Part shown: positions 1-41,683 of the stretch, piece by piece
Numbering within the stretch: position 1 is the first letter of the stretch
Layout of the letters: every line of letters starts with the position of its first letter
Assembly (NCBI RefSeq): GCF_029265695.1
Contig: NZ_JAJUHW010000027.1
Span: 1 to 41,683, forward strand
Direction of reading: 5' to 3'
Source: Gracilinema caldarium
GTDB lineage: Bacteria; Spirochaetota; Spirochaetia; Treponematales; Breznakiellaceae
DNA: 41,683 bases
Position numbers and translations under genes: made by a program
The notes under the pieces: model-generated
What the model was told of the DNA's origin: nothing
The model's input: the letters and a program-made list of their open reading frames with translations, nothing else
The model's database searches: none

Positions 1-321
1 AAGCAGTTCATCCCGGTCAACGGACTGTATGCAAGAAAAGAGCTGTATCGCCCCTTTCACCTTGTTCCGCTGAAGCCTGCCAATACAATGAAGCTCCATA
101 TCTTTTATATCATCCGGAATGGTGCTGAATTTTGCCTTGGCATCCTGCACCCTGCTTTCACCAAAAAGCCGTATGCCAGCACGATATGCATCCTTAATCG
201 CATCCATACTTTCGAACTTGCATACTGCCATAAGCCGGACTTCTTCCCGTTTCCGTCCCGATCGTTCACAGGCCCGTTGGATGCGCTCTTCGATCCTCGC
301 AATATTATCTTTTATTGACAT
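1..321 (-). CDS. YggS family PLP-binding protein, partial
   Basis: This is the N-terminal 107 residues of a YggS/PROSC-type pyridoxal-phosphate homeostasis protein; the rest lies beyond the left edge. Visible family signatures are the PLP lysine (Lys35) in AVCKFES, where most members have a VSKT-like sequence, then LFGESRVQDA and HCIGRLQRNKVK, and finally a QSVDR element. Members bind PLP without a known catalytic activity and buffer vitamin B6 pools in the cytoplasm. The ATG at 321 overlaps the 3' end of rsmA by about ten bases, so it is the distal gene of the rsmA operon and probably translationally coupled. The family assignment is firm; a specific cellular role is not shown by the sequence. 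Confidence 0.9.
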   Translation of the reverse strand, partial: MSIKDNIARIEERIQRACERSGRKREEVRLMAVCKFESMDAIKDAYRAGIRLFGESRVQDAKAKFSTIPDDIKDMELHCIGRLQRNKVKGAIQLFSCIQSVDRDELL

Positions 322-1232
322 AGGAGAGATTCTACCTCCCGGGATAGGGCTATAAAGGAATCAAGTTCGATTTCTTCTGCCCGCTGCTGACCTTTAAGGC
401 CTACTCTGGCTATAGCCACCTCTGCAGCCTCTGCCACATCTAATGACCCTCCAGTATAGCGACCAGACAAGAATGCAAGAAGATTATTTTTTAGATTTTT
501 TCTTCTGTTTGCAAAAAGGCTCCGAACCAAGACGCGGAAAATAGGAGAATCTGTTTCAGGATTTCGGTCTTGCCTCAAGTCCATCCGCACCGCCTGAGAA
601 TCGACATGAGGCACCGGATAAAATGAAGCACCTTTTAAGACCATAAGCGGCTTAATTGAATAGGCTGAACTGCAAAGGACTGAAAAAGATGAATAGTCCT
701 TAGTCCCTGGCTTTGCAAACATCCGTTGGGCTACCTCTTTTTGTACCGTCACCACCATTCGCTTAAATAAGCGCCCCTTTTCAATAAAATCAGCAAGCAG
801 TAGGGCCGCAATGTTGTAGGGCAAATTGCCAAGAAAATATGCCGCCGAGAGCCCCGCATACCTTTCTTTATGCGCTTCCTGAGGCCATGTCTTAAGCACA
901 TCGCCCTCTACCAGGGTAAACAGGGTATTGTCAGGAATGAGATCTCGCAATGCCTGGGCAAAACCCCGGTCAATTTCAAAGGCCTTCACCCGTGCACCCT
1001 GCATAATGAGTTCTGCGGTCATCGCCCCCAAACCGGGGCCCACTTCCCAAACAAGCTCCCCAGGGGGGACTTCAAGGGCCTCTACAAGACGCCGCCTCGC
1101 GTCTCCGTTAATAAGAAAATTTTGCCCAAATTTTTTTTGCATCCCCAAACCATGCTCGTCCAGGTATCGTTTCAGGACCGAAGGGGAATTATAATCAATT
1201 AAAGGATGAAAGGGTTCGTGCCGTGTTTCCAC
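312..1232 (-). CDS. rsmA: 16S rRNA dimethyladenosine transferase RsmA (KsgA)
   Basis: RsmA dimethylates two adjacent adenosines in the 3'-terminal hairpin of 16S rRNA using S-adenosylmethionine, a late step of small-subunit assembly. The family hallmark QKKFGQNFLIN is present, followed by motif I (EVGPGLGAMT), FEIDRG, and the NLPYNIA catalytic motif (NLPY). The start is uncertain. Similarity to the family begins at a DYNSP sequence about 20 residues before GQNFL. A GTG at 1232 would cover it with a 38-base overlap with comEC. An in-frame ATT at 1199 sits exactly on the comEC stop and would give a natural-looking N-terminus. An ATG at 1142 would remove conserved residues. None has a clear Shine-Dalgarno sequence, so coupling to comEC translation is likely. 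Confidence 0.92.
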   Translation of the reverse strand: METRHEPFHPLIDYNSPSVLKRYLDEHGLGMQKKFGQNFLINGDARRRLVEALEVPPGELVWEVGPGLGAMTAELIMQGARVKAFEIDRGFAQALRDLIPDNTLFTLVEGDVLKTWPQEAHKERYAGLSAAYFLGNLPYNIAALLLADFIEKGRLFKRMVVTVQKEVAQRMFAKPGTKDYSSFSVLCSSAYSIKPLMVLKGASFYPVPHVDSQAVRMDLRQDRNPETDSPIFRVLVRSLFANRRKNLKNNLLAFLSGRYTGGSLDVAEAAEVAIARVGLKGQQRAEEIELDSFIALSREVESLLCQ

Positions 1233-2694
1233 GATATTGAAAATACACAAAGATGAGAGCTGTAGCAATACTGCCAAGGCATACCAAAACCCAGTGCAGA
1301 TTTTTAAGTCCAAAAGAAAAATCAGAACTCATGTGCAGGAAAGCACGCTGAAGAAAATAAGTCCAAGAAAGGATTTGGCTTACTAAGGGACAGAGTATAG
1401 GTATAAGTTGATGAAACACAAGGTAAACGATGCTTCCGATCATAAAAAATGATGCCAGTATGCTGAGAATGGCCCCTGCGAAAATCCCTATAGGATAGAT
1501 TACACCAAATACAGCCGCTACAAGTGGAGCTGTCGCTGTAAAGGCTCCAAGAGAGGCTCCAAGACTATTTCCAAGGGGCCGGGGAACTATGCCTCTTAAT
1601 ACATCAGCAAAAATAGGACTTAAAATTACAAGACCTGAAAGAGCAAGGTATGAAAGCATTGCGGACAAACTTGCCATCCCCAGAGGATCCAATAAGAGCT
1701 GTACTAAAAAAGCAAGGCCCACTATTGGCACAAGAGAAGTGTTTATACCACTTAAAAAACAGAACAACATCAGCATATACATGATGAGGGAACGGGTTAG
1801 AGAGGGCTGAAACCCCGCTATATACACATAGATCACTAAAACAAAAAGACTTAGGATCGCTGAAAGACGCAAGCCCAGCATCTTTCGCAATAAGAAGGCT
1901 AATATACCTGCGATAATTCCTAAATGCATCCCCGAAAGGGCTAAAACATGGGAACTTCCTGATCTTCGGTACATTTCAGTAAACTCGCCGTCCAGATCAT
2001 CCCGCATACCTAATAAAAGGGCAGAAGCGAATGCACCCCATAGTTCATGCTGTAAAACCTTTAATATGAAACGCCGTACATTAAACCGAAGCCTGTCGAT
2101 TCCCCTGGGTCCGCTTATCTTCATAACATTCTTAACAAAAAAGATAGGCATACTCGACTGAAGGGGGGAAAAAGAGCCTTCCACATACAGCGTACTCCCC
2201 TGACCGGCTATATCTTTGAGCTGTAACAAAGAAGCATCAAAGAACAATGAAACCGACCCATGGGATGAAATCCTTGTTCCCCGATCATCTTCACAAGAGA
2301 GGACCTTAGCTTGACCAGCAAGCTTGCCTGTTGCTAGCAGCCTGAGGTCCGTTTGCATCACCAGATCGATTTTTTGTATCCTTTGAACAGGCAGCGGAGC
2401 AGCGAAGGTTGAGCGTTGTTCCATATTCAGTGCGGCAAGGCCGATGCAAAAACCAAGGGATAATAAAACAACGAGGCGAGAGAGGGCCCGGAGATAACGT
2501 AGCGCTCTTGGAGACTGGCCTACCTCTAAAGCGCGGCAAAAACTAATCAACAGTACTGCAAAAATGAGGGCTCCCATGACAGAAATGACAGCCAATTCGG
2601 CCAAACGAGAAGAACCCCTGAAAGGATAAAAGACCAGCGCTGCGCCTAAGGCGGTACTGGTGATGGAAAAAAAGCTATTGTTACTCGCTACCAT
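1195..2694 (-). CDS. comEC: ComEC/Rec2-type DNA uptake channel, short form
   Basis: A 499-residue polytopic membrane protein of the ComEC/Rec2 family, the inner-membrane channel for single-stranded DNA in natural transformation. The competence-domain signature HVLALSGMHLGIIAG is present near residue 250, followed by several hydrophobic helices and AGFQPSLTRS. Before it is a soluble segment (about residues 90-200) with the beta-rich look of the DUF4131/OB region. The protein ends after the membrane domain, so the metallo-beta-lactamase-like C-terminal domain of the longer members (such as the roughly 776-residue Bacillus protein) is absent. The ATG overlaps the stop of the upstream HEAT gene by seven bases. 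No other competence gene is visible here, so actual DNA uptake is not established. Confidence 0.85.
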   Translation of the reverse strand: MVASNNSFFSITSTALGAALVFYPFRGSSRLAELAVISVMGALIFAVLLISFCRALEVGQSPRALRYLRALSRLVVLLSLGFCIGLAALNMEQRSTFAAPLPVQRIQKIDLVMQTDLRLLATGKLAGQAKVLSCEDDRGTRISSHGSVSLFFDASLLQLKDIAGQGSTLYVEGSFSPLQSSMPIFFVKNVMKISGPRGIDRLRFNVRRFILKVLQHELWGAFASALLLGMRDDLDGEFTEMYRRSGSSHVLALSGMHLGIIAGILAFLLRKMLGLRLSAILSLFVLVIYVYIAGFQPSLTRSLIMYMLMLFCFLSGINTSLVPIVGLAFLVQLLLDPLGMASLSAMLSYLALSGLVILSPIFADVLRGIVPRPLGNSLGASLGAFTATAPLVAAVFGVIYPIGIFAGAILSILASFFMIGSIVYLVFHQLIPILCPLVSQILSWTYFLQRAFLHMSSDFSFGLKNLHWVLVCLGSIATALIFVYFQYRGNTARTLSSFN

Positions 2695-3875
2695 TTGAGG
2701 CGGTTCATTGCTTCCCGAGCCGCTGTTTGAACCGCATCAGGATAGGCTAGATACCCAATGTACAACAGGTAGTCAAAGGCAACCTTATCGCCTATCGAAC
2801 CCAGAGCCTCTATCACCGAAACAAGGATAAGCTCGTCAAAATCCTTTGTTCGTTCCATAGTTGAGTTGATGAGCCCAAGCTGTAATGAGAGTGCCTGCGC
2901 AGCTTCGGAAGTTCCCATCGCTCCCAGGCAGCGGATCGCTTCGATATATCTATCCTTTTCAATTTTACCGTTTGAGTAATCAGTTTGGACACGGTAAAAA
3001 TGCTTAATAGCCAGGGTAGTAGCCCTGCTCCACTTTTGCTCCGTGAGTTCCCGCACCGCAGCATAACGCATTTCATCTAAATAGTTTTGATCCGCCTCAT
3101 TAGGTGCAATATAGGAAAGGGAAATATCGAGGGTATTCTCTGCAATTTCACCCCGGTCTGCAGGGGTAAAATCCTTATGCTGCAGGGCAGCTTTAAAGGC
3201 CGCAATCTTTTCCACCGGAGTATTTTTGCGAATCACATCGATAAGGTATTTTTTATAGTCTCCCTTTATGGCCCCTAAAGCCTGGGCTGCAAGCCGGGAA
3301 TATTCATCGGGGTATCCAGCGATCATGGCTGAAAAAAGAACCGGAAAAGATGAACCGTCCCCCAGCTTTCCTAAGGTCGTGATGCAGGCTGATAGGACCG
3401 CATAATCGGGAATAAGGCCGGAACGGAAGACATTGTTTTGGTTTGAAAGAAACTGATTGAGGTTTTCTATGACCCTGCTGTCACCCTTGCCCAATATAGC
3501 CAAAGCATCCAAGACTGCAACCCTGGTCTCCGTATCCCGGTAGGCCATAAAAAGCCGCCAAAGCGCATCCCGGTTTTGAGCTTCTCCCGCACTTGCAGCG
3601 GCCCTGGCTATGGTGCTGGCCAGCCTTATCATTTCTGAATCATCCTTAAGAACATCCGCATACTGCAATACAAAATTCAACGTATAATCAAAAAAGGAGC
3701 CCAGACTAGCTTTCATATCCGGATCTTTTATGGCATTCTCCACAACTTCCGGTTTGGTTGACAATGCGGTCCGTATAAATAATTTTTGATAACTCTGCAG
3801 GACAGGGCTCACAACCTGAGCATGAATAGATAGGGTGCTTAAAAACAATACAATAAAACCCACATTACGCTTCAT
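2688..3875 (-). CDS. Exported HEAT-repeat-like protein
   Basis: A 395-residue protein starting at an ATG (3875) with a strong GGAGGG ribosome binding site eight bases upstream; a longer frame upstream is less likely. Residues 1-20 form a signal peptide (MKRN, hydrophobic core, then AQ), so it is probably periplasmic or outer-membrane associated. The remainder is alpha-helical with HEAT/armadillo-like repeats, for example segments around AVLDALAILGKGDSR, TLGKLGDGSSFP, AAQALGAIKG and EALGSIGDKVAF. Such repeats act as protein-protein scaffolds. The start overlaps the end of the PilZ gene by 11 bases and the stop overlaps comEC. No enzymatic motif is visible; the function is unknown. Confidence 0.72.
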   Translation of the reverse strand: MKRNVGFIVLFLSTLSIHAQVVSPVLQSYQKLFIRTALSTKPEVVENAIKDPDMKASLGSFFDYTLNFVLQYADVLKDDSEMIRLASTIARAAASAGEAQNRDALWRLFMAYRDTETRVAVLDALAILGKGDSRVIENLNQFLSNQNNVFRSGLIPDYAVLSACITTLGKLGDGSSFPVLFSAMIAGYPDEYSRLAAQALGAIKGDYKKYLIDVIRKNTPVEKIAAFKAALQHKDFTPADRGEIAENTLDISLSYIAPNEADQNYLDEMRYAAVRELTEQKWSRATTLAIKHFYRVQTDYSNGKIEKDRYIEAIRCLGAMGTSEAAQALSLQLGLINSTMERTKDFDELILVSVIEALGSIGDKVAFDYLLYIGYLAYPDAVQTAAREAMNRLKW

Positions 3876-4950
3876 TGGTACCCTCCGGTGATAGTACGGC
3901 TGTTTTTTCTGTTTTGATTTCATCATCTTCGAATAGATAGTTGTTATAGGAATAATCTGGTTTTACCCCAAATACTTCAGCTAAAATCCTGTTCCTCGTA
4001 TTAAGAGATGGCGGCAGAGCCTCCACATGTAAAAGGGATCTGTTTTTTTCTTCATCGTATTCTACGGAACGGACCGTCCCGTTCATCACAACAGGATGTC
4101 CATCAATTTCAAATTGTACCTTTATCTTAAGGCCCTCCACACCCTTGCCGCCAATCGTTACTGCACAGCCCGTATCTGAAAGGTCTTCGATAATACAGCG
4201 GAGTCCCGGTTGGACTTCTATTTTTTCAGGTGGTTCCTCAGCTACCGGGAGATACAGATATGCTGGCTTATGGGTCCGCGCCCGGATTGACCTGCGCTTT
4301 TGGGTTCTAAACAGGGAATCCGAATGGGCAATCTGGAGTACTATGCTACCCCGGGCCATAGCTTCATCGAGGACATAGGTGTCAAACACATACCCCGCAT
4401 CATCCTTTCGCCAGAAATAGATAGCGAGCCGCCGGCCTTTCCACACAATGGATCCTTTTTGAGCCGGTATATTTGGTTTTTGAATAGTTAAAAATCTATC
4501 TGAATTGGCGACTACCTGGGATTTAAATACACCAACACCATCAACAAGCACCTTAAGTGGCTGAGTTTCACCAATCTGCCGGGAACTAGAAATCCCCTTT
4601 TTATACCGTGGATGCTCAAATTCTATCTTTTTTCGATATTCATATAATTTTGATAAAAAATCCTGGGTTTCCTGGCTTCTCACGTCTCCGGTTACTTCAG
4701 CTTTTTTTACAAGTTCTCCGATACAGCGATCCAGTTGTTTTTCTGACCAAAATAAAGTACTCGGATCTTCCAATTCAGCGCTAATGGCAAGTTTCCGCAG
4801 AAGCTGCAATTCACCGAAAGAAAATCCCGCATCTTTCCCCTTTGCAAAGAACTCAAGCCATGAATAATTATTTTTAGAATCCTTTTTATAGGTAAGCAGT
4901 AACAGGAGGCTTATAGTTGCGACAATTAACAAAAGTACATATAACAACAT
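3865..4950 (-). CDS. Membrane-anchored PilZ-domain protein
   Basis: A 361-residue protein with one N-terminal transmembrane helix (about residues 3-20) followed by a cytoplasmic region of roughly 200 residues and a C-terminal PilZ domain. The c-di-GMP-binding motifs are both present: an arginine motif RRSIR (RxxxR) and DLSDTG (D/NxSxxG), so binding is plausible. In PilZ proteins, c-di-GMP controls motility, surface traits or enzyme activity; spirochaete members have been tied to motility. The start codon has AAAGGGA just upstream, and an extended -10 (TG-G-TATAAT) lies 22 bases before it, making this the first gene of the operon with HEAT, comEC, rsmA and yggS. The middle region has no recognised domain. 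Confidence 0.8.
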   Translation of the reverse strand: MLLYVLLLIVATISLLLLLTYKKDSKNNYSWLEFFAKGKDAGFSFGELQLLRKLAISAELEDPSTLFWSEKQLDRCIGELVKKAEVTGDVRSQETQDFLSKLYEYRKKIEFEHPRYKKGISSSRQIGETQPLKVLVDGVGVFKSQVVANSDRFLTIQKPNIPAQKGSIVWKGRRLAIYFWRKDDAGYVFDTYVLDEAMARGSIVLQIAHSDSLFRTQKRRSIRARTHKPAYLYLPVAEEPPEKIEVQPGLRCIIEDLSDTGCAVTIGGKGVEGLKIKVQFEIDGHPVVMNGTVRSVEYDEEKNRSLLHVEALPPSLNTRNRILAEVFGVKPDYSYNNYLFEDDEIKTEKTAVLSPEGTNEA

Positions 4951-4971
4951 TCCCTTTACAGTCTCCTCAAA

Positions 4972-4980
4972 ATTATACCA
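4972..4980 (-). promoter_or_regulatory. Extended -10 promoter for the PilZ-comEC-rsmA operon
   Basis: TGGTATAAT on the minus strand is a perfect -10 with the TG extension; no good -35 lies 16-18 bases upstream. The predicted start gives a leader of about 15 bases that carries the ribosome binding site. Confidence 0.6.
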
Positions 4981-5027
4981 TATCCGCGGCTTCTCCGTTG
5001 TATGGCCTTTCTAAAAAAAACAGTACC

Positions 5028-5036
5028 TGCTATAAT
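5028..5036 (+). promoter_or_regulatory. Extended -10 promoter for the CPBP protease gene
   Basis: TGCTATAAT on the plus strand is a perfect extended -10. It lies about 45 bases upstream of the proposed start and is divergent from the PilZ promoter. A convincing -35 is not visible. Confidence 0.55.
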
Positions 5037-5080
5037 AGAATATACCTTAGCAAAGATAGACTGTCAAAAAGGAGTAACCC

Positions 5081-5719
5081 ATTTCCGCACTGGTTGAAGC
5101 ATTTATTTTGTATTGGGCCTTTTTTCTTCCCAGCATTTCCATCCCGAGCGAAACCGCATCGGTTATTTCCTTTGTAACCCTACGGGAACTCTCCAGAATA
5201 CTCTTATATGATTTACCGGCTACTGCTCTTATTTTATTCCTTTTAATAAAAGAAAATCGGGAAAAGATAATCGAAAGATTCGCAGTTTCACGCAACATAA
5301 CACTGTGGGCCATCATCAATTTAACCCTCATTATTGCCAGCGCTTTTGTGATATCCCTTCTTGCCCGCTTTATACTGCCCTCCTGGAAACCGCCCATTAT
5401 TCAGGCGCCCAAGCTTCCGTCAGCCTGGATAGTCATGACCGCAGGCAGCTTTGCCACCGCATATTTAGAAGAAAGCTATTTCAGGCTCTATCTGCTCTAT
5501 CGATTTGACGAGGCAGGCTTTACATCGCGGACAGGAAACCTACTTTCTGTGCTGCTCTTTTCACTATGCCACATCTACGAAGGCCCCCTTGGATTTCTGA
5601 ATGCGGCAATTGCTGGTTTGTTTTTTACCCTGGTATACCGAAAAACCGGCAGCATCCACAGCCCAGCCTGGGCCCATGGCCTGTATAACACCCTTGTCTT
5701 TTCATTAGCCATCCTATAA
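5081..5719 (+). CDS. CPBP family intramembrane metalloprotease
   Basis: A polytopic membrane protein of the CPBP (Abi/CAAX-protease, Rce1-like) family. The conserved motifs are in order: EESYFR (EExxxR), FSLCHIYEG (FxxxH) and HGLYNT (HxxxN), which together form the glutamate/histidine active site inside the membrane. Substrates of bacterial members are mostly unknown. The start deserves attention. A TTG at 5108 has no ribosome binding site. An in-frame ATT at 5081 lies six bases after AAAGGAG, which is ideal spacing, and gives a 212-residue protein. I use the ATT; an annotation with TTG would lose nine residues. The gene is monocistronic by spacing, with its own extended -10. Confidence 0.8.
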   Translation: MSALVEAFILYWAFFLPSISIPSETASVISFVTLRELSRILLYDLPATALILFLLIKENREKIIERFAVSRNITLWAIINLTLIIASAFVISLLARFILPSWKPPIIQAPKLPSAWIVMTAGSFATAYLEESYFRLYLLYRFDEAGFTSRTGNLLSVLLFSLCHIYEGPLGFLNAAIAGLFFTLVYRKTGSIHSPAWAHGLYNTLVFSLAIL

Positions 5720-5729
5720 CTAAAATTTG

Positions 5730-5759
5730 TTGACAAGTTATATAATCTTTTAATAATAT
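5730..5759 (+). promoter_or_regulatory. Promoter for tlpA-ccdA
   Basis: TTGACA (5730-5735), an 18-base spacer and TAATAT (5754-5759), within a very AT-rich stretch between the CPBP stop and the thioredoxin gene. A second TATAAT at 5741 is too close to the -35 to act with it. The leader is about 60 bases. Confidence 0.6.
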
Positions 5760-5827
5760 ATGATTATCAATATATGTACACTTCTATAATTACCAAAAGT
5801 TTTAGAGGTGTACCCACAGGAGTATAC

Positions 5828-6421
5828 ATGAAAGCACAGAAAATCTTATTTCTTATAATTTCTCTCCTGCTTCCTCTCTTCTCCGCAAGTGCCGCAGAGG
5901 GGGCAAAGACTGCAATAACGGCTTCTGGGACCCAAAGCCAGGCATGGAAAACAGCCCTGCAGGATACGGGTTTTACTGTATTTCCCGAAGCCCAGACCTT
6001 GCCGCAAATAAAAGTACCAGGGCTGGATGGAAAACAGATTGATATTAAGGACTTTGCAGGTTCCTGGGTCATCCTTAATTTCTGGGCCACCTGGTGCCCC
6101 CCCTGCAAAGCAGAAATGCCCTCCATGGAAGAATTCTATAAAACCTTTAAGAACAATAAGCTTACGATTTTTGCAATATCTACCGGCGAAAAACCCGATA
6201 CGGTTAAGAATTTTATTAAAGCGAATCCTCACAGTTTTCCCATTGGTTTAGACAGCTCAGGCCAATTGGGGGCAGTCTTTGCAAGCCGCGGCATTCCAAC
6301 CACCTACATCGTCAATCCGGAAGGCAAGGTCATTGCGGGCACCATTGGAGGCAGGGACTGGATGGATAAAAAAACCGTCGAAGCTTTTAAAACACTTCTT
6401 GCAAGCGGCGGGAAAAACTAA
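5828..6421 (+). CDS. TlpA/ResA-like exported thioredoxin
   Basis: A 197-residue thiol-disulfide oxidoreductase with an N-terminal signal or anchor (MKAQK, hydrophobic core, then SASAAEG) and a thioredoxin fold carrying the WCPPC active site in FWATWCPPCKAEMPS. The cis-proline region GIPTTYIV near the C-terminus is also present. Such proteins reduce disulfides in exported proteins, including apocytochrome c, using electrons delivered through a CcdA/DsbD membrane partner. The partner is the next gene, whose ATG overlaps this stop (TAATG), so the two form a functional pair. The start at 5828 follows CAGGAG by seven bases; a frame extending 18 codons upstream lacks a binding site. The substrates here are unknown. 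Confidence 0.9.
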   Translation: MKAQKILFLIISLLLPLFSASAAEGAKTAITASGTQSQAWKTALQDTGFTVFPEAQTLPQIKVPGLDGKQIDIKDFAGSWVILNFWATWCPPCKAEMPSMEEFYKTFKNNKLTIFAISTGEKPDTVKNFIKANPHSFPIGLDSSGQLGAVFASRGIPTTYIVNPEGKVIAGTIGGRDWMDKKTVEAFKTLLASGGKN

Positions 6422-7386
6422 TGTCAGTCTTTTTTGAATTTATAGCCGCCCTTGCAGCGGGGCTCCTCTCCTTTCTTTCTCCCTGTGTGTTCCCCCTCAT
6501 TCCGTCCTATCTTGCCATGCTGAGCGGAACTTCCGTTAAGGACCTAAAAGAAAGTACAGGTGATCATCCTGTTGATGAACACCGCAGACAAATCCGCCGC
6601 ATCGCCCTGCTCCGTTCTATAAACTTTTCCCTGGGCTTTACCGCTGTTTTTGTGATTTTGGGGCTTTTATTCTCCCAAGCCTCCGCAATGATCGGCACCT
6701 CAGGCCGCATCTGGGCGCTCCTGGCAGGTTTTGTCATTATCCTCTTAGGCCTTGATACCATTTTTGATTTTATTAGCTTTCTCAGAGTAGAAAAGCGCTT
6801 TCAAATTCAAAAGCGGCCTCAGGGCTATGTTTCAGCTTTCCTTTTCGGCGCAGCCTTCGGCGCAGGCTGGAGCCCCTGCGTGGGCCCTATGCTGGCATCA
6901 ATTCTCTTTATGGCGGGCTCTGGCTCTCTTATTAAGGCAGGACTGCTCTTGGCTACCTACTCTCTCGGCCTGGCTATTCCTTTTATACTGACGAGTCTTT
7001 TCCTCGGCTCCCTGCAGGGGCTCCTGCAAAAGCTGAAGAAACACCTTGGCACTGTAAAACTTGTTTCCGGCCTCATTTTAATTAGTATTGGCCTTTACAT
7101 GATTGTAGGGGACCTGCGCCAGCTTACCGCCGTCTTTACCCGTTTTGGTTACGAGCTGCAAAGCTCTGCCGAAGCTATGCCTCATGTTTACCGTATTGTG
7201 ACAAGCTTCGTGCTTGGGATCAGCGCGGCTCTTTTGTTCTTCTGGAAGCGCTCCCTGGGCAAAGGCCGCACAGCGCTCCATATTCTTGGAACGCTGTTTT
7301 TAGTTATACTCGCCGTTTTGGAAGCCCTGGGCATTATTTCCCTTATCAAGATCATAGCTGGCTGGATGCTTTTTCAGGGCATTTAA
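6421..7386 (+). CDS. ccdA: CcdA/DsbD-type thiol electron-transfer membrane protein
   Basis: A 321-residue integral membrane protein of the CcdA/DsbD-beta family, which moves reducing equivalents from cytoplasmic thioredoxin to extracytoplasmic thioredoxin-like proteins. The two redox cysteines sit in FLSPCVFPLIPSY (first helix) and GWSPCVGPML (fourth helix). The protein is longer than typical CcdA (about 235-250 residues): it has a charged insertion after the first helix (around residues 40-60) and extra hydrophobic segments at the C-terminus. It is co-transcribed and overlaps with the TlpA-like gene, which supports electron delivery to it. Its stop is only seven bases from the convergent speA stop, with no hairpin between. 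Confidence 0.9.
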   Translation: MSVFFEFIAALAAGLLSFLSPCVFPLIPSYLAMLSGTSVKDLKESTGDHPVDEHRRQIRRIALLRSINFSLGFTAVFVILGLLFSQASAMIGTSGRIWALLAGFVIILLGLDTIFDFISFLRVEKRFQIQKRPQGYVSAFLFGAAFGAGWSPCVGPMLASILFMAGSGSLIKAGLLLATYSLGLAIPFILTSLFLGSLQGLLQKLKKHLGTVKLVSGLILISIGLYMIVGDLRQLTAVFTRFGYELQSSAEAMPHVYRIVTSFVLGISAALLFFWKRSLGKGRTALHILGTLFLVILAVLEALGIISLIKIIAGWMLFQGI

Positions 7387-7393
7387 TAGGATG

Positions 7394-9316
7394 CTATAGC
7401 CTTCTGCGGGAATCTACCTGCAGATAGGTATAGCGCTTAAGTCCCGCTTCGTATTCTGCCAATATTTTCATTCCCTCGTTAGGCTTTACCACATCCTTTT
7501 TAATAGCCTGCTCCACCTGGGTCTTTATGGACCGAATAAGTTCCGCAATGGCGTACTCGTTTTCTTCCAGCACCTCACGAATGGTATCGCCTTCGATAAT
7601 TTCATCAATATACCATCCTGCGTCCTCGTCGCTGTCGAGAACTATGTGGGCTTCGTCCATACGTCCAAAGAGGTTATGCATATCCCCAAGGGTATCCTGA
7701 TAGGCTCCGGTCAAGAAAACGCCAATGTAATAGGGTTTATCGTTTAAATCATGGAGCCACAGGTATTCCCGCTGGTCCTGATCCTCACCGTCGCCGATAA
7801 AATTGTCTACCTTGCCGTCCGAATCGCAGGTAATATCGGCGATGGTGCCCTTAACCGTAGGTTCTTCGGTAAGCCTGGTAAGGGGTGTCATAGGGAAAAG
7901 CTGGCCCAGCGCCCAGGAATCCGGCAGGGACCGGAATACTGAAAAATTAAGGAGATATTGATCCTTAAGGCCAGCCACGAGTTCCTTCATCTCTTCGCTC
8001 ATGCGGCTTTTGCCTTCATAGTGGCGGCTGATTTCCGCAAGGATTTCCCAGGAAAGGGATTCTACCACTGCCCGGGACTGGAGATCCAAGTATCCCAGAT
8101 CAAAGAGGCTCATGGCTTGCTGGCGGTAAAATACGAGATCATGGAAAGCCTCGTCGTAGTGGCCTGCATCGACCGTTTCCTTTACCTCTAAAATGTCTCT
8201 GACTACCTTAGGAGCATTTTTGGGAACCACCAAATTTTTAATAGTATTAAGCTTAGCGATGCGACCAAAGGCTTCCACGGCTATCATTGAATGATGGGCC
8301 ACCAGGGCTCTGCCGCTTTCGGATACTATGGTTGGATGCTCCACCTTTTCTTCATCGCAGACATCCATAATGCCGTAGACGATGGTGTTTGCGTATTCCC
8401 TGAGGCTGTAATTGGCAGATGAAGCCACAGCGCTGCGGCTCCCATCATAATCCACTCCAAGCCCACCGCCCACATCAATATAGGAGATAGGACAACCCAT
8501 CCGGACCAATTTTGCGTAGAACCGGGCCCCTTCGCGGACACAGCGGGTTATTACCTGGATGTCAGGAATCTGACTTCCCACATGGAAATGGAGCAGGGTT
8601 ACACAGTCCTTAAGCCCCGCCTGTTCCAATAGGTTCATGGCTTCTAAAAGGTCTACTGTAGAAAGGCCAAATTTTGCGGCCTCTCCGGAAGAGGTGGCCC
8701 ATTTGCCGGAACTGCGGGTTGCAAGCTTAATTCGGATACCTATATAGGGCCGGACGCCCATTTCTTTGGAAAGCTCAATGAGCCCCTTTATTTCTTCCAG
8801 CTTTTCAGCAACCACGACTACTTTTTTGCCGATCTTGCAGCCCATGAGGGCAAATCGGATAAACTCGTCATCCTTGTAGCCGTTGCACAATAAGAGGCGC
8901 CCGTCGTTTTTATGGATGGAAAGGGCAAGGAGCAATTCGGGCTTGCTTCCCGCTTCTATGCCTAGGCCGTAGGGTTCGCCCGCATCCATGAGGGTTTCCA
9001 CCACTTCCCGCATTTGGTTTACCTTGACCGGGTAGACCCCCTGGTACCGGCCCTTGTAGCAGGCCTCTTCGATAGCCTGGGTAAAGGCTTCATTAATCCG
9101 CTTTACCCGGTCCTGCAGGATATCCTGAAACCTGATATGCAGGGGAAGCCGCAATCCCCGTTTTTTAGCCTCTTCTATTACATCCACAATACGGATGCGG
9201 GCCCCGTCCTTGCAGGGTTCAACGGTAATATACCCCTCTTCATCGATAGAAAAATATCCGGAACCCCATTTGGAAACCCCATAGAGCTTGTTTGCGTCTT
9301 CCCTGGTCCAGGCCAT
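7394..9316 (-). CDS. speA: Biosynthetic arginine decarboxylase SpeA
   Basis: SpeA decarboxylates arginine to agmatine, a PLP enzyme of fold type III. The 640-residue length matches the family. The PLP lysine is Lys98 in GVYPVKVNQ; other matches are LLHFHVGSQIP, the glycine-rich phosphate loop in DVGGGLGVDYDG, and VSESGRALVAHHS. The ATG at 9316 directly abuts the aguB stop and follows an AAAGGAA binding site that lies inside the end of aguB. It is the last gene of aguA-aguB-speA, so the operon supplies the complete route from arginine to putrescine. Assignment is secure. Confidence 0.96.
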   Translation of the reverse strand: MAWTREDANKLYGVSKWGSGYFSIDEEGYITVEPCKDGARIRIVDVIEEAKKRGLRLPLHIRFQDILQDRVKRINEAFTQAIEEACYKGRYQGVYPVKVNQMREVVETLMDAGEPYGLGIEAGSKPELLLALSIHKNDGRLLLCNGYKDDEFIRFALMGCKIGKKVVVVAEKLEEIKGLIELSKEMGVRPYIGIRIKLATRSSGKWATSSGEAAKFGLSTVDLLEAMNLLEQAGLKDCVTLLHFHVGSQIPDIQVITRCVREGARFYAKLVRMGCPISYIDVGGGLGVDYDGSRSAVASSANYSLREYANTIVYGIMDVCDEEKVEHPTIVSESGRALVAHHSMIAVEAFGRIAKLNTIKNLVVPKNAPKVVRDILEVKETVDAGHYDEAFHDLVFYRQQAMSLFDLGYLDLQSRAVVESLSWEILAEISRHYEGKSRMSEEMKELVAGLKDQYLLNFSVFRSLPDSWALGQLFPMTPLTRLTEEPTVKGTIADITCDSDGKVDNFIGDGEDQDQREYLWLHDLNDKPYYIGVFLTGAYQDTLGDMHNLFGRMDEAHIVLDSDEDAGWYIDEIIEGDTIREVLEENEYAIAELIRSIKTQVEQAIKKDVVKPNEGMKILAEYEAGLKRYTYLQVDSRRRL

Positions 9317-10213
9317 CTAGTTTATTCCTTTGCTGCCGATGTGGATCTGTTTTCCGTCATAGGTAGCCAGTGCGGTATATATATCGGGACGCCGGTCCCG
9401 GAAAATTCCCCAGGCGCTTCGCGTCCGTCTGATAGCATCGAGATCAAAGGTGTGTACCAGTACGGTTTCGCTTGACCGGTCAGCGGATTCTACGAGCTGG
9501 CCATGCTCGTCCGCAATAAAAGAAGAGCCATAAAATGTGATACTCGAATCGTCTATCTGTTCCTTGCCAACCCGGTTAGCTACAATGACCGGTACGAGGT
9601 TCGCTCCTGCGTGTCCCCGCTGTACAACGCGCCAATGTTCCATAGAATCGATGGATGCATCCTGCGGTTCTGAGCCGATGGCGGTCGGATAAAACAAAAG
9701 CTCCGCCCCCTTAAGCACCATGGCCCGGGCAAGCTCCGGATACCATTGGTCCCAGCAGATGCCAACGCCAATAGTGCCATAAGCGGTATGCCACACCTTT
9801 ACGCCCAGATCCCCCGGATTAAAATAATATTTTTCCTCGTAACCAGGTCCGTCCGGGATGTGGCTCTTGCGGTAAATGCCAAGCACAGTCCCATCCGCAT
9901 CGATAACGGCAATTGAATTATAATGAGCCTTGTTGGCCCGTTCAAAGAAACTCACGGGAATAACCACAGAAAGTTCCGTGGCAAGCTTTTGAAAATGAAG
10001 CAGGGCGGGATTTTGTTCAGGTTCACTTGCCAAATCGAAATATTCAGGCTTTTCCTTCTGGCAGAAATAGGGGGTCTCAAACAGCTCTTGAAGAAGAATT
10101 ATCTGCGCGCCCTTGGCCGCAGCCTGTCTTACAAACTTATCTGCCTTCTTGATATTTTCATCCCTGTCCCAGGAACATGACATCTGAACTGTCGCAACGG
10201 TTACGTTTCTCAT
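9317..10213 (-). CDS. aguB: N-carbamoylputrescine amidase AguB
   Basis: AguB is a nitrilase-superfamily enzyme that hydrolyses N-carbamoylputrescine to putrescine, CO2 and ammonia. With the start at 10213 the protein has 298 residues and the Glu-Lys-Cys triad is Glu43 (LLQELFETPYF), Lys116 (YRKSHIP) and Cys153 (GVGICWDQWYPE). These signatures distinguish the plant and bacterial AguB group from other nitrilases. The start was chosen because GAAGGAG precedes it at correct spacing and it overlaps the aguA stop as ATGA; a frame 16 codons longer reads into aguA. Translation is probably coupled to aguA. The subsequent gene is speA. Confidence 0.95.
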   Translation of the reverse strand: MRNVTVATVQMSCSWDRDENIKKADKFVRQAAAKGAQIILLQELFETPYFCQKEKPEYFDLASEPEQNPALLHFQKLATELSVVIPVSFFERANKAHYNSIAVIDADGTVLGIYRKSHIPDGPGYEEKYYFNPGDLGVKVWHTAYGTIGVGICWDQWYPELARAMVLKGAELLFYPTAIGSEPQDASIDSMEHWRVVQRGHAGANLVPVIVANRVGKEQIDDSSITFYGSSFIADEHGQLVESADRSSETVLVHTFDLDAIRRTRSAWGIFRDRRPDIYTALATYDGKQIHIGSKGIN

Positions 10214-11310
10214 AGCATCTCCTTCTCGCTGTAGGCTTGCGGAATCTGCTGGGTAATGCAATGGACATTTCCGCCGCCTTTAATAATCTTCATACCATCT
10301 ATGGGAACGATTTTTCGGTCTGGATATTGTTCGCGCAAAATGCCAAGAGCACGGTCATCGGCCCGTTTAAGCTCCGCATCGCCATCTTTGCCAAAGACAG
10401 GAACAATAAGCCCCCCCGAAACGGGATAAAAATTGATATAGCTTAAGGTAAGACTTTCTCCTCTGCAGGTTCTCCGCGGAGGTTCCGGGATTTCCACAAT
10501 CTCAAGTTTTCGGCCCTGAGCATCCTGAGCGGTATTCAGGATAGAAAGGTTCTTTTTACTGTTTGGCATATTGGGAGAATCAGGATCGGCTGCTACCTGA
10601 ATAAGCACCCGGCCAGGCTTAACAAAACAGGCCAGATTGTCCACATGTCCATCAGTCTCGTCTCCCCATAATCCCCGGTCCAGCCAAATAATGGTAGATA
10701 CAGACAAATAGGATTTGAGATAGGACTCTATTTCTGCCTTAGATAAAGAAGGATTCCTATTTTTTGCAAGGAGACACTCTTCGGTGGTAAGCAGGGTTCC
10801 CTCACCGTCCACATGGATAGAGCCGCCTTCGAGCACCAGGGGCGCATCATACCGGGGGATCCTGAGTTTTTCTAAAATGAGCTTTGCAAGCCCGTCATCT
10901 GCGTCATAGGGCTTATATTTTTCTCCCCATGCATTAAAGCGCCAATTAATACCTGCCCGCCGGCCGTCCCGGTTAACGAGTATCGTGGGCCCATTGTCCC
11001 GAATCCAGGAATCATCATGGGGAAAGTCCCAAACTTCAACAGATTGGGGAAGCCGCTTCTTGGCATCCTGGAACGGAGAATAACCGCTTGTATCCTTCTG
11101 AGACCTGGCGACCATATAGAGGGGTTCAAATTCCGAAATTGCCTGGGCTACTTCGACATAACCGGCCCGCGCTTCTTCTAGGCCTTCAAGCCAGGCTTCG
11201 TCCCGAACCGGCCAGGACATCAGGGTCCCTGATCGGGGTGCCCATTCAGCGGGCATAAAAAAACCATTTTCTTGGGGGGGGGTCATAACAGAAAAATTAG
11301 ATGTTTTCAC
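10210..11310 (-). CDS. aguA: Agmatine deiminase AguA
   Basis: AguA converts agmatine to N-carbamoylputrescine and ammonia through a cysteine-based guanidine-modifying fold. The catalytic Cys351 lies in GGGNVHCITQQ; other family sequences are MPAEWAPRSGTLMSWP, DDSWIRDNGPT (active-site aspartate region), LEGGSIHVDGEGT and DGHVDNLACF. Three starts are possible: GTG at 11310, ATG at 11286 and ATG at 11256 (directly before PAEW). None has a convincing binding site. Homologues begin near the second. The second codon after that ATG enters a run of nine C residues, and a run of seven T follows, so slippage would put most of the gene out of frame. A TATACA element lies ten bases before the GTG. Confidence 0.93.
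   Translation of the reverse strand: MKTSNFSVMTPPQENGFFMPAEWAPRSGTLMSWPVRDEAWLEGLEEARAGYVEVAQAISEFEPLYMVARSQKDTSGYSPFQDAKKRLPQSVEVWDFPHDDSWIRDNGPTILVNRDGRRAGINWRFNAWGEKYKPYDADDGLAKLILEKLRIPRYDAPLVLEGGSIHVDGEGTLLTTEECLLAKNRNPSLSKAEIESYLKSYLSVSTIIWLDRGLWGDETDGHVDNLACFVKPGRVLIQVAADPDSPNMPNSKKNLSILNTAQDAQGRKLEIVEIPEPPRRTCRGESLTLSYINFYPVSGGLIVPVFGKDGDAELKRADDRALGILREQYPDRKIVPIDGMKIIKGGGNVHCITQQIPQAYSEKEML
11274..11282. repeat. Homopolymeric G9/C9 tract at the aguA start
   Basis: Nine consecutive G on the plus strand (C9 in the aguA coding strand) occur immediately after the ATG at 11286, and a T7 run (coding strand) follows at about 11257-11263. Both are inside the frame if translation starts at 11310 or 11286. 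Confidence 0.95.
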
Positions 11311-11394
11311 AAAACACGTTGTATATCATTCGGCTCGACAAAGCAAGTACCGATATGCCCTAGGTTGCTTAAATTCACCATTCTACCCAGCCGG

Positions 11395-12615
11395 CTAAAA
11401 CACAAGCACAAGGTTGACCGCCGCAGTCCCCTTTCCCTGCCGTTCTTTAACCGCAGCTTCAAAGTGGACTCCCATATGTTCACAGGCTTCTGCTATAAAA
11501 GACAAATAGTACCACCCAAGCCCGTCGTCTCCATACGGACCGGTTCCATGCTCATACAATTCTTGCAGGCTCTTTTCTCCCAGGGATAGCCTGCCCCGTT
11601 CATCAAACATTCGCTTGGTATCCTCAAAGCTGCTGGAACCGTCATAGAGACTCAATTTGAGCCGGTATCGCCAGCGGCCCAATGCCCAGCGTTTAGAGAG
11701 GGACCATACCATAATAGAAGCTAACCCATGGGGTAATCGCTGTATCAATTCTCTGCGTTTTTCAGGATTTTCCAGAATCGATCTCACTTCAGATGGTTTT
11801 GTCTCAGGGCCTAATAATTCAATTAAGGTTGAACGCTCCGCAGCACTCATGAGCTCAATAACCATAAGCGAAAGATAGTCTGCCAAATCTACCCTGTCCA
11901 GCACTGAATTAATAGCTTTTATAATATCCTGTTGTATTTTTTGCCGTTCCAGGGGGGCGCTGCAAAGCAGTACAAAGTAGATAAGGGGATCTACCGTATC
12001 AACCAACTCCCGGATAAAATACATGAGCCGTTTCCGTTCATCCTCTGTCCTGCGCTGATCGACCAGTAAGGAGCGAAATATAGGTTCGGTAATTTCTTTT
12101 TTTATACTCTCAATCGCATCGGATCGGGACTTTAATGCGTTTTTTAATTCCACCGGGGATACCGCATTCTGGGCATCCAAGGCTTGGTGCGGATGAGTCC
12201 GATTCCACTTTGCTATTACTTCGGTTTTCACAGCCCGATCAATAATGGTGGAATTAAAGTAACCATATAGTATAGAAAAAACAACAAGTCGCGCCAGGTC
12301 TCCTATTTCATTCTTTACGGAACCTAAATCTGATACAGGAAATTCAGCCTTGTCTACAAAGCCTGCAAGCAAAAGCCGTTTAAGCCAAGGAACATCTACG
12401 ATTTTTAACTTAAAACCATAGCGGGTATCCCCATCAGGGGTTTCGAAGGAATGCAGGCCAGTCGCTCTGTTTTTAAAAAAAGCAGCCCCTTCTTGGGTTA
12501 GCACAATTTTTGAGCGCAGATCGATGCAACGAGGTTTTTCACCCATAATATGCTTTGTTACAGCCTGTCCCTTACTCACCGTCGGCACCTCCGACCTGTT
12601 CTCTAATAATGCCAT
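11395..12615 (-). CDS. Unrecognised 406-residue protein
   Basis: I do not recognise this protein. It is soluble, with no signal peptide or membrane helix, and predominantly alpha-helical. Residues about 125-290 are charged and include long helices (SRSDAIESIKKEITEP, RTEDERKRLMYFIREL). The C-terminal 100 residues contain RWALGRWRYRLKLSLYDG and GDDGLGWYYLSFIAEACEH. It ends in a hydrophobic VNLVLVF. No catalytic motif is evident. It is probably a lineage-restricted cytoplasmic protein. The ATG at 12615 lacks a Shine-Dalgarno sequence and lies six bases after an extended -10, so the mRNA should be leaderless. It is divergent from icd and shares its -35 element. Length and clean reading frame support a real gene. 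Confidence 0.7.
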   Translation of the reverse strand: MALLENRSEVPTVSKGQAVTKHIMGEKPRCIDLRSKIVLTQEGAAFFKNRATGLHSFETPDGDTRYGFKLKIVDVPWLKRLLLAGFVDKAEFPVSDLGSVKNEIGDLARLVVFSILYGYFNSTIIDRAVKTEVIAKWNRTHPHQALDAQNAVSPVELKNALKSRSDAIESIKKEITEPIFRSLLVDQRRTEDERKRLMYFIRELVDTVDPLIYFVLLCSAPLERQKIQQDIIKAINSVLDRVDLADYLSLMVIELMSAAERSTLIELLGPETKPSEVRSILENPEKRRELIQRLPHGLASIMVWSLSKRWALGRWRYRLKLSLYDGSSSFEDTKRMFDERGRLSLGEKSLQELYEHGTGPYGDDGLGWYYLSFIAEACEHMGVHFEAAVKERQGKGTAAVNLVLVF

Positions 12616-12620
12616 ATCCT

Positions 12621-12648
12621 ATTGTATCATGATGTAACGGATTGACAA
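12621..12648 (-). promoter_or_regulatory. Promoter of the 11395-12615 gene, predicted leaderless
   Basis: Minus strand: TTGTCA (12648-12643), a 16-base spacer and extended -10 TG-A-TACAAT (12629-12621), then only AGGAT before the ATG at 12615. The expected initiation point is at or beside the start codon. Confidence 0.65.
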
Positions 12649-12672
12649 GAGGTAAAAAATAATTGCAAATAT
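12642..12672 (+). promoter_or_regulatory. Probable icd promoter with shared -35
   Basis: TTGACA at 12642-12647 on the plus strand is the same palindromic heptamer used as TTGTCA by the divergent gene. The -10 is weak (AAATAT at 12667-12672, 19-base spacer). An inverted repeat TGCAAA-N13-TTTGCA (12664-12688) covers the expected start and could be an operator. Confidence 0.4.
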
Positions 12673-12713
12673 ATTCATAATTTTTGCATACCCATACATT
12701 CTGGAGGCCGCTC

Positions 12714-13940
12714 ATGGAATACAACACCGCAGAGATCAAAAAAATTACCATGGATAATCCAATTGTCGAAATAGATGGCGATGAAATGACCCGGGTGCTT
12801 TGGGCCCTTGTCAAAGAACAGCTGCTGCTGCCCTTTGTAGACCTTAAAACCGAATATTATGACCTCAGCCTTGAAAATCGGGATGCAACCGACGACCAGG
12901 TTACCCATGATGCGGCCCACGCAATTCTTAAGCATAAGGTCGGTGTAAAATGTGCGACCATCACGAGCAACAATGCCCGCAAAGCTGAATACAACCTGAA
13001 GCACCTGCATCCAAGTCCCAATGCAACGATTAGGGCAATTCTCGACGGAACCGTGTTCCGCAAACCAGTTATCGTACAATCTATACAGCCAACTGTTTCT
13101 ACCTGGAAAAAACCAATAGTTATCGCCCGTCACGCCTATGGAGATGTTTATAAAAATGCAGAACTATCCATACCTGGACCGGGGAAGGTGGAATTGGTAT
13201 ATACCGACAAAGACGGTACTGAACAACGAATTGTAGTTGCGGATATGAAAGGCCCCGGTGTTGTCCAGGGCATGCACAACCTGGACGATTCGATTGCAAG
13301 TTTTGCCCGAGCCTGTTTTCTTTACGCCCTGGAAGAAAAACTAGATCTTTGGTTTGCCACCAAGGATACCATTTCCAAGATATATGACGGCCGTTTTAAA
13401 GAGTTATTCCAGGAGATTTTTAAGAAAGAATTCAAAGACCTTTTTGAAAAAGCTGGTATCACCTATTTCTATACCTTAATTGATGATGCTGTGGCCCGGG
13501 TCGTAAAGAGTGATGGGGGGTTCCTCTGGGCATGTAAGAATTATGACGGCGATGTTATGAGTGATATGATAGCCAGTGCATCTGGAAGCCTTGCAATGAT
13601 GACCAGTGTACTCGTATCTCCCAACGGGGTCTTCGAATATGAAGCAGCCCATGGAACGGTACAGCAGCATTATTATCGATGGAAACGGGGAGAAAAAACC
13701 AGCACCAACCCGGTGGCACTTATTTTTGCCTGGTCCGGAGCTTTGGCCAAACGGGCTAATCTAGATGGAAACAGTGAGTTGATGCAATTTGCCCAAAAAC
13801 TGGAAACGGCGACCCTCAGAACTATAGAAGAAGGGGATATGACCGGAGATTTGGCAAAATTAGCCAATCCAGCTCCACAGCGGGTTTTGGATTCCTGGGA
13901 ATTTGTCCAGGCTATCCAGAAACGGCTTAAGACCCTATAA
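12714..13940 (+). CDS. icd: NADP-dependent isocitrate dehydrogenase
   Basis: A 408-residue type II isocitrate dehydrogenase, the homodimeric group that includes mitochondrial and Thermotoga enzymes. It oxidises isocitrate to 2-oxoglutarate and CO2, making NADPH. Matches in order: [14 protein letters not shown], a substrate loop [13 protein letters not shown] (many members have TPDE/TPDA in place of SNN), [18 protein letters not shown], the catalytic tyrosine in [20 protein letters not shown], the catalytic LIDDAVAR (metal aspartates) and the cofactor region [12 protein letters not shown]...KTSTNP. The start follows CTGGAGG at 12701-12707. In an anaerobic spirochaete the likely role is 2-oxoglutarate for glutamate synthesis; that is inference. 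Confidence 0.95.
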
Positions 13941-13996
13941 TACGCCTAATATTATCGATATTTCTTGACTAATATCCTCTTTTCCCCTTATGGTAC

Positions 13997-14002
13997 TATA
14001 AT
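13997..14002 (+). promoter_or_regulatory. -10 element for rex
   Basis: A perfect TATAAT, giving a leader of about 15 bases with a purine-rich AAGGAAAGGAA binding site before the rex ATG. A TTGACT at 13965 is 26 bases upstream, too far to be its partner. Confidence 0.5.
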
Positions 14003-14023
14003 ACATAAGGAAAGGAATATAGT

Positions 14024-14668
14024 ATGGCTAAACAAAAAATCCCCGCTACGCCTTCCATACGACGGCTGCCCTCCTATTTGCACATTATCCGGCAAGCGGA
14101 AAAGGACGGAGAAGAATATATTTCAGGGACCGTCATTGCCAACGAACTTAATTTAGAGCCCATTCAGGTCCGTAAAGATCTGGCAATTACAGGAATCATA
14201 GGAAAGCCAAAAAAGGGATACCCGGTGCATGCCCTTATCACCGCCATAGAGCATTTCCTCGGTTGGGACTCGATTCGGGATGGAGTCCTGGTCGGTGTTG
14301 GTAACCTGGGCTCAGCCCTCATGGGTTACCAGGAATTTCAATTCCATGGACTCAATATTGTGGCCGCCTTTGATAAGGATCCCAAAAAAATCGGTTCCAC
14401 CGTTCATGGGGTTCCAGTATTGCCCCTTGATACCATGGAAATCCAGGTAAGGAATCTGGGGGTTAGCATGGCTATTCTTACCGTCCCCTCTTCCGCCGCC
14501 CAGGAAACAGCAGATATGCTGGTAAAAGCGGGTGTAACGGCAATTTGGAATTTTACCAACGTAAAGCTTAAAGTACCCGATTCAGTGGTGGTACAAAAAG
14601 AAGACCTTTCTTCTGGCTATGCAATGCTCTGTGTCATGATACAGTCTAAAAAATTAGAGGGCAGATAA
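14024..14668 (+). CDS. rex: Redox-sensing transcriptional repressor Rex
   Basis: Rex binds DNA when the NADH/NAD+ ratio is low and lets go when NADH binds, controlling fermentation and respiration genes. The 214-residue protein has the N-terminal winged helix (IRRLPSYLHIIRQ, then NLEPIQVRKDLAITG) and a Rossmann domain with GVGNLGSALMGY, AAFDKDP, and a C-terminal GVTAIWNFTNVKL element. Both domains are of normal length. The downstream methyltransferase gene begins five bases after the stop, so they are co-transcribed. I did not find a convincing Rex operator (TTGTGA-type inverted repeat) in its own promoter. Confidence 0.96.
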   Translation: MAKQKIPATPSIRRLPSYLHIIRQAEKDGEEYISGTVIANELNLEPIQVRKDLAITGIIGKPKKGYPVHALITAIEHFLGWDSIRDGVLVGVGNLGSALMGYQEFQFHGLNIVAAFDKDPKKIGSTVHGVPVLPLDTMEIQVRNLGVSMAILTVPSSAAQETADMLVKAGVTAIWNFTNVKLKVPDSVVVQKEDLSSGYAMLCVMIQSKKLEGR

Positions 14669-14673
14669 GTCGA

Positions 14674-15711
14674 TTGGATCTATCTTTAGAAGAAAAAAAC
14701 AAGTATCAAGCGGAACTCTTACGAAATCGACTAGCCAAGCGCTATAAACACCTTCGCAAATGGGCCAAACGGGTCGGTACTGATGCGTATCGGCTCTATG
14801 ACCGGGATATCCCAGAAATTCCGCTTCTTATTGACCTGTATGGATCCGCAGTTTCAGGAGCTCTCTATGAGAGACCCTATGAGAAGGATCCTGCCGAGGA
14901 AGAACTCTGGCTGGAAGCAATGAAACAGGTTATCGCTGAAACCCTTGAACTTCCGCTCGATCAGATCTTTATAAAACAAAGGAGGCGGCTCCGCCAGCGG
15001 GACGAGGGGGCCGTACAATATCAAAAAATTGACGCCAAAGCTATTATCCGCCAGGTCCATGAAGGGGGCCTTATTTTTCAGGTCAATCTTTCAGATTACC
15101 TCGATACAGGGCTTTTTTTAGACCACCGGAAAACAAGAAGCCTTGCCAGGGAACAGGCAAAAGGACGCAGGGTTCTGAATCTGTTTTGTTACACAGGGTC
15201 ATTTTCGGTCTATGCAGCCCAGGGAGGTGCTCTGCAAGTTGATTCGGTGGATCTTTCCAACACTTACCTTGATTGGGCTCGTATTAACCATAGCCTAAAC
15301 AATATACAGTGCCAAAATGTAGATGTTGAGGCCTTTACCTCAGAACCCTACCAGCCGCACAAGAATCTGCTCATTAGGGCTGATGCGCTCCGTTTCTTGC
15401 GTGAAGCTGTAAAAACTCACATAACGTGGGACCTCATCATACTGGATCCGCCTACCTTTTCTAATTCAAAAAAAATGTCTGAGGTTCTTGATATCCGCAG
15501 AGATTATAAAGAACTGGTAGAACTATGCATTTCCCTCCTCTCAAAAGATGGAATCCTCTTGTTTTCTACCAATGCCCGTTCATTCCGATTCGAAAGTGAA
15601 TATTTTCACCAGCACTATCCGCAGATAAGCATTAAAGACATAACAAAGGCCACGGCAGACGAAGACTTTCGTGATAGGAAGGTTCGGCAATGCTTTATAC
15701 TCTCAAAATGA
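14674..15711 (+). CDS. RlmK-like 23S rRNA methyltransferase
   Basis: A 345-residue class I SAM methyltransferase matching the C-terminal RlmK domain of the E. coli RlmKL fusion, which makes m7G2069 in 23S rRNA. The match runs from the start: RNRLAKRYKHLRKWAKR, AYRLYDRDIPE, then NLSDYLDTGLFLDHR, SAM motif I NLFCYTGSFS, DLSNTYLDWA and motif IV LDPPTFSNSK. The RlmL half (THUMP and its methyltransferase domain) is absent, so this is a stand-alone RlmK. The start is TTG at 14674 after an AGAGGG binding site that overlaps the end of rex. It could instead be a related RlmI-type m5C enzyme, but the RlmK match is closer. Confidence 0.85.
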   Translation: MDLSLEEKNKYQAELLRNRLAKRYKHLRKWAKRVGTDAYRLYDRDIPEIPLLIDLYGSAVSGALYERPYEKDPAEEELWLEAMKQVIAETLELPLDQIFIKQRRRLRQRDEGAVQYQKIDAKAIIRQVHEGGLIFQVNLSDYLDTGLFLDHRKTRSLAREQAKGRRVLNLFCYTGSFSVYAAQGGALQVDSVDLSNTYLDWARINHSLNNIQCQNVDVEAFTSEPYQPHKNLLIRADALRFLREAVKTHITWDLIILDPPTFSNSKKMSEVLDIRRDYKELVELCISLLSKDGILLFSTNARSFRFESEYFHQHYPQISIKDITKATADEDFRDRKVRQCFILSK

Positions 15712-16307
15712 AACAGAAGGACAGCATCTCTAAATACCGCACCCTTTTTTTTAGGACTACAGCGATCCTCGGAATAAGTATTTGGCTGAATGCCTGTATA
15801 TCCGCCCCTTACAAGACTTCTCGCATAACAGAACCTGCAAAACCTGCAGCCACAAAGCAGACAGCCAGTGCCTCTCAGGCGTCGAAGGGGCAGCAAAAAC
15901 CAGACACAGGCCTTAAAGACCCGGCTTTTAAAAAACTCAAGCCAGAGGTGCTCGTCTACCTAGAAAAACTAGGCGATGCATTCTCGGCGAGAGACAAGGA
16001 CTACATCCTAGCCCAAGCGGAGCCCTATTACCGCCAAACCTATTCGAAATTGTATGAAACGGGTGAATACCTGGCCATGCTGTATCGAATTGGCCCCTAC
16101 AGTACCGAATCCGGCTATGGCGAAACTAAAAGACCCATACTCAATCTGAATGATATTTTAGGGATCACCTATACTGGTTGGGATGAATTAGGCCCTGTCA
16201 TTGAAGTTCGAGCAAAGATTCTTTTTAAGAACGGTAAATCAGAACCATGCAGGCTTATTTTAATTTGGAGAGCCGGGGACATTAAAATAAAGGGCTTTGA
16301 ACCCTAA
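15690..16307 (+). CDS. Putative lipoprotein
   Basis: A 205-residue protein with a charged N-terminus, a hydrophobic segment (about residues 18-33) and the lipobox LNAC, predicting lipidation at Cys36 and export. A Lys/Ala/Thr/Gln-rich linker follows, then a folded domain (about residues 80-205) with LVYLEKLGDAFSARDKDYIL and a beta-rich end (DELGPVIEVRAKILF). The domain resembles small NTF2-like or lipocalin-sized folds in shape only. The start at 15690 has AGGAAGG eight bases upstream; an ATG at 15708 overlaps the methyltransferase stop as ATGA and would still keep the signal peptide. Function unknown. Confidence 0.72.
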   Translation: MLYTLKMKQKDSISKYRTLFFRTTAILGISIWLNACISAPYKTSRITEPAKPAATKQTASASQASKGQQKPDTGLKDPAFKKLKPEVLVYLEKLGDAFSARDKDYILAQAEPYYRQTYSKLYETGEYLAMLYRIGPYSTESGYGETKRPILNLNDILGITYTGWDELGPVIEVRAKILFKNGKSEPCRLILIWRAGDIKIKGFEP

Positions 16308-16320
16308 TAGGGGTACCAAA

Positions 16321-16357
16321 TAAAAAAGCTGTCCTGCACCGCAGTGCTAGACAGCTT
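16321..16357 (-). terminator. Rho-independent terminator after rpmE
   Basis: On the minus strand an AAGCTGTC arm and a GACAGCTT arm (16357-16350 and 16333-16326) enclose an inner GCAC/GTGC stem, and the 3' arm runs into T6. On the plus strand no T-run follows, so it acts on the rho-rpmE transcript. Confidence 0.85.
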
Positions 16358-16414
16358 AAAGCTACAGTCTTGTGGCAGCCCTTGCATTGCCAGTTTGCCG
16401 CCAAAGGTTGCCGC

Positions 16415-16618
16415 TTATTCCTTGATGTTGAACTTCTTCCGGAACCGTTCGATACGTCCGGCAGTATCAACCAGCTTCTGCTTGCCCGTAAAGAAAGGAT
16501 GGCATGCAGAGCAGATTTCCACATGAATATCCTTTACAGTAGAACGGGTTTCGATAACATTTCCGCAAGCACAGGTGATTTTTGTCAACTCATACTTGGG
16601 GTGCAGACCCTCTTTCAT
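16415..16618 (-). CDS. rpmE: 50S ribosomal protein L31, zinc form
   Basis: A 67-residue L31 of the large ribosomal subunit. It keeps the zinc cysteines, CAC near residue 16 and CSAC near residue 36 (the C+ form rather than the zinc-free YkgM-like paralogue), with the family sequence [24 protein letters not shown]. The ATG follows a GGAGG site in the 23-base gap after rho, so the two genes are co-transcribed, an arrangement known in many bacteria. The gene is followed by a strong terminator. Confidence 0.97.
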
Positions 16619-16641
16619 CTATGTGTCCTCCAAAAGTAATG

Positions 16642-18471
16642 CTAATCCATTGCTGCGGAGCCTGTATTCATGGACCGCAGGAACGCTTCATTATTCTTAC
16701 TTTTCTTCATCCTGTCAATAAGGAGCTCGATGATTTCTATATCATCCATAGGGTTAATAACCTTACGGAGAACCCAAATTTTCTGAAGCTCCTCTTCGGT
16801 GAGCAGCAGTTCTTCCTTACGGGTACCGGACTTTTTAATATTGATGGCGGGGAAAAGCCTCCGATCGGAGATGCGCCGATCCAGGTTAATTTCCATATTG
16901 CCGGTTCCCTTGAATTCCTCGAAAATAACCTCATCCATGCGGCTGCCCGTTTCGACAAGGGCCGTCGAAATGATGGTAAGACTCCCACCCTCTTCGATGT
17001 TCCGGGCCGCGCCAAAAAACCGCTTTGGCTTGTGAAGGGCGTTGGAATCCACGCCACCAGATAGTATCTTGCCCGAAGTTGGCACCGTCTGGTTATAGGC
17101 CCGGGCAAGCCTTGTGATGGAATCCAGGAGTATAACTACGTCCTTCTTGTGTTCCACAAGCCGTTTTGCCTTTTCAAGTACCATTTCCGCAACCTGAACA
17201 TGGCGGGTTGCCTGTTCATCAAAGGTTGATGAAATAACTTCCGCCCGGACGGTCCGTTCCATGTCGGTTACTTCCTCAGGCCGTTCATCAATTAAGAGGA
17301 CTATGAGGTACACTTCCGGATGATTTTTCGTGATTGCATTTGCAATCTTCTGCATCATAATCGTCTTTCCGGTCCGGGGAGGCGCTACAATGAGGGCCCG
17401 CTGCCCCTTGCCGATAGGACAGAACAGGTTAATGATACGGGTAGATATTTCTTCCGTTACGGTTTCCAGGTTCAGTTTTTCGTTGGGATACAGGGGCGTC
17501 AGGTTATCAAAGGGAATACGGCTCTGCGCCACCGAAGGATCATCATAGTTAACCGTCTCCACCCGAAGCATGGCAAAGAACCGCTCTCCCTCTTTGGGAC
17601 TGCGGATTTGACCGTAAACGGTATCACCGGTTTTCAGAGCAAAGAGCCGAATCTGACTCGGACTGATGTAAATATCATCCGGCCCAGGGAGATAGGAATT
17701 CTGAGGGCTCCGAAGGAAGCCGTAGCCGTCGGGAAGAATTTCTAGGGAGCCATAGGCGTAGATAATACCGCCCCGTTCGGTATGGGATTTCAGAATCGAG
17801 AAGATGATTTCCTGTTTTTTCAGGGTAACCATGTCTTCGTGGGACATGCCATAGAAATTGGCCAGTTCCCGAAGATCCTTCATGTTTAAGCGAGTAAGTT
17901 CGTTAATAGAAAGCCGCGGTTTTCCGTTATCCTGGTCATTCCGCGGTTCAGGACGGCCGTAAATATCCGGCATAACGACGCTCGGCCGTGCGAGGGGCTG
18001 AAAAGAAGCTTCAGAACGCGAATTGTAGCTTTCCTGACTGTTATGACTTCTGTCGTAGGTTTTTCGGCCCCGAACTCTGGGAGTGTAAGACTGTGTAAGT
18101 GTCGGTTCAGCTTCTCCTGGAACTTGTTCTTGTGGTACAGTTTCGGCAATTTCAGAAGGCTGGGATAACTTCTCCGTTGTCAGATCCCCCTCAAACGACT
18201 GTTCTTGTACCTCGTTTTCTGAGGGTTCTTTCATAATCGGCTCTGTTATCTCTGGACGCTTTCGCGGGCGGGTTCTTATAATAACTGTTTTTTCGGGGCT
18301 TTCATTTGGTCCTTCATTGATTTGATCTGTTTCAGATACATCAGCCTTTGTTGCTTCAGCTGTTTCAGTAATTAAGCTAGAGTCCAATTCCAATTCAGCC
18401 TGGTTTGGTTGACCTTCTTCTTGGTTCTCTTCTTGGGACGTCACGGTTCTTCGCTTTCTGATGATTGCCAT
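16642..18471 (-). CDS. rho: Transcription termination factor Rho with long N-terminal extension
   Basis: Rho is the hexameric RNA-dependent ATPase that ends transcription at rut sites. The core is complete: Rho N-terminal helical domain from about residue 187 ([17 protein letters not shown]), the RNA-binding OB fold ([20 protein letters not shown]), Walker A APPRTGKT (363-370), Walker [11 protein letters not shown] and the Q/R-loop region. At 609 residues it is about 190 longer than E. coli Rho. Residues 1-185 are extra: low-complexity, rich in Glu, Pro, Ser and Gln with short basic patches ([24 protein letters not shown]). Such insertions occur in other Rho proteins and may add RNA contacts. 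It heads the rho-rpmE operon. Confidence 0.97.
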
Positions 18472-18609
18472 TAATGCTCTCCGTTATTTCAAATACCGTT
18501 TCTACAAGGTATTGTAGGACGGGAAAATGGTTTATTATTTGATAGGTTATACCGATAAGCCAAAAATAAAATCCTGTACGATTATTTATAAACTGGAAGG
18601 CGTACTGAT

Positions 18610-18638
18610 ACTATAATAACACTTTCCTGCTCTGTCAA
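18610..18638 (-). promoter_or_regulatory. rho-rpmE promoter
   Basis: TTGACA (18638-18633), exactly 17 bases, and TATAGT (18615-18610) on the minus strand. This gives a leader of about 130 bases before the rho ATG, long enough for the autoregulation that rho genes often show. No other gene fits in the leader (18472-18609). Confidence 0.85.
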
Positions 18639-18642
18639 GAAC

Positions 18643-18689
18643 TGGACAACTAGCAGATGGTTGTTTAACAGACATGGACAACTAGCAGA
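18643..18689. repeat. 15-bp direct repeat upstream of the rho promoter
   Basis: TGGACAACTAGCAGA occurs at 18643-18657 and again at 18675-18689, a 32-base period. The first copy is four bases from the rho -35; the second touches the cinA stop. Three helical turns apart, they could be paired binding sites. Confidence 0.9.
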
Positions 18690-18690
18690 G

Positions 18691-19173
18691 TCAGCGGCCT
18701 TCGATATTCTGGAGCAGGAACTTAAGAGCTTCCATAGCCCCCTTGCTTCGTATCTCCTGCCGATCTCCTTGAAACTGGTATTTGTGGCTTATGGGGGAAA
18801 GATTATGCCGAGCGAAGCTGATCCATACGGTTCCCACAGGGGTTCCGAATTCATCTGAATCGGGACCTGCAATCCCGGTAATGGCCAACGCAATATTCGC
18901 AGAGCTGTGTTCGAGTGCTCCCGCAGACATGGCTTCTGCAATTTCTTGGCTTACTGGGCCAAAACGCTGTATTAAAAGCGGATCTATACCCAGCATCTTT
19001 TCTTTCGCCGCATTTTGATAGCAGACAAAGGATCCCCAAAAGACACTCGAGATACCAGGAATCGCAGCCAAAGTATCAGAAATTAAGCCTGCAGTACAGG
19101 ACTCTGCACATACAAGGGTTAACTTCTCTTTTTTAAGGGCGGAAAATATTTGTTCTGCTAAAGTATGTCTCAT
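18691..19173 (-). CDS. CinA C-terminal domain, NMN amidohydrolase (PncC-type)
   Basis: A 160-residue stand-alone CinA C-terminal domain. These enzymes deamidate nicotinamide mononucleotide to nicotinate mononucleotide in pyridine-nucleotide recycling. The signature AESCTAGLISDTL holds the catalytic serine and cysteine, followed by GSFVCYQNAAKE and AITGIAGPDSDEFGTPVGTVWI. The MoCF-like N-terminal half of full CinA is absent, as in E. coli PncC. The ATG overlaps the bactofilin stop (ATGA), so it is the last gene of the operon that starts with HU. Confidence 0.9.
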   Translation of the reverse strand: MRHTLAEQIFSALKKEKLTLVCAESCTAGLISDTLAAIPGISSVFWGSFVCYQNAAKEKMLGIDPLLIQRFGPVSQEIAEAMSAGALEHSSANIALAITGIAGPDSDEFGTPVGTVWISFARHNLSPISHKYQFQGDRQEIRSKGAMEALKFLLQNIEGR

Positions 19174-19631
19174 ACTTGTGCTGAGGCTCGGCGCAGTTCA
19201 GCTTTAATTTCTTCCGTAGGGCGTGAGAATATTTCGATATAATCTTCTTTATCGGTCATGCTGCACTGGCCTTCGAAAACTACACCATCGGCTATCCTCA
19301 GGCGATTGGCGGTAACATCTCCCTGGACTACCGATCCAGGCAGCATGTCAACCTTATCAACCGCCATAATCGTCCCCCGCACCGTACCTTCTACGGTCAG
19401 AGACACTACAGAAAGATGGTCCACTTCGACCAGCGCGCCCTTATCGACTATAAGGGACCCCTGGCCTTCTATGGTGCCCTTAAAAACACCTTTTATACAA
19501 AGGGTATCTTTAAATTTAAGGAAACCACTGTATCGTGTTTCTTTGCCAAAGGTTGTTATTGGATTTTCAGCTTGTCCATCGGTCCCAATGGATCTTTTTT
19601 TTGCATCATTCTTTACCGTGTTTTTAATCAT
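19170..19631 (-). CDS. Bactofilin-type polymer-forming protein
   Basis: A 153-residue bactofilin (CcmA/DUF583). Residues about 40-125 form the characteristic right-handed beta-helix, visible as hydrophobic/glycine periodicity in LCIKGVFKGTIEG, LIVDKGALVEVDHL, LTVEGTVRGTI and VVQGDVTANRLRI. Bactofilins polymerise without nucleotides and organise cell-wall remodelling and cell shape, including helical pitch in other bacteria. The flanking N- and C-terminal tails are short and polar; no membrane segment is seen. It lies between a TPR protein and cinA in a tight operon, which does not itself specify a role; cell shape is the likely one in a spirochaete. Confidence 0.87.
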   Translation of the reverse strand: MIKNTVKNDAKKRSIGTDGQAENPITTFGKETRYSGFLKFKDTLCIKGVFKGTIEGQGSLIVDKGALVEVDHLSVVSLTVEGTVRGTIMAVDKVDMLPGSVVQGDVTANRLRIADGVVFEGQCSMTDKEDYIEIFSRPTEEIKAELRRASAQV

Positions 19632-19642
19632 GCTGTTAACAC

Positions 19643-19864
19643 CTATTTTGTTGTCATCACAAATACCCCATCCCAGTCTTCCGGAGGAGGGTTTTCGATA
19701 TAATGCTTACACCGTAAATAATACACTTTAGACGGGCCATCATTGGGATCGACTCTTAAAGCATCGGAGAAATACTGAAGGGCCTTGGAAAATTCCATTA
19801 ATTTATAATTACGTCTGCCCTCTGCAAAAAGCTCCAACACCTTTTTTTTATTTTCATCAATCAT
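19643..19864 (-). CDS. Small TPR-like protein resembling cyclase C-terminal tails
   Basis: A 73-residue protein with one to two TPR-like helices (LFAEGRRNYKLMEFSKALQYFSDAL) followed by DPNDGPSKVYYLRCKHYI and a C-terminal PPPEDWDGVFVMTTK. That ending (DGPS, Arg-Cys, PP..DWDGV) is the one I associate with the C-terminal TPR tail of many bacterial adenylate/guanylate cyclases, including spirochaete ones, but here no cyclase domain is attached. The start follows AGGAGG with seven-base spacing. The neighbours are a response regulator and a bactofilin, all co-directional with 11-21 base gaps. It may be an adaptor; no function is proven. Confidence 0.8.
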   Translation of the reverse strand: MIDENKKKVLELFAEGRRNYKLMEFSKALQYFSDALRVDPNDGPSKVYYLRCKHYIENPPPEDWDGVFVMTTK

Positions 19865-19885
19865 GATGCCTCCTGTCTCATAGTC

Positions 19886-20611
19886 CTACTCTTGGTGCAG
19901 ACTCTTTCTAAATTGACTTTGGAGTGTTTTAAGTTCTATTTCATGCTGCTTAATTTTCTCTTTTTCCTTTTCAGCCCGTTCAATTTTTGCATCCATTTCG
20001 GCCATGTGATGCTTTAAGGCTTGAGAACTTGTTTTGATGAGCTCAACCATTTTGGAAACCTTTTCAGGATCAACAGGTTTTCCTTCAGCGATCTGAATTT
20101 GATTAACAGCGTTCTCTATTCCCTTCACAGAGGCGGCACAGGCTTCCAGGAAGCTTTTCATTTCACGGTTAATTTCTTCAGTGATTACTAGCTGATGTTC
20201 TCTGGTTGCAATCTGAGAAAATAGTTCCCGGTTCCGCAAAACGGCTCTAATGCGAGCAAGGACTTCGGAAAAATTATAGGGCTTTGTGATATAGTCATCC
20301 ACACCAAGCTCAAAACCTTCCACCTTGTCTTTTACATCGTCCATGGCGGAGAACATAATAATCGGTATATCCTTATATGCCTGGTAATCTGGATTGTTTT
20401 TGAGCGTCTTGGTAACTTCCCAGCCGGACATCTTCGGCATTATGTTATCAAGAATAATGAGATCAGGGTTAAATTTGCGAACCCTGTCCAAGGCTTCCAA
20501 GCCGTTTTCAGCTTTTTCCACATGAAAGCCGAGTTTTGAAAGCATAACATCAAAAAACTCGAGATTTATCTGTTCATCATCTACAATCAATATTTTCTTT
20601 CGTACGTCCAT
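19886..20611 (-). CDS. Response regulator with coiled-coil output
   Basis: A 241-residue cytoplasmic protein. Residues 1-125 are a receiver domain with the acidic pair Asp11/Asp12, phosphoacceptor Asp55 (LIILDNIMPKMSGW), Ser88 and Lys110 in the ITKPY motif, all intact. Residues 130-241 are entirely helical, with heptad-like charged stretches (AEMDAKIERAEKEKEKIKQHEIEL), and no DNA-binding, GGDEF or enzymatic output domain. It probably signals through a partner. It sits 17 bases after lnt and 21 before the TPR gene. No cognate histidine kinase is in the window. Confidence 0.88.
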   Translation of the reverse strand: MDVRKKILIVDDEQINLEFFDVMLSKLGFHVEKAENGLEALDRVRKFNPDLIILDNIMPKMSGWEVTKTLKNNPDYQAYKDIPIIMFSAMDDVKDKVEGFELGVDDYITKPYNFSEVLARIRAVLRNRELFSQIATREHQLVITEEINREMKSFLEACAASVKGIENAVNQIQIAEGKPVDPEKVSKMVELIKTSSQALKHHMAEMDAKIERAEKEKEKIKQHEIELKTLQSQFRKSLHQE

Positions 20612-20628
20612 ACAAGCTGTTCCATCCT

Positions 20629-22254
20629 TTACTCTTCTTTTATTGTCCTATGACAGGCACGTATTGTCAACCTGACGACTGCTAAAAGCAAACTTAAGCC
20701 TGAGATACTTAAAAAAATCCAGGCAAGAAAATCCCCGTACTTTGTATACCAAGTTGTCTGGGAAAGTAAAGGGATATCCACGGTTAGTTGGACTTCGGTA
20801 AATGCGGGAGCCATGGCTATAATGCGCCCGTTTGGATCAATTGCACAGGTTTGTCCTGAGGCGGTAGATCTTACTACAGAACGACGATTTTCGATAGCCC
20901 TAAATACGGCCATGGTAGCATGCTGCATCTGAGAGGGGAGACTTTTTGACCACGCGTCATTGGTAAGGTTTACAATAAGCTCCGCTCCATTTTGAACAAA
21001 ACGCCTTGAAATATAGCCAAAAGTATCTTCAAAACAGATAGGGGTAGAAAATTTGATGCCATTAGCATCAAATACGGTCACTTCTGTTCCCTTTTTCCAG
21101 AAATGAGTATCTGCGTTGCGCAGGGCTTCGTACATAAATGGCAGTTGTTTTTTATAAGGAAAATGTTCCGTAAAAGGAACAAGATGCATTTTACGGTATA
21201 TTTGCTGTTCTTCTCCCTTTTTAAAAAGAATAGCAGCGTTGTAATCCACCTTATCCCAAATTCCTTCTTCTGTTACTTCCCTTCGGCCGTCATCATTACC
21301 AATCACATAGGGGATATCCTGGGTCGCCAGGAAGTCGAGCAAATCTTTAACCAGCTCATAGGATTCTTGATCGTCTCGGTATGTTTTATGCCAATAAATA
21401 CGTGGTACAAAGGCTGTTTCGGACCAAACCACCAGGTCAGGCTTTTGCTCTTGAGAAACGGCTTCGAGGGAAAGCCGTTTAAGGATGGCGAAATTTTGCC
21501 GGTAAGCGACTATTCCGCCCCGCCAGGGATCCGTATTGTGCTGAATCAATGCAACCCGAGCTTTCGGTGCCTGCTCATAAGACACGGGAGAGATAAATCC
21601 ATAGATAAGGCTTGCGATAAGAGCGCAAAACCAAAGACTCGGTGCAATCCACTCTTTTTTTATAAAGGAAAACCAATATTGTGTCGGATTTTTAATATTA
21701 TAAACTATCCAAGCTGCAAAGTATGTGGATGGGAACACTACCAGAGCTGATACAGCCCAAACCCCAAAAAGTGCGGAAATTTGAATAAGGGGCAACACTT
21801 GCCATTGGGAGTACCCGGTAATTCCATAGGCATAACCGAGAAAACCTTTCGTTCGCAAAAATTCATAGGAAAGCCATAAAAGCCACTGGACTATATAATA
21901 TTTTTTGGGAAACAGTCTTTCGGCAAGTTTAAGGAGGGGAAATAAAATAGCAAAGTAGGTTAAATATATACAGCCAACGATGACCCCGGCCAAAGGATGA
22001 AAGACACTGAGCCAGTAATTAAAAAGGCCATAGGCAGTATATCCATAGAGGGCACCCCAAAAAATCGATGCACCGAGGCCTATTCGCGAAATTGCTATAA
22101 AGACTGGCACATAGGCAACCCATGCTAAAAGAGAAATACCGTTTGTAACGAAAAGGTTTGGAAACGAAAGGGCAAATAAAACCGACGCTAGGAATATATA
22201 CAGAAAAGTAATGACATTATTTTTAAATCCATTCCCGTGGGAAGGCAGCATCAT
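20629..22254 (-). CDS. lnt: Apolipoprotein N-acyltransferase Lnt
   Basis: Lnt adds the third acyl chain to the N-terminal cysteine of lipoproteins in the inner membrane. The 541-residue protein has about six to eight N-terminal transmembrane helices, then a nitrilase-type periplasmic domain (from about residue 230) with catalytic Glu279 (VVWSETAF), Lys355 (YRKMHLVPFTEHFPY) and Cys407 (PICFED), and a last membrane helix before the C-terminus. Length and motifs match functional Lnt. The start ATGATG overlaps the HU stop. Together with the lipobox protein at 15690 this fits an organism that matures lipoproteins fully. Confidence 0.95.
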   Translation of the reverse strand: MMLPSHGNGFKNNVITFLYIFLASVLFALSFPNLFVTNGISLLAWVAYVPVFIAISRIGLGASIFWGALYGYTAYGLFNYWLSVFHPLAGVIVGCIYLTYFAILFPLLKLAERLFPKKYYIVQWLLWLSYEFLRTKGFLGYAYGITGYSQWQVLPLIQISALFGVWAVSALVVFPSTYFAAWIVYNIKNPTQYWFSFIKKEWIAPSLWFCALIASLIYGFISPVSYEQAPKARVALIQHNTDPWRGGIVAYRQNFAILKRLSLEAVSQEQKPDLVVWSETAFVPRIYWHKTYRDDQESYELVKDLLDFLATQDIPYVIGNDDGRREVTEEGIWDKVDYNAAILFKKGEEQQIYRKMHLVPFTEHFPYKKQLPFMYEALRNADTHFWKKGTEVTVFDANGIKFSTPICFEDTFGYISRRFVQNGAELIVNLTNDAWSKSLPSQMQHATMAVFRAIENRRSVVRSTASGQTCAIDPNGRIIAMAPAFTEVQLTVDIPLLSQTTWYTKYGDFLAWIFLSISGLSLLLAVVRLTIRACHRTIKEE

Positions 22255-22589
22255 GTTGCATCCCCACCTGCTCCTGGTTCGGCATTGAGAGAAGTAATAT
22301 CCCAGACACCTTTCTTTAATTCCTTGCCTGGGCGAAAAGCTGCCACACCGTGGGAAGAGACAGAGACGGTCGCTCCTGTTTTTGGGTTCCTTGCCTTTTG
22401 GCGTCCCTTACGTAGACGAATCTCGAAAGTGCCAAACCCGCGCAGTTCCACAACCCGGCCATCCATAAGTCCCTGTTTAATAACTTCCAACACCGTGTCG
22501 ATGACCCCATGGATTTCTTTTTTATCCATGCCAGTTTTTTGATACACTGAATCAATGATGTCGGCTTTTGTCAGCTTTGATCCGGCCAT
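22251..22589 (-). CDS. HU/IHF-family DNA-binding protein
   Basis: A 112-residue histone-like protein. Family sequences are LTKADIIDSVYQKTGM, the beta-arm entry GFGTFEIRLRKGRQKARNPKTG, and VAAFRPGKELK. HU/IHF proteins dimerise and bend DNA. It is slightly longer than usual (about 90-100 residues) because of a polar C-terminal tail (WDITSLNAEPGAGGDA). The ATG follows GGGGGA closely. As the first gene of HU-lnt-regulator-TPR-bactofilin-cinA its transcripts may begin at the rpsT promoter with a partial terminator between. HU and IHF cannot be separated with certainty. Confidence 0.92.
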   Translation of the reverse strand: MAGSKLTKADIIDSVYQKTGMDKKEIHGVIDTVLEVIKQGLMDGRVVELRGFGTFEIRLRKGRQKARNPKTGATVSVSSHGVAAFRPGKELKKGVWDITSLNAEPGAGGDAT

Positions 22590-22607
22590 CTTTCCCCCAG
22601 GTCATCT

Positions 22608-22637
22608 AAAAATTTGTGGCGCCCCCGCAGAGGGAGC
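22608..22637 (-). terminator. Weak attenuator-like hairpin between rpsT and HU
   Basis: Minus strand: GCTCCC (22637-22632), five-base loop, GGGGGC (22626-22621), then a T5 run seven bases later. A second small stem CCATT/AATGG lies just upstream. The separation of stem and T-run makes this weak; it may allow partial read-through into HU. Confidence 0.35.
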
Positions 22638-22669
22638 AGCCATTTTCATGAATGGAGCAGAGAATACGC

Positions 22670-22942
22670 TTATGCAGACTTAAAATTGTTAAACAAAATC
22701 TGCATGCGGGACTTTTTGCGAGCCGCAGCTTTTTTATTGATGATACCCTTCTGAGCAGCGCTGTCAAGCTTCTTGATCATTTCTTTCAAAGAAGCTTCTG
22801 CCTCGACAGTATCCTTTTTCTGAACCGCGGTTACAAATTTCTTTACACTGGTACGAACAGCGCTTTTTACCGCCTTATTGCGAATTCTGCGCTCTTCACT
22901 TTGCCGATGCCTTTTTTCGGCTGAAGACTGCTTTGTTGCCAA
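22670..22942 (-). CDS. rpsT: 30S ribosomal protein S20
   Basis: A 90-residue basic, helical protein of the small subunit, recognised by SSAEKRHRQSEERRIRNKAVKS near the start and GIINKKAAARKKSRM near the end. The start codon is TTG at 22942, with a G5 run seven bases upstream serving as the binding site. The E. coli rpsT gene also uses UUG, where it is part of autogenous control by S20, so the choice is likely meaningful. The leader is about 165 bases and contains three hairpins (22966-23093), two with perfect 15-16 base-pair stems, which is far more structure than a plain leader needs. Confidence 0.96.
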   Translation of the reverse strand: MATKQSSAEKRHRQSEERRIRNKAVKSAVRTSVKKFVTAVQKKDTVEAEASLKEMIKKLDSAAQKGIINKKAAARKKSRMQILFNNFKSA

Positions 22943-22965
22943 AGGAAAACCCCCACTAATCTGAG

Positions 22966-22998
22966 GCTCTTTTAAAACTCAGAGAGTTTTAAAAGAGC
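22966..22998. repeat. Perfect 15-bp inverted repeat in the rpsT leader
   Basis: GCTCTTTTAAAACTC (22966-22980) pairs with its complement at 22984-22998 across an AGA loop. It lies 24 bases before the rpsT start codon. It has no T-run on either side, so it is not a standard terminator. Confidence 0.93.
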
Positions 22999-23025
22999 TA
23001 CCTTAAAAATCCGCGATTTGGCGCA

Positions 23026-23054
23026 GCGATTGCGACGCAACCGCAAGCAATCGC
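23026..23054. repeat. GC-rich inverted repeat in the rpsT leader
   Basis: GCGATTGC (23026-23033) and GCAATCGC (23047-23054) flank a 13-base loop that offers an alternative pairing TTGCG/CGCAA (23030-23034 with 23042-23046). It lies between the two AT-cored palindromes. Confidence 0.85.
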
Positions 23055-23056
23055 AA

Positions 23057-23093
23057 AGCCAATTTTAAAAGTGACCGACTTTTAAAATTGGCT
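23057..23093. repeat. Perfect 16-bp inverted repeat in the rpsT leader
   Basis: AGCCAATTTTAAAAGT (23057-23072) and its complement (23078-23093) around the loop GACCG. It shares the TTTTAAAA core with the repeat at 22966-22998. On the minus strand it begins roughly 15 bases after the predicted transcription start. Confidence 0.93.
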
Positions 23094-23115
23094 CACCTAC
23101 AAATGTTTATCTGAT

Positions 23116-23144
23116 ACCCTATCAAATAAGTTCAATTCTGTCAA
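23116..23144 (-). promoter_or_regulatory. rpsT promoter
   Basis: TTGACA (23144-23139), 17-base spacer and TAGGGT (23121-23116) on the minus strand, immediately after the terminator of the zinc-ribbon gene. The -10 is imperfect, as is common for controlled promoters. Confidence 0.6.
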
Positions 23145-23145
23145 T

Positions 23146-23168
23146 GAAAAAGCCCCGATATCGGGGCC
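23146..23168 (-). terminator. Rho-independent terminator after the zinc-ribbon gene
   Basis: The perfect palindrome GCCCCGATATCGGGGC (23152-23167) is followed on the minus strand by T5. It separates the small gene from rpsT. Confidence 0.92.
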
Positions 23169-23193
23169 TCATGCAGCGACAGCTCATCCAACA

Positions 23194-23364
23194 TTATTTA
23201 AAGTCGGAGGGGCGCCGCTCTACCCGCTTGCACTTTTCGCATTCGGCAACATTTTTAACCTTGCCGTTTTCGAAAAGGGTCTTCATCTTTATTTCGCCAC
23301 CGCAGGAGCAGAAGAATTTCTGGGTTGCGCTGGTGGTACGAGCGTTCTTACTGGCCTGAGCCAT
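23194..23364 (-). CDS. Small zinc-ribbon protein, 56 residues
   Basis: A short gene with good support: ATG at 23364, AAGGAGA at ideal distance, its own promoter region and a strong terminator 26 bases after the stop. The protein begins MAQASKNART and has two cysteine pairs, FFCSCGGEIKMK and ECEKCKRVERR, spaced about 20 residues apart, as in a zinc ribbon. It is basic and resembles small ribosome- or RNA-associated zinc proteins in composition, but I do not recognise a named family. A GCCGG-TTTT-CCGGC hairpin (23379-23392) lies directly before the binding site and could control translation. It neighbours rpsT, which is compatible with a translation-related role. Confidence 0.82.
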   Translation of the reverse strand: MAQASKNARTTSATQKFFCSCGGEIKMKTLFENGKVKNVAECEKCKRVERRPSDFK

Positions 23365-23470
23365 GGGTTCATCTCCTTGCCGGAAAACCGGCCTTTATAT
23401 GCTATGTATGTGCATATCCCTAACGGATAATTCACAATCTCAAGGTAAGATACAATAGAGGATAAGCATA

Positions 23471-23485
23471 TGTCAACCATTGACA
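23471..23485. promoter_or_regulatory. Back-to-back -35 elements of divergent promoters
   Basis: TGTCAA-CCA-TTGACA: the left half is TTGACA for the minus-strand zinc-ribbon gene (possible -10 TATCTT at 23452-23447, 18-base spacer), the right half is TTGACA for the plus-strand Rrf2 gene (weak -10 near 23503-23508). Both -10 elements are poor, suggesting activator dependence or repression. Confidence 0.5.
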
Positions 23486-23548
23486 GACCTTGTGCACATA
23501 GGAAAAATAGTTTAACCTAACAGTCATTATTTCACAAAGAGGCTGTAT

Positions 23549-23995
23549 ATGCGCATAACGACTCGTGGGAGATACGCCTTGCGGGCGACCCTGGCATTAG
23601 CACGGCTCAGCATGGATGGTTCGCCGGTTTCTATCAGCCGTCTATCTGAGAAAGAACAAATTTCTTCCGTCTTTCTTGAGCAAATTTTTTTTAAACTTCG
23701 AAAAGCCGGCATAGTTGAATCCATTCGGGGCCCTGGCGGCGGTTTTAGAATGGCCAAACCCTTAGACCAGATTACAGCAAAAGAGGTCCTCGATGCGGCG
23801 GGTGAAGGTCTTATGCTTTCTCCCTGTGGAAAAATAAAAAAAAGCTGCAGCCACATGAATGACTGCATTTCCTTTGCCATCTGGGCAGAGGCAACAGAAT
23901 TGGTCAATAATTTCTTTGCCAATATGACATTAGCTTCGATTATTCAGAAATACGTAAAACAATTTGAAAGCGATTCTGCGAGCTGCGCTGACTAA
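23549..23995 (+). CDS. Rrf2-family iron-sulfur transcriptional regulator
   Basis: A 148-residue Rrf2 regulator, related to IscR and NsrR. The N-terminal winged helix starts with MRITTRGRYALRATLALA, and the recognition region includes ISSVFLEQIFFKLRKAGIVESIRGPGGGFRMAKP. Three cysteines, Cys93, Cys100 and Cys106 (SPCGKIKKSCSHMNDC), fit the cluster-binding pattern of the family, which senses iron-sulfur status, NO or oxygen. The start has AGAGG eight bases upstream. The membrane protein gene follows 17 bases after the stop and is probably its co-transcribed partner or target. Which cluster-related signal is sensed cannot be told. Confidence 0.92.
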   Translation: MRITTRGRYALRATLALARLSMDGSPVSISRLSEKEQISSVFLEQIFFKLRKAGIVESIRGPGGGFRMAKPLDQITAKEVLDAAGEGLMLSPCGKIKKSCSHMNDCISFAIWAEATELVNNFFANMTLASIIQKYVKQFESDSASCAD

Positions 23996-24012
23996 TACAG
24001 AGGTTAAGAACG

Positions 24013-25524
24013 ATGAAGCACAATAAAATTGATGAACGCTCTTATAAAAAAATAATAGATGTCCTTAAAACACAAAAACAGGGAATTACCGTGGCGGATA
24101 TTACCACAAAAACAGCCCTGCCCCTGGATAAGGTTAAGGAATTAGTTGTCGTCGCCTCCGATGAATATTCAGGCAGAATGGAGGTAACCGAATCGGGGGA
24201 AATCCTTTATTCCTTTCCCCGAGGTTTTAAAAGCAAATATCGGGGCCTTGGAGTAACATTAAAAAAGGTACTCCATGCGGTAAAACAGGGCGCAAAGGTT
24301 GTCGGGATGTGGCTTTTCAAAGCCTGGATCATGCTCATGCTCATCGGTTATTTTGTCCTCTTTATGGCCATAGCCCTCATAGCCCTGCTTGCGAGTGTGG
24401 CATTTTCGGCAGCCGGTTCCAGCGACAACCGTTCCAATTCCCGACGCAATGACGGGATCGGCGGTTTTTATTTGGTGAGCTATATTCTGGATCTCATAAT
24501 CCGAATATGGTTTTATTCAGAGCTGACTAAATCGATAGACCGATCTGGTTATGGCTACAATTATCGGGAAACAAAACCAAAGGGGAGACCGCTGCATCAT
24601 GCGGTTTTTTCCTTTGTTTTTGGCGATGGGGATCCCAATGCTGACTGGGAATCTCGTGAAAAAAAAGCCGTTATTTCCTATATCCAGGCAAACAAGGGCG
24701 TCATCAGCCTTCCAGAATTTATGATCCTGACCGGAGCAGCTCCCCAGGATGCGGAGCAAAAAATCACCCGTTACTGTGTCGAATTCGGCGGCATGCCCGA
24801 GGCAACTGAAGACGGAACTGTACTGTATCGATTTGAAGCCCTGCTCCTGCGAGCCGACACTAAGGATCGTTCTTTTAGCGGTTTATCCGCACCCATTAAA
24901 CGGCTCCATGTTTTTTCCCGCAACTCCAATAAAATGAATTCCTGGTTTGCTATTATTAACGGGGTAAACTTCGTTTTTGGCTCATATTTTTTGTTTTTCG
25001 CTAACACCCTTGGGCCGATCGTCTCTAACACGCAGGTTCGGGGATCAAGCTATCTGTACGCGATCGCATATGTACTTTTCAGCGGATTTTTTAATAATCC
25101 CCTCGCCGCCGTTACAATCATTTTAGGCTTTGTACCGGTGGTTTTCGCCATACTATTTTACCTTATTCCAGCCCTGCGATACATACAGCTTAATAAAACA
25201 AATGAACAAATAAAGCTTGAAAATCTGCGGAAAACCCTGTACCAGCAAGTTTGGGAACACCCCCAGCTCGTACATCTCGAAGATGTTAACCCCGCAGCAG
25301 AGGAATACCGTCCACAAGATTTTAAGCGCAAGACAGACCTGCTTATTAAAGAACTCGGTACCTATAGTATTCCTGAAGTGAAATTGTCTGATGATGGCAC
25401 AACCCTCTATTCTTTTCCTGAACTAGAACGGGAAAAGCTTGTGATTTATAAAATCCGTTCGCAGGTAGACGCTTCTCAATTTAAATTGGGAAACACCATT
25501 TTTGACAGCCACGATAAAACTTGA
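24013..25524 (+). CDS. Membrane protein with three repeated winged-helix-like modules
   Basis: A 503-residue protein that I do not recognise by name. It has three similar soluble modules: residues about 8-75, 215-280 and 415-475. Each has helices with a helix-turn-helix feel and ends in a beta-hairpin with the same sentence, EVTESGEILYSFP, EATEDGTVLYRFE and KLSDDGTTLYSFP. Between them are hydrophobic segments: about 98-135 (two helices), 315-345 and 370-400. A Ser/Asn/Arg-rich loop lies near 137-150. It is therefore a polytopic membrane protein with repeated cytoplasmic modules. It follows the Rrf2 gene by 17 bases with an AGAGG site. Role unknown; a link to iron-sulfur or redox signalling is only by context. 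Confidence 0.8.
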   Translation: MKHNKIDERSYKKIIDVLKTQKQGITVADITTKTALPLDKVKELVVVASDEYSGRMEVTESGEILYSFPRGFKSKYRGLGVTLKKVLHAVKQGAKVVGMWLFKAWIMLMLIGYFVLFMAIALIALLASVAFSAAGSSDNRSNSRRNDGIGGFYLVSYILDLIIRIWFYSELTKSIDRSGYGYNYRETKPKGRPLHHAVFSFVFGDGDPNADWESREKKAVISYIQANKGVISLPEFMILTGAAPQDAEQKITRYCVEFGGMPEATEDGTVLYRFEALLLRADTKDRSFSGLSAPIKRLHVFSRNSNKMNSWFAIINGVNFVFGSYFLFFANTLGPIVSNTQVRGSSYLYAIAYVLFSGFFNNPLAAVTIILGFVPVVFAILFYLIPALRYIQLNKTNEQIKLENLRKTLYQQVWEHPQLVHLEDVNPAAEEYRPQDFKRKTDLLIKELGTYSIPEVKLSDDGTTLYSFPELEREKLVIYKIRSQVDASQFKLGNTIFDSHDKT

Positions 25525-25549
25525 TTCAACTGTGTTATATCAGACAGCC

Positions 25550-27991
25550 TTACCTGTTTTGCAGAAAGGATTCTGTCTTCTCCACTATTTCTTGAAATTC
25601 CGTAAAGGCCTGCCGGGTTTCCGGCAGGGATCTTATAAAGATGCTGCCATAGCGCTTACGAAGCATTCTTCCGTCCAATACAGCCACAACACCATGGTCG
25701 CTTGAAGTCCGCATGAGGCGGCCAAAACCTTGTTTGAGTTTCATGACCGCCTCAGGAAGGGAAAGTTCCATAAAGGAGCTTCTTCCCTGTTTTTCTAAGG
25801 CTTCACAGCGGGCTTCATACACTGGGTCGTTGGGCAATCGAAAAGGCAGCCTGCAAAGGATAACAAGCCGCAGAGTATTTCCCGGTGCATCGACCCCTTC
25901 CCAAAATGAATCGGTTGCAAAGAGTACGCTGCTTTCATCCTGCAGAAAATCCTGAAGCAATCGGGACCGGTCCTGATCTCCCTGTTTAAGGAGACGGATG
26001 CTTAGACCTGCAAGCTCCTGCCGTGCATATTCATAGGCCTTTTGAAGGGCAGAATAGGAAGTAAAGAGAACCAGGGCTGAACCGCCTGAGGCACTAATAA
26101 GCCTGCTCACTGCGGCATTGACAAAGGCATCATAACCGGCTTCGTCAGGAAGGGGGCTGTCGGTGGGAGCGGCCAGGAGCACTGCGCTTTGGTAGGGAAA
26201 GGGTGAAGGGAAAATACCGCTTAGAATCGAAAGGTCTGAATTGGAATCTAACCCTACCCGCTGCATCCAATAATCAAAACGGTTATCAATGGTCAGCGTG
26301 GCTGACACACAGGCAATCGTCTTAAAGCGAGTCCAGAGGGCTTCCTGGAGGGATGCAGCAATATCCAAGGGGGTAATAGAAAAGCGGGCAAAGCTGTCGG
26401 CGCGGCGTCCGTTCATCAACTCAATATAATAGACCGATGCTTCCTCTTCTTCATATTCCATAAAAGAGCCGCAGATGCCCCCAATCTGTTCAAGCCGTCT
26501 GATAATTGCTTTAAGCTCCCAAACCAGGGCCTCATCCTGAACATTCTCATGCAAGGCTTCTATTTCATCATGAACTATTTGGCACAGTTTGGAAATGGAC
26601 TGCCGAAGGGAGCGCAAAGACGGAAAGAGCGAAGTGCGAAACAGCTCCCCTTTGTCTTTGGTAAGCCGAATCACCCCCTCCTCGCCCAAAAGGCTGAGGG
26701 CGCTTGTATCGAGGCTGTCCATGGCGTCTTTGAGGGATTGTACTGCGCTGTCAATTTTTTCCAGAAACAGGCCTGAACTGAGATAAGCGGCAAAACGGAC
26801 CGCGAGCCCAAAGTGTTGCATTCGCTTTTTTCGGTAGAGCCGGCCGAGAAGCCGGAGAATGCTGATCCGGCTAAAGGTTTCTGAAAAAAAGGATGTGGCA
26901 GAATGTTCAATCGTGTGGGCCTCATCCAGAATTATCCGCTGATAGGAAGGAAGGACCACGGTTTGTTCATAACCGGCTCCCTCTTTCCGGGCTGCCAGGT
27001 CCGCGAAGAGGAGATGATGGTTAACCACGAGAATCTGGGCATCCGCCGCTTCCCGTTTCAGGGCCTGAACAAAACAGCGCTCCCGCTCGGGGCAATGCAT
27101 GGCAAGACACAGATCCGGTTCTGAGCATATCCTGGACCACAGTGTGTCTTCGGGCAAAAAAGGCAAATCGGACTTGCTGCCCGTGCTGGTTGTTTCTGAC
27201 CATCTTGCAATCGCCTCAAGCTGCTCCATCTGTTGTCCCAGATCCAAGTCTCCTTCGCGCAGAGCATCCTGGAGACGCCGGAGACAAAGATAGTTAGACC
27301 TGCCCTTGATAAGCACCGCTTTTATTGGCTTTTTCAGGATCCCCGACACGAGGGGTATATCCTTTTCATAGAGCTGCTGTTGAAGCGTAATAGTCGCAGT
27401 AGAAATAAGTACCCGTTCTTTATTTAAAAGAGCGTATGCCATGGCGGGGAGAAGATAGGCAAAAGATTTGCCCACTCCGGTTCCGGCTTCGGCGCATACA
27501 ACCGCATCGGAATTAAAGGCTCGAATAATGAGCCGCATAAGATCAAGCTGACTGGGCCTGCTTTCGTATTTTTTAAGACGTTCCGCGATTGCCCCACCCG
27601 GTTCAAGGGCTGAGACCAATTTCTCTTCATTGAGCAGTTTCTTTTCTTTTTTGGGGATTGGTTCGGCAACCACATAGAGCCGGCTTACCTCATTGTTGAT
27701 GATAAAGGAGCCAAGCCCGTTTTCCGCCGCCTGTGCAGCAATTGCGAGGTCATTATCGCTGGGGCTGAGATGTCCAGATGGATGATTGTGGATAAGAATA
27801 TCCGCTTCTTCATAATAGGCAGGAAGGGCGAGGACTGCCGATTCATTGCCCCGGGCTGCGATCCTGATACGATGAACCAATCCCGCATCGTTGATATAAC
27901 CAAGGGCAAAGACTTCGTTCCCTTCAGCATCAGCGATTTCTTTGCGGAGGATTTCTATTGCTTCGGGACTAAGCCGTTTGTCGGACCGCAT
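25550..27991 (-). CDS. JAMM-domain and DinG-like helicase fusion
   Basis: An 813-residue protein in two parts. Residues 1-110 are a JAB/RadC-like domain with a complete JAMM zinc motif: Glu26, His68-x-His70 (ILIHNHPSG) and the Ser78/Asp81 pair. Residues 145-813 are a superfamily 2 XPD/DinG helicase with Walker A EAGTGVGKS (about 168-176), four cysteines of an iron-sulfur cluster (ICSEPDLCLAMHCPERERC), DEAH box (LDEAHTIEHSA), and the C-terminal helicase motifs FATDSFWEGVDAPG and QGFGRLMR. DinG unwinds damage-related DNA structures and R-loops. The role of the JAMM half is uncertain; RadC-type domains occur in DNA-repair proteins. The ATG lies 20 bases after the tRNA-Glu terminator with no clear binding site. 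Confidence 0.88.
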   Translation of the reverse strand: MRSDKRLSPEAIEILRKEIADAEGNEVFALGYINDAGLVHRIRIAARGNESAVLALPAYYEEADILIHNHPSGHLSPSDNDLAIAAQAAENGLGSFIINNEVSRLYVVAEPIPKKEKKLLNEEKLVSALEPGGAIAERLKKYESRPSQLDLMRLIIRAFNSDAVVCAEAGTGVGKSFAYLLPAMAYALLNKERVLISTATITLQQQLYEKDIPLVSGILKKPIKAVLIKGRSNYLCLRRLQDALREGDLDLGQQMEQLEAIARWSETTSTGSKSDLPFLPEDTLWSRICSEPDLCLAMHCPERERCFVQALKREAADAQILVVNHHLLFADLAARKEGAGYEQTVVLPSYQRIILDEAHTIEHSATSFFSETFSRISILRLLGRLYRKKRMQHFGLAVRFAAYLSSGLFLEKIDSAVQSLKDAMDSLDTSALSLLGEEGVIRLTKDKGELFRTSLFPSLRSLRQSISKLCQIVHDEIEALHENVQDEALVWELKAIIRRLEQIGGICGSFMEYEEEEASVYYIELMNGRRADSFARFSITPLDIAASLQEALWTRFKTIACVSATLTIDNRFDYWMQRVGLDSNSDLSILSGIFPSPFPYQSAVLLAAPTDSPLPDEAGYDAFVNAAVSRLISASGGSALVLFTSYSALQKAYEYARQELAGLSIRLLKQGDQDRSRLLQDFLQDESSVLFATDSFWEGVDAPGNTLRLVILCRLPFRLPNDPVYEARCEALEKQGRSSFMELSLPEAVMKLKQGFGRLMRTSSDHGVVAVLDGRMLRKRYGSIFIRSLPETRQAFTEFQEIVEKTESFLQNR

Positions 27992-28010
27992 GGTTATTCT
28001 ATGGTAATCC

Positions 28011-28050
28011 TAAAAAAAGAGCCCGATAACGATTTAATCGTTACCGGGCT
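28011..28050 (-). terminator. Rho-independent terminator after tRNA-Glu
   Basis: Minus strand: GCCCGGTAACGAT (28049-28037) pairs with ATCGTTATCGGGC (28033-28021) with one mismatch around a TAA loop, followed by TCTTTTTTT. It begins five bases after the tRNA 3' end. Confidence 0.92.
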
Positions 28051-28054
28051 TTGT

Positions 28055-28129
28055 TGGCATCTCCTAGGGGATTCGAACCCCTGTTGGCGGGATGAAAACC
28101 CGCTGTCCTAACCCCTAGACGAAGGAGAC
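28055..28129 (-). tRNA. tRNA-Glu (anticodon TTC)
   Basis: A 75-base tRNA including an encoded CCA. The acceptor arm GTCTCCT pairs with AGGAGAT (the first pair is a G-U wobble), the anticodon stem GCGGG/CCCGC encloses TTTTCAT with anticodon TTC, and the T arm is CAGGGGTTCGAATCCCCT-like with GTTCGAATC. The D arm is CGTCTAGGGGTTAGGAC. It reads GAA and GAG codons. Confidence 0.97.
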
Positions 28130-28195
28130 ACGCTGTAACGTCAGCAGTTTGTGCTGCTCAAGCGCTGCTTGCGTCGCTCGCACTTGACGGTTGTG

Positions 28196-28224
28196 AATAT
28201 ACAGAAAAGCTTTATTTATGTCAA
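28196..28224 (-). promoter_or_regulatory. tRNA-Glu promoter
   Basis: TTGACA (28224-28219), exactly 17 bases, TATATT (28201-28196). It starts five bases after the stop of the RelA/SpoT-TPR gene. The 5' leader of about 60 bases is GC-rich with small stems (AGCAG...CTGCT). Confidence 0.85.
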
Positions 28225-28228
28225 TACG

Positions 28229-29470
28229 TTAGTGACCTAATTTTTTCAAAAGCAGCTCCCGAAACCGCAGAGCTTGAGCATTTTCTGGTTCAATTAAGAG
28301 CGCATTATCACAGTCCGCCAAAGCCTTTGGGAAGTCCCCCAGGTGATAATAGGCCTGCCCTCTCCGGTAGAGGGCAAAAAACTGATAAGGATTTATCTCC
28401 AGTGACAGGGAAAAATCATCAATTGCCTCGCTGTACTGCTGGAGCACTGACTTTACCACCGCCCGATAATAGGCTGCCTTGTAGGATGCGTGATCGAAGG
28501 CGAGGGATTGAGAAAAGTCCTCTATGGCTTCTTGGTAATGGGACTGGGCAAAATGGGCCATACCACGGTGTTTATAAATAATCGATTTTACATAATCATT
28601 AGGATTCGCTTGTAATATTCGTGTGTATAAGCTGATTGCCTTATCGAAATTTTCATTGTTATGGGCATACAGAGCATCCAGCAAGAGGTCGTCGATAGAT
28701 TCCCCTCCCTTGGAAGGCTCCAATTTGAACAGGCTTCGGGGACGGTTTTCTTCCGTTTCCAGCACTTCCTTAAATAGCAGCCCATCGGTGGCTTCTTCGA
28801 TCTTTTTAAAGAAACTTTCCCTGCGCTTACCCAATTCGCGGTTCAGCTGCCGCTGGTAATCCCGGATTTCCTGAAACACAATGTCCGCAAGGGATAGGCT
28901 TGCATTAACTGCCGCAAGTTTGCGTTTCATAGGCTCGTCAAAGGGGGTAAACTCCGCTTTGTACACCAGTTCGTGTTCTACTTCGGCCCAGGCATCCTGT
29001 AAAATGGTCCGGATTTGGATTTCCGCGATGTCGCAGCCCGTATTGCCTCGTTTTTTAATGATGTCTTCAGGTATTTTGATGAGTATATGGGTCGATTCGT
29101 AGCCAAATTCCTTAAACGAATAATTGGACCCCTTTCGTTCAACTTCGGTTATTTGGAAGCTGTTCTGAATAGCCGTTTCTACCGATGACAGATCTTCAAT
29201 GAAGGTACAGACAATCCTGAGACCGACTAGATCATTAATTGCAGGCTTTTTTGTTTTATTAGATTGCTGCTGAAGGAGCCGTATGTATTTTTTGTAATAG
29301 CTTTGAAAACTTTTTGCCCTTCCCTTTACCGTCGGTTTGGGCCGCATGGTATGAAGCACTTCTTCTAGACGGGTCTTTATGTCTTCCACCACCAACACAC
29401 GGTTATGGTAGGTACGATCAAACTCTTTCTGCAATTTTCCCCGGTCAGGAAACCAAGATTGTTCATTCAT
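28229..29470 (-). CDS. RelA/SpoT-type synthetase domain fused to TPR repeats
   Basis: A 413-residue protein. Residues 40-175 form a RelA/SpoT nucleotidyltransferase domain with VKGRAKSFQSYYKKY, Asp80 in the DLVGLRI motif, Tyr124 in the GYESTH motif and Glu150 in the EIQIRT sequence, matching the catalytic Asp and Glu of (p)ppGpp synthetases, then DAWAEVEHELVYK. There is no HD hydrolase domain, TGS or ACT domain, so it is not a long Rel. Residues about 260-410 contain four TPR motifs (for example AYYRAVVKSVLQQYSEAIDDFSLSLEINP). An alarmone synthetase or related pyrophosphokinase is likely; the TPR may sense a partner. The ATG overlaps the plsC stop by four bases. Confidence 0.87.
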   Translation of the reverse strand: MNEQSWFPDRGKLQKEFDRTYHNRVLVVEDIKTRLEEVLHTMRPKPTVKGRAKSFQSYYKKYIRLLQQQSNKTKKPAINDLVGLRIVCTFIEDLSSVETAIQNSFQITEVERKGSNYSFKEFGYESTHILIKIPEDIIKKRGNTGCDIAEIQIRTILQDAWAEVEHELVYKAEFTPFDEPMKRKLAAVNASLSLADIVFQEIRDYQRQLNRELGKRRESFFKKIEEATDGLLFKEVLETEENRPRSLFKLEPSKGGESIDDLLLDALYAHNNENFDKAISLYTRILQANPNDYVKSIIYKHRGMAHFAQSHYQEAIEDFSQSLAFDHASYKAAYYRAVVKSVLQQYSEAIDDFSLSLEINPYQFFALYRRGQAYYHLGDFPKALADCDNALLIEPENAQALRFRELLLKKLGH

Positions 29471-30204
29471 AACCGCGCATACTCCTCATAAATTAAAGTT
29501 TCCACCTGTTTCGGTAAGGCCCGTTTCCCTTCCGTATCAAGATTGTCCGTATCGATGGGGGCTAGAAACTTTAGCTGCACCGGGACCGGCTGGATAAGGC
29601 CCTTTTCTTCCCAGACCGAATAGCTTCCTTTAATAACCAGGGGAACAATCGGGGCTTCTGCCAATGTGGCAAGTTTGAAAGCACCGGCCTTAAAAGGCAA
29701 GAGACCAGCCCCCCGGCTCCTTGTGCCTTCGGGGAAAATAATCATAGAGGCTCCCTTCCGGATCCGCTCCGCACCTTTTTCTATGGCTTCTTTTCCCTTG
29801 GCAATATTCTTCCGGTCGATAAAAAGGCCCCCTAAAAGGAGGACCCACAGGTTAATGAAGGGGAGGAAAAGGATTTCCTTTTTTGCAATAAAACCAAAAC
29901 GCCGGGGAATATAAGCCAGGGCAAGAATTACATCGAAATCGCCGGGGTGATTGCCGACAAAACAAAGGCCTCCCCGCGGGGGGATATGCTCAAGGCCCGC
30001 TACGGTAACGCGAGCTCCGGTTCCCCAGATAACCGCCCGAGCCCAACATGCTGCACACACCTGAAGTATCCAATCAGTGAGTTTTTTAAGGCCAAAAAGA
30101 GACATAACAAAGAGAATGACGCCAAGGGGCAGAATGAGTACAACGGATACCCAGAAAAAGAAGAAAAATATAACGGTTCTTGTTACGAGCCATATTCGTC
30201 TCAT
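29467..30204 (-). CDS. plsC: 1-acylglycerol-3-phosphate acyltransferase PlsC-like
   Basis: A 245-residue membrane-bound acyltransferase that acylates lysophosphatidate to phosphatidate in phospholipid synthesis. An N-terminal membrane segment (MRRIW, then a phenylalanine-rich run and hydrophobic residues to about 40) is followed by the catalytic NHPGDFD (HX4D) at about residue 84, a substrate-site block FIDR, and FPEGTRSRGAGLLPFKAGAF. The ATG follows AAGGAGCG, in the 24-base gap after mfd. It overlaps the downstream gene as ATGA. Members differ in acyl-donor preference, which cannot be read here. Confidence 0.9.
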   Translation of the reverse strand: MRRIWLVTRTVIFFFFFWVSVVLILPLGVILFVMSLFGLKKLTDWILQVCAACWARAVIWGTGARVTVAGLEHIPPRGGLCFVGNHPGDFDVILALAYIPRRFGFIAKKEILFLPFINLWVLLLGGLFIDRKNIAKGKEAIEKGAERIRKGASMIIFPEGTRSRGAGLLPFKAGAFKLATLAEAPIVPLVIKGSYSVWEEKGLIQPVPVQLKFLAPIDTDNLDTEGKRALPKQVETLIYEEYARL

Positions 30205-30228
30205 TTTTTAACGCTCCTTACAATACGC

Positions 30229-33200
30229 TCATTCTATTAAAGCCGCGAGTTTTTCGCGGATAAATTCACTTTTTTCCTTAAGGCCAATCGCGCCGGTTTG
30301 CAGCACCAGTATATTGGGCTGTTTGGGGTCCAATTTAACCTTACCAGCACTTTCTTTCATCAACCTGATGAGCCTGTCTACTTTTACTCTGGAAACCTTG
30401 GCAAATTCAACGCGAACGAGGCCGCCCCGCTCTCTCAGAGCTGCAATAGCCAGGTCCTTGCAGATAATTCGTATTTCGGCCAAGGAAAGAAGGCTTTGGA
30501 CCACATCCGGCAAGGGCCCGAAGCGGTCCAGCAGCTCCGCGTAGACCTGTTCAAGTTCATCCCTGGTTTGGATGGCCGCAATTTTCTTGTATACTTCCAT
30601 TTTTTCCTGGGCCGAGTCGATATAGGAGTCAGGGATAAAGCCTGAATACTCCAGTTCCAGGTAGGTTTCGTTTTCCACTTCGTAGTTTGCGTCCTGGAGC
30701 CGCTGGACCGCTTCGTCTAGCAGCCTCAAGTAGAGGTCAAAACCGACTGAATAAATATCCCCCGACTGTTCCCGGCCGAGGAGGTTGCCTGCACCGCGAA
30801 TCTCCATATCTTTCATAGCAATTTTAAAACCCGAACCAAGCTCGGTAAAGTCAGAAATGACCTGGAGCCGCTTCATAGCCAGTTCAGAGAGAGCTTTATC
30901 TTTGGGATAAAAGAGGTACGCATAGGCAACACGGTCAGATCGCCCTACCCGGCCCCGCAGCTGATAGAGCTGCGAAACACCGTACATATCGGCCCGGTCT
31001 ATGATAATGGTATTCACGTTCGGAATATCGATGCCGTTTTCGATGATGGTGGTAGAAACCAGCACATGGAAGCCCCCGTGAATAAAGCGATGCATTACAT
31101 CTTCCAGGTCGCCAGGATCCATCTGACCATGAGCCACATCGATAAGCATTTCAGGGACTATCCGCTCAAGCATCCGCTTTACTTCATCCAAGCTTTCTAC
31201 CCGGTTATGGAGATAGAAGACCTGGCCGCCCCGCTCCACTTCCCGGCGTATGGCAGCGGCGATCCGGTCCTCGTTAAACTCGTCAATCGAGGTTTCCACC
31301 GGATGCCGGTTGTATGGCGGCGTGGTAAGAAGGCTCATATCACGAATTTTAAGAAGGCTCATGTGCAGGGTTCGCGGGATGGGGGTTGCACTTAGGGTAA
31401 GGCAGTCAATATTGGTTTTAAGTTCCTTGAGCCGCTCCTTGTCCTTAACGCCAAAACGCTGCTCCTCATCGATAACAAGGAGCCCCAAATCCTTAAAAAC
31501 CACATCCTTTTGAATAATCCGGTGGGTGCCCACGAGGATATCTATTTCGCCTTTCCGAACCGCTTCCAGGGTTTTGCGGGCTTCGGCTTTGTCCACAAAA
31601 CGGGAGAGCATACCAAGCCGCACCGGAAACTGGGCAAAACGTTCCTGAAAATTTTCGTAGTGCTGTTCCGCCAGAATGGTGGTGGGGGCTAAAAAAGCCA
31701 CCTGCTTGCCTCCCATCACAGCCTTAAAGCAGGCTCGGACCGCTACTTCGGTTTTTCCGTACCCCACATCGCCGCACACGAGCCGGTCCATAGGAAAGGG
31801 GCTTTCCATGTCCCGTTTTATCTCTTCCACACAGCGGAGCTGGTCTTCGGTTTCTTCATAGGGGAATGCGGCTTCAAAGGCGGTCTGCCATTCCGTATCC
31901 TTGGGAAAGGCATAACCCTGAACGGCTTTCCGTTTGGAATAAAGATCGATGAGCCGTTGGGCAATGTCTTCTACAGACTTTTTAACCCGGTTTTTTCGAT
32001 TTTCCCAGCTTTTAGAGCCCAGTTTGTCGAGCCGCGGCGCGTTGCCCTCATTTCCGATATAGCGCTGGACCAGGTTCACCTGCTCGATAGGAACAAAGAC
32101 ATATTCTTCGTCCGCGTATTCCAGCTTGATGTAATCCCGCTCGTGTCCCAGAGCCTTAATCCGCTCTATGCCCTTAAAAAGCCCGATACCATAATTCACG
32201 TGAACTACATAGTCCCCAGGATTGAGCTCCACAAAGGTATCGATGACGGCGCTTCGGGCATGCTTTAAGGAACGGGGGATTCGCTTTCGCCGGCCGAAAA
32301 TTTCGTTTTCCTGGACCAGCATGAGCTTAATGTCCGGCAGGGCAAAACCAGTGCTTAAAGGCAATACCATGACAGAAACGGCCAGGTCTTTAAGCACCTC
32401 TTCCAGCCTGAGGGCCTGGCTTTCCGATTCGGCGCTTACCACAAGCTGCCAGCCCTGTTTTATGAGGTTACCAAATTCTTCTTTGAGGTAGGTAATATTC
32501 CCAAAAAAACTGCGGGGCGGATCGCAGGAAATGCTTAATTTATAGGCACCGCTTTCTCCCGCCCCTTTTATTGTTTGGAACGAAAGCCGCCGTTCAGTCC
32601 GGGCGGATTGTTCTTTAAAATTAAGCAATATTCTATGCGGGGCAGGCACGGGCCGCTCCCGGCGGGCCTTCCGGTACAGTCCCTCGTATTCCCGTTCAAG
32701 ACTCTCCTGGGCATTTTCAAGCCGTTCCTTATCTACAAAAACGACCGTAGCCGATTGAGAAAGATAATCTAAAAGTGTTGCAGGTTTTTCAAAGGCAAGG
32801 GAGAAAAAAAGCTCTTCCCCTGAAAAGGTTTTTCTCTGTTCAAGGGTATATAAAAAATCGAGCTTTGCGTCTTTAAATTCATCGAGCTGTGAGAGCTTAT
32901 TTTTAAGAGCTCTTATCCGTTCATCATCCCAAAGGACCTCCTTAAGAGGCCGGATTACCAATTCAGATACCCGTTCTAGGCCGCTTTGGTCTTCCGGATT
33001 GAATTGCTTAATAGATTCAATCCGGTCAAAGTCGAATAGAAGACGATAGGCATACTCATCTCCCGCCATGAGAATATCGAGAACTTCGCCGCGGAGGGCA
33101 AATTCTCCATGGACCTGAACTTTGGGGACCCTGGTGTAGCCATAGGTGGTTAAAGTTTCCGCCAGGGCGACGGTATCAATCTTTTGACCCGGCCGTATGG

Positions 33201-33630
33201 TTTGCAAAAGGGGGGCTAGATACTCAGGAGGCGGAAGCGGGGTGAGAAAAGCCCGCTCGGAACAGACAAGAAGGGGTGACTTTCCGGAGCAAAGCAGGGC
33301 AAGGATGCGGCTTCGTTCACCAAAACTGGCGGAACCGGGAGCGAGGTCCCGGTACGGAATGCTTCCCCACCAGGGAAACATATTCGGGGTAAGCCCTGCG
33401 CCTTCCAGGTCAGAAGCGATATTTTCAGCTTCGTGTTCCGTGGGACAAACCACAAGGATAGGCCCTGGAGCTTTTAGTGCAAGTTCTGCAATAATCAGTG
33501 AAATAAAGGATCCATCGGCTCCTTCCACTTCCAGAGGGAATTGTTTGTCGGAAAAAGCAGAGAGTACCGATTGCAGCGAAGCGGATTTTCTTATTTTGTT
33601 CTGCAATACAGGAAACGATAAGGTATTCAT
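30229..33630 (-). CDS. mfd: Transcription-repair coupling factor Mfd
   Basis: A 1133-residue Mfd, full length. It displaces RNA polymerase stalled at lesions and recruits UvrA. The N-terminal UvrB-like domains (about 1-340) include FPWWGSIPYRDLAPG. The RNA-polymerase-interaction module contains the GDYVVHVNYGIGLFKGIE and EYADEEYVFVPIEQV family sequences; the translocase carries Walker A CGDVGYGKTEV, a DEEQRFG box and TATPIPRTLHMS, and the C-terminal TRCF region includes SGFIPDSYI and the FGPLPDVV stretch. The ATG at 33630 has no Shine-Dalgarno sequence. Its promoter overlaps that of the divergent exported-protein gene in a 47-base gap. It heads mfd-plsC-relA/TPR. Confidence 0.97.
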   Translation of the reverse strand: MNTLSFPVLQNKIRKSASLQSVLSAFSDKQFPLEVEGADGSFISLIIAELALKAPGPILVVCPTEHEAENIASDLEGAGLTPNMFPWWGSIPYRDLAPGSASFGERSRILALLCSGKSPLLVCSERAFLTPLPPPEYLAPLLQTIRPGQKIDTVALAETLTTYGYTRVPKVQVHGEFALRGEVLDILMAGDEYAYRLLFDFDRIESIKQFNPEDQSGLERVSELVIRPLKEVLWDDERIRALKNKLSQLDEFKDAKLDFLYTLEQRKTFSGEELFFSLAFEKPATLLDYLSQSATVVFVDKERLENAQESLEREYEGLYRKARRERPVPAPHRILLNFKEQSARTERRLSFQTIKGAGESGAYKLSISCDPPRSFFGNITYLKEEFGNLIKQGWQLVVSAESESQALRLEEVLKDLAVSVMVLPLSTGFALPDIKLMLVQENEIFGRRKRIPRSLKHARSAVIDTFVELNPGDYVVHVNYGIGLFKGIERIKALGHERDYIKLEYADEEYVFVPIEQVNLVQRYIGNEGNAPRLDKLGSKSWENRKNRVKKSVEDIAQRLIDLYSKRKAVQGYAFPKDTEWQTAFEAAFPYEETEDQLRCVEEIKRDMESPFPMDRLVCGDVGYGKTEVAVRACFKAVMGGKQVAFLAPTTILAEQHYENFQERFAQFPVRLGMLSRFVDKAEARKTLEAVRKGEIDILVGTHRIIQKDVVFKDLGLLVIDEEQRFGVKDKERLKELKTNIDCLTLSATPIPRTLHMSLLKIRDMSLLTTPPYNRHPVETSIDEFNEDRIAAAIRREVERGGQVFYLHNRVESLDEVKRMLERIVPEMLIDVAHGQMDPGDLEDVMHRFIHGGFHVLVSTTIIENGIDIPNVNTIIIDRADMYGVSQLYQLRGRVGRSDRVAYAYLFYPKDKALSELAMKRLQVISDFTELGSGFKIAMKDMEIRGAGNLLGREQSGDIYSVGFDLYLRLLDEAVQRLQDANYEVENETYLELEYSGFIPDSYIDSAQEKMEVYKKIAAIQTRDELEQVYAELLDRFGPLPDVVQSLLSLAEIRIICKDLAIAALRERGGLVRVEFAKVSRVKVDRLIRLMKESAGKVKLDPKQPNILVLQTGAIGLKEKSEFIREKLAALIE

Positions 33631-33642
33631 ATTGTTTTACCG

Positions 33643-33656
33643 ATTATGGTAATATA
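33643..33656. promoter_or_regulatory. Overlapping divergent -10 elements, mfd and exported protein
   Basis: Plus strand: extended -10 TG-G-TAATAT ending at 33655, ahead of the gene at 33678. Minus strand: TATATT (33656-33651) or CATAAT (33648-33643) for mfd. The candidate hexamers share bases, so the two promoters probably exclude one another. Confidence 0.5.
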
Positions 33657-33677
33657 TCCGGATTATGGAGTTTCGAA

Positions 33678-34718
33678 GTGAAACCTTGGAATAAAAGTGC
33701 ACTGGCAGCCTCGCTGTTATTTTGTCTATCCTTTATGCTTTCTGCCCAGGATATCGATTTTTCAATTCGATATATGGACAAACGGGTATACTATGCCGGT
33801 CAGGGGCCCATTTTAATTCAGCTCACCATTACCAACAATAGCGCATCAACCTATCGTTTTTTCTTGGCAGACGAGCGGGCTTTTTCAGTCGACTTTGATG
33901 TCAGAACCATGACAAACCGCAGTCTTGAGCCTTCTGAAATTCTTATCAGAAAGCGCACTCAAAATCAACGGGTCTTTTTCCGAGAAGTGCTGATTCAGAG
34001 CGGTGAATCATTTTCCTTTACCGAAGACCTTACTGACTATGTTGCTTTGAACGAAGCCGGTTCCTATGTGGTACAAGCACGGCTCTATCCACAGCTCTAT
34101 CAGCAGAAACAAGACGCTACTGCCACCGGCTCTGTATACGGAACTTCCAGCGGTGCTTTTATGAGCCGTATAACAAGCAATCCTAGTCAGAACATGGAAA
34201 ATCCTTCGGTGGATTCAAACCGTCTTGCCCTGACACTGCGGCCTGCTCCATTGGCAGAACCAGGCAAGGCTGCTCCAGTGCTGGATGCGGATACTAATGC
34301 CATATTGGTTCGGCAAAATCTGCCCCCTGACCAAATAATTTCGTATATTTTAACGGCAAGACAGAAAGGACAGTGGGAAAAGTTTTTCCTCTACCTGGAT
34401 TTGGAAGCCATGCTGGTCCGCGATAGTGCCAGAAAACGTCAATGGCAGGCCGAATCGGAAGAGGGCCGCCAGAGAATGCTGGAACGTTACCGTTCAGACC
34501 TTAAAAATGCCATGATAGACGGAGATATTGCCACCATTCCTATCGAATTTACCGTTGAACGCACCAATTATGGCGCCGAAGATGGAACGGTGACGGTACT
34601 TGAAAAATTCCGGTATGGCACCTATGTTGAAAAGAAACGGTATACCTATTATGTACGCCGAAAGGATGGTATCTGGGTCGTGGTCGACTATTCTGTAGTT
34701 AATCTGGGGACCGAATGA
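33678..34718 (+). CDS. Exported protein with BsuPI-like and NTF2-like regions
   Basis: A 346-residue protein with a GTG start seven bases after GGAG. Residues 1-23 are a signal peptide (KSALAASLLFCLSFMLSAQ). Residues about 25-140 look like the immunoglobulin-like fold of the BsuPI/intracellular-proteinase-inhibitor domain (YYAGQGPILIQLTITNNSAS...). A Ser/Asn-rich linker follows, and residues about 225-346 resemble an NTF2-like domain, with KGQWEKFFLYLDLEAML and the ending RKDGIWVVVDYSVVNLG. Both domain calls are by shape and partial motif. The stop overlaps the PilZ gene (ATGA). The role may be periplasmic binding or stress; unknown. Confidence 0.68.
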   Translation: MKPWNKSALAASLLFCLSFMLSAQDIDFSIRYMDKRVYYAGQGPILIQLTITNNSASTYRFFLADERAFSVDFDVRTMTNRSLEPSEILIRKRTQNQRVFFREVLIQSGESFSFTEDLTDYVALNEAGSYVVQARLYPQLYQQKQDATATGSVYGTSSGAFMSRITSNPSQNMENPSVDSNRLALTLRPAPLAEPGKAAPVLDADTNAILVRQNLPPDQIISYILTARQKGQWEKFFLYLDLEAMLVRDSARKRQWQAESEEGRQRMLERYRSDLKNAMIDGDIATIPIEFTVERTNYGAEDGTVTVLEKFRYGTYVEKKRYTYYVRRKDGIWVVVDYSVVNLGTE

Positions 34719-35467
34719 AACTCTTACTTGTCATTGCCTCTGACGATACGTATGCCTTTATAGCATCCTATGTACGCCCCTTGGGTTTTGAGCTGATTCG
34801 ATATCGGCATCCGCTCAAAGCTATGGATAACATCGATGAGGTGGATCCGGACGGGGTAATTATCAGCGGAGAGGATTTTCCGCGGCATTGGAAAACCCTG
34901 GTCCAGTTTATCCGAAGTGAACGGCCTAAGGATAAGACGGCTATTGTGGTGCTTAAAGGGCCTAACTTTCCCTTTGAAGAAGCTGCAAAGGCATCTTATA
35001 TTGGCGTAAGCGGCATCGTCTCGGAAAACCTTTCCAATCCGGAAGAACTGGATAGGCTCCAGGGCATTTTAAGCCGCTACCTGCCAATAGATGACGGCCG
35101 AAGATCTAAAAGAATACGACCAGCTCCATGGGACCGTTTTGGTTTTCTTGCCTGCAATCCCGCAGACCAGACCTTTATTACCGGTAATTTGGAAACCATC
35201 TCAGCTACCGGTATTTCCCTGCTGCCTGAAGACGCACATTCGGTGCAAAAATTAGGGCTTGATGCGGTCTTATCCGAATGTTCCCTCCGTGTCGGAGACC
35301 GCATCCTTTCTCCGGTCTGCAAGCTCGTACGGACAGGTAAAATAGTATCCTTTCATTTTGAATCCTTTCCTCCGGGAGAACAAGATTTTTTAAACGACTA
35401 TATCCAAAGCAGACCCCTGCGGGAGCGGAAGTACATTCAGGAGCATCCAGATTACACAGAGGTGTGA
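34715..35467 (+). CDS. Receiver-like domain with PilZ domain
   Basis: A 250-residue cytoplasmic protein. Residues 1-120 have the alternating beta/alpha pattern of a response-regulator receiver, but the phosphoacceptor aspartate is lost (the DGVIISGEDFP region has Ser where Asp is expected) so it is a pseudo-receiver. Residues about 130-245 are a PilZ domain: the arginine motif RRSKR is present and the second motif reads TISATG, with Thr replacing the usual Asp or Asn before x-Ser-x-x-Gly, so c-di-GMP binding is less certain. The ATG overlaps the upstream stop. It ends 16 bases inside the convergent tatD gene. This is the second PilZ protein of the window. Confidence 0.75.
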   Translation: MKLLLVIASDDTYAFIASYVRPLGFELIRYRHPLKAMDNIDEVDPDGVIISGEDFPRHWKTLVQFIRSERPKDKTAIVVLKGPNFPFEEAAKASYIGVSGIVSENLSNPEELDRLQGILSRYLPIDDGRRSKRIRPAPWDRFGFLACNPADQTFITGNLETISATGISLLPEDAHSVQKLGLDAVLSECSLRVGDRILSPVCKLVRTGKIVSFHFESFPPGEQDFLNDYIQSRPLRERKYIQEHPDYTEV

Positions 35468-36258
35468 AAATACACCCTGCTAAAATTTTCGTCATTTGTC
35501 GCGTGCAATTCCTGTTCTGTATGTGCTATAGTTCCAGCTTCAGACCTGAGACGAGCAGCCCATTTTACCACCTGACATAAATCTCCATAATCGGAAAAGG
35601 GTTTCCCACGCTGGCTTTGATAGGGAGCGTCGGTTTCAAACAAGAGGACTTCTTGTGGGAGCAGCGCGCAGGCCCGCATAGCTTTCCGGTGGTTCAGCAT
35701 AATAGGACTTCCAAAGGAAAAATAGGCTGCCACTCCCCGTTTTCGCAGGGCCAGGGCTTCTTCGTAGGTTCCCGCATAGGAATGGAAAACAACAGCAGGA
35801 AGAGCCGTTAATTCCCGCAGATAGGAAAAAACCTTATCCATAGCCTTCCTTACGTGTAACACTACCGGCAGGTTATACTGCCGGGCGAGCCCTATCTGTT
35901 CCTTAAAAAGCCTTTCCTGTATTGTTTCTGTGGCTTTGTAAGCTTCGTCAAAAAGGTCAAAACCGATTTCACCGATCGCGGCAAGTTTTCCCCCCGCCGC
36001 AAAACGATATAAGGCATTCAATGAGAACTGAACAGCTCCAGGCTCAGATGAAGGGAGCTGGGGATGGACACCAAAACAGAGGGCGATTGGAGGACCTCCA
36101 GTTTTGACAGCTTGCTCGGCAAGAGCTTCATGGTAGATAAATTCATCTTCGTTCCAGCTGCTTGCCGCAACCGAAAGGTTCAAAGCAAGACGCATCGCTT
36201 CCGCATCAGCTTTTTTATGGGCCAAATCAAAGGGATGGCAATGAGCATCACTTGGCAT
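35452..36258 (-). CDS. TatD-family metal-dependent hydrolase
   Basis: A 268-residue TIM-barrel hydrolase of the TatD family, mostly DNases. Metal ligands: HxH in DAHCHPFD near the start, the IGEIGFD glutamate, VLHVRK, VFHSYAGT and ETDAPYQS. All are in family order, so it should be active. TatD-like enzymes have 3'-5' DNase or related activity; the physiological role varies. The ATG has no binding site and is seven bases after an extended -10, so the mRNA is predicted to start with AUG. The 3' end overlaps the convergent PilZ gene by 16 bases. Confidence 0.87.
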   Translation of the reverse strand: MPSDAHCHPFDLAHKKADAEAMRLALNLSVAASSWNEDEFIYHEALAEQAVKTGGPPIALCFGVHPQLPSSEPGAVQFSLNALYRFAAGGKLAAIGEIGFDLFDEAYKATETIQERLFKEQIGLARQYNLPVVLHVRKAMDKVFSYLRELTALPAVVFHSYAGTYEEALALRKRGVAAYFSFGSPIMLNHRKAMRACALLPQEVLLFETDAPYQSQRGKPFSDYGDLCQVVKWAARLRSEAGTIAHTEQELHATNDENFSRVYFHTSV

Positions 36259-36264
36259 AATTGC

Positions 36265-36273
36265 ACTATAGCA
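36265..36273 (-). promoter_or_regulatory. Extended -10 of tatD, predicted leaderless
   Basis: TG-C-TATAGT on the minus strand with the six bases GCAATT between the hexamer and ATG, placing initiation on the A of the start codon. No good -35 is visible, as is usual for extended -10 promoters. Confidence 0.6.
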
Positions 36274-36287
36274 TAGCGACAGAAAGC

Positions 36288-36317
36288 TATAAAGGGTAAA
36301 GGGGTACCCCTTTTTTT
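36288..36317 (+). promoter_or_regulatory. -10 element followed by terminator-like hairpin
   Basis: TATAAA at 36288-36293 would start RNA near 36300, inside the perfect palindrome AAAGGGGTACCCCTTT (36298-36313) followed by T4 more (36314-36317). The hairpin looks like a terminator on the plus strand. It may terminate read-through from the 33678-35467 operon, attenuate the small gene at 36344, or protect its 5' end. Confidence 0.45.
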
Positions 36318-36343
36318 CCGATACCTATAGAAGGAGGATGCAC

Positions 36344-36556
36344 ATGAAACGCTATTGCATCAAATGTGAAACCGGCAGGGTAGAATTCCTTGACATCCTA
36401 TATGAGACTGATAGCGGCTATATGACCAGGGTTGTCCGCGTTAAGGACGGCTATGAAAAAACTATAGAAGAGTTTATGCCCCACCATTTGTTCGATCTGT
36501 GTGTAAGGACAGGTTATCTGTATGAAATGAAAGAGGCAGCTCATTCAGTCGCTTAA
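36344..36556 (+). CDS. Small protein of unknown function, 70 residues
   Basis: A 70-residue acidic, soluble protein beginning MKRYCIKCETGR. The start at 36344 follows AAGGAGG by six bases; an ATG six bases earlier is too close to the binding site. One CxxC pair (CIKC) is near the N-terminus and further single cysteines later; a metal site is possible but incomplete. It has beta-rich content (VEFLDILYETDSGYMTRVVRVKDGYEK) and ends with helical LFDLCVRTGYLYEMKEAAH. I do not recognise it. The excellent binding site and a well-placed -10 support expression. It lies between tatD and a hairpin region. Confidence 0.68.
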   Translation: MKRYCIKCETGRVEFLDILYETDSGYMTRVVRVKDGYEKTIEEFMPHHLFDLCVRTGYLYEMKEAAHSVA

Positions 36557-36589
36557 TAGAGTCGCTTACTGCGTGACAATTTAGCCTAT

Positions 36590-36628
36590 CGGTTGCTAAG
36601 GAGACCTCGTTGAGCTCCTTAGCAACCG
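36590..36628. repeat. Perfect 14-bp inverted repeat between convergent genes
   Basis: CGGTTGCTAAGGAG (36590-36603) and its complement (36615-36628), with the loop able to form an inner CTC/GAG pair. It separates the small gene and parC, which converge. No T-run follows on either strand. The other bases of the 36557-36666 gap show no gene. Confidence 0.9.
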
Positions 36629-36666
36629 TATGCTACCGTTGGGTCTAACTACTAATTTAAAAGCAG

Positions 36667-38589
36667 CTATTTTGACTCGACCCCTTCCGCTTCTTTAGCA
36701 GCGATGCGCACACCCGTAGCTTTTAAACCCTTTACGAGGAAATCCTGCAATTTAATCGTTTCCCTGGTTACCTTAAGCCGCGGTTTCGGCACATAGGTCA
36801 CCGTAAGAGAACCCTTATCACGGGTATCCACATGGAGCACCTTGGCGCCTTCGGGGACAAGACTGTATTCCTTGTTCATAATCCAGCCTTCGATTACACA
36901 GCGTTTTATATAGGGATACCCCGTTTCAGCTTCCTTGTAGATGACAGAGAATACCGTTTTAGAGAGCGCATCCTTGTCGGCAATGCCGATCCACCATGCG
37001 TGTTCGCCAACAAAAATTTTTTCAGGCAGATCGATAACACTGTAACTGCCGTTATTCCGGATCACTAAGATCCTGTCAAAGGGCGAGACCTCCGCTACCA
37101 CAGTGCCTGAACTGACTGCGGTGCCCAAATAGCCGGTTTCGCTGTCATAGCGCAGCTCAAGGTCTTTTTTAACCACTTCCTTTACATCAATTTTATTAAA
37201 GGATTCTATCTTTGTTTTCCGCTTTCCTTTTCCAAGGTCTTCGTTTGCCTTTATTTTAGTGATAATGCCGTCCAGAAACGCTGTAGCGTAGGCGGTAATG
37301 TTTTTTAAGTGCCCTTCTATCTCGGCAATCCGGGTTTTTATTTCTTTGAGTTCCGCCTTGGCCTTGTTGATATCGTAAAGCGATATGCGCCGGATAGGTA
37401 TTTTTAACAGATGCTCCACATCCTCCGCGCTGACACCCCGTTTGCCGATTTCTTTCATAAAGGGCTTAAAGCCATCGAGTACCGCCTGTTGGACCGCCTC
37501 TGCGGTTTTCATTTCCTCTATAGCCTTGTAGATCCGTTCTTCTATGAAAATCCGTTCTAGTGTACGTTGATGAACCTTATCAAGAAGCTCCGAACGCTCC
37601 AGTTCCAGTTCCTTGGTAAGAATGTTGACCAGTTGTTTGGCATGGTATTCGATGACTTCGGTTACCGTCATGACCGTAGGCATGCCATCCTTGATCACCA
37701 GGAGATTCACCGAAATAGACTGTTCGCATTCGGTAAAGGCATAGAGGGCGTTGACGGTTTCTTCCGAATAGACTCCCCGGGCAAGTTTTATCTCTATCTC
37801 TACCTGTTCGGTGGTAAAATCTGATATGGATTGTATCTTGATACGCCCAGCCTTAGCGGCGGCTTCCACACTGGCAATAATACTTTCGGTTGTTGAGCCG
37901 TAGGGCAATTCCCGAATTACTATCCGTTTTGGGTCCGACACATCCAGTTTAGCCCGGACTACCACCTTGCCGTTTCCGTCCCGGTAATCCGAAACATCCA
38001 TGAGCCCCCCGGTGGGAAAATCGGGATAGAGCTTAAACTTTTTCCCCGCGAGGCATGCCTTCTCGGCTTCCAGAACCTCAAGGATATTATGGGGGAGTAT
38101 CTTGGTCGACATTCCGACCGCAATGCCTTCGGCACCCAAAACAAGCACCACGGGGATTTTGGCGGGGAAGACCACCGGTTCCCTGTTGCGTCCATCGTAG
38201 GAATCCACCATGGGGGTCAGTTTCGGGTTGTATAGTAGTTCCTTAGCCAGTGTGGTGGCCCGGCACTCGATATACCGGGCAGCGGATGCCTCGTCTCCGG
38301 TAAAAATGTTGCCAAAGTTTCCCTGCTTATCGATAAAGAGATCCTTATTGGCAAGGACTACCAGGGCTGATCCAATGGAGGCGTCTCCATGGGGATGATA
38401 CTTCATACAGTGGCCCACCACGTTGGCCACCTTGTGGAATTTGCCGTCATCCATCTCAAAGAGGGAGTGGAGGATCCGCCGTTGCACCGGCTTAAGGCCG
38501 TCTTCCAGATCGGGGATGGCCCGGTCTTTTATGACATAGGAAGCGTATTCAATAAAGTTTCTATCAAAAAGGGTCTTAATATATGCCAT
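36667..38589 (-). CDS. parC: DNA topoisomerase IV subunit A
   Basis: ParC, the DNA-cutting subunit of a type IIA topoisomerase, 640 residues. The catalytic tyrosine lies in AARYIECR (GyrA/ParC motif), near ALVVLANKDLFIDKQGNFGN; the quinolone-region sequence HPHGDASIG is also present. It is shorter than ParC of E. coli (about 750) because the C-terminal beta-pinwheel is reduced, with about 120 residues after the coiled-coil region. It follows parE by nine bases. The assignment as topo IV rather than gyrase rests on gene order, size and the lack of a visible GyrA-box; a gyrase pair should exist elsewhere. Confidence 0.88.
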   Translation of the reverse strand: MAYIKTLFDRNFIEYASYVIKDRAIPDLEDGLKPVQRRILHSLFEMDDGKFHKVANVVGHCMKYHPHGDASIGSALVVLANKDLFIDKQGNFGNIFTGDEASAARYIECRATTLAKELLYNPKLTPMVDSYDGRNREPVVFPAKIPVVLVLGAEGIAVGMSTKILPHNILEVLEAEKACLAGKKFKLYPDFPTGGLMDVSDYRDGNGKVVVRAKLDVSDPKRIVIRELPYGSTTESIIASVEAAAKAGRIKIQSISDFTTEQVEIEIKLARGVYSEETVNALYAFTECEQSISVNLLVIKDGMPTVMTVTEVIEYHAKQLVNILTKELELERSELLDKVHQRTLERIFIEERIYKAIEEMKTAEAVQQAVLDGFKPFMKEIGKRGVSAEDVEHLLKIPIRRISLYDINKAKAELKEIKTRIAEIEGHLKNITAYATAFLDGIITKIKANEDLGKGKRKTKIESFNKIDVKEVVKKDLELRYDSETGYLGTAVSSGTVVAEVSPFDRILVIRNNGSYSVIDLPEKIFVGEHAWWIGIADKDALSKTVFSVIYKEAETGYPYIKRCVIEGWIMNKEYSLVPEGAKVLHVDTRDKGSLTVTYVPKPRLKVTRETIKLQDFLVKGLKATGVRIAAKEAEGVESK

Positions 38590-38598
38590 GTTATATCC

Positions 38599-40410
38599 TT
38601 AGGTAACATCCGCAATAAGGTTTTTCATAATATAGTCCCGCCGCTCAGGGGTATTTTTGCCCATGTAAAACTCGAGCACCTGGGGAACTGCTTTTAGGGT
38701 GTTTACGGTTACCGGGACAAGCCGCATATCTTTGCCGATAAATTGGCCGAATTCCTTGGGACTGATCTCTCCGAGCCCCTTAAACCGGGTAACCTCACAG
38801 CCGGCGCCGAGGGCCTTAACCGCTTCATCCCGTTCCTTTTCGCTGTAACAATAACGGGTCTCCTTTTTGTTACGGACACGGAACAGGGGCGTCTCCAGAA
38901 TGTACACATGACCGCTTGTAACAAGCTCTTCGAAAAAGGACAAGAAGAAGGTTAACAGGAGATTCCGGATATGAAAGCCGTCAAAGTCAGCGTCGGTGGC
39001 AATGACAATTTTAGCATACCGGAGGCCGCTCACATCGTTTTCTATACCCAGGGCCATCATCATGTTGTAGAGCTCTTCATTTTTATAAATTGCGGTACGT
39101 TTTTTGCCGTAAATGTTTTCAGGTTTTCCCCGGAGGGCGAAAATTGCCTGGGTCATCACATCCCGGCTCGAAACCATGGACCCCGCGGCGGAATCTCCCT
39201 CGGTGATAAAAATGGTCGATTCAGCCCCCTTTTCTCCGTCCTCAAGGTGGTATTTGCAATCCTTGAGTTTTGGAATTTTAAGGGCAATTTTTTTTGCCGC
39301 TTCCCGGGCTTCCTTTTTTACCACGTTGAGCTCGGTTCTGAGCTTTTCATTGGCTATGATTTTGAGCTCAAGCTGTTTTGCGGCTTCAGTGTTTTTGTGG
39401 AGCCAGTCTTCCACCGCGGTTTTTACTTCCTGGACAATCCAGGGCCGAATGTCTGAGTTGCCGAGCTTGTTTTTTGTCTGGCTTTCAAAGACTGGATTCT
39501 TTAGTTTTACCGCAATAGCGGCGGTTGTCCCTTCCCGCACGTCTTCGCTCTTGTAATCCTTTTTAAAATAAGCCTGAATCCCCTTAAGGAAACCCTCCTT
39601 AAAAGCCGAAAGATGGGTTCCTCCGTCGGAAGTATACTGTCCGTTTACAAACGAAAAATACTCTTCTCCATAATTATTGGTATGGGTAAAGGCAAATTCG
39701 AGCCGCTCTCCCTTGTAGTAACCCACCGGATAAATAACCTCGTTGCCGGTTTCTTCATTTAAGAGGTCCAAAAGCCCCTGCTCAGACCGGTATACCTGAC
39801 CGTTGAAACGCAGGGTGAGCCCCGCATTCAAATAAGCATAGTTCCAAATCCGTTTTTCAATAAACTCAAGATTAAACTGATAGTCTCCGAAGATTTCCCG
39901 ATCGGGGGTAAACTCAACATAGGTGCCGTCCCGCTGGTTTTCCTTTAGCTTGCCCTTCCGCTCACTCTGCAGTACACCCTGTTTAAATACAGCCTCGGCA
40001 AATTCTCCGTTCCGGATAGCCACCACCCTGAAATGAGAAGCCAGGGCATTCACCGCCTTGGTGCCTACCCCGTTAAGGCCGACAGAAAATTGAAAGACAT
40101 CGTCATTGTATTTAGCACCCGTGTTGATGACCGATACACATTCCACCACCTTGCCCAGGGGTATGCCGCGTCCATAATCCCTCACCTTTACCGTGCCGTC
40201 TTTTACCTCAACCTCAATAGTATCCCCATACCCCATGATATATTCATCGATTGCGTTATCAATGACTTCCTTAAGGAGTATATAAATACCATCATCCGGA
40301 TTGGATCCGTCTCCGAGGCGTCCAATATACATACCGGTTCTCAGCCGTATGTGTTCAAGGGACGAAAGGGTCTTTATTTTCGATTCGTCATAGGTATTTT
40401 TTGCTGCCAT
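38599..40410 (-). CDS. parE: DNA topoisomerase IV subunit B
   Basis: ParE, the ATPase subunit, 603 residues. The GHKL ATPase has EVIDNAIDEYIMG, RDYGRGIPLG and VGLNGVGTKAVNAL; the transducer region runs to about 390, followed by a Toprim domain with ITEGDSAAGS and the DADFDGFHI metal site. The C-terminus RRDYIMKNL is normal. It pairs with the downstream parC to relax and decatenate DNA. The ATG at 40410 has only a poor GAG purine patch; an extended -10 lies six bases upstream, so leaderless initiation is possible. The promoter overlaps the end of the coiled-coil gene. Confidence 0.9.
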   Translation of the reverse strand: MAAKNTYDESKIKTLSSLEHIRLRTGMYIGRLGDGSNPDDGIYILLKEVIDNAIDEYIMGYGDTIEVEVKDGTVKVRDYGRGIPLGKVVECVSVINTGAKYNDDVFQFSVGLNGVGTKAVNALASHFRVVAIRNGEFAEAVFKQGVLQSERKGKLKENQRDGTYVEFTPDREIFGDYQFNLEFIEKRIWNYAYLNAGLTLRFNGQVYRSEQGLLDLLNEETGNEVIYPVGYYKGERLEFAFTHTNNYGEEYFSFVNGQYTSDGGTHLSAFKEGFLKGIQAYFKKDYKSEDVREGTTAAIAVKLKNPVFESQTKNKLGNSDIRPWIVQEVKTAVEDWLHKNTEAAKQLELKIIANEKLRTELNVVKKEAREAAKKIALKIPKLKDCKYHLEDGEKGAESTIFITEGDSAAGSMVSSRDVMTQAIFALRGKPENIYGKKRTAIYKNEELYNMMMALGIENDVSGLRYAKIVIATDADFDGFHIRNLLLTFFLSFFEELVTSGHVYILETPLFRVRNKKETRYCYSEKERDEAVKALGAGCEVTRFKGLGEISPKEFGQFIGKDMRLVPVTVNTLKAVPQVLEFYMGKNTPERRDYIMKNLIADVT

Positions 40411-40416
40411 AGTCTC

Positions 40417-40425
40417 ACTGTATCA
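40417..40425 (-). promoter_or_regulatory. Extended -10 of parE, predicted leaderless
   Basis: TG-A-TACAGT on the minus strand with six bases (GAGACT) before the ATG at 40410. The hexamer matches the consensus in four of six positions, so this is less sure than the tatD and coiled-coil cases. Confidence 0.4.
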
Positions 40426-40442
40426 TAAAAGGTTGTGTGTAC

Positions 40443-41540
40443 CTATTCCAGTACACGTTGGAGCTTTTCTATCCCATTCTGCAGTTCCCTAATACGGCTC
40501 TGGGTGTCAGCAATTATTTTTGCTTCACGTTCCTGCCGTACCTGGTGAGAACGGATGACCTGGTTCAGTTTATCAATTTCTTTTTGAAGTTTTTCGATTT
40601 CCAATTCAACACTCAAAACTTCGATATTCCGCTCAAGGCTTTGTAGATCAGATTGAAGCTCGTGAATTGCGTGAATCATTTCAGACCATTCCGCATACTG
40701 TTTTTGAGATTCCGCATCGATGGCAGCTACTTTCTGCCCCGTATGCTCTAAAAGGGTGGCAAGCTCATTTCGGACCCCCTGTAATTCCTTTTCCAGGATT
40801 TTGAGGGTTCGAGCCGGCGCTGTATTCTGACACAGTTCACGGATTTCCTTTTCGAGTTCTTCCAAGGCTGCGGATTCTTCTGCCAAATTATTTCGCTCAC
40901 ATTCCAATTGCTGTGCTATTTCCCTGGCAGATGCAAGCAAGCTGACTGCTTCTTCACCCCAATTGTCAAGCTCAATGTCCGATGCAACAAGGGCTTGCCC
41001 AGCCTCTAAACAAATCTTTTTTATATCTCGCTCTTTGCTGGAACGAGCGGCCTTAAGTACTAATTTCCTGCTCTGTTTGCCAATGAACGAAAAAAAATCC
41101 TTTGCCTCTTCTTCTTCAAGCAAAGAAAGATGATCCTCTGTCTCTTCCAGTTGATGAAGAACTGCCTCATACTGCTGCTTCAACGTAAAAACAGGATCTG
41201 GAACCTCTGACAAGGCAAGTATCGAAGCTCCCAGAGCAATATTACGGATTCCCAGTTCCTTTTCATCAACCTTTATCGCCGCCTGAAGTTTTTTATACTG
41301 GGTCTTTTTTTCCCCGTCGTTTTTAAGTAAAGCACCAAGCCGTTCAACCTTTGATGTGAGGCTTTGTAATTCTCGGTTTAAGCGCCTAAAATCGGCCTTT
41401 TCATTACCGATAGGGGAACTATCATCATGCTCTGCAGAAAGGATACTGTTACCCAGAGTTCTATACTGCTCCGAAAGCCTGTCCTGGTAGTTTTCTCTTT
41501 TTTTTACCAGTTCATTAAGCCTTTTTTTACGTTCTTCCAT
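40443..41540 (-). CDS. Coiled-coil protein of unknown function
   Basis: A 365-residue protein that is almost wholly helical and highly charged. Long coiled coils occur at about residues 1-115 (MEERKKRLNELVKKRENY...), 125-160 and 200-360 (for example VELEIEKLQKEIDKLNQVI). A short central segment (about 150-185, DFFSFIGKQSRKLVLKAARS) may be a hinge. No signal peptide, no ATPase motifs, so it is not an SMC. I choose the ATG at 41540, because TATAGT lies six bases before it and no binding site exists; a TTG 12 codons upstream lies within the promoter. It is upstream of parE-parC and may assist chromosome work, which is only suggested by position. Confidence 0.72.
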   Translation of the reverse strand: MEERKKRLNELVKKRENYQDRLSEQYRTLGNSILSAEHDDSSPIGNEKADFRRLNRELQSLTSKVERLGALLKNDGEKKTQYKKLQAAIKVDEKELGIRNIALGASILALSEVPDPVFTLKQQYEAVLHQLEETEDHLSLLEEEEAKDFFSFIGKQSRKLVLKAARSSKERDIKKICLEAGQALVASDIELDNWGEEAVSLLASAREIAQQLECERNNLAEESAALEELEKEIRELCQNTAPARTLKILEKELQGVRNELATLLEHTGQKVAAIDAESQKQYAEWSEMIHAIHELQSDLQSLERNIEVLSVELEIEKLQKEIDKLNQVIRSHQVRQEREAKIIADTQSRIRELQNGIEKLQRVLE

Positions 41541-41546
41541 ATTTTT

Positions 41547-41576
41547 ACTATACGCTATAGAAGTTTTTCTTGACAA
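41547..41576 (-). promoter_or_regulatory. Promoter of the coiled-coil gene, predicted leaderless
   Basis: TTGTCA (41576-41571), 18-base spacer, TATAGT (41552-41547), six bases AAAAAT, then ATG at 41540. On the opposite strand the same heptamer supplies TTGACA (41570-41575) for the EF-G-like gene. Confidence 0.7.
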
Positions 41577-41622
41577 TCCGTCAAGACGGCCCCATCATGT
41601 AAAAATCGAAGGAGACGCCACC

Positions 41623-41683
41623 ATGAGCTACACCACGGATCTTATCAAGAACCTATCGTTAGCCGGTCACGGCGGTACCGGCA
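41623..41683 (+). CDS. EF-G-like translational GTPase, partial
   Basis: Only the first 20 codons are in the window, beginning MSYTTDLIKNLSLAGHGGTG. The IKNLSLAGHGGTG stretch is the start of a GTPase domain with an incomplete P-loop (GHGGTG, then the window ends), the form seen in elongation factor G homologues, especially the second EF-G paralogues of spirochaetes. The ATG follows AAGGAG at nine-base spacing. TTGACA at 41570-41575 could be its -35; the -10 is weak (CATCAT, 17 bases on). Whether it is true EF-G or a paralogue cannot be told. Confidence 0.75.
   Translation, partial: MSYTTDLIKNLSLAGHGGTG

Follow-up and report, generated by a model that had tools for sequence, protein, structure and literature searches.

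Hairpins in the rpsT leader of Gracilinema caldarium: very probably one copy of a short, MITE-like mobile element

In the window analysed here (a stretch of 41,683 nucleotides of Gracilinema caldarium, contig NZ_JAJUHW010000027.1), three hairpins lie between the gene for ribosomal protein S20 and its likely promoter, and the question is whether they form a regulatory RNA or a piece of mobile DNA inserted in the leader. The second answer is very probably correct, that is, the hairpins are one copy of a short non-coding MITE-like mobile element in the rpsT 5' untranslated region. The features of the locus are the following:

22670..22942, minus strand: rpsT, ribosomal protein S20, TTG start (Pfam Ribosomal_S20p, E = 2.6e-25)
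22959..22962, minus strand: downstream target-site duplication, AGAT in the rpsT sense
22963..23094, minus strand: probable complete mobile element, 132 bp, 5'-GAGCC...GCCTC-3', in the same sense as rpsT
22966..22998, minus strand: hairpin 3, perfect 15-bp stem (22966-22980/22984-22998), 3-nt loop, with the terminal CTC next to it
23026..23054, minus strand: hairpin 2 (central), 8-bp stem GCGATTGC/GCAATCGC, arms 23026-23033/23047-23054, read from the sequence
23057..23093, minus strand: hairpin 1, perfect 16-bp stem (23057-23072/23078-23093), 5-nt loop
23095..23098, minus strand: upstream target-site duplication, AGGT in the rpsT sense (AGAT at the empty site of the closest sampled relative)
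23116..23144, minus strand: likely rpsT promoter, TTGACA, 17 nt, TAGGGT, assigned by eye

The rpsT leader and its empty site in congeners

The inverted repeats of 16, 8 and 15 bp that a sequence-only reading had described before the TTG were confirmed as perfect stems, and the core that it assigned to the two long ones, TTTTAAAA, is present in both hairpins 1 and 3. The same reading held that no stem has a terminator T-run, and the three leader stems are indeed not among the four terminator-like sites found by a terminator scan of the window. The hairpins thus stand as described, but the feature is larger than had been supposed, forming one 132-bp unit (22963-23094) with flanking duplications. 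The loop region of hairpin 1 reads AAAAGTCGGTCACTTTT in the window copy and AAAAGTCKGTYACTTTT in the consensus, while a repeat finder places the 8-bp central stem within a 16-nt inverted repeat (81%). The likely promoter, which a consensus promoter scan does not list, appears by eye to be common to the relatives with an empty site. A small cysteine-containing reading frame (MAQASKNARTTSATQKFFCSCGGEIK...) precedes rpsT at 23203-23364 of the window, on the minus strand; it is also seen, by eye, in many of the loci of relatives, and a Pfam search with its 54 residues returned no match.

A regulatory role, in which the hairpins would bind S20, switch their pairing and control the translation of rpsT, is suggested by several observations. 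The 176-nt leader has a strong predicted fold (-65.5 kcal/mol, against a mean of -43.1 for shuffled leaders; z = -6.26), and none of the 200 shuffled leaders folds as low. S20 autoregulation with a UUG start is believed to operate in E. coli, according to passages of a 2024 review (PMC10931766), and TTG is the nearest in-frame start of rpsT in 28 of the 30 loci compared here (L001-L030, with the window as L002; one has GTG and one ATG), although that review, in the passages concerned, describes UUG as typical only of several gammaproteobacterial families (PMC10931766). The gene and this start codon are common to the E. coli leader and that of the window, but the window hairpins are an insertion that related leaders do not have. 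In the other three genomes sampled from the genus (G001, G002 and G003; the genome of the window is G000), the leader lacks the stems, which is the outcome that the sequence-only reading had itself named as a refutation; the promoter, the TTG and the ribosome site GTGGGGGTTTTCC are all retained. A search of the 30 rpsT loci with model R1, described below, found the element within the leader at a single locus, that of the window, whereas the same structure occurs at many other places. The mean unpairing predicted for the ribosome site is 0.36 with the element and 0.39 without it, and Rfam (window 21500-24500 and 12 loci) returned sub-threshold matches only, with none at the gathering score. An S20-binding leader is, on this evidence, highly improbable.

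The proposal of switchable pairings is similarly weakened by the comparison of copies. In most copies of the G000/G002 type, the central hairpin pairs an outer GCGATT/AATCGC with an inner GCGGTTGC/GCAACCGC, and the 8-bp central pairing of the window is due to one substitution (GCAATCGC in place of GCAACCGC), so that the switchable appearance is peculiar to the window copy and a few others.

The empty site is most readily seen in G002, the closest sampled relative, whose S20 is 99% identical to that of the window. At its rpsT locus (L001), the site reads TTTGTAGATTAGTGG where the window has the insert; the leader is ACATTTGTAGATTAGTGG in G002 and ACATTTGT-AGGT-[GAGCC...GCCTC]-AGAT-TAGTGG in the window. 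The flanking duplication AGGT/AGAT is 4 bp long, with one mismatch (3/4 identical). Most simply, the insert arrived after the lineage split from its closest sampled relative.

Two other rpsT loci have R1 matches outside the leader. At L029, a copy cut by the contig end lies about 1.4 kb from rpsT. At L008 (1774-1944; genome G004), the interval from the preceding gene to rpsT contains two other strong hairpins, which are located upstream of a likely -10 recognized by eye (a consensus promoter scan of this locus found none); the R1 match is weak (E = 0.0012) and the loop motif is reverse-complemented relative to rpsT, so this is apparently a related element in the opposite orientation.

Copies, target sites and spread across the order

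The palindromes recur at many places in the genome, which the sequence-only reading had suggested looking for. A BLASTN search with the 132-bp unit recovered copies in G000, G002, G003, G017, G030 and G034, with many in G002, G003, G030 and G034, these being minimum counts, since 22 candidates were scored in the richest genomes. Model R1 was built from 39 copies contributed by five genomes (G000, G002, G017, G030 and G034), including the window copy itself, which it matches at 22963-23094 (E 6.8e-43). In G000, R1 returned at least 105 rows at E <= 0.1, with 150 of the 1,111 candidates scored, and many of these rows are the same palindromes read on the other strand; after overlapping and opposite-strand rows were merged by hand, at least 23 distinct places remain at E <= 1e-11. 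The congener G001, by contrast with these numbers, has at most one weak match (E 5.2e-5).

Relatives of the element were found in four or more families of the order. In a sample of 194 genomes of the order, with at most 15 candidates scored per genome, R1 matched 25 at E < 1e-20, from families f1, f2, f4 and f5, and 20 of these 25 did not feed the model. The number rises to 98 of the 194 at E <= 1e-3, which is an upper figure, because single hairpins alone can reach that value. Matches at 1e-6 were found in seven of the 247 genomes of a phylum sample, all from this same order, and the element was found in one order only within the samples searched. An exact-pattern scan of a species collection recovered 55 stretches, 54 of them titled Treponema, Spirochaetales or Spirochaetaceae; the remaining one, from Prevotella multiformis, was dropped, having a different context and 3/8 flank positions. 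No match to similar DNA was found in the viral-contig, phage and plasmid collections.

Both the ends of the element, GAG...CTC, and its three-hairpin layout are fixed. Hairpin 1, which 5'-GAG opens, has up to 17 pairs and a 5-nt loop; after it come the bipartite central hairpin, the spacer, hairpin 3 (15 pairs) and, last, CTC. Aligned three-hairpin copies measure 129-162 bp, and one two-hairpin form is 89 bp long. The terminal inverted repeats are imperfect (33 nt, 76% complementary; GAGCCAATTTCAAAAGTC against GAGGCTCTTTCAAAACTC) and follow the pattern GAGsC..TTTCAAAAsT, each repeat sitting in a hairpin of its own. The copies in G003 have other stem sequences in an unchanged layout, while those of family f3 (L266-L275) keep the loop motif and have new ends and no clear 4-bp duplication. 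In eight of these f3 loci (L266-L270 and L273-L275; genomes G052, G067, G086, G105 and G116), a relative with the same loop motif is bounded by GGGGCTGTC...GACAGCCCC; two of its copies, L273 and L274, have an A-run on one side and a T-run on the other, an arrangement resembling that of a terminator.

Insertion duplicates 4 bp of the target. A perfect 4-bp direct repeat flanks 52 of 90 copies and is missing from the other 38, in a set where no fewer than two loci appear twice and four pairs are orthologous; shuffled pairings of the flanks gave a mean of 1.8 and a maximum of 7. The ends used in this count were set by alignment, pattern or model, not by matching the flanks. Flank identity at the four duplication positions is 75, 67, 74 and 76 of 90, and no more than 39 of 90 outside them.

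Empty or near-empty sites were found in a congener for 12 of the 14 copies tested. When their flanks were joined, these 12 were matched over 111-126 query bases, spanning the junction, in one or more of G000-G003; the exceptions are L090, with a partial match of 81 bases, and L084, with no empty site. In 15 base-by-base comparisons (ten of the 14 copies, together with L068), at least seven are gapless around the junction and contain one target copy. The many copies, their target-site duplications and the empty sites bear out the other alternative of the sequence-only reading, a mobile palindromic repeat inserted in the leader.

Shortened and repeated forms were also seen. Single-hairpin forms (L164 and L185) and two-hairpin forms (L141 and L148) could be deletions in place; at the site of L083, the joined query of 120 bases extends over 163 bases in G000, while G001 and G003 have an empty site, which implies that a copy can be shortened where it stands. 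In G103 (L250, 191-472), two tandem copies in the same orientation have one AGCT duplication in common between them.

The copies beside genes have no clear orientation bias. Among 88 copies, the two adjoining genes were same and same in 20 cases, opposite and opposite in 18, same and opposite in 14, and opposite and same in nine, as counted with a crude ORF caller, whose ORFs overlap 22 of the 88 copies; 13 of those 22 lie in loci of about 0.5 kb. This bears on the tentative and somewhat doubtful possibility that the mobile element now alters rpsT expression, its long stems being cut by RNase III or changing the stability of the mRNA. Perfect 15- and 16-bp stems do lie in the untranslated region, and RNase III cuts Correia-containing transcripts, Neisseria mRNAs, according to parts of a review of MITEs (PMC10969869). 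Such units nevertheless adjoin genes in both orientations, and the accessibility of the ribosome site is predicted to be nearly unchanged by the element; taken together, these two points lead to the reading of the rpsT copy as an incidental insertion. The element would then be transcribed with rpsT but lie outside any S20 control circuit, and any influence on the gene, for example through cleavage of the long stems by RNase III, would be a by-product.

Stem conservation and the mobiliser

The outer stems change in sequence while their pairing is maintained. In 24 distinct sequences of hairpin 1, 95.3% of the cells are paired and 10 of the 17 pairs have changed on both sides (shuffle mean 4.5, none of 500 as high; 26-57% paired in slid versions), and in 22 sequences of hairpin 3, 96.1% are paired and 8 of the 15 pairs have changed on both sides (shuffle mean 4.3, two of 500 as high; 34-62% in slid versions). 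The sequences were picked for diversity, the covariation covers these outer two hairpins, and the counts of compensatory change carry no attached probability because related copies are not independent. The paired changes, together with the kept geometry, indicate that the shape is conserved while the sequence changes. Compensatory change across several families could mean that the element is not a passive repeat but is under selection as a structured RNA or a single strand; repair of palindromes or selection on the DNA would account equally well for the outer stems.

A structured RNA copied back into DNA, that is, an element spread through an RNA intermediate with its fold selected as RNA, would fit the compensatory change and fixed geometry across families. 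The single-sided changes, read in the sense orientation in hairpin 3 and in hairpin 1 with its pair 1 left out, comprise 46 A.C against 23 G.T mismatches, the reverse of what a sense RNA would be expected to leave, so that sense-strand RNA is not favoured. The 4-bp duplications also suit DNA insertion of the DDE type, and retro-copying is very unlikely.

The preferred reading, a MITE-like element, would have it move as DNA by means of a trans-acting transposase that cuts and joins the imperfect terminal inverted repeats with a 4-bp stagger; the defined ends, the imperfect terminal repeats and the 4-bp duplication suggest that this transposase would be of the DDE type. G000 (95.29% complete) gave no match to the Y1_Tnp, DDE_Tnp_1, ISAzo13, rve or IS1380 profiles, and G085 gave none to DDE_Tnp_1, ISAzo13, rve or IS1380, although genes of the rve or DDE_Tnp_1 type do occur in some other carriers (G091 and G034, for example). 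Over 16 genomes, a set that includes three with few or no copies (G001, G040 and G062), DDE_Tnp_1 was found in five, ISAzo13 in two, rve in 12 and IS1380 in three, and by these counts no transposase profile follows the element.

An autonomous copy sharing the ends of the element was not found in any of the loci examined. Five pairs of half-elements in G000, about 1.6-2.8 kb apart, were rejected as autonomous elements, the translated ORFs between them not being transposase-like by eye, as was a pair 2.7 kb apart in G002. When the loci were scanned for GAG-type ends that face each other at a distance of 0.8-3.5 kb, the only two rows came from the two neighbouring full copies of L149. An IS4-family gene adjoining a G003 copy and an IS1634-family gene in G060 were likewise set aside as mobilisers, each having unrelated terminal repeats of its own.

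The f3 copies end in GGGGCTGTCTCAAAAGTC, which presumably resembles the ends of IS1182-like insertion sequences. The shape and ends of L266-L275 would thus be in keeping with movement by an IS1182-like transposase. Some IS1182-family members are said, in portions of PMC5678879, to target palindromes. The same portions, however, describe new IS1272 insertions without target duplication (PMC5678879), against the 4 bp seen here; the f3 copies themselves have no clear 4-bp duplication, and no published text was found that links GGGGCTGTC with an inverted repeat and a transposase. An IS1182-like mobiliser is unlikely.

The GGTAG found just before hairpin 3 in many copies recalls REP/BIME repeats, which are moved by a RAYT (Y1) transposase. 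This tag varies between branches, however, as GTAG, GTTG or GAAG, 4-bp duplications are present, and the Y1 profile had no match in G000-G003, G017, G030 or G034, which makes movement by RAYT scarcely conceivable.

It is also imaginable, if rather unlikely, that the element represents a structure-coded mobile DNA of the whole order, in which a recombinase recognizes the three-hairpin shape, as a cruciform or single strand, rather than the sequence. Recognition by shape would leave the stems free to be rewritten by paired substitutions, with the loop motif, the spacing and the 4-bp insertion fixed. At least two carriers, G000 and G085, had no match to the transposase profiles used on them, and the enzyme may accordingly be something other than one of the common transposases of insertion sequences.

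Relation to known elements and meaning

The most fitting classification of the element is as a new MITE-like family, with three hairpins of which the outer two covary. It is short and non-coding, with imperfect terminal inverted repeats and a 4-bp target-site duplication, and it is multicopy with insertion polymorphism. Bacterial MITEs such as Correia/NEMIS in Neisseria, RUP and ERIC are also often intergenic and foldable when transcribed. The element differs from them in its three hairpins, in the position of each terminal repeat inside a complete hairpin of its own, in stems that turn over by compensatory change across families, and in that its partner insertion sequence was not found in the searches made here. 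It is similar to REP/BIME repeats with RAYT in its palindromes and in the GTAG before one hairpin in many copies, but differs from them in its 4-bp duplication, its defined ends and the lack of a Y1 match in the carriers tested, and it has no conserved GTAG/GGAG tag at the hairpin foot. The palindromic elements derived from IS200/IS605 similarly have hairpins near both ends, whereas the present element makes a target duplication and, again, its tested carriers have no Y1 match.

No description of the element was found among the titles and abstract openings of the literature or in the accessible parts of PMC10969869, PMC3733652 and PMC1590033. A word search of the MITE review, in the part of its text available, returned no occurrence of Treponema, Spirochaet, Leptospira or Borrelia (PMC10969869); CGTC-tagged palindromes are reported in Spirochaetes in a portion of PMC3733652, and one Treponema pallidum genome is surveyed in what was available of PMC1590033.

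Given this, what had been supposed to be a ribosomal switch turns out, very probably, to be a mobile element, for which no prior description was found in this literature, and the question that it poses is which enzyme moves it. The finding is also a warning that a spirochaete leader can owe strong, covarying hairpins to an insertion: the covariation test commonly applied to regulatory RNAs would here give a positive result for the wrong reason. The 23 or more places in the G. caldarium genome provide a natural insertion series for the effects of hairpins on gene expression.
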